In this document: one piece after another, positions 1-64,000 of the stretch | How positions within the stretch are numbered: the stretch's first letter is position 1 | Layout: the number at the start of each line of letters is the position of its first letter | Assembly (NCBI GenBank): GCA_001599915.1 | Contig: BCIG01000021.1 | Coordinates: 516,536-580,535, forward strand | Length of the DNA: 64,000 nucleotides | Direction of reading: 5' to 3' | DNA from: Symbiotaphrina buchneri | Taxonomy: Eukaryota; Ascomycota; Symbiotaphrinales; Symbiotaphrinaceae | Notes under the pieces: generated by a model | The model's input: only the letters and a program-made list of their open reading frames with translations | The model's database searches: none | Told to the model about the DNA's origin: nothing | Made by a program: the position numbers and the translations under genes

Positions 1-2145
1 ATGACGCCCGCGCCGCTCATGCTGCCTTCGTTGAAGTCCTCGTGGTAAGGCCTACAGCGCGGGATAAGCAATACGTCGGCATATAAGCTTGCCACGTGGG
101 AAGAACGAGTCATTGCGCATAAGACTAAATGAAAGCAAGGCAGAGCGGAAGAAGACATACACGTAAAATGGCTGGATAGGCGGCGCTGAGAAGCCCTGCG
201 CACCGTTCCAGGTGAGATTCTGGATTGTGATGAGCGAGCCGTTTGCGAGGAGGATCTGGAACCTGTGTCAGCATGTTGTGGGCGAAGGAGCGGGGGGTCG
301 GGTAGACGCAGACCATATCAATGAGACCGTGGCTGGGTGGCGCTTCCGGTTAGCAATCCACACTGTCCCGTAATATACGTACTGAAATGTTGATGAATAT
401 TGCTTACCCTACGATGACATTATTCGTGTGCTCCTGTAGCAGCCGATGTCAGTGATCATCCCGCAGATGGACGAGGAAGAACGCACAATGACATTCGCCA
501 GAGGGCCCCCAGTAATCCCCGACGGTGGCGACTGATCCGTGCCATTGACAAAAACATTGACTGTCCACATCAGCCGACCCATCACTCAATGCACCTTTCG
601 GAGCAAGGGGTAAGCGCATCACTCACTATCCGTGCAAATCATCCAATCCACATCCACCGGCGCATGAATCGCCAGCTTGACATCCGTACGATTGAAATAC
701 GGCTGGTCGAATCCCGGCGGGAGGTAAAAGTCACTTGTCGGAAACCCGAGCACATCCCAGAGCAGGGGGCAGATCTGCGAGACCTGGTAGATGTCGAAGC
801 ACGGGTTGATCTCCTGGATCGCTGAGAAGGCGTCGGACCACGGCCGGCAGCCTGGCAGCGCGCGGCCAGACGTGGCGTTCGCCCCCGGAGCGGGACCGAA
901 GGGCCCGGCGGGTGGGAAGGTCAGCCCTGTGCTTAGGAACTCGTCGAATCCGCATGCGGCGGAGGCGTTGTGGAGGTGTGCTTGGAAGGTGTCGTTGAAG
1001 GGGAACCTGGCAGTGTTAGTCCGCCCTTGATGGAAGTGGAGTGGGCGGGCGTACAGCTGGTGATTCCAATCAGTGAAGGCAACAGCCGGAACCTGCTGGG
1101 TGATTTGGGAGTATCTGGAAAGTCGTCAGATGGTATGACAAGGAGTCGAGTTATGGCATGCATACCCAATTGACGGATCATAGACCTATGGAGTGTCAAT
1201 AGAGGACGGGTGAAATCTGTCGACAGTACTTACCATCAGCCCATGAACATTAAAGTACTCCGTGTCATTTTGATCGACCATTGCGCTGGCAATATATGGA
1301 GCGTACATCTAGAACAGATCAGCCACGATGAAACGCTGCCGGCATATCACGCACTTACCCCAGCATAGCTCTCACCCGTCACATACACCTTCCTTCCGTG
1401 CAGGTCAAAGGTGTCCATGAAGTTCTTCCAAAAAGGCAGGAACTGTGTAGCAACATCAATCTCGTTCGTTGCATTAGGCGTTCCCAGGCTGAACCCAGTC
1501 CCAACTGGCTGGTCAATCCAGACCTATCGTCATCAGCAGACTGAATTCCGTTTCAACCCATTATCATACTTACCACATTGGTCAAATTTCCTGTGATCAG
1601 TCAGCATTATTCATCTGCTCAATAGCAAGACTTACTCCACGTATACGAGTTCAGCACAGGTAGGTAGGTTCCTGGCTGCCAAACCTGCGCCATCGTCAAC
1701 CTTATATTCTCTCTGCCTCTCAACACCGGAGGCGCAGAGCTGAACTCACCACCGGCCCGTTCTCATGAAAGAAGCCATCCAAGCTACTGCACCCTGGACC
1801 TCCATTAAGCCAAATCAATATCTCGTCAGCCGCAGCCGGGTTATCCGTCGGCGTGAACCAGAACCACAGCTCCTTGCCCGTCTCGTCGATCGGAAGGTTG
1901 CCCGCGTACGACTCTCCAATGTCGAAATTGACTTCTGGGATCGCCGACCCGTTGACGGCAAAAGGCGCAGTCTTGGACGTCAGGTACGGAGACGCTTGTC
2001 GGTCTTGCATTGCCGCAGCGCGTCTCCCGTAGTGTGGCTGCTGGCGGGCTTTGTGCACCCGGTGGTGGATGTCCATTGGCGCGCTGAGAGGGTCCGCCAA
2101 TGCAGTCGCGCTCAGCAGCGCGATGACTGGGAGGAGGCGCATCAT
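1..2145 (-). CDS. Serine carboxypeptidase, S10 family (3' end beyond window)
   Basis: Secreted or vacuolar peptidase that removes C-terminal residues. The start at 2145 opens with a signal-peptide-like hydrophobic run ([16 protein letters not shown]) and a probable propeptide. The oxyanion-hole motif LNGGPGCSS lies near residue 118 and the catalytic-serine motif GESYAG is encoded at about 1360-1375, followed by MYAPYIA. At least six short introns separate clean exons; for example [11 protein letters not shown] and VYDPSIG follow phase-consistent junctions. A second GESYAG, in the propeptide region ([13 protein letters not shown]), is not the active-site copy. Reading continues to base 1, so the C-terminus with the catalytic histidine is probably cut off by the window edge. 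The family is clear; whether it is CPD-S1-like or another subtype is not. Confidence 0.88.
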
Positions 2146-2891
2146 TGCGGGAGTGCTTCAAGATGCGCTTCAAGGAGGACCGGTTTGGTGTTGTTCTCAC
2201 GGGAGACCAGAAAGCGGGCGGGGCAGGCCGCATACAAATACTCGAGCGGGGCCGCTGAGGTCCCTGGTCGTTCCTTCCCTCCTCATGCCGTCCCTGCCGT
2301 CATTGACCGCTGCACAAGCCGGATCAACATCTCGAGCGTCTGCATTGGGAAGTTGCGAAGCCGGAGCAACATGACGCCATGCACGAACAAGGCAGGTACG
2401 ACCCTCTGCCCAATGGCGAGAGCGGGTAGTGAGGGGACGTTGCATGTTCCCGGTCGGATAAAATCATTATCAGGGCTGCAGTTCCGTGCCTGATTTCCCG
2501 GCTTGGCTTGCGGAATAGATACGAGAGTTGGCCGATCGTAGACGTTGAAAGGTTGGTGATGAGTGTGAGGAAAGTAAGCTTATCAGTATCCCTGTATCCC
2601 GCGTTGGCCGGGAATTCTTGGTGCCTTCTTCCCGCTTTACTGCTTTTTAGCCTTTGCTTCTAATCGCAGTATTTTTAGCAGGTACCAGTTAGTCTTGCCT
2701 GTCCGGCACTTCCACATTTGGGGTGTGTCAATCTTGTACGCAGCAAGAGCCGTGCTGTTACGGGAGCATCGGTAATACGTCAGGTGCGAACTCTTTCAAT
2801 AATGATGCACGCTCCTGAGACGTCGATGGCGTCAGTCTGATCATGACAGCAATAACGTGTCATCCTCGGCCATGTTGGAATAGACCTATCA
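2146..2891. other. Intergenic, carboxypeptidase upstream region
   Basis: About 750 bases between the carboxypeptidase start and the end of the next minus-strand gene. It should hold the carboxypeptidase promoter. No coding exon with splice support and no repeat was recognised; the open frames are shadows of the first carboxypeptidase exon. Confidence 0.6.
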
Positions 2892-5435
2892 TTAGAAAAT
2901 ACATGTCAGCAAATGAAGTCCATACCCAAGAGTAAAAGCATCCATATCACTGACCCATGAATCAAGCTCAGACCATCCCATAGCCGTCCAGTCCTCGGTC
3001 ATGGGCAGTGAGGCGTCGAAAGAAAAGACGTCCGGGCCTCCAGCAGCACTGGGGTAAATGTCATTTGGCTGTTCCGCGGGGTTTGGGCGGTAAGGGTCGA
3101 CCTGTGAGTCAAATTTACCCGGTAGGATAGTATCGTCACCGACAGGCCCCGGGGGTTGCGCATCGCGGAGGTGGCCTCTATCATCGGCTGCCTGCGCCTG
3201 GCGGTGGACCTCCAGGCGAAGTTCCTCCAGGATGATGCTGTAACGTCTGCTCGGAGCGTTCTGCTCCGTCATCTGGGCGATATGCCGCTGGCACAGCTCC
3301 GCCTGCGCGAATAGACCCTCATCCATCAACTTGCTTCTAAGAGCCCAATCATAGCCTACAGCTGCAGCTTCTGTCCGCGTCGACTGCACGATGCGATGTT
3401 GCTGGATCGTATACACATAGATGACCATGACGGCGCAGAAGGCGGCGTACTGCGTCCACCAGAAAGCCTGGAACATGGCTTTTTGTTCCACCAGCTCATT
3501 GACTAGGTCTACAACGTCGCGAGCCGCTTGGATGCATTTATGGACGTTCTCACGCAACGGTTCCTTGTAGGCGTCCGGTCGCCGGCTGAGGTCTTTGAAA
3601 TTGTTGAGAAGGAAGAGTCGATTGGCGTGGATGATGGCGTGCGAGTAGCCCATTGTAAGGACGTGATTCTGCCGCTGGTAGAGTGGGATCAGGCTTGAGG
3701 GATGTACCATGCCGAGGATGGGAGGAAGGCTGTCCTTCCATGCTTCCAGTTCGCGGTTACATTTCTGCGCAGCTCCGAATCGCTCCGTTTCGCCGACATG
3801 ACGGACTGTGTACACCTCCCTAGAAATTTCACCCAAGATTCGTCCTAGTCTATATCATCTGTCAGCTCCATAATATCCCATGAATATTTTTCAAGGTCCA
3901 TGATACTAATGAGAGATCATACCTGGCGTGAAAGATTGCTGCATCCATAACACAATCGACGCGGCGTAAAGAATGTCGAACACCGCTAGGGGTCATGTCT
4001 TCATCATTGATTGCCTCTGGCAACTCCTGATCGACTTCTTCTTCATTGAGCACTCGAGGTCTCCCTAGGATTATACTAAGATACTTATCCAATGTATAAG
4101 CACTCCAGAACACACGTTTGCGGCATTCGTTGTGAATGAAATCTCCATCCTTTCGAAGTGTCCCTGGTGCACGTCTCCGATGCAGGCCGAGGGCAAGGAT
4201 CAACTGGCAAGTAGTGCCGAACAAGTACCAGCTCTGATTCGCTCTTGAGGTGGCTAGAAGGTAAAGGCACAGGCTGAGCCTGGCCTGGACAGTCTCAAGC
4301 CGTAAAGAACCTGTCTCGGAAGACAGCTCCTGCTGCGTCGCTGCGTACCACGCATCACTAGGACGGTAAGTACTGGCTTTCTTGAGAGAAAAGTAGGGAG
4401 AGAAATGACATGCCTCTCCTGAGAATTCGTGGAATGCGCATCTCCTGTCTCTCGTGGGTGAAGAGAAGACATCGAGAAGATTGAAAACACTACCGCCTTC
4501 TTTCCACTGGATAATTTGCTGTCTTCGGTGTAAAGCCCTTCGACCCATTGGTCGACAGTGCCCCGGTGGAGGAAGCGATAAGTCACCACTGCAAAGTCGA
4601 AGTAAACTCGCACATACTCCCTAGCTTTCTCAATGGGTGGTAGTGTCAAAGTATCAATTGATATCTTTGGGAATGGTCTGTCCCCAAATGCGAAGATGGA
4701 CGCTTGCTGTGACTCTCCCCCATTGATATCATCTGCTTGTAAGGTGGACTCATGAGTCTGATTCAGCCGGCTCCAAGCTCGACGAAGGAATGTGACGCCC
4801 GAAGTGGGCCCGAGATAGTGGCCTTCCAGGTCGGTTGATATGGGTTCTGGAGTATTCCGAGACGAGGTATGAGACGTTGGCAATTGCGACGTGGGAACAT
4901 CCAATGATGTATCAGGATGAGACTCATATTCCGCAGGTTGTGTCAGATGGGTACGGGGGCCATGATTCGTTTCTACACGCATGGTCAACGGGGTGGAATG
5001 GGCGTATTCCACCGGCTGCAGAGCTGCTATCCTGGAAGGAGTGTTTTCCGGTGTCGATGTCGCCCTTGGCGGAGTTGGAGGCCTTCCCCTTGCATAAGAC
5101 GAGTTGTATAAACACTCGGCGTCTTGTTTGATGCATCGGTCACAGGGTTGCATGCCATTGCAGCGGGCTTTCTTCCTATTCCGCAGGTGATCAGTTTTCA
5201 GCTTGCCGGGCGAGGTGAGTATAGGAGGTTTGAGCGCATACTGTTTGCAGGAATCGCAAGCTCTCGTTGTTTTTGTCCGTCCCTCGTTGTCTCTGATGGA
5301 CAATTTCCGCTTCCGGGTATTGGGCAAGTTGCTTGCCAGCGAGCTTCGTGGAGTAGCTTCCAGCGGCGACGAATCGGCTCTTTCAGAGCGTGCTACAGCC
5401 TCCAAGGAGCCGACTGATAGCAGGGGATTGTGCAT
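2892..5435 (-). CDS. Zn2Cys6 transcription factor with fungal-specific TF domain (frame break inside)
   Basis: Nuclear regulator, probably local. The zinc cluster starts at Cys60 (ACDSCK, then KKARCNGMQPCDRCIKQDAEC after an intron at about 5175-5253). Splicing restores the C-x2-C-x6-C-x5-C-x2-C-x6-C spacing. The middle domain is well preserved (LETVQARLSLCLYLLATSR, FGTTCQLILALGLHRRR, CRKRVFWSAYTLDKYLSIILGRP). A further intron near 3840-3910 joins FHAR to LGRILGEISREVYTV. Anomaly: around 4393-4421 the frame carrying GKKAVVFSIFSMSSLH and NSQER must shift to reach YFSLKKASTYRP. A 29-nt GT-AG stretch there would restore frame, but it is very short for an intron and would remove family-like residues, so an indel is more likely. 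The next genes are a permease and a cyclase-family hydrolase, its plausible targets. Confidence 0.8.
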
Positions 5436-5778
5436 TTGGATGTCGCGCTAGTACTTCTCCCTGCCCTGGGAATCCGTCTCCGGGGCGTTGAGGCAGAAAT
5501 CCGTGCGGAGATGGTGGTGTGGGAAAGTGGGGAAACCGGGTCGTAGTGTTGATCTCTTTATCCGAGCGCGCCAAGATTGCAATCTCCGGACCGGACATCC
5601 GGAAATCACAGCAACCCGCCGGGGCCGATACCGGGTGCAGACTACGGTCTCCTGATGTTATATATCGTTCTGGATGTAATGGAAGTTGCTCAACCTGAAG
5701 GATTCTTACATAGACCGCTTAGTGACTAGAAGACATCGCGTTGCGCTGGATGGATCCCAAGGAAGTCCGCCTCCAACA
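5436..5778. other. Promoter region of the Zn2Cys6 regulator
   Basis: Non-coding gap upstream of the minus-strand regulator and downstream of the permease stop. It holds a cluster of CCGG dyads (5583-5607) described separately. No gene was seen. Confidence 0.6.
5583..5607. promoter_or_regulatory. CCGG-rich dyad cluster
   Basis: Three CCGG cores fall within 25 bases: ATCTCCGGA (5582-5590), the overlapping TCCGGACCGGA (5585-5595), and TCCGGAAATC (5598-5607). CGG half-sites are the usual targets of Zn2Cys6 dimers. Similar words recur upstream of the neighbouring permease/cyclase pair at 7712-7765, which hints at autoregulation plus target control. Binding is inferred, not shown. Confidence 0.4.
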
Positions 5779-7619
5779 TCAATAGCTATACCTAAAGAAA
5801 GGATTCTCCCTATCCGTCAAATCCCTAAACCCAGCCAAAGCTCTTTCCTCCGCCATCCTCTCTCCCAGATCCAGCGCAGCTTCCTCCCTCACCTTCCTCT
5901 TATTGCACCACGCCAAATACATCGCGAAAGTAATCAGGACCACAATCTCCACGCAATAAGCCACCAGAATAGCCGTGATGCCCGAGGGATAAGTGGGCGC
6001 CTCCGACGAGATGAACGCAAAGGGCCCAACTATGTTTCCGACGCAGTATGAGATGAAGAACAGCGCGTTCACGGTCGTGCGCTTGGTCGAGCCGGCGGTG
6101 TTGGCGGTGATCAGGCTCATGCACATTGCGAACGAGGCGGTGTAGCATGCGGTAAGCTGGACGAGGGGAGTCAGCGGGCTGGATTGGCAGGCTTGCAGTA
6201 CGGTCTTGACTGGGATGATACATACGTAGTAGCAGGCGAGTAAGGCGCCCTTGTGATCCTTGGATAGGACATGGATCCCGCAGACACCTGCTAGGGCTGG
6301 AAGGACATAGAGCACCGCAACAGTGCACCTCTGCTGACCAGGTAGCCAGTGCTGGGCATACATGGCGGAGAGGTTGGCGAAGAGGATAATAAACCCGTAG
6401 GGGATCTGGAGGAGTGTTGTCGATAGACTGGTGTATCCGAAGCCTTTGATAACGAGGGACCCAAAGTTGCTGACGGACCCGTTGACGACTTGAGTTGATA
6501 GACCAAAGAGGAATAGAAACCAAGTTTTCGGGTCCCTGAGCGCTTCGACCAGTTGGTATCCTTTGAAAGTGATGTTCTTCACTCCCGTCTGGTTCTCCCG
6601 CAACCTTTCAACCGCGATCCGTTTCTCTCGAGGAGACAACCATCGCCTGCAATATATTAGCAAGCAGGGACCACCACGCGGGATGATAAAAGGAAGCATA
6701 CGCGCTGAGCGGATTGTCCGCCAACATGAAGAACATGAACAAGCCCCACGCTGCCAAAATCGCGCCGACCACGATGAACTGGTACCTCCAGGACGTGAGC
6801 TGTCCATGGATATGGCCGATGCCGTACGCCAACAGTCCGCCAAAGGCATTCGCTAAGCCCAGGAACGTCGACCAATACCCGATGCGAATAGGCTGCTCGG
6901 CCGTCGTGTACCACATCTGCGTGATGAGCAGGTATGCGGGCGTGCTACACGCTTCGAGCATGCCCAGCACGAAACGCAGGCCGGCTAGGGAGGAGAAGTT
7001 GTTGCAGCCGCCGAGGGCCATGCAGATGCCGCCCCAGATGAAAATGTTGGCCGAAAGCCATTTCGCGACGGATATTTTCTGCATGGCGAAGCTGGTGGGG
7101 TATTCGAACTGTAGGGATTTAGAAACTTGGATCTCGAAGAGGTGGAGATACGCGTACGGCCATGTAACCGAAGTAAAAAATAGAGCCTGGGAAATGTTAG
7201 TCGGGGTTAGGACGCTGACTGCGGATGAGGGAAAGGGACAGACCAAGCCAGCTATATTGGGTGCCGTGGAGGTGCAGATCCTTCTGGAGGTCGAACAGAG
7301 CAGCTATAATAGGGTCAGAGCTTGAACGAAAGACAGTAACCTTCTCAGCCATACCGTAACCAAGCGCAGCTTTATCAATGTACGTGACAAGATACGTGAA
7401 ACATATAAACGGGATTACAAAGCAGTCAATTTTCCAGACCAACTTGCGTTCCTCAGCTGGGTCGATATTGGCAGCGACCTCATGGATATTCGTGAAGACC
7501 CGCAAGGCAATGTCGCCGTCTTTAATATCCGGCTTCTTCAAGGTGTCAATGTCCGGGTTCTCGTCATGGGCTATGGAAGCCACTGCTTCATCCGTAGTCT
7601 TGGTATTAGGTGCGGACAT
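5779..7619 (-). CDS. MFS permease, anion:cation symporter (Dal5/allantoate-like) family
   Basis: Plasma-membrane uptake carrier for an organic anion such as a small carboxylate, ureide or vitamin. The hydrophilic N-terminus leads into TM1 (FVIPFICFTYLVTYIDKAALGY), then HLHGTQYSWLGSIFYFGYMA, WGGICMALGGCNNFSSLAGLR and EACSTPAYLLITQMWYT, which are ACS-family signatures. Introns are phase-consistent: about 7317-7368, 7190-7246, a 50-nt one after GYMA, and one after PLSA that leads to WLSPREKRIAVERLREN. A 69-nt stretch after LLACYY is divisible by three and may also be spliced. The frame is intact to the stop at 5779. It shares the 323-bp divergent promoter with the cyclase-family gene, so uptake and hydrolysis of one substrate is a reasonable reading. 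Confidence 0.88.
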
Positions 7620-7942
7620 GGTTGCAGTCAGGTGCTGTGAATGAAACAGATGATCTGCACGTCCAGGAGTTAATGGGCCCTTAAATGCAAGAAATGCGGG
7701 GTACCCCAGCTCCCGGAAATCGAAGCAGCGGAAAAGATTAGATCTCCGGATTCACAGAAATCCGGGGAAGGAAGCGCCGGAAAAGCGCAGCCCCGGAGTG
7801 ACGGGCCAATCAAATGACGCCATCGTCCGTCGGGGAATATCCGCCCGAGCAGCTCCAACCCTACTCCATCCTGCAATGAGCACGCGTCTTTCTTGAGCCA
7901 ACCAACCTACTACAGTCGTCACATTACCTGTTACTCGCGCCA
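7620..7942. promoter_or_regulatory. Divergent promoter between permease and cyclase-family gene
   Basis: Shared 323-bp upstream region. It contains CCCGGAAATC (7712-7721), ATCTCCGGA (7742-7750) and a perfect inverted repeat CCGGATT-N6-AATCCGG at 7746-7765. These resemble the words upstream of the adjacent Zn2Cys6 regulator. Confidence 0.55.
7746..7765. promoter_or_regulatory. Perfect 7+6+7 inverted repeat CCGGATT-N6-AATCCGG
   Basis: A perfect dyad with outer CCG and CGG triplets 14 bases apart and inner ATT/AAT arms, in the middle of a divergent promoter. The geometry fits a homodimeric zinc-cluster regulator such as the one two genes away. Function is inferred. Confidence 0.45.
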
Positions 7943-9053
7943 ATGGCAAAACCAGCATTTGAATCTTTGCCCCTCAAGAAAGATGGACCGCGGGGCAATG
8001 CCTGGGGACTGTTTGGCGACAACGACCAGCTGGGTATGCTTAACCTCCTCACGCCGGAGACGACAATCGCGGCTTCGAAAGATATCACACATGGTGTACG
8101 CATCTCTGTGAACTGGCCGATGGATGAGCCGAAGAAGCCATGCTTCAATCGTGTCGCCTTCAAGCAAACCATCCATCACAAAGCCCCGAGGGCGGTCAAT
8201 GACGATATTCTGTCGTTTAACACGCAATCAAGTTCCCAGTGGGATGGATTTCGCCATTACGGTGAGAAATCTGCCATGGGAGTGGCCTTGGAGGACTTGA
8301 GCTAACGGAGTCACAGCATACCAGGACCGGAAACTGTATTTCAATGGGACGGAACAGTCGGAGATTCATGATTCAACCACCATCGGAATACACTGTATGG
8401 GCGCTCTAATACGGCACGCGGCTGTTCTAACCTTGATTTAATATAGCTTGGGTCGAAAGCGGAGGCATCGTCGGTCGCGGCGTCCTCCTGGACTACTACT
8501 CCTGGGCGAAATTACAACGCCAATCAATCGCTCCCCTAAGCACTCACGTCATCACCGTATCCGACCTCGAGAAGGTAGCAGCACATCAAAAGGTCTCTCT
8601 ACAGCCCGGAGACATCCTACTCATACGTAGCGGCTACCTGCAAGCCTTCCAGGCCATGTCGACCGAAGAAGCCGAAACTTTCGCCTCGCTTACGCCTCCG
8701 CCCGGAATAGGCGTGGAGTCATCAAAGGAAATGCTCAAGTGGATCTGGGATACCGGTTTTGCGGCTGTGGCAGGGGATATGGCGTCTTTTGAAGCCTGGC
8801 CTTGTCAGAATATGGAGTATCATCTGCATGAGTGGCTGCTGGCAGGCTGGGGGTTGCCGATTGGAGAATTCTTTGATTTGGAGAAGCTGGCTAAGGTTTG
8901 TGAGGAGAAGAAGAAATGGTCGTTCTTCTTTAGTAGTATGCCCTTGAATGTGAGTACCCCTGGCTCCTGCACAGGATGCGACTGGATATTAACACTGCTG
9001 GACAGGTCCCTGGCGGTGTGGCAAGTCCTCCAAATGCGGTCGCGATACTGTAG
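7943..9053 (+). CDS. Cyclase-family hydrolase (kynurenine-formamidase-like fold)
   Basis: Predicted metal-dependent hydrolase of the putative cyclase family (PF04199), which acts on amides and lactone-like substrates. Four exons join in phase: 7943-8261, 8317-8394, 8447-8949 and 9006-9053. The first exon carries GPRGNAWGLFGDNDQLGMLN and SSSQWDGFRHYG, the WDG-xRH segment typical of the fungal branch. After the second junction it reads HSWVESGGIVGRGVLLDY, then QPGDILLIRSGYL, and ends VPGGVASPPNAVAIL. Length is about 315 residues, normal for the family. Divergent from the permease and two genes from the Zn2Cys6 regulator, suggesting a three-gene uptake-and-hydrolysis unit. The substrate cannot be told from sequence. 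Confidence 0.85.
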
Positions 9054-9752
9054 TCTGTTTCGAACGCCAGGTAAACCCGGGGCGATAATCAGGCTCTCGC
9101 AGCTGTGGCATTGAAGCCCAGCGCGTTCTCAGGTCCACAAAACTTTTACAACTAGAACCTCTGCTCCATGTCAAGCTGACACCGCTTTCTCTTATCTCGC
9201 CAAGCATCATCCCTTTGCGACAAGCTTTTATGGCCGGTGCATCTCGGCGCCTTCTCAGATCGTAGGCCGACTTTGAGAGCTAAATCGGCCAGGCCGGCAA
9301 GTTTGCCGGCCGAAAACGCAGTCCACCACCCGTTGCTGCGATTGCCTGCAATTGCCTGCCGCAACCTATGAATTACCGCTGCAACTGTAACATAAATTGG
9401 TTGACTGATACATATTTGCCTTTTAACCATCGCCGTGACGGCACTGCACTCTCCGGTTGCTTGAATTTGGGTATCCGAGTGCTCGGCGATTTTCGGCAGT
9501 GAGGAATGAAGCGCCTGATAAGGATCCAATTTCGGCGCAGTTCTACTGCAAATCGGGTATGACGGCACATAGCCGAAAACTCATTTCTCACACCGCGGCT
9601 TAGGCCATGACAACACGATTTGTCGCCCCTCTTCCCGCTGCCTCATCAATCTTTCCTTTACACCGCTAAACATCAACTGCGATAGTTTTAAGCCCCCTGA
9701 ACATCTCGATTGCGATGCATCGTGATCAGAGGTTCAGTGACAGAGAATCTTG
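9054..9752. other. Intergenic, MFS transporter upstream region
   Basis: About 700 bases with short repeated words (GCCGGCAAGTTTGCCGGC near 9294-9311 is a strong local palindrome; ATTGCCTGC occurs twice near 9340-9360). No splice-supported exon was found. It should include the promoter of the plus-strand transporter. Confidence 0.5.
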
Positions 9753-11550
9753 ATGGCCACGACCGATCGCGAGACAAGAAGTCCTTCGGACACGCTGGAT
9801 GGCGCGACACCGGCGGATAGCGACCGGAGCAGCTCACTCACGTCATCAGATCATTCCTCCGCACACCGCGACGATGACTCCAAGGAGGAGCCGGCGGACG
9901 AACCACGCGATGCCGGAGGTGATATACCGGAGAATGAGGATGCTATCCGACATGTGAAGACGGAACAGGAGGCAGAAGGGTCACAGATGAAGCCGGCACT
10001 CAGCAAAGTGGCATCGTCGGTTGGACCACCACATACCGTCTTCACGAAGGGACAAAGAGGCTTTATAATCTTTATGGCGGCATGGGCAAGTTTCTTCTCG
10101 CCGACTTCGGGTCAGATCTACTTCCCCGCCGTCAATTCGCTCGCGACCGATATGAACGTCTCAGTCTCGTTGATAAACTTGACGATTACCTCTTATATGG
10201 TGAGACCGCCTTCCTCATCTCATGTACTCCGTCTAATGCTCGAGACAGATCTTTCAGGGTTTAGCGCCATCCTTTCTTGGTACCTTTGCGGACGCCGCAG
10301 GTCGTCGTCCCGCCTATATTGTCAGTTTCATAATCTATATCGCGGCAAACATCGGTTTAGCGCTTCAAGACAACTACGCCGCGCTTTTCGTTCTTCGATG
10401 CGTGCAAAGCAGTGGCTGTAGTTCAACGGTTGCTCTCGCATATGGAGTTGTCGCAGATGTCACCACCGTCCAGCAACGGGGTGTCGCTATGGGATTTGTA
10501 TCGGCAGGCTCCCTACTCGGTCCATCCCTTGGTCCAGTCATCGGCGGTCTGCTCAGCCAGTACCTTGGCTGGCCGTCTATATTCTGGTTCTTGGCCATCT
10601 TCGCTGGCGCCTTTGTTGTACCTTTTGTAATCTTCTTTCCTGAGACTAGCCGAAAGGTGGTCGGCAACGGCTCGATCCCTGCACAAGGCTGGAATATGTC
10701 TCTCATCAACTGGCTACAAGTACGGAAACGTCGGCAGAACCCCTCTGAAGAAGACGAGGACCCAGATAGCCTCCCTCCGAAACAGAAAATGACCATCCCT
10801 AATCCTCTTGGCACATTCAAGATCCTCGTCGAGAAAGAATCCTGCCTTGTCCTCACGGCAAACTCAGTGATATTCGCTGTCTTCTATCAGCTCACCGCTT
10901 CCGTCACCTCACAGTTCAAAATCATCTACAACATGGATGATCTCCACATCGGGCTTTGCTATCTCCCCTTTGGTGTCGGCTGCTCGCTCGCTGCACTTTT
11001 CATCGGCCGCTGTATCGACTACAACTACCGCCGCATCTCGAAAGCACTGGGCATGCCCATCCGGAAAGGTCGCCAGGCGGACCTACGCAACTTCCCTATC
11101 GAGAAGGCCCGGCTCCAAGTCGCGATACCGTTGACGATCGGTGGTGCAGCGAGCACCGTTGCTTACGGCTGGGTGCTTGACACCAACCAGCGGCTAGTGG
11201 CGCCGCTGATCCTGCTTTTCATGTGCGGCTTCTGCATCACCGGCACGACGAGCATCTTCAACAACCTGATTGTGGATCTGCATGTGGAGAAGCCTGCTAC
11301 GGCGACTGCGGCGAACAATCTCTATCGATGTCTGCTGGGAGCGGGTGCTACTGCGTTGCTTATCCCGATGATTGATGGCATGGGCCGTGGGTGGTGCTTC
11401 ACGTTTGATGCGCTACTGTTGGTGGCCCTGGTCCCGTTGATGATGTGGGTGTCAGTGAAAGGCATTGAGTGGCGGCGGGTGAAGAGAGAGAGGAAGGAGC
11501 GGAAGGCGAAGGAAAGGGAGGAGCACAGCGGGGCGGAAGAGAAGGTCTGA
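9753..11550 (+). CDS. MFS transporter, DHA1 drug:H+ antiporter (Qdr/Aqr-like)
   Basis: Plasma-membrane efflux pump of the 12-14 TM DHA1 group. The first ATG is at 9753; the codon before it is TTG and is not used. A long acidic, Ser-rich cytosolic N-terminus of about 100 residues precedes TM1 (GFIIFMAAWASFFSPTSGQI). One intron, 10200-10248, joins NLTITSYM to IFQGLAPSFLGTFADAAGRR, which is motif A. Motif C is present as GSLLGPSLGPVIGGLLSQY. The protein ends in a basic/acidic tail (RVKRERKERKAKEREEHSG). Frame is intact. Efflux rather than uptake is inferred from the family; no substrate is indicated. Confidence 0.88.
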
Positions 11551-12104
11551 AGTTGATTGCAGCTGGAATTTCTGTCTATATTCCCCATGTCGCCGAATCT
11601 TGTATATGCGCATCATACCTAGATCGAGTCTTTCAGCATAGCGTCGCAATGCATACTATCTACCCACACACCCCATATTCCGTCCTACTGGGTACCTTAC
11701 CTCTCTCCACCGGTCTCCTAGGGCGCATCAACGTACCTGTTTCCGCAAACCCCGAACTCTTGATCCCTTGTCAGTTGGAGACAGGCGTGCTCTCGCTGCT
11801 GGCCGCAATGTGCTAGTCCGAATGCGGTCTAAGGGTCCGTCAGCAGACCCAAACTCCAAGTTTCACCGCCGCCACCACCGCGGATGACAGGAACGAGGGC
11901 TTCACCCCGGTAGTTGCAGCTTATCACGGGCTATTCAATTCCAAGATTGCTTGTCCTCTCTTGCAGGGGATACGCTGTTGCGCAGTGGCCATTGAATCGC
12001 AAGGACGCCCAAGCCGCTATCAAAACCTCACTGGCGAGGTTTCACGGAACCCAAGCAGCATGCAACTGCGCGCGGGCTGGGGTGATGACACTCACATCTA
12101 GGCA
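11551..12104. other. Intergenic region upstream of regulator
   Basis: About 550 bases holding the 3' region of the MFS pump and the promoter of the next gene. No coding or repeat feature was recognised. Confidence 0.5.
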
Positions 12105-14159
12105 ATGGGCAAGTACTTCTCTTCTCCTGCTATTCAGCATACCCGTAGGCCAGGAGCAATCCGAGCTGACATGGCCCGGGGCGAGACGCAGCGGGCAAAG
12201 AAGAGATTCCAGACTCACCACCACCACCCGGAAATGCGGGGTTCCACTTCATCGATGTGGAGCCAGCCAAGGCGACCAAAGCGAAGGCCAAGTCCGAAGT
12301 GCGCAAGGTCATACGAGCCCATGTGATGCGCGAGTTTCGGCGGCAGCAGCGCGATCGGAAGGATCCCAGAGCCGGGGCGTCGTTGAGGAGGCGGGATTCG
12401 GCGAGGAGTGAGATGGGCGCGGAGGTGGGTGAAGGCAGTAGTGGCAGTAGGCGTGGTGGTAGTAGTGGGAAGGAGTAGGCTGCGTTGGATGGACACGAGG
12501 GGGAGCTGCAGCTGTGGGGGCCAGCGGGAGATGTGTCGACAGGCTTAGAGGTGGAGTTGGATGCGTCGCATCCCGAGTTTCCGGACAATGCGCAGCGGCT
12601 CAGTCGCGTCGTTACGGATTTGCCCTGGGAGGTGATCACGGGCGTGGAGGATGTTGCTACGGTGGAGGAAGAGGAACTGGAGGAAGTGGTTTCGCAGGAG
12701 CTGGTTTCACATCCTGCGTCTATCCTTGGAGCCGGCCGGGTGGATCCTTTCAACGACCACACTGTCCCGTATATCAACGAGCTGATTGATCACTGTAAGT
12801 CACCCCTGGTCCGCATCCTCCCTCAACCTTGCTAAGCTCCGCAGGTGTCACACAGATATGGCCCGGTCTCCTCCCAGTCAGCAACACTTCCGTCTCGAAC
12901 CCGCTGTCTCAGACCTGGCTCCAGCGCACCTACGCCTCCCCCAGCCTCTACCACAGCTTCATGTACGCCGCAAGCGTGCACTTGGAGCTTCTACGTGGTG
13001 TCTCAGACCATCGTAAGGTCGCATTCCGCCTCTTCCATAAGGGTGAGGCTATCCGGCACATCAACAGCGCGCTCAACGACCCGACCACCGTAGAGAGCGA
13101 GGAGCTTGTATTGTCCATGTTGAGTCTGGGCGCTAATGAGATTGATCATGCGTTGCCGCGGGCGGAGAGTCCGTTTACGCCGCCGCTGGCTGGAGCTCAG
13201 TGGCTGGCTGTGTATGGCCGCATGTTGTTCGTCGAGGCGCATATTGGCGCGATGTTGTATATCCTGACGCGGAGGGGCGGCATGGAGACGTTGAAGCTCG
13301 AAGGGCTGGCTAGGACCATCAGCTTGTAAGGCTTGCCCCCATGACATATTGTTGTCCTCTAACATGCCTCTTCAGTGCGGACATCCTCGGCGCAACCATG
13401 ACGCTCACCCGCCCTCGTCTTCCCCTCATCCTCGAATTCCCCTCTCCATCCAGCCTCTTCACCTCCTCCTCACTCTTCTCGCACCCGCTCTACAAATCAC
13501 GCGGCTCCGGGCTCTTCATCTTCTCTTCCTACCCCTTCCCTCCCGCCTCCCTTCCCATCTTCCACTCGCTCGCGCGCTTCTCCACCGTGCTGGCGCACTA
13601 CACCGCCGGGACCCTTCCATCACCAAACATCACCGCCCTGACCGACTGGCGCAACGAGCTACAGCACGCCCTCCTGCAGCTACCATGGGGCCACGAATGG
13701 GCCTGGCCCGCGGATGCCCTGGTCCGCTACCCGGGCATCATGAACCTCTACGAAAGCCTCCGGCTCACCGCCGTCATCTACGCCGCTGGCGTGACGTTCC
13801 CCGTGCCGGGCTTCACGCCGCTGCGCACGAAGCTGGCCCGCTGGCTGAGGGTCGCGATCGAGCGGGCTGAGGCTGCGGGCGCTTGGACCATGGATTCAGG
13901 AGCTGATGAGGAGGGAGACGAGGACGAAGACAGGCGGAAGGGCTTGCTCGAGGCGCTGCTGTGGATGCTGGTCCTGGGAGCGGTGGCAGCGGAGGAGACG
14001 AGGGATCGTGGGTGGTTTGTCCAGAGAGTGAGAAAGGTTGCGGAGGCGCTGGAGTTCAGCTCCTGGGAGCGCGCGAGGGATATGCTGTGGCGGTTTCTGT
14101 GGTTGGAAGATGCCTGTGATGTGGCTGGGAGATTGGTGTGGAGGGAAGCTCTTGATTGA
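12105..14159 (+). CDS. Fungal_trans_2-like transcriptional regulator (in-frame TAG near N-terminus)
   Basis: Matches fungal proteins with a conserved N-terminal block (AGFHFIDVEPA, then RKVIRAHVMREFRRQQR) and a C-terminal regulatory domain (PFNDHTVPYINELIDHC, WLQRTYASPSLYHSFMYA, PLILEFPSP). My model is exon 1 12105-12144, intron 12145-12212 with a CTGAC branch-like site, exon 2 from 12213, intron 12795-12844, intron 13326-13375, stop 14157-14159. All those junctions are phase-correct. Problem: exon 2 meets TAG at 12476-12478 and resumes in the same frame. A 54-nt GTGGGT...GAGTAG interval (12425-12478) could be an intron that keeps frame, but it has no obvious branch site. No classical zinc cluster is seen. 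The start is uncertain. Confidence 0.68.
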
Positions 14160-15866
14160 AGATCTCAGGGAGGCTGTTCATGATGTTGGATGTCGGTAAT
14201 GGACTGGTGTTAAAAAGAAAGCTTGGATATCGTTACATGGTGGGTTTGGCGTTTGGAAAGCACTTAATGATGTGATCTTTCATCCAGCTTTCTTCTTTCA
14301 TGGCCATCATCGATCCACGCTGCATGCTTTCTGAGATCTTCTCGACACACATGACGAGCACACAGTCCTGTGATGTGCTGCCTATCCATTCAGGCGCCCG
14401 ATATCTGCATCTTGATCCACATCTACTCCCATGTGGGCCACCTACTCAATCCAGCAATCGATGCGCCGCCTCCTTCACACGCTATCCATCATCCGCCCTC
14501 AGGCTCAGCTGCACACGGTCCCACAGACAGAAACCAGGCTGTCCTCCCGCGGCAGGTATCCGCCCCGAGGCGGGGGTTCTTCCCTCATCGAGCCAGTCCT
14601 GCACGCCGTCTGGCACGGAAAGATCCGCCAGGCTACAGCAACTATACGAAGCTACCACGGAACACTCTTGTTGTACACGCAGGCTGTACACCGGAGAATG
14701 TGGACAATTGCCAAGAGTGTCAGCATTGTCCCGATCCGGTATAGATGTCGGGGGCGGCGCGGGAGGCCTAACCGTGCCGGATGGCGCACTCTCTCTCAGT
14801 CTCCCTTTCTAACTACTTTGCGTTGCACTCCTTATGGCATAAGGTAGCTTATTGCAAGACGATTTCCCTCGGGCTTGTGAAAGACCGATGGCTCCACTCA
14901 ATATGGTTGCTGACCCCGGTTTGTGGTGGAGTTCCGGCGGATAGGGAGTGGGGCGGCGGATCTAGGAGTGGCAGGCGATGTCAGCATCTTCTCGGAATTG
15001 GGGGCATCTTGCGTTTTCTGGAAGGGACGAACAGAATGCATATCCGCTGGAGATGTCTCACCGCAGCATCCGTTGTGGGCACAGGAACGGCCCGCCTTAA
15101 AGGAGGCTTACGCCCACCCCATACGGCCGTAACCTACCTTCGGCTCCACTGCTGCTAGCATCCAGGCGTACCAGGGATCATATACACCATACGTAGGCAA
15201 TAATGACTGCTACCCTCTCTGGCAGTTGCTCCCGAGATCTTCGCCGACCTCAGGCAGGCAACCACACTCGAGCTGGACGCCGTGGAGGGGCGGCGTGTCA
15301 TGCAAACAAGCTTTCCTCTTCCCATCCATTGAGCGGATATATTCCGCCCTCCCTGGCTGGCCTGGGCCCCACCTCTCTTTCAGGTACCCTTCTATGATCT
15401 GGACGTGCATGTTATGGACTACGTCCGCTCAGAAGAAGCATTATCCGCATGGGGCAATAATGGGGGCCAGCCGATGGCCCACTTTATGCTCCCGAGTAAG
15501 GCCCCGCTCTTGTGACTGTCTGTGTGCTTCGCCGACCTGTTGACGTCGGGTTCGGGTCGGATGCTGCTGCTGCCGTGTTGATGACTGATGGCCTGGACGC
15601 ACTCCTTTCCCCCAAGCCAGGTGGACACACTTGCCTGCGGGAGAATAATCGTATATTAGGCAGTCGGAAAGAGGCCTGATTGGAGGAAAGAGGGATAGGG
15701 TCCTTGATTGGTCGCATCGAGACGCCTAAAGAGGCACCGAACGCCGTGCTGCCCATGTCAACGTCTTCGTCGTCGACGCTGTCGTCGTGGCCCCACTGAA
15801 CGAGGGAGGATGCAACGCCATATCAGGATGGGTGCCTTGGGACTGTTCAGTTCCAACTGATGTCCT
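14160..15866. other. 1.7-kb region without a recognisable gene
   Basis: Several overlapping open frames (for example 14300-14847) show no family motif, and no splice signals connect them. Composition is similar to other intergenic DNA here. Nothing else was seen. Confidence 0.45.
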
Positions 15867-17242
15867 GTGGGAAGGAGCAAGCTGGTTAAAAGGGGAATAA
15901 TGCTGCAGAAACGAAAAGAAAAGGGAACGTTGAACACAATGCTGGCAGCCGACACCGTTGCGGGCCTGCCTGCCGCGTCTTCATCTTCACAAAGAACATC
16001 CCATTCAGTACAGAGCCTCAAGAGCTGCAAGTACCATCACATATCAGGCACCTACCATCGCAGGCCTGCACAGACTCAAAAGAGCAATAGCAGCCGCAAG
16101 TGCAGCGCCCTCGGCCGCGGCACCAGCCCCAGGAAGAACAGCAGCATGTCCACCCACCATATCACTCTCCAACCACGACACCGCACCTCTACATCTTCAA
16201 ACCCTCAGCAACCAACCCTCGGTTCCCTCTTGCACCGCTGCGCCCTGACAAATGCTCACGCCCTCCTCCAAGATCCTCACGCTTCCAACGTCCAAATCTC
16301 CCGCGTCTTCGGCCCTGCGCTTGACAACAATAGTCTGGGCGCAATCAGGGCGCAGGTCGACTCCTCCCTGGCATCTGGAAGAATGCCACGGCCTGGAAGC
16401 GAGGAGACAGGAGGCGAGTGGCTCGGCGCAGGCGCCGTGGAGAGCATCCTGGTTAGCAGGGGTGTCGTTGTCCCTGCTGAGGTGCTGGAGTTTGTGCAAA
16501 GGCAGTTGCGTGGTTCGGCTCGGACCCCAGGGGGAACCAAGTCACAGTCACAGTCGCAACAGCCACACTCATCTTCTTCGTCGCCATCCTCCCCCTCTGC
16601 TCCACACCCTACCTCGACGACAGCTGAAGCAGCAGAAACACAGGAAGTCTCCTCGCTCGCCGACATCGTCGGGCAGATAAACCACGCAACTGGCTTCGCA
16701 CTGCCCCTGACGGGCGGTTCTTCCGTCGCCATACAGCCTTCAGGCTGCGCGTCTCCTTCTGCATCCGCCGCGGCTGGAGCGGAGGCACGCGTTATCCCGG
16801 CGATACTAGCTCCTAGCAGAGCGGAGTCGCCGCTGGTGGCCGATTCATTCCCACCGGAGTCTCTGTCATCGGGCAACCTGGTGCGAGCGGCAGGACAGAG
16901 TGGAACGTCTGCGCGTGCTGGTAGGCATGTGTGGTCCGGTGTGGAAGCGGTGCAAGCGTTGATTGAGAGTAAGTTTATGTCCTAACCGCACCTTGGTACA
17001 CCGTTTCTTTTTCAAATACTGGCCTAGCTCTTTTCCCCGGCCCCTAATGCCAGAATTGGAGTTGTTCGCGACGTTTTTGTCTAATCCTTCTGGCTGTACG
17101 GAGCAGCTATACTGACATTGGCATTCCACCCCGCGCAGGACTAGCCGCACATGCAATCTTCGCAGGCACAGACCTCATAGAGCCGTTGTTTCCTCGGACG
17201 GGGCTGGATGAGCTACTCGACGGGTTGGCAGATCAGGAATAA
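15867..17242 (+). CDS. Uncharacterised protein
   Basis: Two exons: an open frame to 16968, then a 170-nt intron (16969-17138), then a short last exon, in phase, reading ERLAAHAIFAGTDLIEPLF and stopping at 17240-17242. Distinct segments are GSLLHRCALTNAHALLQDP, GGEWLGAGAVESILVSRG, LADIVGQINHATGFALPL and WSGVEAVQALIE. A Ser/Gln-rich low-complexity linker lies in the middle. No known domain was recognised. The start is uncertain: the open frame begins at 15867, an internal ATG at 16146 is plausible, and another frame near 15958-16130 is also protein-like (ITYQAPTIAGLHRLKRAIAA) and might be an upstream exon. No signal peptide or membrane span is evident. Confidence 0.55.
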
Positions 17243-17386
17243 GACGGGTCTCAACAGGCTCCGGTGAGGGAGTGACATGCATGCTCCTGGGTGAAGTTCC
17301 TTTGTATATATAATCCAACTCCAAGCCGAACCTCTCTTCACCACACCCCTCAATTTCCCCACCCCACCTTAACTCCAACATCTACC

Positions 17387-18685
17387 TCACCGCACCAGCC
17401 ACTTACAAACGCTAAACGGCAGCACACTCCCCTGGCGCACCGTCTCCTCCATCGTAGGATACAGAAAAAACGGGGACAAATACGTAATCACCGCCGCAAC
17501 CCACACATACCCCAACACATCTCTCCACCACCTCCCCTTCTCACCCAACACCCTCCTCCCCAGCGCCCTGACTGCATCCTCGATCATAATCCCCGCCGCC
17601 ATACCCGGAAAGAACACCCACGCACCACTCTCCCCCACGCGCAAACGCGGCGCGTCCATCGCCGCATGCAGCGCCGCGCTGATCGCGAAGACCGTGAAGA
17701 GGTTCACGTACCGCTCTAGCACGCTGGGGTACGGTAGGTGTAATATACAGCGTGTGAGCAGGGACGAGAGAGTCGTGAAGGGTACCCGGAAGAGCTGGTG
17801 CCAGAACACGCCCCAGTACCCGCGCAGGGTACCTGCGGCGCGGTAGGGTCCGAAGAGGGGCGGCCAGGCTGCCGGTGTGCTGAGGTGCAGAGAGACGAAG
17901 AGGATGCTGAGCAGCGTGTAGAAGCAGGAGATGAATAGGCGGCCGGAGAGGAACCACGTCGATAGGCTGGCGGCGAGGCGCGTGAGGAGTTGGGTAGTAG
18001 TGATGGGGTCGGAGGGCGGACGGGAGAAGAGCGTTGCTTGGGAGGGCGAGAAGTTGGCGGTGAAGAACGCGGGGTCGGGTGGGTGGAAGGTTAGGATGTC
18101 GAGCAGGAGGTACTCGAGCAAGAACTGTGCGCTGCGGGAGGCCAGGAAGTGTCCTCGCCTCGGCGGCGCCCCGTCAGCGGTTGGCCAGCGTGGGACGTTC
18201 TTAGCCTGCCAGCTCGTCCCGATGCCGCGGAACGAGAGCAGCAGCGCGGCGGCGGCGGGGGTGGTCGATAGCAAGTCTGGGGAGCAGTGTGTCTCGCGGA
18301 TGATGCCGGAACGGTCGTGGCGGCGGATGAGGCTGTAAGAGAGGCATTGGAACCCCAGGACGAGCGAGAGACCGGCCAGACAGGAGGTGTAGACTGTGCT
18401 AGGGCAGAGGCCGGGTGCGGTAGCGTAGGCGTGGTAAGTTAGGAGGAGTTGCAGCGGGGAGAGGAGCAGGCGGAGGGGGGAGCGAGAGCGGGTTAGTGTG
18501 AGAAGGAGGGAGGTTAGGAGGATGTTGAGTAGGGAGAGGAGTGGTGAGGTCGGGGAGAGGATGGTGAGGGGATTGGGCGGCATTGTTGCTGCTGGCTGTG
18601 TGCCAGGCCTGGTTTGTGTCTGGTGCCAAGTTTTGAGGGGAGAATGAACGTCCGAAGGACGTCTCAGGATGGAGATATACAGCAT
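17387..18685 (-). CDS. Wax-synthase-like membrane acyltransferase (MBOAT_2 type)
   Basis: Multi-pass membrane protein that probably transfers an acyl group, as in fungal secondary metabolism where related proteins acetylate terpenoids. Single exon of up to 432 residues; an internal ATG at 18583 (MPPNPLTILSPTSPLL) is the more likely start, giving about 398. Hydrophobic helices run throughout. The family-type block is WPPLFGPYRAAGTLRGYWG followed by VFWHQLFRVPF, with the later NLFTVFAISAALHAAMD carrying the putative active-site histidine. The C-terminal span is WVAAVITYLSPFFLYP. It neighbours a short-chain dehydrogenase and a tyrosinase, a tailoring-enzyme mix, but no backbone synthase is nearby. 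Confidence 0.75.
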   Translation of the reverse strand: MLYISILRRPSDVHSPLKTWHQTQTRPGTQPAATMPPNPLTILSPTSPLLSLLNILLTSLLLTLTRSRSPLRLLLSPLQLLLTYHAYATAPGLCPSTVYTSCLAGLSLVLGFQCLSYSLIRRHDRSGIIRETHCSPDLLSTTPAAAALLLSFRGIGTSWQAKNVPRWPTADGAPPRRGHFLASRSAQFLLEYLLLDILTFHPPDPAFFTANFSPSQATLFSRPPSDPITTTQLLTRLAASLSTWFLSGRLFISCFYTLLSILFVSLHLSTPAAWPPLFGPYRAAGTLRGYWGVFWHQLFRVPFTTLSSLLTRCILHLPYPSVLERYVNLFTVFAISAALHAAMDAPRLRVGESGAWVFFPGMAAGIMIEDAVRALGRRVLGEKGRWWRDVLGYVWVAAVITYLSPFFLYPTMEETVRQGSVLPFSVCKWLVR

Positions 18686-19012
18686 AAGACGCGGGAAGTC
18701 GTGGTGTCGTATTTCGGGCTGACATCGGAGCTAAATTTTCGTTCCTGCTGTTGATCCGTGCACCGTCAGCACTATCCTGTCCGCCTTACCATCTTTGTCG
18801 TCGAGTTGAATTAGTTTCCGAGTTTCCTTCGAACAGACCTCAAACATTGATTAAACTTGGCGCCAAACCCATGTACGTGTGGCTATAGCAAGGTGACTGT
18901 TGCCGAGAAAATGGGCCAGTAATCTAGTCAGTTGAAGGTTGCCATGAATTGTCAATTCAAGAGTGGAGGAAGACTCCGTCGATCCGTCCCCGAATCCCGT
19001 GTCAACATCACT
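18686..19012. other. Intergenic, upstream of the wax-synthase-like gene
   Basis: 327 bases between two minus-strand genes; expected promoter of the acyltransferase. Nothing distinctive was seen. Confidence 0.5.
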
Positions 19013-19961
19013 TCACCACAGCAATTGCAGCGGCGTCGGAAGATTCTTCCCCAGGACGGCCTCCGCTGTGCCAATGTCCCTAGACCCTTTCAGCAAATGC
19101 TCCATGAACCTCGAAAGTGGGGGGAGAGGGAACAGCTTACCCCGGTCCACGCGGTGCCCAAAACTGGCCGTTCTTGCTGATGTCAAACGTGTCGATAAAC
19201 TCAATGAGCGACGTCGCGGCCACATCGGGCGTGACGGCGCCGCCCTGATCCCAGAACTGATCGAAGCCGACGGATTTGGTCTATCGTGTATTTGTTAGCT
19301 TGGGTGCATAATAGCAAAAGGGCAGGATCAACCGCACCATCTCCGTCCTCATGAAGCCCGGCTGCAAGGACCGGCATCAATCAGCCACAGCGAACTCTTC
19401 AGCAATAATTCTATTCGGAGACAGGAATACTCACATGCACGATCAACACGCCCACGCCTTTATCCTTGAGATCCAGACTCAGCAACTTGCCGACCATATT
19501 TAGCGCGGCCTTGCTGGCATGATGTGCATAATTGCCGCCTCCCTCGCTCTCATGCCTCAGGGTAGTCGAGCCGCTCTCCGAGCTCACCAGCACGACCTTA
19601 CTCACCTCTCCCAACGCTCCGGCTTTCCACGCTCCGTCACCAAAAACACCGGCGCGACTGCGCTCGTCGTGTACATCCTCAGCTCCTTCTCGAAATCCGG
19701 CGCCTCGAAGCTCTCTTTGCCAAAGTAGCCCGCCGTGATGACGACGGTGGCGAGGGCCGTGTTCTTGAGGGAGGAGGCGAGCGTGGCCCCCGCGGATGGT
19801 GAGGTTAGGTCGATCCCGCCGATCCAGGTCGTGCTCGAGCTGGAGCTGGGGGGTGTGCTGGAGCGGCTCGTGGCGAAGACGCGATGCCCCTTGGAGACAT
19901 ATTGCTCGACGAGCGAGGCGCCGAGGCCACGGGTGGCGCCGACGATTAGAACGTTGGCCAT
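19013..19961 (-). pseudogene. Short-chain dehydrogenase/reductase with 1-nt frameshift
   Basis: NAD(P)-dependent SDR, probably cytosolic. It starts MANVLIVGATRGLGASLVEQ (cofactor motif GATRGLG). The serine and YxxxK active-site region appears as VVLVSSESGS and NYAHHASKAALN. The last exons read PGFMRTEM, TKSVGFDQFWDQGGAV, FWAPRGPG and DIGTAEAVLGKN, joined by phase-correct introns, and stop at 19013-19015. Lesion: near 19640-19650 the frame containing APVFLVT cannot continue into WKAGALGEVSKVVLVSSE without one extra base (read ACG GA-GCG TGG). No GT-AG interval of usable length fixes this. Both sides are well preserved, so the lesion is recent or a sequence error. Confidence 0.82.
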
Positions 19962-20674
19962 GGTGAAGTGCCACTTATGCTCGTTCAAGTGATGCTGTTT
20001 TCAGGTGCAGGTTATGTGTGGTTGCCGGTGAGTCTCTTTGGGAGGAATTGTGATACTGACAAAGCTCGCGGGCTTGAATGACGTCAGCCCGGTTGAGCAT
20101 GCAAGCTGTCTTGGACAAGACAAACAACATCCTGAATCCCCCAAATCTCATTATCATTACACCATGGCTTCAGCAGACAGAGAAACCATCAAGTCCCTCA
20201 TCAAGTCCCCTTGAAGTCTTAGCCATCCGCCGGTGTTGCTCCTTTTTGTTACCTATGGTTTAGTTTACTATTGGCCGGGCCTGGTTGACGTATGTGCTTG
20301 ACAGGAAAGAGGACCAAACAGGGCTTGACGACGGCAGGTCCGATTGGGGAAAATGTCAGCACGATGAGGATGATATTCCTACCCTACCTAGTACTATACA
20401 TCCTTGCTGCAACATGTTTCGCTGTGGGTCGTGTGGGCGAGCAGTTACCGGAAACGCTGGCACCACACATTTGCTGACGGCCCACGGACGAAGCCGCGTG
20501 GTGGTGTCAGCAAATGACCACAATCACTTCTCTCACGCCCATCGACGCTCTCAGCGACAATTCTAGTCCTAAAAATAAGCTTTCTTGAGGATTGTAGTTG
20601 TCTTCTTCTTTTACTTTCCTTATCATGTGCATCTCAGCCTTGTAGTGATTGAGTGTGCCTTCACACTATGAACG
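19962..20674. other. Divergent intergenic region, SDR/tyrosinase
   Basis: 713 bases between two divergently oriented genes. It contains an 11-bp perfect inverted repeat (20468-20526). No gene was recognised. Confidence 0.5.
20468..20526. repeat. 11-bp perfect inverted repeat CATTTGCTGAC / GTCAGCAAATG
   Basis: Arms at 20468-20478 and 20516-20526 are exact reverse complements, 37 bases apart. A weaker inner stem (CCACG/CGTGG) lies between them. The arms contain TGCTGAC/GTCAGCA, a bZIP-like half-site. It may be a hairpin, a paired operator upstream of the tyrosinase, or the relic of a small inverted-repeat element. Confidence 0.5.
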
Positions 20675-22398
20675 ATGCTATGGAGCAAGAGTCGCGAAGC
20701 ACTTCCAATCAACACAACAGTGACCATACATACCGGCGTCAATCGCACCTTCCACATCATCCTCTCCTCTATCTACATCCTCGCATTCCTCCTCGCGACC
20801 TACTTTACCCTCGCGACCTTCCTACACTTTTCCAACCCTACCGCCGCCGCACTCCCGCCCAACTTCCCGACGACAGCGGCACACTGCATGAGCAGGGCAT
20901 CCATCGTGCGTCGTGAATGGCGGACTCTCTCGACTAAAGAAAAGGACGACTTCATCGCCTCTTTCAACTGCCTAGCCACGCTCCCGGCGCGCATTGCTCC
21001 CAATGGCACGCGGTACGATGATTTGGGCTGGGTGCATTCGTACATTGGGAATCGCTGTACGTTTCCCCAGCGTTCCCTGTGCTCCCTTGTTCGCGTTATC
21101 CTTATTGCTACTTCTCCTTCCCCCGTGTGCTTCGTTGTGGCTGGCTAGCACGTATGCTGAGATGTATGTGCCCCCCGACGCGGGGCGCGGAATAGCACAT
21201 GGCGTTGCATCGTTCCTGCCGTGGCATCGCTATTTCATCCACGTCTTCGAGAGCGTCATGCGCGAGGAATGTGGCTTCGCGGGCGCGGTACCGTAGGTTC
21301 CCTTCTCCTTTCCTGCCCTGCCCTCATCATGGCTTCTCCTGACGCACTTGCGCAGATATTGGGACTGGACTCTCGACCTGCCCGCCCTGGCACACTCACC
21401 CATCTTCTCCGCAACCACCGGGTTCGGCAGCGCCAACGCCGATACAAACACCACCTCTCCATCCCATCCTTCGCCCCTGCCTCCTCTCTTCCCGCTCCAA
21501 CCATCCGTCGGCGACGGCTCCTGCGTCACCGACGGGCCCTTCGCCGCCCTGCGCCCGCTGTTCTACAACTACACGTACCTCCCGCACTGCCTATCGCGGG
21601 GGCTCGGGGACGGCAGCGGCAGGGGCAGGATTCACGGCGGCGGAATGGGCCACGGGTGGAGTATCCGCCCCGCAGCCATCGAGGTGCTGTTGCGCACAAG
21701 CGGGTACGCGGAATTTAGAGCCGTGCTCGAGTTTGCGGCCCATGATGGCGTGCATCGCGTCGTGGGCGGGGATTTTAGGAGCTGGACGGCGCCGAATGGT
21801 GAGTTAGCTCCCCCCCTTTGACTCCTCCGCCTGTCTCTCCCTCTCTCGCTCAGACATCCTGGCCGTTATCGCGAGGGGCGAGGCATATATGCAAAGCCAG
21901 GTTTCTTCGTTTGTTTGGTTATTTGCTGATTGCTCGACTCGTCGGGGCCGGACAGATCCGTTATTCTTCCTGCATCACGCGCAGTTGGACCGGCTTTGGT
22001 GGCTATGGCAGATGCGCGATCCGCAGCGGCGACTGACCGAGTATGAGGGCCGGCATATGACGGACTCCCAAGGGGAGGCGGGTCTGGGGGATGGCTTGCT
22101 GATGATGGGCTTGGCGGGCGAGGTGTCGGTCCAGGAGGTTATGGATACCCAGGCGGGCTGTTGTGTTATCGATATTCAGAGACTTTGTGACATTAACTGG
22201 AGTACGGCTGATATTGAGAAGAATGACGTAAACCGAATGCGTCTCCAACCTGCCTCTCTCCAAAAAGAAATATCCACACTATGGTGTACGATGGCAAGGG
22301 TTGCAGCTTCAAAGCCAATAGTAATAGCAATACCTGTTCAGTACCTTGTTAGCATTCATAGGCCTTGTCCGGTAGGGATCGCGATCTTCGGAAAGTGA
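20675..22398 (+). CDS. Tyrosinase (type-3 copper monooxygenase) with N-terminal membrane anchor
   Basis: Copper enzyme oxidising phenols to o-quinones. CuA ligands: DDLGWVHS, IAHGVASF and LPWHRYF, followed by REECGFAGAVPYWDW. CuB: HDGVHRVVGGDF and DPLFFLHHAQLDRLWW. A single hydrophobic span at residues ~27-51 (FHIILSSIYILAFLLATYF) suggests a type II membrane anchor instead of a cleaved signal. Introns lie near 21040-21149 (donor uncertain: GTACAT or GTTTCC keep frame, the stronger GTACGT does not), 21296-21356 and 21808-21853. The 3' end is less sure; the frame closes at 22398, and homologous-looking sequence fades after WWLWQMRDPQRRL. Neighbouring SDR and acyltransferase suggest tailoring or pigment chemistry. 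Confidence 0.82.
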
Positions 22399-23428
22399 AT
22401 GGGCCGTTTGATGGTTCATTCAATGGGGATGAACAAGATGACGGCGGCAATGACCATCGCAATCGCGAAATAACTTGTCACCACGCGTCGATGGCCCTTG
22501 TCTTGTGAGAGCCATCGCACGGGTAACTAGCCCCATCCAGCACGGTTGCAGCGTTCATTGTAGTGCGTGTCCAATATACTAAGCGCTTATTCCAACTCCA
22601 AGCGCTGAATTCGAATAACCAACACGAGTAATGCCTACCGGTTGGCGCGGCGGCTACAGCAAACAGTTCGAGGCTGTATCACCTCTGCTCCTTTTCCCAG
22701 GGACGAGCCAACCGTAGCCAACCACTATAGACTTGGAATGCTGTATTCGATGTATTCGTACAGGTGTCAGCAAAAGTCACCACCTCATCCAATGACCATA
22801 AACCTGTAGGGATGAGTCAAGGTGTTGCTGCCTAGAGTGAACTGCATCAATAGCCGTCAGCGGTTACGGCAAGCAATTCAACCTCATAGCACTCATTGAT
22901 GGCACTTCACCCACTGGATTTATTCCTGCAAGGATTAGTCCTGACGGCGGCGGCACGTGTAACAAAAAAAAAGTAACAGCCTCTCAGCGACGACGGCGAA
23001 TAGTTCAAGTCATTATCCTCGCTGATAGGAACCCTATTCAATGATGGGCTAGCCGTAGCCAACTACTTTATCCTCGTAATGTTGTACTTGTAGACTCAAT
23101 GCCCTGGCGACATATATGTACCGAATCCTCCATCAGACCCTGCCTCTTGAACGAATATCCTCAGCTCCTTAAACGTCCGAACAACAATAACAAAGCCCTA
23201 TTTTCTTTCAGCACACGGCGAAAACGACAAGCCTAGAGCAGCCTGACCAGAATACATACTTCCATAAACCGGTTAAGGTCTCTAGCACAATACGCCGTGA
23301 TATTCTCCAGGCTCGACTATCCCCTTCCTTACACCGTCCCAACCAGCACATCGACGGTCTCGCCGTACGCCAGCGTCATCACCTTCACGTACGCCATCGG
23401 ATAAGGTCCATCATCTTCCACCGCAGCC
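22399..23428. other. Gene-poor stretch with decayed repeats
   Basis: About 1 kb without an intact gene. It includes three degenerate copies of a coding-like repeat (see 22640-23100) and, on the minus strand at 23329-23430, a 33-codon open frame whose ATG overlaps the start codon of the next gene. It looks like a graveyard of old coding sequence. Confidence 0.5.
22640..23100 (+). repeat. Degenerate coding-like repeats
   Basis: Three related blocks begin near 22647, 22860 and 22987. They translate roughly as GYSKQFEAVSPL, GYGKQFNLIALI and DDGE-stop-FKSLSS. The first and third are each followed about 60 bases later by a second shared block (CCGTAGCCAAC near 22711 and 23054, then a T-rich part ending in TGTA). 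The pattern suggests a tandem-repeat gene that has decayed; nothing translates through. Confidence 0.45.
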
Positions 23429-23813
23429 ATGCCTAAGCTCTACGTTTCGATGTACAGGCCCCAGGACGGTAATTACGAACACTGGGCTCTCTATCTTGAT
23501 GAGGGCGATAGTGGTACCATCTTCCAAGTGATCGGCGACCACCCTAGCTTCACGAAAAATGTTGTACACAAAGTACCCCGGAACAGTACTAGCCACCAAA
23601 GAGATATCTTCCTGTCAGCCATCGACGCTAGTGAAGTGGTTGCAGTGCGCGGCCAAGGTCGAGCCAGACAATGATACCGTCCATTGGAATTGCCAAGACT
23701 ACGTTTTGGAAATATTGGACGAGCTTGAGGATAACGGCATCCTGGATGCGGACGATCCGCATTATATGATGGCGAAGGAGGAGGTCAAAAGCTATTTCGG
23801 TCCCTGTCTTTAA
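23429..23813 (+). pseudogene. Small conserved fungal protein, 1-nt frameshift
   Basis: Resembles a small (about 128-residue) uncharacterised fungal protein family; this is recognition from memory. It opens MPKLYVSMYRPQDGNYEHWA, continues GGTIFQV-like (SGTIFQVIGDHPSF) and HQRDIFLSAIDASEVV, then must shift frame to reach AAKVEPDNDTVHWNCQDYVL and the end EVKSYFGPCL. One surplus base near 23648 (GTG C GCG GCC) explains the break exactly: removing it reads EVVAVAAKVEPDND. No GT-AG pair gives the needed shift. Function unknown; the HWNCQDYV segment has the Cys/His/Asn look of a papain-like fold, but this is only a suggestion. Confidence 0.72.
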
Positions 23814-23888
23814 GGAATCCTCCGGGTGATGGAAGTGTCCATGAGAGAGCGAAGGCAATGTAACGCCCGCTAGGCTCACGCTCCTCAG

Positions 23889-25203
23889 TCATACGATATG
23901 TTTTTCCCAAAGTCGGTCTACCAGCCAGCGGCAGGGGTACTTGCTCGGAAGGATACATGCAGGAATGTATCTCAGCCAGTCATCTTTGTCGGTCGGGGAT
24001 ACCAAATGGGTCACCTTGAAGGATTCAAAGTAGTCAGGGTAGAAGCCGCTCACTTCCCAATCAAGTAGACCAGCGAGCTTATAAGATCCGTCCGGCTGTT
24101 CCTGAACCATAATATTGCCTCGGTGCAAGTCACCATGAGTGAAGACGATCTTCACATCTTGGTCAGTTTGTTCGGATGAAGCTAGCCCCCTGAGCAGATC
24201 GATATACGCTGGACCGCCATAATGTGGGTCCGAGAACAGGAAGTCCTCAAATTCCCTTGCTGAGAATATTGGCTTCTTGCTCTGTCGAGTGTGTCGCCTG
24301 ATGTCTTTGCAGCCCTCGCCCGAGACCCCTCCGAGTGCTACACCTGCTGGGAACGCCAGGCTTCTCATCGTTTTCAAGATCCCGTCAAGCTGTTCAGAGA
24401 GGCTTCTCTTATTGTCATCGGTCAGGTGCGGATACGCATCCTCTAAGGTCGTTCCGGGAACAAACGAGCTGAATGTGTAGGTACAGCGGTTACCGGTGAG
24501 CATGCCAAGAGGCCTTGGAGCGGGTATTGCTGGACAATGGTTCTCCAAGTATTCTGTGCTTGTAGACTCAGTCGTATCCATGTCCTGGTCGAATCGCCGG
24601 ATTTTGACGACCACATCATTTCCGTACTTGACGACCCGATGCCCGCTTCCAGCCACCTTAGACTGCCAGATGAGCACGCTTTTCTCAATTATGTTCTGAA
24701 GCGCCGCAATTGGGTCTGTTGCCGGACCTGGGCTCTCTTTCGCCAACAAATTTTCTAGGCGGAAGTCGACCGAGTACGTGATCCTCAACTCCGTGTCCTC
24801 CACCGTTTGAGTGGGTTCAGTCGTGTCAGTAGGCTGGGCCGTGGTGTCTTCGTTCGGTGCCTGTTGAGCTATACCTAGCGGGAACATGTGTATCAGTACG
24901 TCACTTGGATTGTACGGTGAGGATTGTATTACCGGCGCCAATGCCCTTCTTTGCCTGTAGTCGGGAGGAATAATGGAGCGGTATCAGAGTCGCGATGTCT
25001 TTCTCTGGATCTTCTTCCAGCGCCTTTTCGATCTTGGCAAGGAGCCACTTGTTGAACTTCGCAGCTTTAGAGATTTCATCAGTATTGCCCGCGTTCCCGA
25101 GAGCATCATTTAGGAGTGTCCTTTTGGCAGGAACAAGGGTGTCAGGCATCTTTTGGTCATGGCCATGATCGCCATTCGCAGGATTGCTCAAATCTTTGTC
25201 CAT
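23889..25203 (-). CDS. Aminoglycoside phosphotransferase-family kinase
   Basis: APH/choline-kinase-like protein that probably phosphorylates a small molecule. Two exons, 25203-24933 and 24874-23889, join in phase as GIGAGIAQQAP. The N-terminal lobe has VVKYGNDVVVKIRRFD with the ATP-binding lysine. The linker is IPAPRPLGMLTGNRCTYTF. The catalytic loop is FTHGDLHRGNIMV and the metal-binding aspartate is in LLDWEVSGFYPDYFE. The first ~90 residues, before the kinase fold, are unlike the family. Such genes are abundant in Aspergilli and mostly uncharacterised; resistance to an antibiotic should not be assumed. The frame is intact. Confidence 0.85.
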
Positions 25204-26118
25204 CGCTGTCTGTACCGAAGAGGTAGGAAGAGGAAGCTACGGAGGCTAGTGATGTGATAGAAAAGGCGGTGAAGAATGATAGTTGATTAAGCGAGGCATC
25301 GCACGCGACCAGAGGGATGGATCAGCTTCACGATGCCTTCATCCTCACAGTTAATGGTGATATGGCACGGGCATTCTGACCCGACACTGGTTAAAGGTCA
25401 TCGAATACTGAAGATACTAATCGTTTCTGCCATCGACTTGAAACTTAATCTGGCTGATCCTGGCTGAGCCGGTATTTATTTCGAAAAACACGGTCAAAGT
25501 TCTCTTGTGCGGTCGGCCTCGTCGTGATGACCGGAACAAGACTGAAATATTTGACTGGGGCAATTGGCTAACGGACAGTTGGTGGATGGTCTCTTGCACA
25601 TTGCACGCGTCGAAGGCATAGTGCTTATCAATGATCGTTTCAAAACCTTTTCTACATGAAGGGAAAATTGGGTTCCAGATTCCAGGCGAAATAGATGCGC
25701 AGTGCTTTCATCTGCCAGGATCGGTGTATCATCGCCCGCATTGTTTCGACTCAATATTATCTCATTCTTGACGACAGCACGCAATCCGAGCACACGCAAA
25801 ACGATTCCTGAAGAAGGCACAGATGGCATGGACAGCCGGCCTCGACGTTCTATGGCGAGTATACATAGCGAGCACACAATCGGCTGCAACTGAAAAAGGT
25901 GCAAGCTGATAGGCTGAAGATGTCGACACGTCGAATTCGCCATTTCTGCGCCGATGGCGTTACACAACTCTGGCAACATTGTACGAGAAATTCCGGGCCG
26001 TATAGCCGGACTCCAAACTCTATGAAGTAGTGGGCAGAATACAAATGCACAACATATCCGCCTTTGAAAGGAGATTTTCCAACCGGGTAGCTCAGGTATC
26101 AGGAATCCTTCGTTCACC
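25204..26118. other. Divergent intergenic region, kinase/dioxygenase
   Basis: 915 bases. A 248-codon minus-strand open frame (25494-26240) overlaps the dioxygenase start in antisense and shows no family motif; I treat it as spurious. No other feature was seen. Confidence 0.5.
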
Positions 26119-27463
26119 ATGGCCCCATCTGTCGCCCAGCTGCCGGTGTCGACTGCGACACCAAACATCACCTCTTTGAGAGATGGTCTTTCGAAGGTCG
26201 AAATAACGGCGGTTGAAGCCCCGCCGTCGCCCAAGATCAAAAGGCAGATCGATGAGGAAGGCGGGGAAGACTACAGCATCGGTAAGTCACTGATTGTCCA
26301 ATTCACTGTTAGCAATGTTCTAAAAGTGCACCGCACCAGTACCCTCAATATCTCCCAACCTGGGATCCATCGGAGAAATACCCTCCTCTAGAGCCCTTCG
26401 AGCACATCGAGCGCGGTATCGGCGCCGATCCAACCTTCAAAGATCTCCTGCCCGATGGCAGCAAGATCCAAAAGTTAACGCCGACTACTGGCTCCGAAGT
26501 CCACGGCGTGCAGCTGAGCAAGCTCACCGCCCCGGGCCGGGACCAACTCGCGCTGCTCGTCGCGCAACGCAAGGTCGTCGCCTTCCGAGACCAAGACTTC
26601 GCCGACCTGCCCGTCGTGGACGCTTTGGAATTCGGCAGCTACTTCGGACGACACCACATCCACCCGACGAGCGGGGCGCCCGAGGGGATCCCCGAGTTCC
26701 ATCTCGTGCACCGTTACGGCGGCGGCGGCGAGTTCGACCGCTTCCTGCAGAACAAGAATAGCAGCGCTAGCTGGCACTCGGATGTGACGTACGAGTTGCA
26801 GCCGCCGGGAACGACATTCCTTATTATCTATGACACGCCTGAGGCGGGCGGCGATACGCTGTTTGCGAACCAGGTTGAGGCTTATAATCGCCTCTCGCCG
26901 GCGTTGAAGGAGCGCCTGCATGGGCTGAAGGCGGTGCATTCGGGGTTCGAGCAGGCGCAGTTCAGTCGTGACCGTGGGGGCATTGTGAGGAGGGAACCGG
27001 TCCAGCATGAGCATCCCATTGTGCGCACGCATCCCGCAACTAGGGAGAAGGCGTTGTTCATCAACGGCGGATGTGAGTATTGACCATACCGATATGGATA
27101 CATCAGCTGTTAATTTGTGCCTTTATAGTCACTCGCAGCATCGTGGGCCTGAAGAAAGAGGAGAGCGATGCTCTCCTGTCTTTCCTGCTCACTCACATCT
27201 CACGAGGTATTGATTGGCAAGCCAGAGTCCGCTGGGCCCCCAAGACCGTCGTAGTGTGGGATGTGAGTCGAAGTGACACCTTCCTCGAACAAACAATAGT
27301 GTTAATAAGCCGCTTCTAGAATCGTGTTACGGTCCATTCGGCCACGTTGGACTGGAATACTGGCGAACGTCGCCATCTGGCGAGGATAACACCACAAGTG
27401 GAACGTCCCTATGAGACTCCATACGTCCTTGAAGCCGCAAAGGACACAACTTCGAAGGATTAG
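26119..27463 (+). CDS. TauD/Jlp1-type 2-oxoglutarate dioxygenase (phase clash at intron 1)
   Basis: Fe(II)/2-oxoglutarate oxygenase, probably a sulfonate or alkylsulfate dioxygenase releasing sulfite or sulfate. The facial triad is visible: WHSDVTYE (HxD) and the distal His in NRVTVHSATLDW, with the oxoglutarate arginine in GERRHLARIT. Other landmarks are YLPTWDPSEKYPPLEPFEH, RKVVAFRDQDFADLP and FGRHHIHP. Introns at about 27072-27126 and 27263-27319 join in phase and the stop is 27461-27463. Intron 1 is odd: the strong donor (G|GTAAG at 26282) leaves phase 1, but the only good acceptor (CAG at 26337-26339) opens YPQYLPTW in phase 0. No other AG fits. There is either a 1-nt lesion in the first exon or an unusual splice. 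Confidence 0.83.
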
Positions 27464-28432
27464 TTGGAGCTCAATAGCGGTACAGAACCCACTAGCGACG
27501 ATAGAAATATCATATGCCATGCTTCTCAACTAGTCCATTTGCAATATTGCTTTCAATGATACAGCCTATCAGATCCTGAGTGAGTTTAACCTGTAGTTGT
27601 AAACGCCCTTCCAGCTCCTTCTGGGGTAATCGGTGATGGCACGACCCCTGTTTTTGGTTATCGAGACCCCTCTCATCTATTCACATCGTATAATACTATC
27701 CGCATATCTCGTCTATCTAAATCACTTCGTACCTATCTACCCGGCTGATCTCCATGACGGACGGAGCGATCAATCATTAACCTGATTCAGGGCAACATGT
27801 GTTAAATCTATTTGCATCAGATCTATCTGTATATCTATATCGTATCATTCATATCTATCCATATCATCTTCATAAATAATGAACTGTTCAATTAGTCCAT
27901 CGCTCAATCCAGGACAGCATCTTATACCTATCTACATATCGATATGTTATCCTATCTATCCACATTATATCTCATACAAAACTATTTTGAATAGTATGAA
28001 CAATGTAAGCCACCATCCAGCGTGTACGACACTATAATTTCTTAATCCAAAGTTTTATATCGTTCTAGATATTCGAAATATTAGAGTAAGCCTTTTTCAA
28101 GAAAAAAGAAATCAGATTAGTGATTAGTCCGCATGGTCCACCAAATCGCCCTTTCTTTTGTATGAGAGGGGCGTGCAGTTACCAAAAACGGGCGACTTAC
28201 CATTACTGATTGCCTTCTTCTGATTCTTCCTGGACCCTACCAGATGCAGCTCATATCCTGCCTCGTATAGAAACTTCCTCTCTCCCTGCAATCTCAGACT
28301 CAGTTCCTGCCCTCACGCTTTCTCACCAATGGTAAGAAAGTTCTTCCTACGCTACGCTATCAGATAGACCAAGATGGGGATGTTTTTAATGGTTATTCAC
28401 TCCGGACTTGAGATACTGGTGTGGGATTGATT
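27464..28432. other. AT-rich intergenic region with TATC low complexity
   Basis: About 970 bases. From roughly 27660 to 27990 it is rich in irregular TATCTATC/TATATC runs. At 28201-28306 on the minus strand lies a coding-like fragment described separately. No complete gene was seen. Confidence 0.55.
28201..28306 (-). pseudogene. Coding-like exon fragment, unassigned
   Basis: Between an AG acceptor (GGGCAG just upstream of 28306) and a GTAAG donor (28199-28200) the minus strand reads ELSLRLQGERKFLYEAGYEL then HLVGSRKNQKKAIS. This is amphipathic and protein-like. There is a stop just upstream in frame and another right after the next possible exon, so no complete gene can be built. It may be a remnant or a terminal exon of something lost. 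Confidence 0.3.
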
Positions 28433-30690
28433 CTATAGGGATTGGTCATAGGCGACCAACCTGTCTCCAAATGGACTGAACCACCACTCCAAGCTCCCCT
28501 GAAGACCTATGTGCACCATCCCTTTCTCTTCATCAAACTCTTGTTCGGCGTGGTTGACAACCTTCATTTTTCTTATAGGGTACGAGTTGCCGTAATCCTC
28601 AGATGGCGACTCCCAATACCGGAGCACGTAAGTTTCTTCTCCTGAGACATCGAAGTCCTCAATATTCCCATCCCAGCGCCATTGCCCCAGCACCTCGGCG
28701 TGGCCATGACGGTAATGGAGCATGATACCCAAGACGCGCCGACCGAGGTCCTGGCAGACTTGTATGCTTGCTATTCCGTCCAGAGAAGCGCTTGTAAAGT
28801 GCCACGCCCTCCCGGCCACCATGTGGCGTGGGACCCAGCGTGGGAGATCCCTTCGACGAGGGCCTCTAAATCCATTTGCTTGCCGCGCTGCGTCATGTGT
28901 CAGAGGTACAACTCCAAAGCCAAGGATCCCTCGCCCCGTCTTTGTGACCTGGATACGGGCGGCGTTGTAGCAGAAGCCTTGCGCAGGCCCTTCGTTTTCT
29001 GCCATCAGCTGCAGAGTCTCGTAGAAACTGAGCAGTTCGGGAACCACATAGGGCCCAAAGAAACACCATCTTCCCTTGTTGGTACAGATCTACAAAGAAT
29101 GTGAGTAGGCCACATGAAAATTGGAAAAGGCCTCGTCCACTCTCACCTGCAATATTGGGTATGGCTGATGAATCCTGTCCATCCTGTTCAGCCAGAGGCA
29201 AACTGACACGATGACCTCTCCCGGGGCGACAGTAAAGTATCGCCATACAAGCGGTCCCTTGTGGGGCGATGCTTGAATCTCTGATTCAGTATTGTGGTAA
29301 AGTTGCCTTGTTGATCCAGGGTCACCATCGTAAGGCAACAAATTTTTCACGCCGAAGTATGGATGGCAGGCAGCGATAAAGCCACAGGTTCCCTGAGTCA
29401 CCGGCACGTAACATATGCGTTGGTATGCGCTGCTATTCAGTTCGGATGGATAACAATTGATTGATCTGAGCTTTGGTGGCCTCCGAACGTTCCACTGGAG
29501 GCGAATCGGATGACCGAATGGGATTTCAGATGCTCCAGCGAGTGTGGCGTCATGTTGAATCAAGCCCTGTTCAATAAGTAAGAATGCTTCTCACGGATGA
29601 ATTTGCCTGGGAAGTCTAGTACTGACACGTGAGCGCACTATGATAGAATCATTTCCATTTGTTTCCAGAATTGTGAACCAATGTTTCAGGCCTTCTGGCG
29701 CCAAAACATTATCAGTTTCCACACTAAAGCCGCGGATCCCAGTCTCGTCTCGAAGAACTACAAGTTTCGACAGAATCTCGTCTAGATGAAGTATCTCATC
29801 GTGATCCTCCAGGGGTTGATTGCTAATCTCCGTGATATAATCTGCACCCATCATTTGAAGCTTCTTCATGTAGATATCTCCGCGCAGTCGGATAGTTGTG
29901 CTTGTGGGACCCGTATCCGCCTTTTTCCGCTCGCGTTGAAATCGAAGACGGGAAATCAACTTCCAGGACTCGCTCCCGCAGATGATGGCAGATAGCGCCG
30001 GACATGGCGCGATGAATGAGAGGGTGAGGATTTGCAGTTCCTGTGGCAAAAGCGCGAGATCGATGCCACTCAGTTGATGGACTACCCGTTGGACCTCTGT
30101 CAGATTGTGAATCATGAACCTGCGTCTTCTTTCTGCTGCATCGCTGGCAAGCATCGTGTCGGTGGGCAATGTGGAGCGACCCAATTCCCAGATATCGAGC
30201 ATAGTCTGCTCTGTCGAGGTTGTGACCAACTCATGTGCGCCTTCTGAGGTACAACCTTCTGTGCTCTCTTGCCCTTTCTGCAAAGACAGACGATTTCTCA
30301 GCAAGCCATAGCAGTCGAAGTGAAAACAATATCCGCGCGATGAAGCCTCGCGACCACAACGTTCCCCATTCGGTCTGCAAACGCAGAATTTAGCACTTTT
30401 GAGCGGGTTGTTGTACTCCGACTGCCAATGAATTCTGGTCTCCTCCTCCCATATTGCCCTTCGCATCAAGAAGGGTTCCGAATACGCTTCATAGCACTTG
30501 CGACCAATGACTAAAAGGACGGCTTCTGATTAGACTTCTGGCACATGCCATCACCAGACGATGATGGGGAACCACTCAGGTCACCAGTCTAACCTCACTT
30601 ACCTGAAGCTGTAGCATCGCCATAGGCAATAGCAATACCACAAATGCAGCATCTGATACTCAATAACGGTATTGCCGACGCTGTGGCCAT
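28433..30690 (-). CDS. Uncharacterised Cys-rich fungal protein
   Basis: Four exons on the minus strand from ATG 30690. The first reads MATASAIPLLSIRCCICGIA; a GTAAGT intron leads to IGRKCYEAYSEPFLMRRAIW. Two further phase-correct introns lie near 29564-29625 and 29091-29146. N-terminal cysteines (CCICG, CVCRPNGERCGRE, YCFHFDCY) could bind zinc. An F-box-like leucine-rich segment follows (LALLPQELQILTLSFIAPC). The C-terminal half ends with LQGSLEWWFSPFGDRLVAY. The layout matches a large family of uncharacterised Aspergillus proteins. Function unknown; the F-box link is weak. Frame intact. Confidence 0.72.
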
Positions 30691-31378
30691 TAGACTGTGG
30701 TGCTCAGTTAGTTGATGGTTCTATGGCATCGCGAGTTTGACAAGCGTTAGGGGACAGAAGAGGTTCACCGCCATGTTTGAAACAAACGGTTACCCGCATA
30801 TTAAGGGCAGCCAATCAAAACCTCCCACAAAGGGTCACAAAGCCGGGGAAATCAATGGAAAATGCCAAAGACATTTCGAAACGCATCCAGAAAGCCAAGA
30901 AAGCAAAAGCAAAAAGCTAAAAAGAAAAAGAATAATAAAGACAAAAACATACAACAACCCGGATTCCCAAGTCGTCCCCGACCTTAGTACTAACGGGTCG
31001 GTCGGTGGCTTAGATTCAGCAGAGCGAACGGGATGCGTCGTTCTCCACCGCCTGTGGTCGTATGTACTTGTTTGGAGCATTATTGCAATATATATGCTGC
31101 CTCTATTCATAAACAGATGACATGCATGCTATGTACATTGCTTGAAGAGAGGGAGTGCTGCACGCTCTAGTTTCGTTTTCTGGCAGGCTCAGGCCCTCGT
31201 ATGAGATGAGGGATCCGTGTATATGCCAATCACCTCTGCCCCGTGAAACGACTCTTCTGCCTAATGCGCTTGCCGTATTTATAGAATATATACCTGACCA
31301 TCCCAGCATATAATCAGCCCTTTTATCGCTCCTCGCCCAAAACAAAAGCCGAGACTCAACTATGGGGCCGGAATAGAC
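30691..31378. other. Intergenic region
   Basis: About 690 bases between two minus-strand genes. A 127-codon plus-strand open frame (30737-31120) is lysine-rich low complexity without family features and is not called. The region should hold the promoter of the Cys-rich protein gene. Confidence 0.5.
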
Positions 31379-33392
31379 TTACGGAAACGGCGCCATGGCA
31401 AGCGTGATCATGGCCAACAGGAAGGAGGCCCACTGAAAGCCTAAATCGTCGAACACTGTACACGCCCAACGCAGACGGGCCGGCTTTTAGCGATCCCAGA
31501 GACTTGAAGATAGATGGAGGGATTTTGTAGGAAGAAGAGGGAAGGTAAAGGATATGCACATACTGGCGTGGCCGAAGAGAGGAAACGCGCCGGCAAACAG
31601 GTTCCGGCTGAAACTGTTGGCCGCCAAGGCGCTGGCGCCGTACAGGGGATATGAATCGACGAGGAACGTCCACACGCCGGAGAAGACCATGATGACGCTG
31701 TGGGCTGCTATTTAGCCAGGATTGATTCTAAGACGGACAGGAACCAGACTGCTTTGGGAATTGAAGCGAGGGGGTAAAGGCGGGTAAGACGGGGTTGCAC
31801 ATACCCCGCTCCAAAGAACGCACTACCGATGATCGGCACAATCCAGTGCACAGAGCGATATGTCGTCCATCCGAACCAGAGCAGGCCAATCGTGCACAGC
31901 GGCGCCCCGGCGATGGCAGGCGGCAGGCGATATTCGGGCTCAGACTCCCCCGGTAGCCCCGCGGCGGCGTGTCGGGCGAGCAGGCGCTGGTAGTAGCGGC
32001 GCCATCTGTGTAGTGAGGTAGATATTATCAGCGGCTGTCACATGGAGGTAGGGAGATGATCTGCTTGGGGGTTGCTCTGTCTTACAGTGGATCGCAGGCG
32101 ATGGCTACCAGCATGCCGATAGCAAGGCCGAGGAAACTGAGTCCGCTCTGCCAGAGGGAGAAATCGTGGTTGGTAGAGAAGACGAGCGGCAGCGCACCGA
32201 AGAAGAGATAGATAATGCCGAGAAGGAGGGCGGTGAAGATGCATAGGTTGAGACACATTGGTTCGAGCGCCAGCAGGAGGAAAGGGCGGTAGATGGAGGT
32301 GAGAACAGTCTATAGCGAGGTTAGAATACGCTGGGAAATCTGCCGAATTGGTAAGGTGGTAGTGTCAAGGTGAGAACGGACCCGCGGGATCGAGCGATCC
32401 ATCTTCTCAATTGGTGCATGCCATCTGTCATCGCCTGTCTCTTTCCGCAGTTTTATGGCGTGGTTTCGTTGGAGTACGGGCTGATACGTCTCCGGGACGA
32501 GGAAAACGATCATTGCGAGGTGCACGCCCGTCCAGATGAGGAGGACATAGAATGTCCAGCGCCTATTAACGTTAATGGCCGGGCAGGGGATCTGGGCTCT
32601 TAAGCCATACCAGTCTGCATAGTAATTGATGAAACCTCCTAAGATTGGCCCTAGCTCTGGACCAAGACTTGGATTGATCGTCAGTGGGATGAACAGGAGG
32701 TTATGGTTGGGTATACATACAAGGGGCCAGTTGTATAAAATGTCATTGGAGCCTGTAAGTCGCCCTTGGAGAAGAGATCTCCGACCGTCGATCCGGCCGT
32801 GCCTAGAAAAAGCGCACCCGAGAAGCCGTTGAGGAAACGCGCCACAATCACCGTCTGAATGTTCTGTGCAACAGCACAAGGAATGATCCAGATCAGAGAG
32901 AAAAGATATGAGCCAATATAGATCGGCTTCCGGCCATAGAACTAGCCGTCAAGTAATTTTGGTTAGAAAAAGGATCCCATCATGATCGATTGATGATATA
33001 GAGCCTCTCACCTCGCTCAAGGGCGCCAAGATCATCGGACTGAGCATGACGCCAAAGTTAAACAGACTCAGACCCAACGTCGCGACAATCTCGCTGCAGC
33101 CGAAGTCTCGCTCTAGTTGATCATATGTCGTGGAGTAGATCGAGCTAGAACATGCCACACACAAGCTACTGCTCGAGATGATAAGCACCAAGATCCACTT
33201 TCGCACCTTTGACATGCTCCGAGGGCTTCGCTTATCATTGTCACCCTCAAAGATCACCTCGAAACTCTCAGTTTCGTCGCTTTTCTCGGCGCTCATTTGG
33301 CCGGAACGGAGTGCTCCGTTCTGTGGCACTGTGCCGGCCTTGGGCAGGGCAGTGTCCTGACGGACAGGTTCGTGAGACATTGATACGTCCAC
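31379..33392 (-). CDS. MFS transporter, DHA1 (Tpo/Flr-like) family
   Basis: Plasma-membrane efflux pump, 12 TM. The start is at 33392 or at the internal ATG 33380. TM1 is [17 protein letters not shown]; motif A-like [18 protein letters not shown] spans an intron; motif C is [16 protein letters not shown]; then [15 protein letters not shown] and [10 protein letters not shown]. Seven or so short introns all join in phase. The last exon starts near 31455 and gives [20 protein letters not shown], ending AMAPFP at 31379. Adjacent to an enoyl reductase and a zinc-cluster regulator, it could export their product. Frame intact. Confidence 0.87.
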
Positions 33393-33781
33393 TGACGAGA
33401 CATGGGATGAGCTTTACTCGAACAGGAGGTGTTGCGGTCGGATTCGAAGCTGTCTGAGTGTACTTTCATAGTATTCGGCGAAGCGGCCAGGGAGGCGAGA
33501 CAACAGGGCTAGGATCAGGGTACTGTAGTCCGCATGCCGTCGACGATGCCAAGGCCCACTATAACCTGCGGCCGATGTGACGGCGATTCCGCTAGCGCGT
33601 CATCTCGTCGGCCTTCGGGAAAATGTGGCGCGAGGCCGAAAGCCTGGTGATAAATAAAGGGGAGACAATATTGCCTCGTACCATGGCTCGTGATGTGGAT
33701 ACCATAAGGCAGTTTTATATGAATAGGATAAATATTATACGCCCAGTATATACGGGCAACGGAAACATGCCCCGCGTCTCA
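33393..33781. other. Promoter region of the MFS pump
   Basis: 389 bases between two minus-strand genes. No feature was recognised besides the expected promoter. Confidence 0.5.
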
Positions 33782-35065
33782 TCAGTTTGCGATATTGTAG
33801 ATCAATTTCACCCCACTGACATCTCCCTTCCGCAACTTCTCCAAGCCATCCAACACCCCTTCCAGTCCACCCTTCTGTAACGCATGGGGATGCGGAATCA
33901 CGCGTCCATCAGCCACCAACTGATGCGCAAGTTCCCAGAACATCGCACCAAAGCGCAGGTCTTCGGGATTACCGGGGACGAGTACGCCATTCGGGCCCAT
34001 TACTCTGATATCCTCCCCGATCATAGTGCATGCCAGCGTGGATTTGTTGATGAGGTCTTGACGAACGGGCTCTGCAGCCAATAATTGGGAATAGGTCCCC
34101 CCGCGAGTGGAGAGACTGTCGGCACAAAATTTCACTGACGCTCCTTCGGATATTGTGTCGAAGGCGAACTCAAGTGAGTTTTTTGTCATATCACGGATAT
34201 GCGATGGAGCTGCTGGGTCGTTCTAGAGGACGGAAAAGGTTCAGTTAATCCGAAGGAAAGAGCAATCTTGTGACTGGCTCTCTTACATAGTCCAGCACGA
34301 TATCCGCTCCTCTGGATTTGACAAGGTCAAAATTCTTCGGCGAGCAGGTTGTGATGACCGTAAGTCCAGAGCTGGGTTCCGCGTCAGCTTTCAATCCTGG
34401 CTTCGTGGCAGCCATACTAACAGTTTCGCACATTGTATTGCCAGTGTCCCCGTAGCTGTACTTCCACCATAGATCAGTAGATAGGTGGTGCCAGTGACCG
34501 GGCTCGTGGGAAGAGGGAGGCCCAATGACTGGTAAAGCCCTTGTCCGACCGTGGAGATACCGACGCCTAGAGTGGCCGCTTCTTCAAAGCTCTATTGTCG
34601 GGAATCTTCATTTGGATATCTCCTTTAGCGAGAATATATTCCGCGAAGGCACCGGTGCGGGGGTTCATTGCGTTTGCTATAGCCGGCTTCAGCATGTACA
34701 GCATATACAGGCTTGGTATTGTGCTGTGGTTGTTTGCAAATACTGACCTCCATGCGTAAAGCCACAGACTCTGTCGCCTGCTTTGAACGCCTTTTTCACC
34801 TCACTTCCCACCTGTACGACCCAACCTGAGTAGTCGCATCCGACGATTGCACCCTTGTCCAAGTCAACAAACTATCCGTCTAGAGAACGGGAGAACAGCT
34901 TACCACAGAAGGCCACACATCGATATGCTTCCAGTCCGTCGGGTTAATGGCAACAGAGTGCGTCTTGATCAAGAGATAGGTCGGAGGACACTCCGGAATA
35001 GGCACATCTGAGAGCACCGTCGCCTCGCCTGGGGCCGTGATTACCAGTGCCTTTTGGGTTGGCAT
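33782..35065 (-). pseudogene. Zinc-independent MDR enoyl reductase (trans-ER-like), 1-nt frameshift
   Basis: NADPH-dependent medium-chain reductase of the kind that works in trans with highly reducing polyketide synthases. Landmarks: [73 protein letters not shown] (nucleotide-binding), VKSRGADIVLDY and KSTLACTMIGEDI. Introns join in phase. Lesion near 34590-34594: the frame reading IQMKIPDN runs into a stop after KKRPL, while the expected [20 protein letters not shown] lies one base out (AAT AG-AGC TTT). No intron explains it. The enzyme would lose its Rossmann half. Divergent to a Zn2Cys6 regulator. Confidence 0.8.
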
Positions 35066-35514
35066 GTTGCCTCTTCAAAATTCAGGAAGAGATAAGGGGA
35101 AAGGTCTATCAACAAAGAAAAAACAATGAAACTAGGTGAATGATGGACAATATTAAAACAGAAGGAGCAGCAGAACAGCCTTTTATAAGCCATCTACATG
35201 GCTCATGTAGCTGCTGCGTTCCGCAGGCGTGTAATGCGGTTCAGATCTCTTCGGCATTTACAAAGAACGAGAATTAGTGTTTATCCGGCGCATAGATGAA
35301 ATCGGCCCTCGTTATTCTCAATTACAGGGAAAGGGGCAGGGAAAAGCGGTAAAAGTGAACGAATGGGCGCCAGACCGCCAGGGGCGCATTGGACCGCCGA
35401 AACGGGAAGACGGCCGGTAAACGCGCAAGCGGCCGTAGGCGGATATTATGCGCCAATTTCCCGCCTTCCGCTCCCAACCCTTCAACGTCCGTCTTTCCGC
35501 TTCAACGCGTCCGC
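35066..35514. promoter_or_regulatory. Divergent promoter, enoyl reductase / Zn2Cys6 regulator
   Basis: 449-bp shared upstream region, GC-rich towards the regulator. It contains an inverted repeat ACGGCC-N15-GGCCGT (35410-35436) and several CGG/GCC triplets, typical zinc-cluster target architecture. Confidence 0.5.
35410..35436. promoter_or_regulatory. Inverted repeat ACGGCC-N15-GGCCGT
   Basis: Exact 6-bp arms at 35410-35415 and 35431-35436, about 80-105 bases upstream of the regulator ATG. Candidate operator; inferred. Confidence 0.35.
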
Positions 35515-37258
35515 ATGGATGATCCAAGGGGCGGAACAACATCCAGGCGGGCCCTCCGCGCCTGTGTGTACTGTAAGCAGCGCAAGAAGAAATGCGACAA
35601 AGTCCTGCCTCAATGCTCGTTCTGTATCAGGTCAGTACCTGGACCTCACCGCTACCTCAATCGACACTGAGCCCCTTTTAGGAGTCATCACCGATGCCAA
35701 TATCCAACTCTACCAGGATTGCCCGAGGAGAGTCATGGCCAAAGTGCTGCACTTCCTGCACTTCCCTCGTCGTACTTCCTGGATCATCGCCTCTTCCGCA
35801 TCTCACAGGGAGAATTAACGGATAGCGCTTTTGATCTGCCGGACGGTCTACATGATCTTGTGGGAGACCTCCACAAGGTCCGTGACATGTCGAAGACCTA
35901 CTTCAGGAAGATCCATCCATGGATGCCTATTCTCTCCAAGAAGACTTTCTACCAACGGCTTGTCAGTCCCTTAGTACCTCCTCGGAGCGAGACTCTCCTT
36001 CTTTTCGCATGCATGCAGATAGTCTGCAGTACGCTTGAGAGCGACAGTGCCCGCACACCGGTGTACTCTCTTGCCAGATCGGCGCTGCTCAAAGCTGAAC
36101 TTGCGGGCGTCATGTCCTTCCGGCTGCTGCAAGCCTGGGTCCTTGTTTCAATTTATGAGCTAGGTCATGCTATTTATCCTTCTGCATATCTCTCGGTCGG
36201 GACTTGCGCTCGGATCGCCAACGCGCTCGGTATAAACGCACGCAATGGGCTGGAGAGTGGTCAGCTTCATAGCTGGATTGATGAAGAAGAAAGAAGAAGA
36301 ACATGGTGGGCTATTATGATATTGGATCGGTAGGATCCCAAGTCGATGCTGCTGGAAAACTATTGACTGTGGTGTATCTTGTAGGTACACCAGTATAGGG
36401 GGCCAGAACTATTTGCTGGCTTTAGCTGAGCCTGGCCCTGATGACGTGCTGCCAATTGATGATGATACATGGGACGAAGCGGTACTTTTCCTTCAGACAT
36501 CCGGCGTATAGTAAGTGGCTGACTCCATGCGCACCAGCCATCAGATCCTCCTGCTCGCAATAGGCTTTCCTCTCCTCCATGTCCTGCAATGGGGAGATTT
36601 GGTCTCATGGCTCATGCAGCGACTTTACTCAGTCAAGTCCTTAGCCACACGAGAGACACTTCCACAGACCCGGTCTTCCACGCCGGAAGAAAATGTCTAT
36701 TGGACCAGACGCTGGCGGCTCTCACAGCCGTCTCAAAAGAGGAAGGGCGATCTCGGGGAACAGAAGTCTGTAATCCTACCACACTTTGTTACAGGTCTGT
36801 CACCTCCTCCCCGTCTTGAATGATCCTTATAGTCTTTACTCAGCAATTGCAGTACACGGTTGGCGCTTGCTTGTCCGGAGGGTCCCACCAAAGTCGCAGT
36901 AGCCGGCGCCGAGTGGGAAGTTTTGCGAAGCATAACATGCGACCTCATCAGTCTCTCACACGAGGCCGTAGCTGGAAACAGCGTTAGACATGATGAAGTC
37001 TCGCCATTCGTTTTGGACTCCATGTATCAAAGTGCTGTGTTTCTTTCGCAAATGGGTTCCGAAGCAAGAGATATACTGTTTCCGGAAGGAATGGAAAGCT
37101 TGACAAAAGCTTTGTCTATTATAGATATTTCTTGGAAAGCTGCAGGTATGCCTCCCTAAATGTCGTCATCTGCCAGAACAGAATTGTGAACCGTACTGAT
37201 CCTTATTGTATCAGGCCAGTACTTACTGTTGCTGGAGGCACAGAGCATTCAGGCATAG
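35515..37258 (+). CDS. Zn2Cys6 transcription factor (TAG formed at an exon junction)
   Basis: The zinc cluster begins at Cys17 (ACVYCKQRKKKCDKVLPQC, SFCIR), and the sixth cysteine comes after an intron (CIRSHHRC), giving C-x2-C-x6-C-x6-C-x2-C-x6-C. The regulatory domain is clear: SKTYFRKIHPWMPILSKKTF, LLQAWVLVSIYELGHAIYPS and IDEEERRRTWWAIMILDRYT across an intron. After TWDEAVLFLQTSGV the donor TATA|GTAAGT (36511) and acceptor AATAG|G (36563) are the only phase-correct pair into LSSPPCPAMGRFGLMAHA, yet the joined codon is TAG. So the factor is truncated at about two-thirds length, or splicing differs. The last exon ends GQYLLLLEAQSIQA at 37256-37258. It probably governs the divergent enoyl reductase and MFS pump. 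Confidence 0.78.
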
Positions 37259-37733
37259 TGGGAACCCTAGAGGGGCGTGAATCTGACAATACTAGACCCC
37301 CACACTATGTCCCTTATTATGAAGCGGTTGTGGCTGCTTGAAAGGGTGGATAACAGCCATGGCTAAATTTAAATTGTATCCGGCTGTCTACCTCAAAACA
37401 AAGTAATTAACCTATGCCTCAAAATAGTCTTCAAATCAATGTTTTCCCTTCCTTTTTTGTTTGGACAATTAATCTAGTAGAAATTCAAGAACCCATAACT
37501 GCGACGACCATGTCTCGCTGTGCTTCGTATCTTGATATGGTGGGGCAGCTGACAGTTCTAAGTTCTTGGCGGTATCTGGCGAGGCGGTCGGCAATAATTC
37601 GCTTCGATGTTGCGTCATGCTTGCGGCAGAAAAAACCGGGATTCCCAGCTTTCTCGACAATCAAGATCTTCAAGATCCCAGCTCATCTTGCATGTGTCAG
37701 GTTGACCCTTGAACAGCCCAACATTGCCAACAA
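37259..37733. other. Intergenic, upstream of the CSC1/RSN1-like gene
   Basis: 475 bases; expected promoter. No feature was recognised. Confidence 0.5.
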
Positions 37734-40685
37734 TGGCGCTCAAAGGGCAGGATGTTTTGGCTGCAGCTCAGAAGGAGATCATGCATGCCAGCAATGCGAT
37801 TAGTGAGTCCAGCTTCCAGCTTCCATTGGGCAGAAAACCCGGCCATACAGCCCACAGTGCTAACTGCAACGAAGACATGCAGCAAGAGGGCGAGCATAGT
37901 GGTGGGGACTCGGGATACATGAAGTTGATATCGACTGTGGTCCCCCTTCTTATCATATCGATTCCTATGGTCTTCGCATTCCTTTACCTGCGTCAAAGAC
38001 AGCACCGTGTCTATGCCCCACGCACATTTCTCGAAGTGTTTAAAGAAGAGTACGCGACCCAATGGCACCTCTTGAGTACCTTTCTGACCATGTCATAGCG
38101 AGATGACGCCGAAGCCAGCTTTTGGCATGTTCAATTGGATCTCCGAATTTCGCAAACTCCCGGATGAATTCGTACTGAATCACCAGTCGCTCGACAACTA
38201 CTTATTCATTCGCTATTTTCGCATGGTGAGCTGGATTTGCCTGGTAGGCACAATCCTTGCAGGAGTGTCCATCCTATGGGTCAATTACAACGGCGGAGGT
38301 GACCAGTCTGAGCTTAACAAATTCACATTCAGTAATGTCGAAGATATCAACAAGTACTACTGGCATGCCATCTGTGCATGGATCTTCCTTGGTGAGTCCT
38401 GCGTATGAGTTTTAACGTCTCTGTGCCTGACCTATAACCAGGCTATGTGATGTACGTCATTACTAAAGAGACAATCTACTACATCAACCTTCGCCAGGCA
38501 TATCTGACCACCCCACGAAATGCTGCTCGAATCTCAACTCGCATAGTACTCTTCACAGGCGTTCCTGAAGAGTATCGCGACGAGAGCTGGATCAAAGCTG
38601 ACTATCAAGGTGTGAAGCGAGTATGGGTTTCCACTGACTGTACGGAACTCGAGAAGCTTGTGAACCAGGTGTGGGATACCGCCATCGAGCTCGAGAATGC
38701 CGAGATTGAGCTGTCCACTATTGCAACAAAGAAGCAGTTGAAGGGAGAGAAGCACTTTGCGGCAGACCCCGAGCAGGCCAGGACTTCTACTGAGCAGTGG
38801 ATCGCGCCGAAAGATAGGCCTTATAAGCGTACAATCCCCTTGATCGGCAAGAAGACGGATAAAATACAGTATTGCCGCGATAAAATTCCCGCCTTGGTCC
38901 GCCAGGTCAAGGACTTGCAGAAGCGACACATGTCTTTCGATGCGAAACTGCTTCCTGCGGTTTTCGTCCAATTCGAGACCCAGCGGGCAGCCCAAGCGGC
39001 TTACTCTGAGCCGTTCTGGCAGCAACCGGGCAGGATGGAACCCGCTTGCATCAGTATCGCCACGCCAAAGGAGATCATCTGGGGCAATCTAGCAATGACA
39101 AAACCTGAGCGTTGGGTCCGCAGCATTACCGCAAACATCGTCATTTGGTTCCTGGTCATCTTCTGGTCGATACCGGTCGGTCTGGTCGGCTCACTTGCGG
39201 ACCTTGACACTGTCGCGAAGGTGTTCCCTTCTGTCAAGCAGTTGCCTCCTTCAGTCACCGGTTTAGTGAGCGGACTTCTTCCAGCCATCTTGATCTCCGC
39301 ACTTCTGGCACTGGTACCAATCATCTGTAGAAGTAAGTCGGAATGCCGCGTCGCTGAGAGAGCCTATAATTAACGCATATGCAGTTGCTGCGACAAAAGC
39401 GGGCTCCGTGACATTGTCGCAAGTCGAGCTGACAACTCAAGGATGGTACTTTGCTTTCCAGGTTGCTCAGGTCTTTCTGATTACGACCTTCAGTTCTGGC
39501 GCGGCCTCCGTTGCTCGTAAGTGGAATGCTTCGATTACGTCGCAGAACTAACTATCGTCCAGAGCAAATCGTTCAGGATCCTACTCAGGCTCCTACACTT
39601 CTTGCGGACAACCTGCCCAGTGCCTCGACATTCTACCTTTCATTCTTCGTGCTCCAAGGTGTTGCAGTTACGGCCACCACTATCTTCCAAGTAGTCCCTT
39701 TCCTCATGTTCAATATCGCCTCGCCGTACCTGGACACGACACCTCGTAAGAAGTTCGAACGCTGGATCACGCTTTCCGCTCTCAGCTGGGGCGATACATA
39801 TCCTAAGTTCACGCTATTCGCTGTCATTGGTAAGTACACCAGGCAGCCTCGATGCAACGTCACTAACATCGCGAAGCAATCTCCTACTCGTGTATCGCGC
39901 CCCTCGTCCTTCTATTCGCCACGATTGGCATCTATTTCCTCTACTTGGCCTTCCGATACAACGTATTCTACGTCTTGACCATGGCAGTAGACACAAAGGG
40001 CGATGCATACGGCCGCGCGATGCAGCATCTGAGCGTGGGCGTCTATCTCGCGGAACTTTGCTTGATCGGTCTCATGGCCGGTCGTGGCGCGCAAGGGCCG
40101 GCCCAGCTGATGGTCCTTCTCCTCGTCCTCACGGCCATCTACCAGACCTACCTGAACGCAGTACTGGCACCGCTGACAAACACCCTCTCGGATGAGCTCA
40201 TGGCGGAAAACGAGGAAGAGGCTCTTGCATCAGCCAGCGAGCAAGGCGATGCTAACACAGACAACTTGCCCAACACCGTCCGACCCGTCCGGGTCAACAC
40301 CTCCAACCAAGACTCTGTCACAACGAAAGCCGTCAATCACTGGAAGCGGGGCGGATTATTCGCTCCGTTCCTCTTCAACGGCTCCAAGAGCAAGTATCCC
40401 CAGCTGCGCCGCCAGCTCTGGGACCATTTCCCCGGGCAGCCGGCTCCCAAGGTGTCCGAGGAGACGATCAAGTACGCGTATTTCCATCCGGCCATTTCCG
40501 TGAAGTCTCCGAAGCTGTGGATCGCGAAGGATGACCTGGGAGTTTCGCAGCAGGAGGTCGTGGAGTCGAGCAATGTCATTGATATTACGGACGAAGGCAC
40601 GAAGTTTGATGAGAAGGCTAAAGTGGTTTGGACGCAGAAGAGTGCGAAGGAGGCTCCGATATGGACGGAGAGGCTGGAATACTGA
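37734..40685 (+). CDS. CSC1/RSN1 family (DUF221) osmosensitive cation channel
   Basis: Large membrane protein of the OSCA/TMEM63/CSC1 superfamily, mechanically or osmotically gated calcium-permeable channels. The ATG at 37734 opens a ~60-residue luminal segment before TM0 (LISTVVPLLIISIPMVFAFL). An intron (38042-38097) joins EVFKEDEMTPKPAFGMFNW. The first conserved block is LPDEFVLNHQSLDNYLFIRY; the cytosolic loop has VLFTGVPEEY, and later VFVQFETQRAAQAAY and EIIWGNLAMTKPERW. The pore region follows over four more phase-correct introns, ending in a charged tail (EEALASASEQGD). About 880 residues, usual for fungal members. Frame intact. Probably plasma membrane or vacuolar. Confidence 0.9.
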
Positions 40686-41186
40686 AAAGGTGATATACAA
40701 AAGGAAAAGGCTATGGGTAACGAATCATGGTATGTGGAGTACCTACAAATTTCTCATGTGAAACCCAATACGGCTTCGCACTTTAGGCCTACATTATGCT
40801 TCCCCGTACAAAATTATGGCCACACATCACATTGGCCGGATTCAACTATTCTATCATTGAAGGTGCCCATGATTGCACTGCCTTAAATTAATGAAGACAT
40901 TGTTGTACTATTTGTCCACTCCGCATTCTTGGAACAAGAGGTCTAAGGTCTTGGAAGAAGGGTTAGCGTACCTAGCTAGAAGTAATCGGACCAATGGCCG
41001 CCCGCTGAAATGGCGTGATTGAGATTCTCAATCCGGTCCGGAAAATCAATTCTCCTTGTTAACCACGCTTGTACAACAAAATTTTGAAAGGCGCAGATGT
41101 TCAATTAGCTAATGATATAGGACCAAACAGTTGCTAAGTACCAGTCCTCGGGTGGAGCTTTCCTGTCGTGCATACACTTGTCGAAC
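40686..41186. other. Upstream region of sulfide:quinone oxidoreductase
   Basis: 501 bases with two overlapping dyads at 41017-41042, about 145-170 bases before the ATG. No gene was seen. Confidence 0.5.
41017..41042. promoter_or_regulatory. Overlapping palindromes GATTGAGA-T-TCTCAATC and TCCGGTCCGGA
   Basis: The first dyad (41017-41033) is perfect with a 1-base centre. The second (41032-41042) is a perfect 5+1+5 dyad identical, on the other strand, to the word at 5585-5595. Candidate regulatory sites for the oxidoreductase; inferred. Confidence 0.4.
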
Positions 41187-42560
41187 ATGTTCGGCGTCCG
41201 TGTAACGTCCGCGGCATGTGCTGCAGCGCGGCCACTGCCCAGGTCGAAGGTTGTTCCCGTGGGCAGGAGCTTCGCAACAGCAGTATCCTCACCATCATCC
41301 ACATCAAGAAGCCACAAGGTAGTCGTGATCGGCGGCGGGACCGCCGGTCTGACCATCAGCCACCAGCTTCTCCGATCGGGGAAGTTCTCAAAAGATGACA
41401 TCGCGATCATCGACCCTGCCGAGTGGCACCACTACCAGCCCGGATGGACGCTCGTCGGCGGCGGGCTCAAGACGAAACAAGAGCTGCGGCGGCCTCTGGC
41501 GAGCCTGATCGACCCGAAGCTGCAGTTCATCAACGCCCCCGTCGCCGCCTTCTCGCCCGAAGACAACCTCGTCACGCTCGGCAACGGCGACAAAGTCAAC
41601 TACGAGCAGCTCGTCGTGGCGCCGGGCATCGCCGTCGACTTCGGCAGCATCAAAGGTCTGCCGGAGGCGCTGGCGGAGCAGGACTCGCTTGTCTCGTCCA
41701 TCTATGGGTATGACAGCTGCGACAAAGTCTACCGCACGCTCGAGAAATTCGAGAAGGGCAGAGCGATCTTCACGCAGCCCGCGGGCGTCATGAAGTGCGC
41801 CGGCGCGCCGCAGAAGATCATGTGGCTGGCGCTGGACCTATGGCGGCGCGCGGGGCTCTATGAGCCCAAGAACCCGTCCGGCTCGGCGATTCAGATCAGC
41901 TACGCCACGGGCCTGGCGTCTATGTTCGCGGTGCCCAAGTATAGTGCTGCGCTGGAGACGATGCGTAAAGAGCGCGGCGTCGAGGGCCTGTTCCTGCACG
42001 ACCTCGTCGCCATCGACGGCAACACGGCGACGTTCGCGCGGCCGGGCGCGGGCGGCAGCGAGCCCGCCGTCACGAAGCATTTCGACCTGCTGCACGTCGT
42101 GCCCAAGATGGGCCCGCACGCGTTCATCAAGAGCAGTCCGCTGGCGAACGAGGCCGGCTTCGTCGCCGTCGACGACGCCACCACGCAGCACGTGAAATAC
42201 GCCAACGTGTGGTCCGCCGGCGACGCGTCCAGCCTGCCTACGTCCAAGACTGCCGCGGCGATCACGTCTGAGGCGCCGGTGCTGGTGCATAATTTGCTGG
42301 CGGCGATGGTGGGTAAGAAGCCCGCGGCGAGGTATGATGGCTATACGTCGTGTCCGCTCTTGACGGAGTATGGGAAGGTGCTGCTGGCGGAGTTTAAGTA
42401 TGGCGGCGAGCCGAACGAGACGTTTGGCGAGCTGTTGGGCGTTGATCAGGCGGTTCCTAGACGGGCGTTCTATCATCTGAAGAAAGACTTCTTTCCGTGG
42501 GTGTACTACAATTCGATGGTGAAGGGCACGTGGGGTGGACCGAAGGGTTGGATTAATTAG
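41187..42560 (+). CDS. Sulfide:quinone oxidoreductase, mitochondrial
   Basis: FAD enzyme of the inner mitochondrial membrane that oxidises sulfide and reduces ubiquinone. Single exon, about 457 residues from the first ATG at 41187 (the upstream in-frame TTG is not a start). The basic, Ala/Ser-rich N-terminus (CAAARPLPRSKVVPVGRSFA) is a mitochondrial presequence. The FAD motif VVVIGGGTAG is at residues ~45-54, then IIDPAEWHHYQPGWTLVGGG. The type II redox cysteines are in VMKCAGAPQKI and TSCPLLTEYGKVLLAEF. NVWSAGDASSLPTSKTAAAI is the second flavin-contact block. Ends MVKGTWGGPKGWIN. Intact and unusually GC-rich in the third position compared with neighbours. Confidence 0.93.
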   Translation: MFGVRVTSAACAAARPLPRSKVVPVGRSFATAVSSPSSTSRSHKVVVIGGGTAGLTISHQLLRSGKFSKDDIAIIDPAEWHHYQPGWTLVGGGLKTKQELRRPLASLIDPKLQFINAPVAAFSPEDNLVTLGNGDKVNYEQLVVAPGIAVDFGSIKGLPEALAEQDSLVSSIYGYDSCDKVYRTLEKFEKGRAIFTQPAGVMKCAGAPQKIMWLALDLWRRAGLYEPKNPSGSAIQISYATGLASMFAVPKYSAALETMRKERGVEGLFLHDLVAIDGNTATFARPGAGGSEPAVTKHFDLLHVVPKMGPHAFIKSSPLANEAGFVAVDDATTQHVKYANVWSAGDASSLPTSKTAAAITSEAPVLVHNLLAAMVGKKPAARYDGYTSCPLLTEYGKVLLAEFKYGGEPNETFGELLGVDQAVPRRAFYHLKKDFFPWVYYNSMVKGTWGGPKGWIN

Positions 42561-42860
42561 GTTGGGAAAATGGCGGGTTCGTGCTTGGTGGATTTTACGT
42601 TTGTGATAGAGCATAGATTAGTTCTGGTACGGTATAAAGAAAATCTCGTTATTCGACAATCTCCCTGAGATTCATAACCGATGTCTGTCGGATGGGATAA
42701 TAATAATACAATACACCGTGACTTCCACCTTGCTACCTTGGATATAGACCACCAATCTAGCTGCTGGACCCTCTTCCACCACCTCCCATTCCCAGCTGGC
42801 GGTGAGCACTCCAGCAGTCGTGGACGAAAAGTAAATGAAATATGTAGCCTCCACCAACGG

Positions 42861-43338
42861 CTACTCATGATCATCAACAAACTCACTAGAACCCATTAAT
42901 TTCCACAAAGGACTTATATCAACTCACGGACTCAATAGAGCACGAAAATAAACAAAGCAAATACCTTTTCGCAAACGCCTCATCCCCATCCCGATCAAGC
43001 AACCCCCGCGGCGTGGCGCCGTCGTCGTCTTCTTCGAGCTCCGCCGCGCTGCTCGCTGCCTCCTTCTTCGGTATGAGCTCACGCCATGGCCGGGGGCCGT
43101 CGTACAAGTAGTAAATGGCTGTGAGTGCGCCTGCTATGGGCCATGATATCGCGATCAGCTCTTCGGGAGATAGGTCGTCGTCTTCTTTTTTCGTGGAGTA
43201 GCTGCGTCGCGAGGGGCGCTGGAAGGGATGGATGCGGACGCGGAAGGGTGGGGTGGGTATGTGGGTCGTGCTGCGGAAGGGGTATGTAGGGCGAGGCCGG
43301 AGAGAGGTAAGGGTGAGGAGCCGCCCGAGGCGTGCCAT
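42861..43338 (-). CDS. Small predicted mitochondrial membrane protein
   Basis: Start at 43338 with an Arg/Pro-rich N-terminus (MARLGRLLTLTSLRPRPTYP and RRSYSTKKEDDD), typical of a mitochondrial presequence ending in a SYST cleavage-like site. One membrane span: LIAISWPIAGALTAIYYLY, then DGPRPWRELIPKKEA. An intron (~79 nt, GTATTT...TTCTAG) joins AFAKR to SEFVDDHE and a stop at 42861-42863; without it the frame ends at 42919. Either way about 120-140 residues. I do not recognise a function; topology suggests an inner-membrane or assembly protein. Confidence 0.62.
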
Positions 43339-43704
43339 GGCTGGAAGGGAAAGGGATTGGGTGCAGGGTTGCTGGAGCTTCGCGGAGTGGATGAGGAGGA
43401 GAGGGAAGGAAACGTCGAAAGAGAGGAAAGGCGCGAGCGCCAGGCGCCTCAGCTGCCGCTTATCTTATCAGATCGACGCTAGTGGCGTAGAATGTAGACC
43501 GAGGCACCTCTGAACTCTTCCGTCACAACGTTTTCAACTACCGTGACAGGTGTGGCTCACGAGATGGGAGAGAGCTCCATTCACGCACAGGCTCTGAATA
43601 CACCACTATGGTCACTAGGCCATCATACCCTTGCTTCACTTCCATCATGGGCGACAACTGCCAGCTGAGAAGCCACACTCCCCATCGCTCATCCTAACCT
43701 AACC
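43339..43704. other. Divergent promoter region
   Basis: 366 bases between the small mitochondrial-like gene (minus) and the UPF0029 gene (plus). No motif stood out. Confidence 0.5.
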
Positions 43705-44580
43705 ATGTCATTGAAGCGCCCGCGCCCCCCCTCCCCCGCGCGCGAGCTCGCGCCACAGACACAGACGCAAATCTACGCCTCCGCGCCCATCTCAGACCGC
43801 TCCTCGACGTTCATCGCGCACTACTCCCCCTCCCTCCCAGGCAAGACACTACAGCACTCCGCCGCCTTCACATCGGCCTCGCACCGCATCCTAGCGTGGC
43901 GGAAACCCTCCGCGCAGCGCTCGCTTTCTGCTGCTGGCGCTGGCCCGGCGCTCTTGGAGACGGGCTCGGATGATGATGGTGAGAAATATGCGGGTAAGAG
44001 GCTCGAGAAGGTCCTGGCGGATATGAATGTTACTGGCGCGGTGGTGGTCGCGAGATGGTATGGTGGGATCCTCCTGGGACCGGTTCGGTTTACTCATATT
44101 GAGAATTGTGCGCGCGAGGCGATTGGGAAGTGGGTTGAGGAGTCGAAGCGTGAGACTGAGGTGGCGAATAAGAGGCGTCGCGCGGAGGTGGATGAGAAGG
44201 ATCGGAAGAGGTTGGCGCAGGAGCTGAGCGAACGCGACCGCAGTATTGTTGTTCTGAGACAGTTACTTGCGGATAAGAGCTCAGGGGCTACGAGTAGTCC
44301 CGCACGGAATTCGACGCCGAGTACGCCGTCTAAAGCGGTGGATTATTCGAAGATGTCCCTCGAGGCGCTGAGGCGGCTTGATAAGGCGCGCGACGCGACG
44401 ATTGCTTGGCTGCTGCAGCAGATTGATAAGGCAGAGGCGGAGCAGAGACGATATGAGGTTCTTGCTGCTGCTGAGGAAACGCCTGAGGATCTGGGAGAGA
44501 AGGCTATGGCCGTGCAGAAACAAGATGAGGTTGTTGCGGATGAGGAAAAACCTGAAGATCTAGCGGAGAAGGCTACTTAA
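43705..44580 (+). CDS. UPF0029/IMPACT-family protein
   Basis: IMPACT/YigZ-type domain, in eukaryotes linked to control of GCN2 signalling. Conserved blocks: SDRSSTFIAHYSPSL, ASHRILAWRKP, GSDDDGEKYAGKRLEKVL and VVVARWYGGILLGPVRFTHI. Single exon of 291 residues. The N-terminal RWD domain found in YIH1/IMPACT is absent. Downstream is a charged, helical segment (residues ~150-250, probable coiled coil) and a short duplication at the C-terminus (EETPEDLGEKA and EEKPEDLAEKA, 44467-44580). Probably cytosolic. Because the RWD domain is missing, GCN2 control is not assured. Confidence 0.85.
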   Translation: MSLKRPRPPSPARELAPQTQTQIYASAPISDRSSTFIAHYSPSLPGKTLQHSAAFTSASHRILAWRKPSAQRSLSAAGAGPALLETGSDDDGEKYAGKRLEKVLADMNVTGAVVVARWYGGILLGPVRFTHIENCAREAIGKWVEESKRETEVANKRRRAEVDEKDRKRLAQELSERDRSIVVLRQLLADKSSGATSSPARNSTPSTPSKAVDYSKMSLEALRRLDKARDATIAWLLQQIDKAEAEQRRYEVLAAAEETPEDLGEKAMAVQKQDEVVADEEKPEDLAEKAT

Positions 44581-45485
44581 GTCGACACTTCCGGGGGTGG
44601 CTGAGTAGCTATTGATCCTGAGACTGGATTGCTGGAGGCTCCGCTGCGATTGCCGCTTCTGTCTCACACACGCACCATTGCGCTGCTACGGACTGTCCCT
44701 TGGGGTTCAGACCCAGTGTATAAGGCATGCTTTCTACAAGCCAGCTTCACGCTTAGGGTGCCGTCCGGAATGAAAGCCTCGATCAATTGGCCGGTCAAGA
44801 CCCTCTGCATCGATAATCGGAAGTTCTGAATGGTGAATCTCAGCGGCAAGCATGCACATGACTTGTCCTACTGGCGGCCTTCCAGATGGCTGAACGAATA
44901 GGACTGGCGGTGCAAGGGCAGGAAGCTTAACTTTTAGCTGTTGTCCCCGACAGAACACGTTCTGGAGACTAGATGCTCTTTCCCACTCTTTGAGACAGAT
45001 TTGGAATCAGTTCTGATGGGGATTATACTGGGCCTTTCGAATCCAGCTTATCCGAAAACGACGGAGAAACAGTGAGCTTATGAAATCATCTTAGCCGCTC
45101 TCCTGCCCAAAAGGCAGTGAAAGGCCCATACAAACCTGTCATTTGGACACCTGCAGGAAGGCTTTGATGTTAGATGAATCCTGCGTGCCCGTCGCACCTA
45201 CAATGCCAACTACATTTTACGGAATCCAGGTCCAACCAATGACTTTGAAAGCACATGCAATGATGGATCTACAGCCGACTTATTGTTTAGACCAAATTCT
45301 TTGCCAAATCACAATAATAATCACCCTAGACAAGGACGTCCCTCGTGGCTTACTGAAGATACCATTGCTTCTCGAACGTTGATTGGCTGCTGAAGCGTAA
45401 GCCAGGCGATTTATAAGCCACGGCACCTCGGTGGCTTACGGTCTCCCACCTCCCGAGCTTCTTCCACCCGTCTAACACAGACAAG
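44581..45485. other. 905-bp region without a recognised gene
   Basis: Short open frames on both strands show no motif or splice support. Should include the promoter of the bZIP gene. Nothing else was seen. Confidence 0.5.
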
Positions 45486-46900
45486 ATGAATTCCTCCCGT
45501 CGCACAAAAGGAACTGAAACCCGCCGAAAGCGCATCCTGACCGCTGCGCGACGGGAACAGAATCGTGTTGCGCAGAGGGCGTATCGTTAGTGCTCATCCC
45601 TGCGCAGCATTGTGCATCAACAGACTCAGTTAGCTCACTGGATGGTGCAGGGCAGAGGCAGAGGGAGTGCAGGCAACGCCGAGAAGGCAGTACTAATGTT
45701 GAATTGAGGCATCGCCAACTTCGGCCTCGGGATGGTAGAGATGGTGTTTGGGCATGTACAGGGAAGCCGGCCTCTGAGCGACGACCGACCGACTCCCCGC
45801 CCCGGTCCGGGTTAGTAGGGATAGGAAGAAACGTGAAGAGCTTACCACCGTGTGATACGTTTGAGCTGCATTCGCTGCTGGTTGCTACCACCTCGTTCTT
45901 GTCCAGGGTGGATGGGGCTTTCAAAGGAAATTCAGACCCTCGATCAGTTCAGTCGTCAAGCCCGTTCTCATTCCTTTCATCACACTCGCTGAACGAACCA
46001 TTTTCGGATGACGATTCTCCCACTCTCTTCATGGCCCAATTCGGCAGTCCTTTCTCAACAGACTTCCTCACCGAGTTGTCTTCAGAGGATTCGTTTCTCG
46101 GTTTCTTTGACAGTGGCTTCCCCAACACTCATCCGGAGCGCGAGCTACAGGATGAAGCACCGGTTCTTCCCTCAGCGTCCGTTCAGGATTGCACTTTATA
46201 CGGGACCAATTCCCGCTCGTGTCGCCCAGGTAGCAAGGACGATGGACACTTAAACCACTCCATAACTGCGACGAATGCGGCACCAGGCACCGGCGATGCG
46301 ATGTACGCCGAAAGTGGCTTCCCACCTCTCCAACCAGTCACACACTCTGCCCTACCAGACCCGTACTCCAACTCCCTCAACACGCCGCTCCTCAGCACCT
46401 TCACCGCTCTTCTCCACAACGCGCATTGTCTCGGTCTCCAAATCCAAGACCTGATCACCCGCTCCTGTCCCTCGCCCTTCCACCTTCCCACCACAACCGT
46501 CTCCGACTCCCCCGCCGCGCTGCTCGCCGCCGCAACAGCGTCGACCAATCCTTGCCTCCCGTCGCATCTACAGCCAACACTACCGCAGATCCTGTTCCCG
46601 CATCATCCGTGTTTCGATCTCCTCCCGTTCCCGGTGCTGCGTGCAAGAGCGATTACGTTGGCGGCGACCAGCTCGGGGGGAACCGGGGGGTTTGATATTC
46701 TGGAGCTGAAGAGGGATGTGGTTGAGGAGGGGATTATGTTTGTGGGTGTTGGGAAGGGAGGAGGGGGAGTGCCGTGGGATAGAAGAAGTTGGGAGGTTAA
46801 GCCGTGGTTTGTGAAGAAGTGGCGCTTGTTGCTTGATGATGATGGTGATGGTGATGGTGAGGGCTGGTTGCGGACGGTGGGAGAAGGGCATCTTGTATAG
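45486..46900 (+). CDS. bZIP-type transcription factor with DUF3425-like C-terminus
   Basis: Exon 1 (45486-45585) encodes MNSSRRTKGTETRRKRILTA then ARREQNRVAQRAYR. A 65-nt intron (45586-45650) follows, and exon 2 continues QRQRECRQRREG. NRVAQRAYR is the bZIP DNA-contact motif (N-x7-R). The usual leucine heptads are not visible after the basic region. The middle is Ser/Pro-rich and acidic. The C-terminal part has LLHNAHCLGLQIQDLITRS and HPCFDLLPFPVLRARAI, as in fungal proteins of the DUF3425 type, then DRRSWEVKPWFVKKWRLL. Likely nuclear regulator; about 450 residues. Target unknown. The frame is intact. Confidence 0.83.
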
Positions 46901-47568
46901 CTAATATGGTGTATGGGTATTTAGGATTATGGCCTGTTTGGTATGGAGCCACTCCATCGTCTCAGGGGTCTCTGTTTATGAGAGTGTGCTGCCTTTTCAA
47001 TAACGGCCATTCAGGTGTCCGAATTCGGACAGAGTGCGTATCCCAAGCGGCTGGCTTACACCCATCGCCATGGATAGCTTTCGGCTGGGTGATCAGACAC
47101 GCATCTGCAGACGAGAGCACACCGATTTGACGTGTCTCAAAGACGTGTAAATAAGTAGGAAACAATGCCTTCCATCTACATCTGCGAATCATGCCTGCTG
47201 CTTAGACAATCGCCAGTAATAGGAACGGCACACGGGCAGCACCATCCGGATTTGGCCGATATCTCTCCCGTGACAAGAGCCCCTTTTAGATAAGAATGCC
47301 TGGTTAGGAAGGTGCACAATTCAGTGCACAATTCAGGTGCTCGCGGTGGGCCAGGGAGGGGCGAATCACGAGTTGCTCGTAGTCAGGGCTACCGCATCCG
47401 AGATCTTCCGCCGTGGCGCGCATGTTGAGGCCTGGTGGGACGCTGGCGGTTGTGGAGTATTGTGAGTGGGTTCTCTTCGTTTTTTTTTGAGACTTTCTTT
47501 TTGGTTTTCTTTCCTTTCCTCCGGCTTTCTCTCTCCGTGTGTGTTACATATGGAGTTGGCTGATTAGT
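46901..47568. other. Intergenic region with a 12-bp tandem duplication
   Basis: 668 bases. GTGCACAATTCA is duplicated exactly in tandem at 47312-47335. A T-rich pyrimidine tract precedes the next gene (47480-47530). No gene was recognised. Confidence 0.5.
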
Positions 47569-48159
47569 ATGTACCCAGCGTTCGATGAGCTCGACGACGA
47601 GGAAGCAAACGAGATCTGGCAATCCTACCTCCGCGCAACCCTCACGAACCGCCCGCGGCCCGAGGGTCCTCCTCCGTCGTCACCTGCAGACGAACCTTCC
47701 AAGCCGGACGCAAATCCCGAAGAGTCAAAAACACGCCCGTCGCCAGAAAAGGATACCGGGACGGAGCTCATGACCTCTCTCCTCGACACACTCCCCATCC
47801 CCGGCGCACTCTTCACCGCCGAGACCCGCACGCACTGGATCACGCCCTACCAATCTTCCTCACCCTTCCTCCCCCCCGGTGGTGCCTCGGCATACACCTC
47901 GATGCGCTCTCCGGATTGCAGCTATACGGTATACAAGGACCCGCCGCACGCGCCGCTGCTGCGTCAGGAACGAACGGCGGAGACGCTGAGAGCGGGGCTG
48001 GAGACGCTGGGGAATCTGGTCAAGAGGGAAGAGGAGTATGATGGTGGGAAAGAGATGAATGAGGCGGTGATGGCGGTGGAAGAGGTTTATAGAAGGAAGG
48101 GCAGGAGGACGTTTGAAGTCCGTTGGCCGTGTGCGCTGGTGCTTGCGAGGAGGAAGTAG
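47569..48159 (+). CDS. Uncharacterised protein
   Basis: Open frame of 196 codons from ATG 47569 (MYPAFDELDDEEANEIWQSY); an upstream ATG at 47539 is less likely because it adds residues unlike the rest, and the sequence there is pyrimidine-rich. A Pro/Glu-rich linker (residues ~25-60) is followed by PIPGALFTAETRTHWITPYQ and a helical part (AETLRAGLETLGNLVKREEE, VEEVYRRKGRRTFEVRWP). No membrane span or signal peptide. I do not recognise the family. Codon bias and uninterrupted length support a real gene. Confidence 0.6.
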   Translation: MYPAFDELDDEEANEIWQSYLRATLTNRPRPEGPPPSSPADEPSKPDANPEESKTRPSPEKDTGTELMTSLLDTLPIPGALFTAETRTHWITPYQSSSPFLPPGGASAYTSMRSPDCSYTVYKDPPHAPLLRQERTAETLRAGLETLGNLVKREEEYDGGKEMNEAVMAVEEVYRRKGRRTFEVRWPCALVLARRK

Positions 48160-48340
48160 GTGTTGTCGAGGGGCAGCGTAGCTTTTGGCCGGAAGAGAGC
48201 ATGGTTAAGGGTGTGGGTAGGAGTTAATTGGCCTAATTGATAATATGTAAGACCACACGACTACACGACTACGCGGGTGGAAGAGAGTGCTTTGTAAAAA
48301 TCCAAATCCCGCTTCTTAGCTGTAAGGTACTAGCAAAAAT

Positions 48341-50637
48341 TCATCTGAACTCGGGTTCCGTCATCCCCATAAACATGTCCCCGATTGCATCCCAGTCCAT
48401 CCAGGGAAGATACGACGCATCCATATCTGTGAAAGCGTCGAAAGAAAGTTCGGCCGCGCCCTGCTGCTGTATAGCCAGGTGTACGGCGTGGCCCGAACCC
48501 TCTGCGTAATCCGCCATGCACTCTTCATTTCCGACTGGACCGGCGAATCCGCCGTCCTCTTGCGCCAGAGGCGGGACATTGATTGCTTCCTCGCCCGTCT
48601 GCCTCCTCGCTGCCATTTCCGAAAACTCCACCTCCCACGTCTCTCTCCCCGCACCACGCTCCAGATGGGTCTTCTCTAGCCGCGAAGTAAAGCCCTCGAC
48701 CTTCCTATGCAAATCCACGACGATATCCGCCCACCTCCTCATCGTGCCAGGCATGCGCTTGCCCTCCTCCCTCTCCAGCGCCAGAAACGCCGCCGCCTCG
48801 CGCAGCAAGCGCCGCGCCTCAACGCCACCTCCGCGCCGCCGTTGCCCTCCATCTCGGCGCGCACGATACACAGCGTCAGAACCAGCGCCGCAGAGTACAT
48901 AAAGAAGACGTCCCACCACGTGCAGCTGTTGAACCGCCCCAGCGCCCGCAGCCGCAGCAGCAGTTCGCACGCTGTCTGCCCGGATGAGACGCAGAGGTCC
49001 ACCATGGGCATGGCTGTGGGCGCGGGTGTGGATGCCGGCTGCGGCGCACCACCGCCGGCTGAGCTGGTGCCGGGACTGCTGCGGATGACCTGGCACAGCA
49101 GCGCGGTGCGCGTCAGCAGGCACACCGTGTAGTGATACTGGACATGCAGAAGCAGAACCGGCCGCTGGAACGCGGGGGGCAGGAACGGCACGCCGTCCGC
49201 GCGAAGATAAGCCGGCAGGCTGGTGTGCCATTGTTTGAGATCGCGCAGCAGCGACGCCGTCGGCGAGAGGATCCCCGCCTCGATGTTGCTCCCCCCGCTC
49301 AGCATGCTCGCCCGCCGCCGCGCGGAGCGGTTGCTCTTCATCGTGCGGCACACGGCGCCCAGCAGCGTGGCCAGCCGGTTCGAGAACGCCGTGTGGTCCG
49401 GCGGTAGGTGCGCGCCGAGCCCTAGCAGGGACTCGCTCGGGCTCCCGATGGAGCAGGCGGCGTCGTCGATGGCGCTGGGCCGGTCGTGCGAGGAGACTTG
49501 CATCTGCTCGAATGCGTACAGTGTCCACCACACCCGCTTGCGCAGGTCCCGCACTAGCGGTGTGGTGCTGGTCGCCATGGTCGTGTCGTCCCGGTGCAGC
49601 CCGATGGCGAAGGCGACGCGCACGGCGGCGCCCGTGAAGGTCCAGCAGGCGTCCCGGTGCGAGGTGTTGTATAGGTGCAGGCTGGCGAGCAGGAGGGTCT
49701 GTACGGTCGCGAGAGAGGAGATGCACAGCACTGTGGAGAGGAGGGAGAGCGCGGTGGCCCACCAAGCGTCGGCTTGTGCGTTGGGAGGCAGCTGTGGACA
49801 ATTCCGGTAGCTGATCACCAGGACGCACAGCAGGCTGCAGGTGAAGGTGGGATCCGTCGCGGCGCGGTCGTCGATCCAGCGCTCGTAGCTCTCGCGGAAG
49901 GACGCTTCATGGAAGATGGGGAAGTCGCCATGGATCGTGGCGAAAAAATTATCCACCAATGTCTGCGACACTGCTCTGGGGATGAATGACTCGTCGAACC
50001 GGATCGTGCTGGACGCCGAGAGCACGCTGTCGGTTGGAGACCCCAGCTGCGCCGACGCCTTCTCTGGCGCTTCCGACCGATCGTCCAACGTCTGGCACAG
50101 CTCGCCGTCTTCGTCCTGAAACGACCTCTCCGAGAAGAGTTTCCGCAGCTTCGTCATGAAGAAATACGAGCTCTCCGGGCCGATATACTGCGTGCGCCCG
50201 CGCGCATCCTGTAACAACCTCTCCGCGCCCTCCGCAGGCACCGCCTCCCCCTCCGCGGCAGCCATCCTCTCTCCGCCCTCCTCCTCTACGGGCATCGGGA
50301 TACCAAGCCCATTCCCCAACTCCCGCATCTTGTCGACGCTCGACAAATCCGCTTCCGGGATCAGGCCCTTGACCAGGCTCTCGAGCGACGCGATGCGCAT
50401 CTCCAGCCCCTCCACGCTGCCCCGGAACAGCCGCTTGCGCGGCTTTGTGGTTAGGCACTCGACCTCTAGCATGGTGCAGTACCGGCATGGCGCTTGGTTG
50501 TTGGCCCGCAGGCATTTTTGCTTCCGGGACCGGCAGCGGTCGCAGCTGATCTCGGCCCGCTTGCGCTGGTCGGGTGGCACGCGCCGTTTGTGCACGTTGG
50601 CGTTGGGTAGGAGCGGGAGGCTGGAGAGGAGATCCAT
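48341..50637 (-). CDS. Zn2Cys6 transcription factor with fungal-specific TF domain (C-terminal frameshift)
   Basis: Nuclear regulator. The zinc cluster spans Cys32-Cys61 (SCDRCRSRKQKCLRANNQAP, CRYCTMLEVEC; C-x2-C-x6-C-x8-C-x2-C-x6-C). A coiled-coil-like linker follows (GLEMRIASLESLVKGL). The regulatory domain is long and clean: HGDFPIFHEASFRESYERW, LLLASLHLYNTSHRDACW, AFAIGLHRDDTT and RKRVWWTLYAFEQMQVSSHD. At about 48815-48830, after AEMEGNGGAEV, this frame turns to Arg-rich nonsense, while the -1 frame continues EARRLLREAAAFLALEREEG, WADIVVDLHRKVEGFTSRLE and on to 48341. One missing base explains it. A 41-nt GT-AG interval could also, but is too short to be comfortable. It heads the catabolic cluster. 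Confidence 0.82.
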
Positions 50638-51099
50638 GACCGGTGCGTCAAATTTTTCATGGAGCTTGCATCCGCGAAGAAGTGCTGTTGTTGATGGAGC
50701 CTGGGTTGTTGGATAAGGAGATGATAGCAGATGAGGTTCGGAGAGGAGATGGGGAGCGGCGGTGATCTAGACTACTGTTCGCGGCGAAAAGTGGGGGCTT
50801 GATAATCGGAAAGATACACGCTCCCCGCAGTCACAAGGGCGATATACAGCGCCTGGAAACCAATTTTGCATAGCAGTCAGGACATTGTCCGAATTAGGCT
50901 ATTAATTACTGCTTCAGTTGATATACCGTACTATAAAGCGGTTTAGGACGCAGTACAAGCAACACAGCTATATCGTTATATGCTCAAGTCTGCGAATATA
51001 CTGTCTACTATAACAACACTAAAAATGACAACCCCCCAAATAACGCAAACAAGCCTGTGGTCTTCAATGATAGGCGAGTTACAATTCCCGAACTATCAT
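50638..51099. other. Intergenic, upstream of the Zn2Cys6 regulator
   Basis: 462 bases between two minus-strand genes; AT-rich in the middle (50890-51030). Nothing specific was seen. Confidence 0.5.
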
Positions 51100-52938
51100 C
51101 TACGCATGACCAGCCACAGCGCCAATCTTCCCCCGCTGCCTGATCTGCGGGCCCTTCCACATCAACACGCCCACGCAGAAAGGAAACAAGGCTACGGGGA
51201 GCACTGCATAGACAATATACGGCACCTTCGGACCATCCGCATCGATCCAGATGGAGGTCCAGAAGATCGGTCCAAAAGCCACGGCGTTCCGCAGCGATTG
51301 GACGACCAGTGCGACCTCGGTGTTGTACTCGGGATAACAGTCCACCATGTACGTCATCAACGTCGTCAGCAGGATCTCCTGCCCGAAGACGAAAAATGAT
51401 ATCCCCGCCAGTGCGGCGGCCCAGCCTGTGGGGTATTGTAGTTCCAGGCCGTAGAGGAGCATGCCGAGCTAGGATATGTCAGTAGGTTGTTCGTGCCGCA
51501 AAAGAGGAGGGCAGCACTCACAGGTATGGCAACGACACCCGTCCAACAAACCTTGAGCATCTTCTCCGGCACCCAAACCTCCCCCTTCCTTAGACTCCGT
51601 TGGGCGACCAGATCACACAGCGGGCCCGCAAGGAACTCACCCAGGACCGCGCCAATCAGGCCTGAGAAGGAACAATACCCGACCTGCTTCGTCGTGAAGT
51701 TCCAGTGCGTGCCCTTGCCGAAGTTCAGCGGGAACCCCGCCGTGTTGGCGACTTCGGTCATGGCGGCCACGGCGAACCAGAATGACGGAAGCACGACAGC
51801 CGGGTAGGAGAACATGACGAAGGGCCGTGTGAAGGTGTATGCCAGGCTGTGGTTCTCGGGATTGGAGGGCTTGCGGAAGCCCAGGCGTGAGCTCAGTGAC
51901 TTATTTCCTATCCCTGTGAGGTCGCGCGCTGGATCGACGGAGCGGTCGTAGATGGTCTCCGGGACTGGGCCAAGCTGTCAGTGATCATCTCCTGCACAAG
52001 ACGGAAAAGCTCGAATGCCTTATGCCTTTACATACCGAATAAAATCTGCGCCACGAGAAGTGCGCCATACATGATCGCCGCGACCCACATCGACCAGCGC
52101 CAGCCCAAGCTGGGACTATTCTGAATCGCGCCGCCGGCCACACCGCCCGCGTACGGCGAGCAGATAAGCAAGAACGTATTGACGCCCATGCGCTTGCCGC
52201 GCTGGTGCAGGAAGAACATGTCGGCGATGGCGGCCGGGCCGATGCACAGCCCCGCGCAACCCCCAAAGGCCATGAACATCCGGCAGATCAGCGCCTGCGC
52301 GTACGACTGCGAGCTGGCGACCCCGATCGTGAAGACTAGCGCCATGATGTTGCCGATGATGGTCACGGGACGCCGCCCGATTCGGTGCGAGAGGGGGACC
52401 CAGAGGAAGGGGGCGATGGAGAACATGATCGTTGGAGCGGCGCCGATGTAGGTTGCTGTTGAGGAGGCGGTGTGGAACTGTGAGGGGGTTAGACTAGCTG
52501 GCCTTGCATGGCTTTGGAGTTCGGAGACTCTTACCTGTTCAGCAAGGACATGTGCACCGGGAGCCTAGAATTGGTGTTAGAACGCAGGTATAACCATCGT
52601 AACAGGGTGAACAAACAATAAGTGTTGTACAGAACTTCAACACGAAGGACATGAATGCCAGCACAATCATGGCTACATCTTTCTTCAGAGGTGACCAGTT
52701 CTATGACACCATGCCACGTTAGCAAGGCTCCACTTCCACAGGTTCTGCTTATAAGCTCTCTTACCAAGGGATCCTCCGGGTCATCGCTCGGCTGTGGGCT
52801 GAGCACAATGCCATCCTTCGTCGTCTTCAGCGACGGCGCTCTGGAGGAAGGTTGCTTCGAGCCGAGTTTCTCCGCGTCAAAATGCGCAGTCGACGAGACG
52901 TCAACCGCGTTCTCCTTGGACTCTGGCGTGTGCTGCAT
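51100..52938 (-). CDS. MFS transporter, DHA1-type
   Basis: 12-TM transporter at the left end of the catabolic cluster. Exons join in phase: DDPEDPL|NWSPLKKDVAMIVLAFMSF, a short exon APGAHVLAEQ, then FHTASSTATYIGAAPTIMFS, PLSHRIGRRPVTIIGN (motif A), GGCAGLCIGPAAIADMFF, PETIYDRSVDP, and the last exon LGMLLYGLELQYPTGWAAAL. It ends VPYIVYAVLPVALFPF then WKGPQIRQRGK. The truncated MFS gene at the right edge ends almost identically (VPYIVFALLPVALFPI, MWKGQSIRAKG), so they are paralogues. It is divergent from the first FAD monooxygenase, so import or export of the cluster substrate is likely. Frame intact. Confidence 0.87.
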
Positions 52939-53417
52939 CTTGTTGATCGTGTGTCTCAGGAGTCAATGCTTTCTTGCAGGACAACCGGGCCTTCATCATC
53001 ACGAGGTCGTTCGCAGGGATTAATATAACCATCGCGAGAGCGCCTGCCCAGACCATCGAGGCTGCTGGTGATAGCTACATTACACGAGCAGATAGTGTTC
53101 GGCCCGGGTTTAGCGCGAGGTTTTCGGCAGCTTGCTCCCGATCAGCAGCTGCTACCACTGCACGACCAGTCTAACCCCTTCTTTCGCGAGCAAGCTCCCG
53201 ATGGGATATTTAGACTTCGAATCAACGGTGCCCAGGGTCCGCGATGTTCTCAGAAATCCGCGCGACTGCTTTTTCGGCCCGTTGTCTTTTTGGGTCGGCA
53301 GGGTTCTTGTCCGCGTTTCTTAAAAAGATGGGCTCTTGTTGATATAATGAACACCAAGATTTTGCGACTGCCTGTGCCTTGTTTTGCCTAATAATCCAAG
53401 ACTCCAAGCCAAAAAAG
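52939..53417. promoter_or_regulatory. Divergent promoter, MFS transporter / FAD monooxygenase
   Basis: 479-bp shared upstream region. GCTCCCGAT occurs near 53135 and again near 53194, and TTCGGCCCG near 53098 and 53271: two pairs of direct repeats that could be regulator sites. No gene was seen. Confidence 0.45.
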
Positions 53418-54971
53418 ATGACGGTGGATGACATGTGTGGCCCGCCGAACCGTACAAGAGATATTTTGATCGTTGGCGCTGGGCTGGGCGGACTCGCTGC
53501 TGGGCTTGTGCTGGCGAGAGATGGACATCGAGTGAAGATCCTTGAGGCAGCTAAACAATTCGGAGAGGTATGGTATCTTGCCCAAATCATCAAGGCTTTC
53601 CCAACCGCAACCTAGAAGCCTACATTTCCAACTTCATATCCTGACGTGTAGCTTCCAGGTCGGAGCCGGCATCCGTCTGCCACCCAACTCCAACCGTCTC
53701 CTCTCGCGCTGGGGCATCGACCTCGCCGCCATCCGCTACTGCGTGGCAGAATACTACCATTTCCGCCGGTGGCAGGACGGCTCGACCATTCTACGCATCC
53801 CGCTCGATCAATCGCCGGAATTGTTTGGCGCGCCTTACTTTCACGTCCACCGCGCCGACCTGCACTCTGCTTTGCTGGCGAAAGCGATCGAAGCCGGAGT
53901 CACTATCGAGACGGGCGTCTCGGTCGTGAAATATGACTTCGATACGCCGAGTGTGACGGTGGAGAGCGGTGATGTTTTCAAGGCCGAGTTGATTATTGCC
54001 TGTGATGGTACGTTGCTATGAACCACCCTGTCCGGCTTTAATCAAGATGTGGAAAGCTGATATCCTGGATAGGAGTCAAATCCCTCGCGCGCTCGCAGAT
54101 GCTTCCCCACGAGATCCCACCCAACGACACCGGCGACGTCGCATACCGCATTCTGATATCGGGAGCCAAAATGCTCGAAGACCCCGACCTCGCTCCTCTC
54201 ATCATCCATCCCGGAACCACATCATGGTGCGGGCCCGATGCACATATAGTCGGGTATCCCATCCGAGCCGGGGAGTTATACAACGTCGTCGTCTGCGCCA
54301 CACGGCGGCCTGGCGAGTGCGAGACTAGCTGGATCGTGCCCGGCAGCAAGACAGACCTGGAGGAGAGGTTCGGCAGCTGGGACCCGCGCGTATGCAAATT
54401 GTTCAACTTGGCGGACGAGGTAAGAATCATCCCTTCCCGGTATCTCTTCTGAGACTGATCGCTATCTGCCCGCCAGTTCCTAAAATGGAAGCTTCACGAC
54501 GTGATGCCGCTACCATACTGGTCGCGGCCCAGCGGCAAAATCACGCTTCTCGGGGACGCCTGCCACGCCACCCTCCCCTACCTCGCACAGGGCGCCGCGG
54601 GCGCCTTCGAGGACGCCGAAACGCTATGCCACCTGCTGCGGACCGACACCCCCCTATCGACCGCGCTGCGGCTGTTCGAAGACATCCGCAAACCGCGCGC
54701 GTCCATGATCCAGGCCAAGTCCCGCGAACACCAGGGCTTGCTGCATGTGCCCGACGGCGACTTCCAGAAGAGGCGTGATGAGGCCATGCAGAAGGATGAG
54801 GGCGCGAATCCGCTTTTCTGGGGCTTTGAGGAGAGGCGGAAATGGCTCTTTGGACATGATGCGGAGGTGGCGGCACTGGAGGCGTTGGCGGGCATTATGA
54901 ATCCCGGCGTGAAGGAGGGGCTGGAGGAGGAGGTATTGGAGGGGGCGTTGGCTGCGAAATCTTCTTTGTAG
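53418..54971 (+). CDS. FAD-dependent monooxygenase, salicylate-hydroxylase-like (first copy)
   Basis: Class A flavoprotein hydroxylase using NAD(P)H and O2 on an aromatic acid. ATG 53418. The FAD motif is DILIVGAGLGGLAAGLVLAR; VGAGIRLPPNSNRLLSRWGI follows the first intron. HVHRADLHSALL is a DG/RADLH-type block. FAD-ribityl motif: KITLLGDACHATLPYLAQGA then AGAFEDAETLCHLL. Introns near 53569-53659, 54009-54074 and 54421-54477 are phase-correct. About 430 residues. It shares its promoter with the MFS transporter and is followed by the oxoprolinase. Substrate uncertain: related fungal enzymes act on salicylate, hydroxybenzoates or hydroxynicotinate. Frame intact. Confidence 0.88.
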
Positions 54972-55216
54972 ATATGAAGTCTCATTATATCGCATTCTCA
55001 ATCATACTTGCATGCAGCGTCAAGTTTCCCGGTGTATGTAGTTGTGCGGGTTTGCACAGATATCAAGTCCAAGAGCCAGGTCAAACATATTGGAAATCTC
55101 AAAAGAAGGTCACAATTACTAGCAACACATGGTAAAATATGTATTTGCTCTATATTGATATCAATGTACAAAACGCCAGCAGATGCTCATTACACAGTTC
55201 CATCTCGCCTAACTAT

Positions 55217-58200
55217 TTAATTACTGTTCTGCGTGGCATGAATCGCCGCCACACTGCCCATACCGCGCATATACGACGCGCCCTTCGCAATTCCATTCAC
55301 GACCGTCTCCAGGACTCCGTCTGGCTGACCAGGGGCACCCCACCCACCGCCTCCGGGCGTCAGGATAACCATACGATCGCCCTTCTGGGCCTGGATTGAG
55401 TTCTTCGGGCCGAGGTTGATGACGCGGTCCTCGCCATTCTTCATCTTCTTGACAAACAAGTTCAAGCCCGTGGCGCCATCGCTGCCACCATGCAGACCAT
55501 AAGGCGAGTGGACACGGCGGTCAGAGAGGATCGCCGCGGAGAGGGGTTCGCGGAACTCGATGTCCCGGATACAGCCTTCGCCGCCCTTGAAGAGCCCATC
55601 TCCACCGCTCCCGCTCCGCAGGCTGAACTCGCGCAGCAGGCACGGGTAGCGGCGCTCGAAGATCTCGCAGTCCGTGATGCGCGTGTTGGTCATGTGGACG
55701 TGCACGCCAGAGGTGCCGTGCCAGCCGGGCCCGGCGCCGGCGCCGCCCGCCAGCGTCTCGTAGTAGCCGTAGCCCGGGGTGTAGGTGCCGTCGGCGGCGA
55801 GTTTGGAGCTCTTGCCGAAGGTCAGGTTGTTCAAGCAGCCCTGGCTGGCGGCGCAGGCGTCGAAGGCGCGCAAGATCACGTCCGTCACGCGCTGAGACGT
55901 CACGCAGTTGCCGCCGACCACGGCCGCCTCGGCACTGGGCGACAGGATCGTGCGTGCCGGCATGATCACGTTGATGGGCGTTAGGCACCCTTGATTCAGC
56001 GGGATGTCCTCTTTGACGAGACACCGTAGCACGTAGATGATGGCGGAGTACGTCACGGATGTGGGCGCGTTGGTGCTGCCGTAGACCTCGGGCCCGGTGC
56101 CCGTGAAGTCGAAGTCGGCCGTGCCTTGCTCGCCGTTGATGGTGATCTTGAGCTTGATCGGGCTGCCGTCGTCCATGTGGTCGATGGCTTCCATTGGCTG
56201 CCCGTTGAAGCGCTTGTAGGTGTCCTTGAGCAGCCGGCGTACGGCGACCTCGGCGTTGTCTTGGATGGCTTTCATGTAAAACTGCGGGTGTATCGTTAGT
56301 TAAGTACTCGTGTGCAGTTGCGGGACGAATTACGACTTACCAGAACAGTGTCCAGACCATATTCCTTGACCAATTGTCCGATGAGGTTGATGCCCTTCTG
56401 GTTGGCTCCAGTCTGCGCGCGCAGATCCGCCAGGTTATCTGACAAGTTGCGGGCACCACTGCAGCCAGGATACTGCGCCGGCTTCTCCAGCAGATGCTCT
56501 CTCATGGCCTCCTCATTGAACTGGCCGCCCTCGACGAGCTTCACCGATTCAATAGCCGCGCCTTCCTGCCACAGCTCGGTCGAGTTGGGAGGAAGCGACC
56601 CGGCAGAGATTCCGCCGATGTCGGCATGGTGGCCTCTCGAGGCGACGTAGAAAACGATCTTTCCGTCCTTGAAGAAGGGAGTGATGACGGTGATGTCGGG
56701 AAGATGGGTGCCACCGCAGACTTGAAATGGTTAGCATGGCAATATATTGCATGGGACGACAAGCTTACTTGGATGGTTCGAGACGAGCACGTCGCCTTCC
56801 TTGAGCTTGCCTTTCCAGTGCTCGTGCTGCCAGAGCACAGCATACTGCATACTGCCCAGATGGACCGGGACGTGAGGTGCTGGACAAGCATGTTTAGCTC
56901 TTGAATCGCATACTGAGAATGTGGACACTCACCATTAGCCACAAGCCTTCCATCCTCCGAAAAGAGCGCGCAGGAAAAGTCAAGGCGCTCCTTGATGTTT
57001 GTGCTAACACTCGTCTTCTGCAACGTACGACCCATCTGCTCCGCAATACCCATAAACCGATGTCCAAACACCGACAACTGCACCGGGTCCACGACGCGCG
57101 TAGGCTGCCTTGTCAGCGACGTCGTCGAGCCGATATCGATGACAATGTGCTTGGCCAGTGTCGTCGCCGTCGCCTCAGGCGTGATGAGGATCGTCTGCGT
57201 GTTATCGATGATCATCGCCGGCCCGCGGATCTGATCGCCCGGCGAAAGCGAGCCGAGCAGATATACGGGCGTCGCCTGCCAGCCCAAATGCTCGAAGTAG
57301 ACTTGCTTGACGACCTCGACCGCCTCAGCCGATGCAGCGCGCCTTGCCAGCGTCGCCATCTCCTGCGCAGGTGAGCTCGCGCCTTCCGCACCGCTGCTCT
57401 TCCCGGTGGCGTGCACGCGCACGTCGCCCACATACACTTCACGCGGCATAGTAAAGCCGAACTCCTGCTTGTGGCGCTCGATGAACTTCGTCGCAAAATC
57501 CCAGCCGCCGTCGTCCGACTGAGCGATCATCATCAGAGTGTCGGAGCCCTCGTAGTGCATGTGCAGGTACAGCTCGTACGCGCTCTCGGCCTGCTCGTCC
57601 AGCCCCTGGCTCTGCAGCTCGGCCTCGGCCTTGGCGCGCAGCTCGGCGGCCGTTTGCTGGATCTGCGGCAGCGTCTGCTCGTTGAAGGCGCATGCTAGGG
57701 GCGCTTGTACCTCCGACACGATGTCCGCGAGTGCCATGCCGTAGGCGGACAGGATGGAGCTGAAGCGGTGCATGATCACGCGGCCGATACCCAGAGATGC
57801 GGCGATGGAGCAGGCATGTTGTCCACCGGCACCGCCGAAGACGGCGAGGTCGTGGTGCGCCGCGTCGTGGCCACGAGCTTCTGTCAGTGTCCGAATAGGC
57901 CGGCACATGGCCTCGTTGGCGACGCGCAGGAATCCCAACGCCACATCTTCGGGGGTGAGCGTCGCAGCACCGGGCGGCAGGCCAGTGTTAATCTCGGAGC
58001 AGAGCTCGTCGAAGAGCTTGCGGGTGATGGCAACATCCAACGGTTCCTTCTCGCTCTCGCCGAAGATCTTGGGGAAGTACTCGGGGACCAGCCGGCCGAG
58101 GAAGAGGTTGGCATCGGTCACCGTGAGTGGACCTCCTTTGCGGTAGGAAGCAGGGCCGGGATGTGCGCCAGCGCTTTCGGGTCCGACCTTAAATAGCCCG

Positions 58201-59439
58201 TTGGACCAGAAGAGCCGGGAGCCTCCGCCCGCCGCGACGGTGTTGATGTCAAGCTGTGGTGTTTGCAGGGCAATTCCTGCCGTCGTCGTCTCGAAGACGT
58301 GTTCGTATGCGCCGGCATACCGGGAGACATCTATCAAGGACAAAATCATCAGTAATCAAGCCCGGATTGCAAAGGTAGCTATCTTACCGGTTGAGGTACC
58401 ACCCATGTCGAAACCAATAACGGGCTTCGCAGAGTCTTTGTCGTAGGAAGTCTGTGAGTATCCGACCACACCACCCGCGGGCCCCGATAATATAGCCTTA
58501 AGTCCAGAGAACTTGCGGTAGTCTACAAGACCGCCATCGCTCTGCATGAAGTCGCATCGTGTAGTTTTGGCGTCTTCCAGATGTCCGATGAAGCCCTTTC
58601 GGAAGCCCTCGATGTACTGTTGTGTAAGCGGTGTAAGGTATGCGTCGGCGGTTGCGGACTGGCCACGGGGCGCCATCTTGATCTGTGATGTGTAAGCCCT
58701 GAAGTCCGCGAATGCTAGTGAAGAGCTTTACCATAGGCTGCAGCACTGAGCTGACAGACACGCTCATGCCCATATCCTTCGCTATCTGGGCGACGGCGAG
58801 CTCGTGCTCAGGGTATGTATAACTGTGCATGAAGCACACACTAACACTGCGGAAGCCCTCATCATAGAGCCCCTGGACCTGCTTGCGCACAGTCTGCAAG
58901 TCCGGTTTGCGCAGCACGCGCACCACTTCCTTGGACAACCCCAGCGTGAGCGCCGGGTCCGAAGTCACATCGACGACCTTCTTCTCAGGGTCCTCGGTGA
59001 AGCCTTCCAGTGTCACGCGCTCGTCCACCTCGACCACCTTCTCGTACAGCACGCCCGGCTTCGCAACCGTCAGGTCGAAGATGTCCGGCCGCGCCTGGTT
59101 GCCGATCACCAGCAGGTCCCGGAAGCCCTTGGTGATCAGCAGCGCCGAGCGCTCGCCCTTGCGCTCCAGCAGCGCGTTGGTCGCGACCGTCGTGCCCATG
59201 CGGATGCTCGACACAGACGAGAGGTCGATCGGCTCGCCGCGCGGAAGCGATACGCCATGTGCGAGCTCAAGCACCCGCCTGATGCCCTCGGTTGGGGCAT
59301 CGGCGTAGTTGGCGGGGTCGACGGAAAGGAGTTTGAGGATGATGTCGTCGTCGCGCCCGGGGATGATGGCGTGGATGTCGGTGAAGGTGCCGCCCCGGTC
59401 GATGGCGATGCGGATGCCCTTCGTTGTTGGATTGCCCAT
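55217..59439 (-). CDS. 5-Oxoprolinase / hydantoinase (HyuA-HyuB fusion)
   Basis: ATP-dependent ring-opening hydrolase of lactams, 5-oxoproline to glutamate in the classic case. The N-terminal HyuA half has [57 protein letters not shown] (across an intron) and [20 protein letters not shown]. The HyuB half has [33 protein letters not shown] (across an intron), [16 protein letters not shown] and [14 protein letters not shown]. Five short introns are all phase-correct, total about 1,300 residues, full length. Housekeeping OXP1-type enzymes exist in fungi, but here it lies between two FAD hydroxylases and a decarboxylase, so a specialised substrate (lactam or hydantoin from a heteroaromatic) is worth considering. 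Frame intact. Confidence 0.92.
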
Positions 59440-60156
59440 CTTGCTTGAAGGGTACAGCTACTACTGTACTGTGTTGACGGGTATCTTGGGTATCTTGGGT
59501 TGAGACAGGAGCAGCAGCAGCAGCTTGTGACGAGTATCTTAAAGACGAGTATCGGAAAGAGAAGCCTATCGATAAGCGGACCCCGCCTGCATCCAGGGTC
59601 TCGAGCTGCTGGCGCCTGGACGCCATGACCCTGGGTTACGGGGCTGGGCTGTCTGTATCCGCCCTCTGTAGCGCCCCGAGGAAGAGAAGGTGTGCGTCGG
59701 GTTCGCATCCCTAGACTGCTAGTGCAGCGGGCCGCGGGAACAAGTAGCCGCCTTGGCCGAGGAGCTTTACGAAGGTTAGGGCTAGGATGTCTGTAGCCGA
59801 AGCACAGCAACCCCAACAAGAACGCCAACTACGCCTATACCAATAGGGAAAGGCTGAATGATAAGAAAAGGCGCCTATGGCTCAGGGCCTGGACCCTTGT
59901 TTTGTGGCTCTCGATTTGATGATACAGGACCAGGCCTAAGATATTCCTAATTCACCCGTTTCCCACCTACCGGTACCCTACTGTTTTCGTGGTTGCCCCG
60001 GTGTCCAACAAGCAAGCTGAAAGGGTTCCCGCAAGTCAACATTGAATCACAATTTGTATGACCTCTAACGCGTTGCAGCAAGACAGAATATGTGAGAAAG
60101 GCTTTTTATTAATGATCATAAATTCGGATATATAGCTTTCCCATCAGAGCATCCGC
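59440..60156. other. Upstream region of the oxoprolinase
   Basis: 717 bases between two minus-strand genes. GTATCTTGGG is repeated in tandem at about 59480-59500, and ACGAGTATC occurs twice near 59530-59552. It holds the oxoprolinase promoter. A minus-strand open frame here overlaps the oxoprolinase 5' end and is not called. Confidence 0.5.
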
Positions 60157-61278
60157 TCATGAACCACCCTCATGCAAATGCAAAACATTAACCGCATTCC
60201 CGCCCATAATCTTCTGATACCCCTGCCCATCGCCAAACGCATCCCGCGCAGCCTTCTCATTCAGCGTGACACAGGGCCACTCCTTCATGGGCCGCACCGG
60301 GTTAAAGAACGGATGATCCGTGCCAAACATCACTCTCTCGACTCCACTCGCATCCACCGCCGCCTTCAAGCCCACCTGATCGAAAATGACTCCATCCAAG
60401 AATATATTCTTCCTCAGCACCTCCCAGATGGTCTGACGCTGGTCGTTCAGCTTCCCCTCAGCCTCCCACTTGCGATCATGCTCAATGCAAGCCTCAATCC
60501 TGCCCGCCAGGAACGGGAGCGTGCCACCACTATGCGCCACGATCATCTGCAGCTGCGGCACGGCGGCGAACGCGCCGGAGAGGAACATGCGCGCCAGCGC
60601 AATCGTCGTCTCCACCGTGAACCCGATCGAGAGCGGCAGGATCTGGCCGTAGTCCGACCCGCGGCACCCCCACACGTCCGAGGGCAGCCCGTAGTTGGGA
60701 TGCAGGAATATCGGCAGCCCCGCGTCTGCCAGCGCGGCGTATATAGGCAGGAGTTTTGGATCGTCGAGGCCGGATCCTAGCCCGCCTGTGCCCATCACGA
60801 TGCCCCGCGCGTACCGCAGCGTCTTCAACCGCCGGATCTCCTCGAGCACGACGGGTTCGGGCGCGCTGAGTGGGAGCGCGCCGAAGAAGTATAGGCGCCC
60901 CGGGTACTGGGCGCAGAGGTCGTTGGTCGAGTCGTTCAGCGTGACGGCCACGGCGCCGGCTTCAGCGGGTGGCAGGAAGTCGATCCAGGGGTTGCCGAGC
61001 GAGAGGACGGAGATGTCGATGCCGTGCGCGTCCATGAACGCGATCTTCTCCGAGACTTCGTAGAAGAAGGGCTTGAGCGGCCGGCCCGGGGGAGTGCTGC
61101 TGGCGCTGCCATTGCTGTGGGTGTTCTGCGGCGTGCGGTTGCAGAGACATAGCTCGTTGGAGGGCGGGAAGGCTTTGACGAAGGGCACTTCGCTGCGCTT
61201 CTTGAGCAGGTCGATGTAGTATGGCGGGTACAGATGTGAATGCACGTCGACGACGGGCACTTTTCGTGATGCGCTCAT
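60157..61278 (-). CDS. ACMSD-type amidohydrolase, probable decarboxylase
   Basis: Amidohydrolase_2 fold, the family of aminocarboxymuconate-semialdehyde, dihydroxybenzoate/salicylate and isoorotate decarboxylases: non-oxidative, metal-dependent. Metal ligands are visible: VVDVHSHLYPP (HxH), PIFLHPNYGLPS, IVAHSGGTLPFLAGRIE and VMFGTDHPFFNP (Asp). Single exon. The start at 61278 (MSASRKVPVVDVHSH) gives 373 residues, normal length. The frame extends to 61428 and that extension looks like a mitochondrial presequence (SLLPSLPRGFRWKASRFTIA), so a longer form is possible. Divergent from the second FAD monooxygenase. The pair decarboxylase plus hydroxylase argues for catabolism of an aromatic acid. 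Substrate unproven. Confidence 0.88.
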   Translation of the reverse strand: MSASRKVPVVDVHSHLYPPYYIDLLKKRSEVPFVKAFPPSNELCLCNRTPQNTHSNGSASSTPPGRPLKPFFYEVSEKIAFMDAHGIDISVLSLGNPWIDFLPPAEAGAVAVTLNDSTNDLCAQYPGRLYFFGALPLSAPEPVVLEEIRRLKTLRYARGIVMGTGGLGSGLDDPKLLPIYAALADAGLPIFLHPNYGLPSDVWGCRGSDYGQILPLSIGFTVETTIALARMFLSGAFAAVPQLQMIVAHSGGTLPFLAGRIEACIEHDRKWEAEGKLNDQRQTIWEVLRKNIFLDGVIFDQVGLKAAVDASGVERVMFGTDHPFFNPVRPMKEWPCVTLNEKAARDAFGDGQGYQKIMGGNAVNVLHLHEGGS

Positions 61279-61885
61279 TTTGGTGGTGGTTGTGGTGTGG
61301 AGCGATGCAATTGTGAAACGGCTGGCTTTCCAGCGAAAGCCCCGAGGAAGGGATGGCAACAATGACCGCGCCAGCGTAGGGAAGCTAGATGTTGGAGCTT
61401 GAATTCGGTCCTGAGATCTCCCTATCATCGATTAGAGAAAAAGGATGTCATAGGCCTAGACTCCGATGCTGCTGATAACAATGGTCGATCTTCCTCCTAG
61501 AGGGGTCGCGCCTGGACCGTCCGCATTTCGCGAATGCGCTTGCATGCATGCGCGATCAGCAGCGCATGTAGATATCCGACACTAACCTCCCTTACTACTC
61601 AGTCTCGGCCACGCATGCTTGGTCCGATACCATCAGTCTGCTGCGGGAAATGTCCGTGTCCTACTACAGCGGGCCTCCGAAGGCAATCGATTGATCCATT
61701 TGTGGCATGCTCAGTTGGATGGCAACAACTCGCTTGCACTAAGCATAGGAGGCAGGCATAGTGCGAGATATAAGGGCGAGATTCTTAAAACTCCAAACTC
61801 TGAGATCGCCAGGCCAGCAGATCAGTGCTCCATTCTGCTTTTATTACTCAGAGGCTCCCACCGATAAGGACATCTTCGACATCTC
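61279..61885. promoter_or_regulatory. Divergent promoter, decarboxylase / second FAD monooxygenase
   Basis: About 600 bases (450 if the longer decarboxylase start is used). Purine-rich and GCATGC-like words occur near 61540-61555. No gene was seen. Confidence 0.5.
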
Positions 61886-63255
61886 ATGGGAAGCATGCCT
61901 CACCCCATCGAGCCCTCCGCGCCCCTCAAAGTCGCCGTCATCGGCGCCGGCATAGGCGGTCTCGCGCTCTGCATCGGCCTGCTGCGCGAAAATGTGCCCT
62001 TCACGCTCTACGAGGCGGCGACCGAGTTCAGCGCCGTGGGTGCAGGCGTCGGGCTGGGGCCCAACGCCATCCGGGCCATGGGCCTGATCGACGAGCGGCT
62101 GGTGCCGCTGTACCACGGCATCTCGTCCGGGAACCTGACGCCCAACAAGGAGCACGTCATGTTCGACGCGCTGTACGCCGAGGAGGGCTTCGGGGAGAAG
62201 CGCGGCTGGAAACCCGCCCCCTATGGCGCGCCCTGCTACCTCCGCACCAGCGCCCACCGCGTCGATCTCCTGAATATCATGACCAGCCTGATCCCGATGG
62301 AGAACGTGCGGTTCAACAAGCGCGTCAAGAGCATGACGCAGCTGGAGGACAAGGTCGTCGTGGAGTTCGAGGACGGCGAGGTCGTTCAGGCCGCGGCCGT
62401 GGTGGGCTCCGACGGCGTCAAGGGTCCGACCCGCGCTGCGGTGCTGGGCGACAAGTATCCCGACCAGGTGCAGGCCACCTACAGCGGGAAATACGTCTAC
62501 CGCTCCATCATCCCCATGAAGGACGCTATTGAGATCATCGGCGAGCAGAACGCAGGCGACGCTCGCAGCTTCCTCGGCCATAACGTTAATTTTATCACGT
62601 TTCCCATCTCCCGCGGCACCCAGTGCAACCTGGTTGCTTTCAAGTGGGACGATAAGCCCTGGACGCATGATCAGTGGACGAAGAAGGTCAGCCGCGAGGA
62701 GATGCTCGCAGACTTTGAGACGGGAGTCGATAAGCGGCTGGTGAAACTGCTCGACGTAAGTTGCAAAATCACCCTCCGACACCCGTCTTTGCTCCTGAGC
62801 AATGCTAATACCCTGGGCAGTGGGCAGTCCCGCTCCAATGGTCTCTCCATCACCACATGAACACCCCCATCTACTACAACCATCGAATCTGCCTCCTCGG
62901 GGACTCAGCACACGCAACGACGCCGCACCAAGCCTCCGGTGCCGGCCAATGCATCGAAGACGGGTTGATCCTCTCCAAGCTCCTCGGGCTCGTCAAGCAA
63001 CCAAAGCAGATTGAGGCCGCGTTCGCAGTGTATGACTCTATCCGGAGGCCACGGGCGCAGAAGGTGGTCAAGACCAGCCAGGAAGCTGGACGGTTGTATA
63101 CTTTTGGGGACCCGGAGGCAGGAGAGGATATGGAGAAGATCGTGGAGAACCTTAATAACCGCTTCTTGTGGATCTGGGAACATGACCTTGAAGGAGATGT
63201 TAAGAAGGCAGAATCGGAGTTTAGGGCTCGGGCAGTGGAGGCGAAGCTGGCGTGA
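61886..63255 (+). CDS. FAD-dependent monooxygenase, salicylate-hydroxylase-like (second copy)
   Basis: Class A flavin hydroxylase. The FAD motif is VAVIGAGIGGLALCIGLL, then VGAGVGLGPNAIRAMGLIDE, which is more typical of salicylate 1-monooxygenase than the first copy. RTSAHRVDLLNIM is the DG/RxDL block, followed by VVGSDGVKGPTR. One intron (62757-62819) joins KRLVKLLD to WAVPLQWSLHHH. The ribityl motif is RICLLGDSAHATTPHQASGA, then GQCIEDGLILSKLL. Ends RARAVEAKLA. About 435 residues. Only moderately similar to the first copy, so likely a different step. Frame intact. Confidence 0.9.
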
Positions 63256-63791
63256 TGTTGTGGTGCTTTTCTAGAATTATGTTTAATGTACTGTTGGGGT
63301 CTGTCTTTGGCTATGGAGCATGTGAAGAAGTCGGAGAACAAGGCATTGAACATATGTAATGCACAACTGTATAGAGCATAGCTTGAGAATCATTGTTTCT
63401 GGTACTATAGTGCGTAAGGCCCAGATCTTCTATTGTTGCAATCCCCCGAGTTGTCAAGTTTTCCGAATTTTCTAAGTGTGCGCCTTCGGAGGGGAAATTT
63501 GGACTTTGGATCTGCAGTACGCAGTTATTGAGCAGGCACAATTTCTAAACACACAAAGGCCTTGATAGAATTCCATTCCCAAAAACAGAATCGTCTTCCC
63601 GCTTGTTTCCAAGGTTCTACTCCAAATAATTTATACACATGACGACCGCTGGACAGAGAGTCTTCTGCAACACACAATACTCTCCTCCTCTACCCAACAC
63701 AAAAGAAAATTCTAGGCTCTCCTGACCTTCCCCATTCTCTCAGCAACTCCCCATCCCTAGCTTCCCACAAGAGTGGTAGGGCTCCCAGCAC
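63256..63791. other. 3' intergenic region
   Basis: 536 bases between convergent gene ends; AT-richer, with no gene or repeat recognised. Confidence 0.5.
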
Positions 63792-64000
63792 TCAAAACCG
63801 GAACAAGCCACCCTTCGCACGAATCGACTGGCCCTTCCACATAAAGAGTCCAATTCCAATCGGGAACAGGGCAACAGGCAGAAGTGCAAAGACGATATAC
63901 GGCACCTAGAAGGAGCATGACGGGGTCCGGGTTTGGCGGCAGAATCGACGGCCTCGCCGGCGGGGAGCCAATGGGCGGGCCGGACGCGAAGGCGGTGGCC
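63792..64000 (-). CDS. MFS transporter, C-terminal fragment (gene continues beyond window)
   Basis: The last exon on the minus strand reads VPYIVFALLPVALFPIGIGL, FMWKGQSIRAKGGLFRF and stops at 63792-63794. This closely matches the C-terminus of the transporter at 51100-52938, so a DHA1-type paralogue starts right of the window. Upstream, AFASGPPIG is legible near 63970-64000. An intron boundary (CTAG) lies just before VPYIV at about 63910. Only about 60 residues are visible. Confidence 0.72.

Follow-up and report, generated by a model that had tools for sequence, protein, structure and literature searches.

Introduction

To our knowledge, the roles described for isoorotate decarboxylase (IDCase) are limited to the final step of thymine salvage, where it is paired with thymine-7-hydroxylase, and to use as a model of DNA demethylation chemistry and of carboxylation. 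According to PMC9304392, the hxn nicotinate regulon of A. nidulans comprises two flavin monooxygenases (one of them decarboxylating), a ring-opening hydrolase, two transporters and one regulator. Another A. nidulans locus, the salicylate-induced four-gene cluster AN2114-AN2118, is reported (PMC7842363) to combine a putative salicylate 1-monooxygenase with a decarboxylase-like amidohydrolase and a gene of the DUF3425 family. Among bacterial ATP-dependent lactamases, mutation showed that caprolactamase needs CapA D11 and D295 and CapB D41, H99, D102 and H124, and the family member IaaCE was proposed to open an indole-derived lactam (PMC8453981).

Here, we analysed a 64,000-nt stretch of Symbiotaphrina buchneri DNA (the window) at the end of contig BCIG01000021.1, carrying a gene set that resembles a so far undescribed pathway, one that would degrade or detoxify a ring acid containing nitrogen.

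Layout of the gene group

The group spans 48.3-63.3 kb of the window. Its enzymes are an amidohydrolase decarboxylase, a fused 5-oxoprolinase-type protein and a pair of class A flavin hydroxylases, accompanied by a Zn-cluster regulator and an MFS carrier. Coordinates are those of spliced gene models, and 14 window proteins were submitted to a Pfam family search:

48341-50637, minus strand: Zn2Cys6 transcription factor (Zn_clus and Fungal_trans by Pfam on ORF 48742-50637)
51100-52938, minus strand: MFS1, 503 aa, 6 exons, MFS_1
52939-53417: divergent promoter MFS1/FMO1, 479 bp, from gene models
53418-54971, plus strand: FMO1, 446 aa, 4 exons, class A flavin monooxygenase
55217-59439, minus strand: OPLAH, 1318 aa, 6 exons, fused HyuA+HyuB ATP-dependent lactamase (5-oxoprolinase/hydantoinase family)
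60157-61278, minus strand: IDCase1, 373 aa, single exon, uracil-5-carboxylate (isoorotate) decarboxylase family
61279-61894: divergent promoter IDCase1/FMO2, 616 bp, from gene models
61895-63255, plus strand: FMO2, 431 aa, 2 exons, salicylate-hydroxylase-like class A flavin monooxygenase
63792-63905, minus strand: MFS2, last 37 codons only

An initial reading made from the sequence alone (hereafter the sequence-only reading) had counted seven neighbouring genes with divergent promoters, including two paralogous MFS carriers. Six of these genes (regulator, MFS1, FMO1, OPLAH, IDCase1 and FMO2) are backed by Pfam and spliced models, and both divergent promoters stand. The contig terminates at window base 64000, inside the group, so that the seventh gene, MFS2, is present as a tail only and the right edge of the cluster lies outside the view. 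That tail shares 21 of its 37 residues with the end of MFS1, and the remainder of MFS2 was not found elsewhere in the assembly. The carrier models nearest MFS1 are drug-efflux types, all below cut-off: the nearest NCBIfam model is multidrug superfamily 2_A_01_02 (78 bits, cut-off 131), and an aromatic-acid symporter model is weaker (39 bits). The regulator starts at 50637 on the minus strand and its 3' part lies in another frame, which points either to a break in the frame or to a short, weak intron around 48818-48882. Upstream of the group, at 45.5-46.9 kb, Pfam identifies a DUF3425 ORF.

A predicted isoorotate decarboxylase near two flavin hydroxylases

The best structure matches of IDCase1 are PDB 4hjw (441 bits) and 4hk5 (413 bits), with 52% identity to each, while the best ACMSD chain reaches only 94 bits. 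The ACMSD identity was consequently rejected, the "ACMSD-type" label of the sequence-only reading having picked the wrong subfamily. All 11 of the published IDCase active-site residues that we checked (from a list in PMC6305744 that includes the uracil-binding Arg68 and Asn98) are kept: the metal ligands His12, His14, His195 and Asp323 correspond to His13, His15, His193 and Asp321 of IDCase1, the carboxylate binders His251 and Arg262 to His249 and Arg260, and the uracil-recognising Arg68 and Asn98 to Arg66 and Asn96. By family, IDCase1 thus belongs with uracil-5-carboxylate (isoorotate) decarboxylases. The conservation of the uracil-ring residues favours an N-heterocycle over a phenolic acid as substrate, and the enzyme set as a whole fits the earlier suggestion that an N-heteroaromatic or aminoaromatic acid is decarboxylated and hydroxylated.

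Compared with thymine salvage, the neighbours of IDCase1 are flavin monooxygenases and an oxoprolinase rather than a thymine dioxygenase. A second IDCase, on another contig (C2), adjoins a thymine-dioxygenase homologue and is nearer to 4hjw over the core (65.7% identity, versus 57.9% for IDCase1), indicating that IDCase1 is the extra, more diverged copy. The C2 gene shows an apparent frame break, so that IDCase1 might simply take over the thymine-salvage job. Changes specific to IDCase1 were not enriched by the active site (7 of 26 near versus 29 of 128 far, p = 0.62), lending no support to an altered substrate.

As the sequence-only reading had proposed, FMO1 and FMO2 are both FAD hydroxylases by Pfam and structure matches, with FAD motifs intact in each (GAGLGG, ACDG and GDACH in FMO1). 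FMO1 matches 8gsm (322 bits, named 4-hydroxybenzoate decarboxylase), 8r2t (309 bits, a FAD-binding protein whose name states no function) and 8x38 (300 bits, decarboxylative vanillate 1-hydroxylase), and is thus nearest to decarboxylating hydroxylases of 4-hydroxybenzoate and vanillate. His224 and Tyr228 of FMO1 align with the pair of 6-hydroxynicotinate 3-monooxygenase taken as His211/Tyr215 (the numbering offset is inferred), a pair that is also found in tropone 2-monooxygenase and is therefore not specific to decarboxylative hydroxylases. The best NCBIfam match of FMO1 is 3-hydroxybenzoate 6-monooxygenase (NF006021, 254.8 bits, below the curated cut-off of 459). FMO2, predicted to be salicylate-hydroxylase-like, best matches salicylate 1-monooxygenase (TIGR03219, 280.3 bits, below the curated cut-off of 446), and both proteins match the HpxO model below its cut-off. 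FMO2 further matches sorC, afoD and tropB, which we take to be tailoring monooxygenases.

These matches raise the possibility of an aromatic-acid funnel, in which FMO1 and FMO2 would convert phenolic acids from plants to hydroquinones or catechols while IDCase1 and OPLAH serve other processes. The nearest solved relatives with named functions of both enzymes act mostly on phenolic acids, and a DUF3425 gene accompanies the salicylate-induced A. nidulans cluster as well (PMC7842363). Yet neither hydroxylase reaches an NCBIfam cut-off, and none of the cluster genes scanned encodes a ring-cleavage dioxygenase. Moreover, a funnel leaves IDCase1 idle, since the published IDCase was inactive on the o-hydroxybenzoic acids tested according to PMC6305744, and yet IDCase1 shares a promoter region with FMO2. 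We consider this explanation possible but doubtful.

A complete oxoprolinase and its neighbourhood

OPLAH holds Hydant_A_N, Hydantoinase_A, Hydant_A_C and Hydantoinase_B in a single chain (Pfam), differing in this fusion from CapAB and IaaCE. The six residues described as essential in CapAB are all kept (Asp14, Asp328, Asp785, His843, Asp846 and His868), CapB Tyr136 aligns with Leu880, and the enzyme is predicted to be catalytically complete. The sequence-only reading had held that its proposal would fall if OPLAH were the sole OXP1 homologue and expressed constitutively; the first half of that condition does not hold, for at least five oxoprolinase-family loci, OPLAH included, are present in the genome. 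A comparison of five paralogues gave no sign of OPLAH specialisation, OPLAH being the least changed at 5 of 335 otherwise invariant sites (in an alignment anchored on OPLAH, which biases the count), so that it may be an ordinary 5-oxoprolinase. The idea that the other enzymes make a lactam for OPLAH to open accordingly gains no support from this complete but undiverged protein. No FMO or IDCase was found within 12 kb of the other long OPLAH loci, among the matches listed.

Co-location of the cluster enzymes by chance is unlikely. Besides the cluster, the 23.4 Mb contain about 19 FMO-like and 4 long OPLAH loci, hand-picked from searches scoring best candidates only; under a uniform null these give, post hoc, a probability of about 8e-7 that a randomly placed point has two or more FMOs and one or more OPLAH loci within 12 kb. 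Promoter comparisons revealed no Zn2Cys6-type CGG/CCG dyad that was present in every one of the four promoters; the most widespread was in two of them, a result that 293 of 300 shuffle sets equalled or bettered. No words of 8-10 bases were common to all four, and the two 7-base words that were are weak (shuffle mean 0.26, maximum 3 of 100).

These results bear on the view, which we judge unlikely, that the group is a loose neighbourhood near a contig end, composed of a housekeeping 5-oxoprolinase, a backup IDCase for thymine salvage and detoxification oxygenases. The undiverged OPLAH, the full set of checked IDCase residues in IDCase1, the apparent frame break in C2 and the failure to find a Zn-cluster motif common to the four promoters are all consistent with it. 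So is oxoprolinase gene induction in two other fungi, which the authors ascribe to glutathione; one is A. oryzae, where a 5-oxoprolinase gene rose 12-fold on nicotine (PMC6346535). It is at odds, however, with the co-location estimate, with the two divergent promoter pairs and with the flanking of the enzymes by a regulator and carriers, as in the hxn regulon.

It is quite improbable that the group is the tailoring end of a secondary-metabolite cluster with its backbone gene past the contig end. The sorC, afoD and tropB matches, the efflux-type models nearest MFS1, the termination of the contig within the group and the listing of oxoprolinase genes in biosynthetic clusters predicted for A. affinis relatives and for Hypholoma would fit such a reading, but inspection by eye of the listed window ORFs showed no polyketide or peptide synthase, 14 window proteins having been family-searched.

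Discussion

We tentatively propose, at somewhat less than even confidence, that the genes form a pathway-specific cluster for catabolism or detoxification. Its substrate would be an oxygenated N-heteroaromatic ring that bears a carboxylate, of the 2,4-dioxo pyrimidine or pyridone type, or a closely related aminoaromatic acid. The sequence itself shows the four enzyme families, catalytic residues preserved in IDCase1 and OPLAH, FAD motifs intact in FMO1 and FMO2, and a duplicate IDCase outside the thymine-salvage locus. In such a cluster, IDCase1 would strip a ring carboxylate ortho to a ring carbonyl in a step free of redox chemistry, FMO1 would swap a second carboxylate for a hydroxyl group or hydroxylate para to one, and FMO2 would put on a further hydroxyl. 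The electron-rich product might then give a lactam or hydantoin, by collapse or reduction, that OPLAH would open with ATP. The MFS carriers would move the substrate or intermediates, and the Zn-cluster protein would be the switch for the whole set. The proposal is least secure in the order of its steps and in the role given to OPLAH. Counting against it, the promoters gave no common Zn2Cys6 dyad, OPLAH is undiverged, changes specific to IDCase1 do not gather at the active site, the carrier models nearest MFS1 are of efflux type, and the cluster genes scanned, which stop short of the right edge, include no ring-cleavage dioxygenase, amidase or reductase.

The hxn route (PMC9304392) may serve as a fungal precedent, by analogy, for the combination of two FMOs with a ring-opening hydrolase, and both sets include two transporters and one pathway regulator. 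For the lactam step, IaaCE offers a bacterial precedent, and the 12-fold rise of a 5-oxoprolinase gene in A. oryzae on nicotine would fit as well, although its authors ascribe it to glutathione. In contrast to hxn, the cluster genes scanned include neither a cyclic imidase (HxnM) nor a nicotinate hydroxylase (HxnS), FMO2 is salicylate-hydroxylase-like whereas HxnV is described there as phenol-2-monooxygenase-like, and ring opening in the proposed S. buchneri route would need ATP. AN2114-AN2118 resembles the S. buchneri locus in its putative salicylate 1-monooxygenase, decarboxylase-like amidohydrolase and DUF3425 gene, but its amidohydrolase is OrsB/DhbD-like rather than an IDCase, and no oxoprolinase or second FMO is listed for it. 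Among the matches listed, open-access titles and abstract openings gave no fungal cluster combining IDCase, FMO and oxoprolinase. A contig scan revealed no bacterial counterpart, giving two distant IDCase relatives (35-36%) where, of six cluster proteins, the decarboxylase alone matched; a plasmid search gave 307 records, all below 60% identity, and the 66 pattern matches of a viral-contig scan included no relative.

A narrower version of the proposed cluster, which we regard as a long shot, is an oxidative pyrimidine-5-carboxylate route, in which IDCase1 would yield a (substituted) uracil, a flavin hydroxylase would oxidise C5, and contraction would give a hydantoin that OPLAH would open with ATP. 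HpxO, a flavin hydroxylase that oxidises urate, provides a parallel for uracil C5 oxidation. Other pyrimidine breakdown proceeds by the reductive, Rut and URC routes, and this pathway, if real, would stand apart from them and from thymine salvage.

If the proposed catabolic or detoxification cluster is confirmed, a duplicated IDCase linked to hydroxylases and to a ring opener that uses ATP would gain a role beyond thymine salvage. The locus would then point to a new fungal route for N-heterocyclic acids and could supply a decarboxylase whose substrate range differs.

Gene content and layout of the cluster

The window is the terminal 64 kb of contig C21, which ends at window base 64000, in an assembly of 23.4 Mb and 82 contigs whose gene content is fungal. 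Spliced gene models, built with GT-AG introns of 48-91 nt, give the following order from left to right: a Zn2Cys6 regulator, the carrier MFS1, the class A flavin monooxygenase (FMO) FMO1, the 5-oxoprolinase-type protein OPLAH, an amidohydrolase (IDCase1 below), FMO2 and, last, only the end of another MFS carrier. The sequence-only reading of this gene group was therefore largely right, apart from its carrier count and its label for the decarboxylase.

Features flanking the cluster and spacing of its divergent pairs (window coordinates)
41.2-42.6 kb, left of the cluster: Pyr_redox_2 protein (Pfam), of housekeeping appearance
43.7-44.6 kb, left of the cluster: UPF0029 protein (Pfam), of housekeeping appearance
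45518-46897, + strand, just left of the cluster: DUF3425 ORF (Pfam)
MFS1/FMO1 divergent spacing: 479 bp
Amidohydrolase/FMO2 divergent spacing: 616 bp

The DUF3425 ORF, separated from the cluster by an ORF without a Pfam match, may belong to it; a salicylate-induced A. nidulans cluster also contains a DUF3425 gene, according to the accessible part of PMC7842363. The regulator's reading frame shifts at 48817-48882 (- strand), where the intron candidate is weak, possibly reflecting a frame break or an assembly error. Elsewhere in the window, a lower-GC stretch holds a TauD/TfdA-family dioxygenase ORF (26313-27080, + strand; Pfam).

Instead of the two paralogous carriers described earlier, the second, MFS2, is present only as a tail of 37 codons (63905-63792), 21 of whose 37 residues are those at the MFS1 end. 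Its remainder was not found, since no MFS1 match on other contigs exceeded 35% over more than 80 residues (69 matches in the genome search; 85 of 94 candidates scored). MFS1 carries an MFS_1 domain (Pfam) and reached the cut-off of none of the NCBIfam models matched: the nearest were drug-efflux types (best 78 bits vs a cut-off of 131), and an aromatic-acid symporter model was weaker (39 vs 419).

A putative isoorotate decarboxylase and a second genomic copy

The amidohydrolase, a single-exon product of 373 aa with an Amidohydro_2 domain (Pfam), had been read as an ACMSD-type decarboxylase. This identity is ruled out: its nearest structures are the uracil-5-carboxylate (isoorotate) decarboxylases (IDCases) 4hjw (441 bits) and 4hk5 (413 bits), each 52% identical to it, whereas the top ACMSD chain scored 94 bits. 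IDCase1 retains all 11 active-site residues published in the accessible part of PMC6305744, namely His12, His14, His195, Asp323, His251, Arg262, Phe222, Phe326 and Phe327 together with the uracil-recognising Arg68 and Asn98.

A genome search revealed one further IDCase, on contig C2 (locus L054:4187-5332), adjoined in divergent orientation by a thymine dioxygenase homologue (5c3p, E 4e-123), and the two look like a thymine-salvage pair. Over a core of 201-202 residues the C2 copy is 65.7% identical to 4hjw and IDCase1 57.9%; since the C2 copy is both nearer 4hjw and beside the dioxygenase, IDCase1 is, by sequence comparison, the extra and more diverged copy. Among 162 positions invariant across three canonical IDCases, changes specific to IDCase1 were not enriched within two residues of active-site residues (7/26 vs 29/128 elsewhere, p = 0.62), so that an altered IDCase1 substrate is a suggestion from context and not from its sequence. 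Near L054:4505 the C2 IDCase shows an apparent one-frame break, which could be genuine or due to misassembly; the neighbouring dioxygenase ORF is readable. This break and the unenriched changes weigh against reading IDCase1 as the spare, diverged copy.

A putative route for a carboxylated N-heteroaromatic or aminoaromatic acid

The reading that we consider most likely, and hold tentatively, is that the cluster serves the breakdown or detoxification of a carboxylated N-heteroaromatic or aminoaromatic acid. IDCase1 would decarboxylate the acid non-oxidatively, FMO1 and FMO2 would carry out oxidative decarboxylation or hydroxylation and, less surely than these steps, OPLAH would open a lactam or hydantoin with ATP. 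A parallel in its logic is the A. nidulans nicotinate route, in which two FMOs and a ring-opening hydrolase are accompanied by two transporters and a single regulator (accessible part of PMC9304392). No fungal cluster with this gene set was found by title or abstract start among the matches listed from the open-access literature.

The two hydroxylases, FMO1 with 446 aa and FMO2 with 431 aa, are 26-29% identical, and both carry the GxGxxG, DG and GD motifs. The structures nearest FMO1 are 8gsm, named 4-hydroxybenzoate decarboxylase (322 bits), 8r2t, named FAD-binding domain-containing protein (309 bits), and 8x38, named decarboxylative vanillate 1-hydroxylase (300 bits). For FMO2 the closest matches are salicylate hydroxylases of the NahG type together with sorC, afoD and tropB. 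His224/Tyr228 of FMO1 line up with a His/Tyr pair of 6-hydroxynicotinate 3-monooxygenase that we take to be His211/Tyr215, substrate-binding residues retained in HxnX of the nicotinate route, according to the same part of PMC9304392. This pair cannot separate phenol from pyridine substrates, because it also occurs in 8gsm, 8r2t, 8x38 and a tropone monooxygenase. Both proteins fell below every NCBIfam cut-off among the 25 families listed for each, and we therefore claim no substrate for either. A phenolic-acid funnel, which these phenol-named relatives bring to mind, is somewhat unlikely: because the published IDCase is inactive on the o-hydroxybenzoic acids tested (accessible part of PMC6305744), a heterocyclic rather than a phenolic IDCase1 substrate is favoured, if that specificity carries over.

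The oxoprolinase and its paralogues

OPLAH (1318 aa) has the full fused HyuA-HyuB architecture (Pfam). In bacterial caprolactamase, mutation of two CapA residues left trace activity and that of four CapB residues none (accessible part of PMC8453981); OPLAH keeps all six (Asp14, Asp328, Asp785, His843, Asp846 and His868). The same text describes the bacterial OPLAH-family member IaaCE as the proposed opener of an indole-derived lactam.

Long OPLAH matches (52-58% identity) occur at four more loci, on contigs C27, C10, C5 and C19, giving at least five such oxoprolinase-family loci in the genome, with partial hits on C31, C3, C4, C14 and at two further places on C5. OPLAH departs at 5/335 positions invariant in the other copies, compared with 17/347 (C27), 26/355 (C10), 14/341 (C5) and 21/273 (C19), in an alignment anchored on the cluster copy that favours OPLAH in these counts. 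This low, alignment-biased divergence argues against specialisation of OPLAH, and the fungus may use it as its ordinary 5-oxoprolinase. Contig C19 begins within its paralogue (locus L058:1-4916), next to a predicted gene that by eye resembles a 2OG-Fe(II) oxygenase.

Oxoprolinase-type genes rose 12-fold in A. oryzae on nicotine (one gene; PMC6346535) and 3.2- and 4.0-fold in Desarmillaria tabescens on caffeine, and the accessible parts of both reports ascribe this to glutathione, an explanation that suits a rival no less than our main reading.

Chance grouping and promoter words

That these genes form a mere loose neighbourhood is unlikely. Positions from two FMO searches place about 19 further FMO-like loci elsewhere in the genome, to which come the 4 other long OPLAH loci. 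Under a uniform null, a randomly chosen point would have at least two FMOs and at least one OPLAH within 12 kb with a probability of about 8e-7, an estimate that is post hoc and ignores any clustering tendency of such genes. No listed FMO or IDCase match lies within 12 kb of any other long OPLAH locus, the FMO closest to the C10 locus being about 18 kb off. On the side of a loose neighbourhood, a Zn-cluster motif common to the four promoters had no support (best dyad in 2/4). No 8-10-base word was common to all four; two 7-base words occurred in 4/4, against a mean of 0.26 and a maximum of 3 over 100 shuffles, a weak signal. The tail of a secondary-metabolite cluster is improbable, even with oxoprolinase genes present in two predicted biosynthetic clusters in the source text available.

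The chief point of the preferred reading, breakdown or detoxification of a carboxylated N-heteroaromatic or aminoaromatic acid, is that it would place an isoorotate decarboxylase outside thymine salvage.
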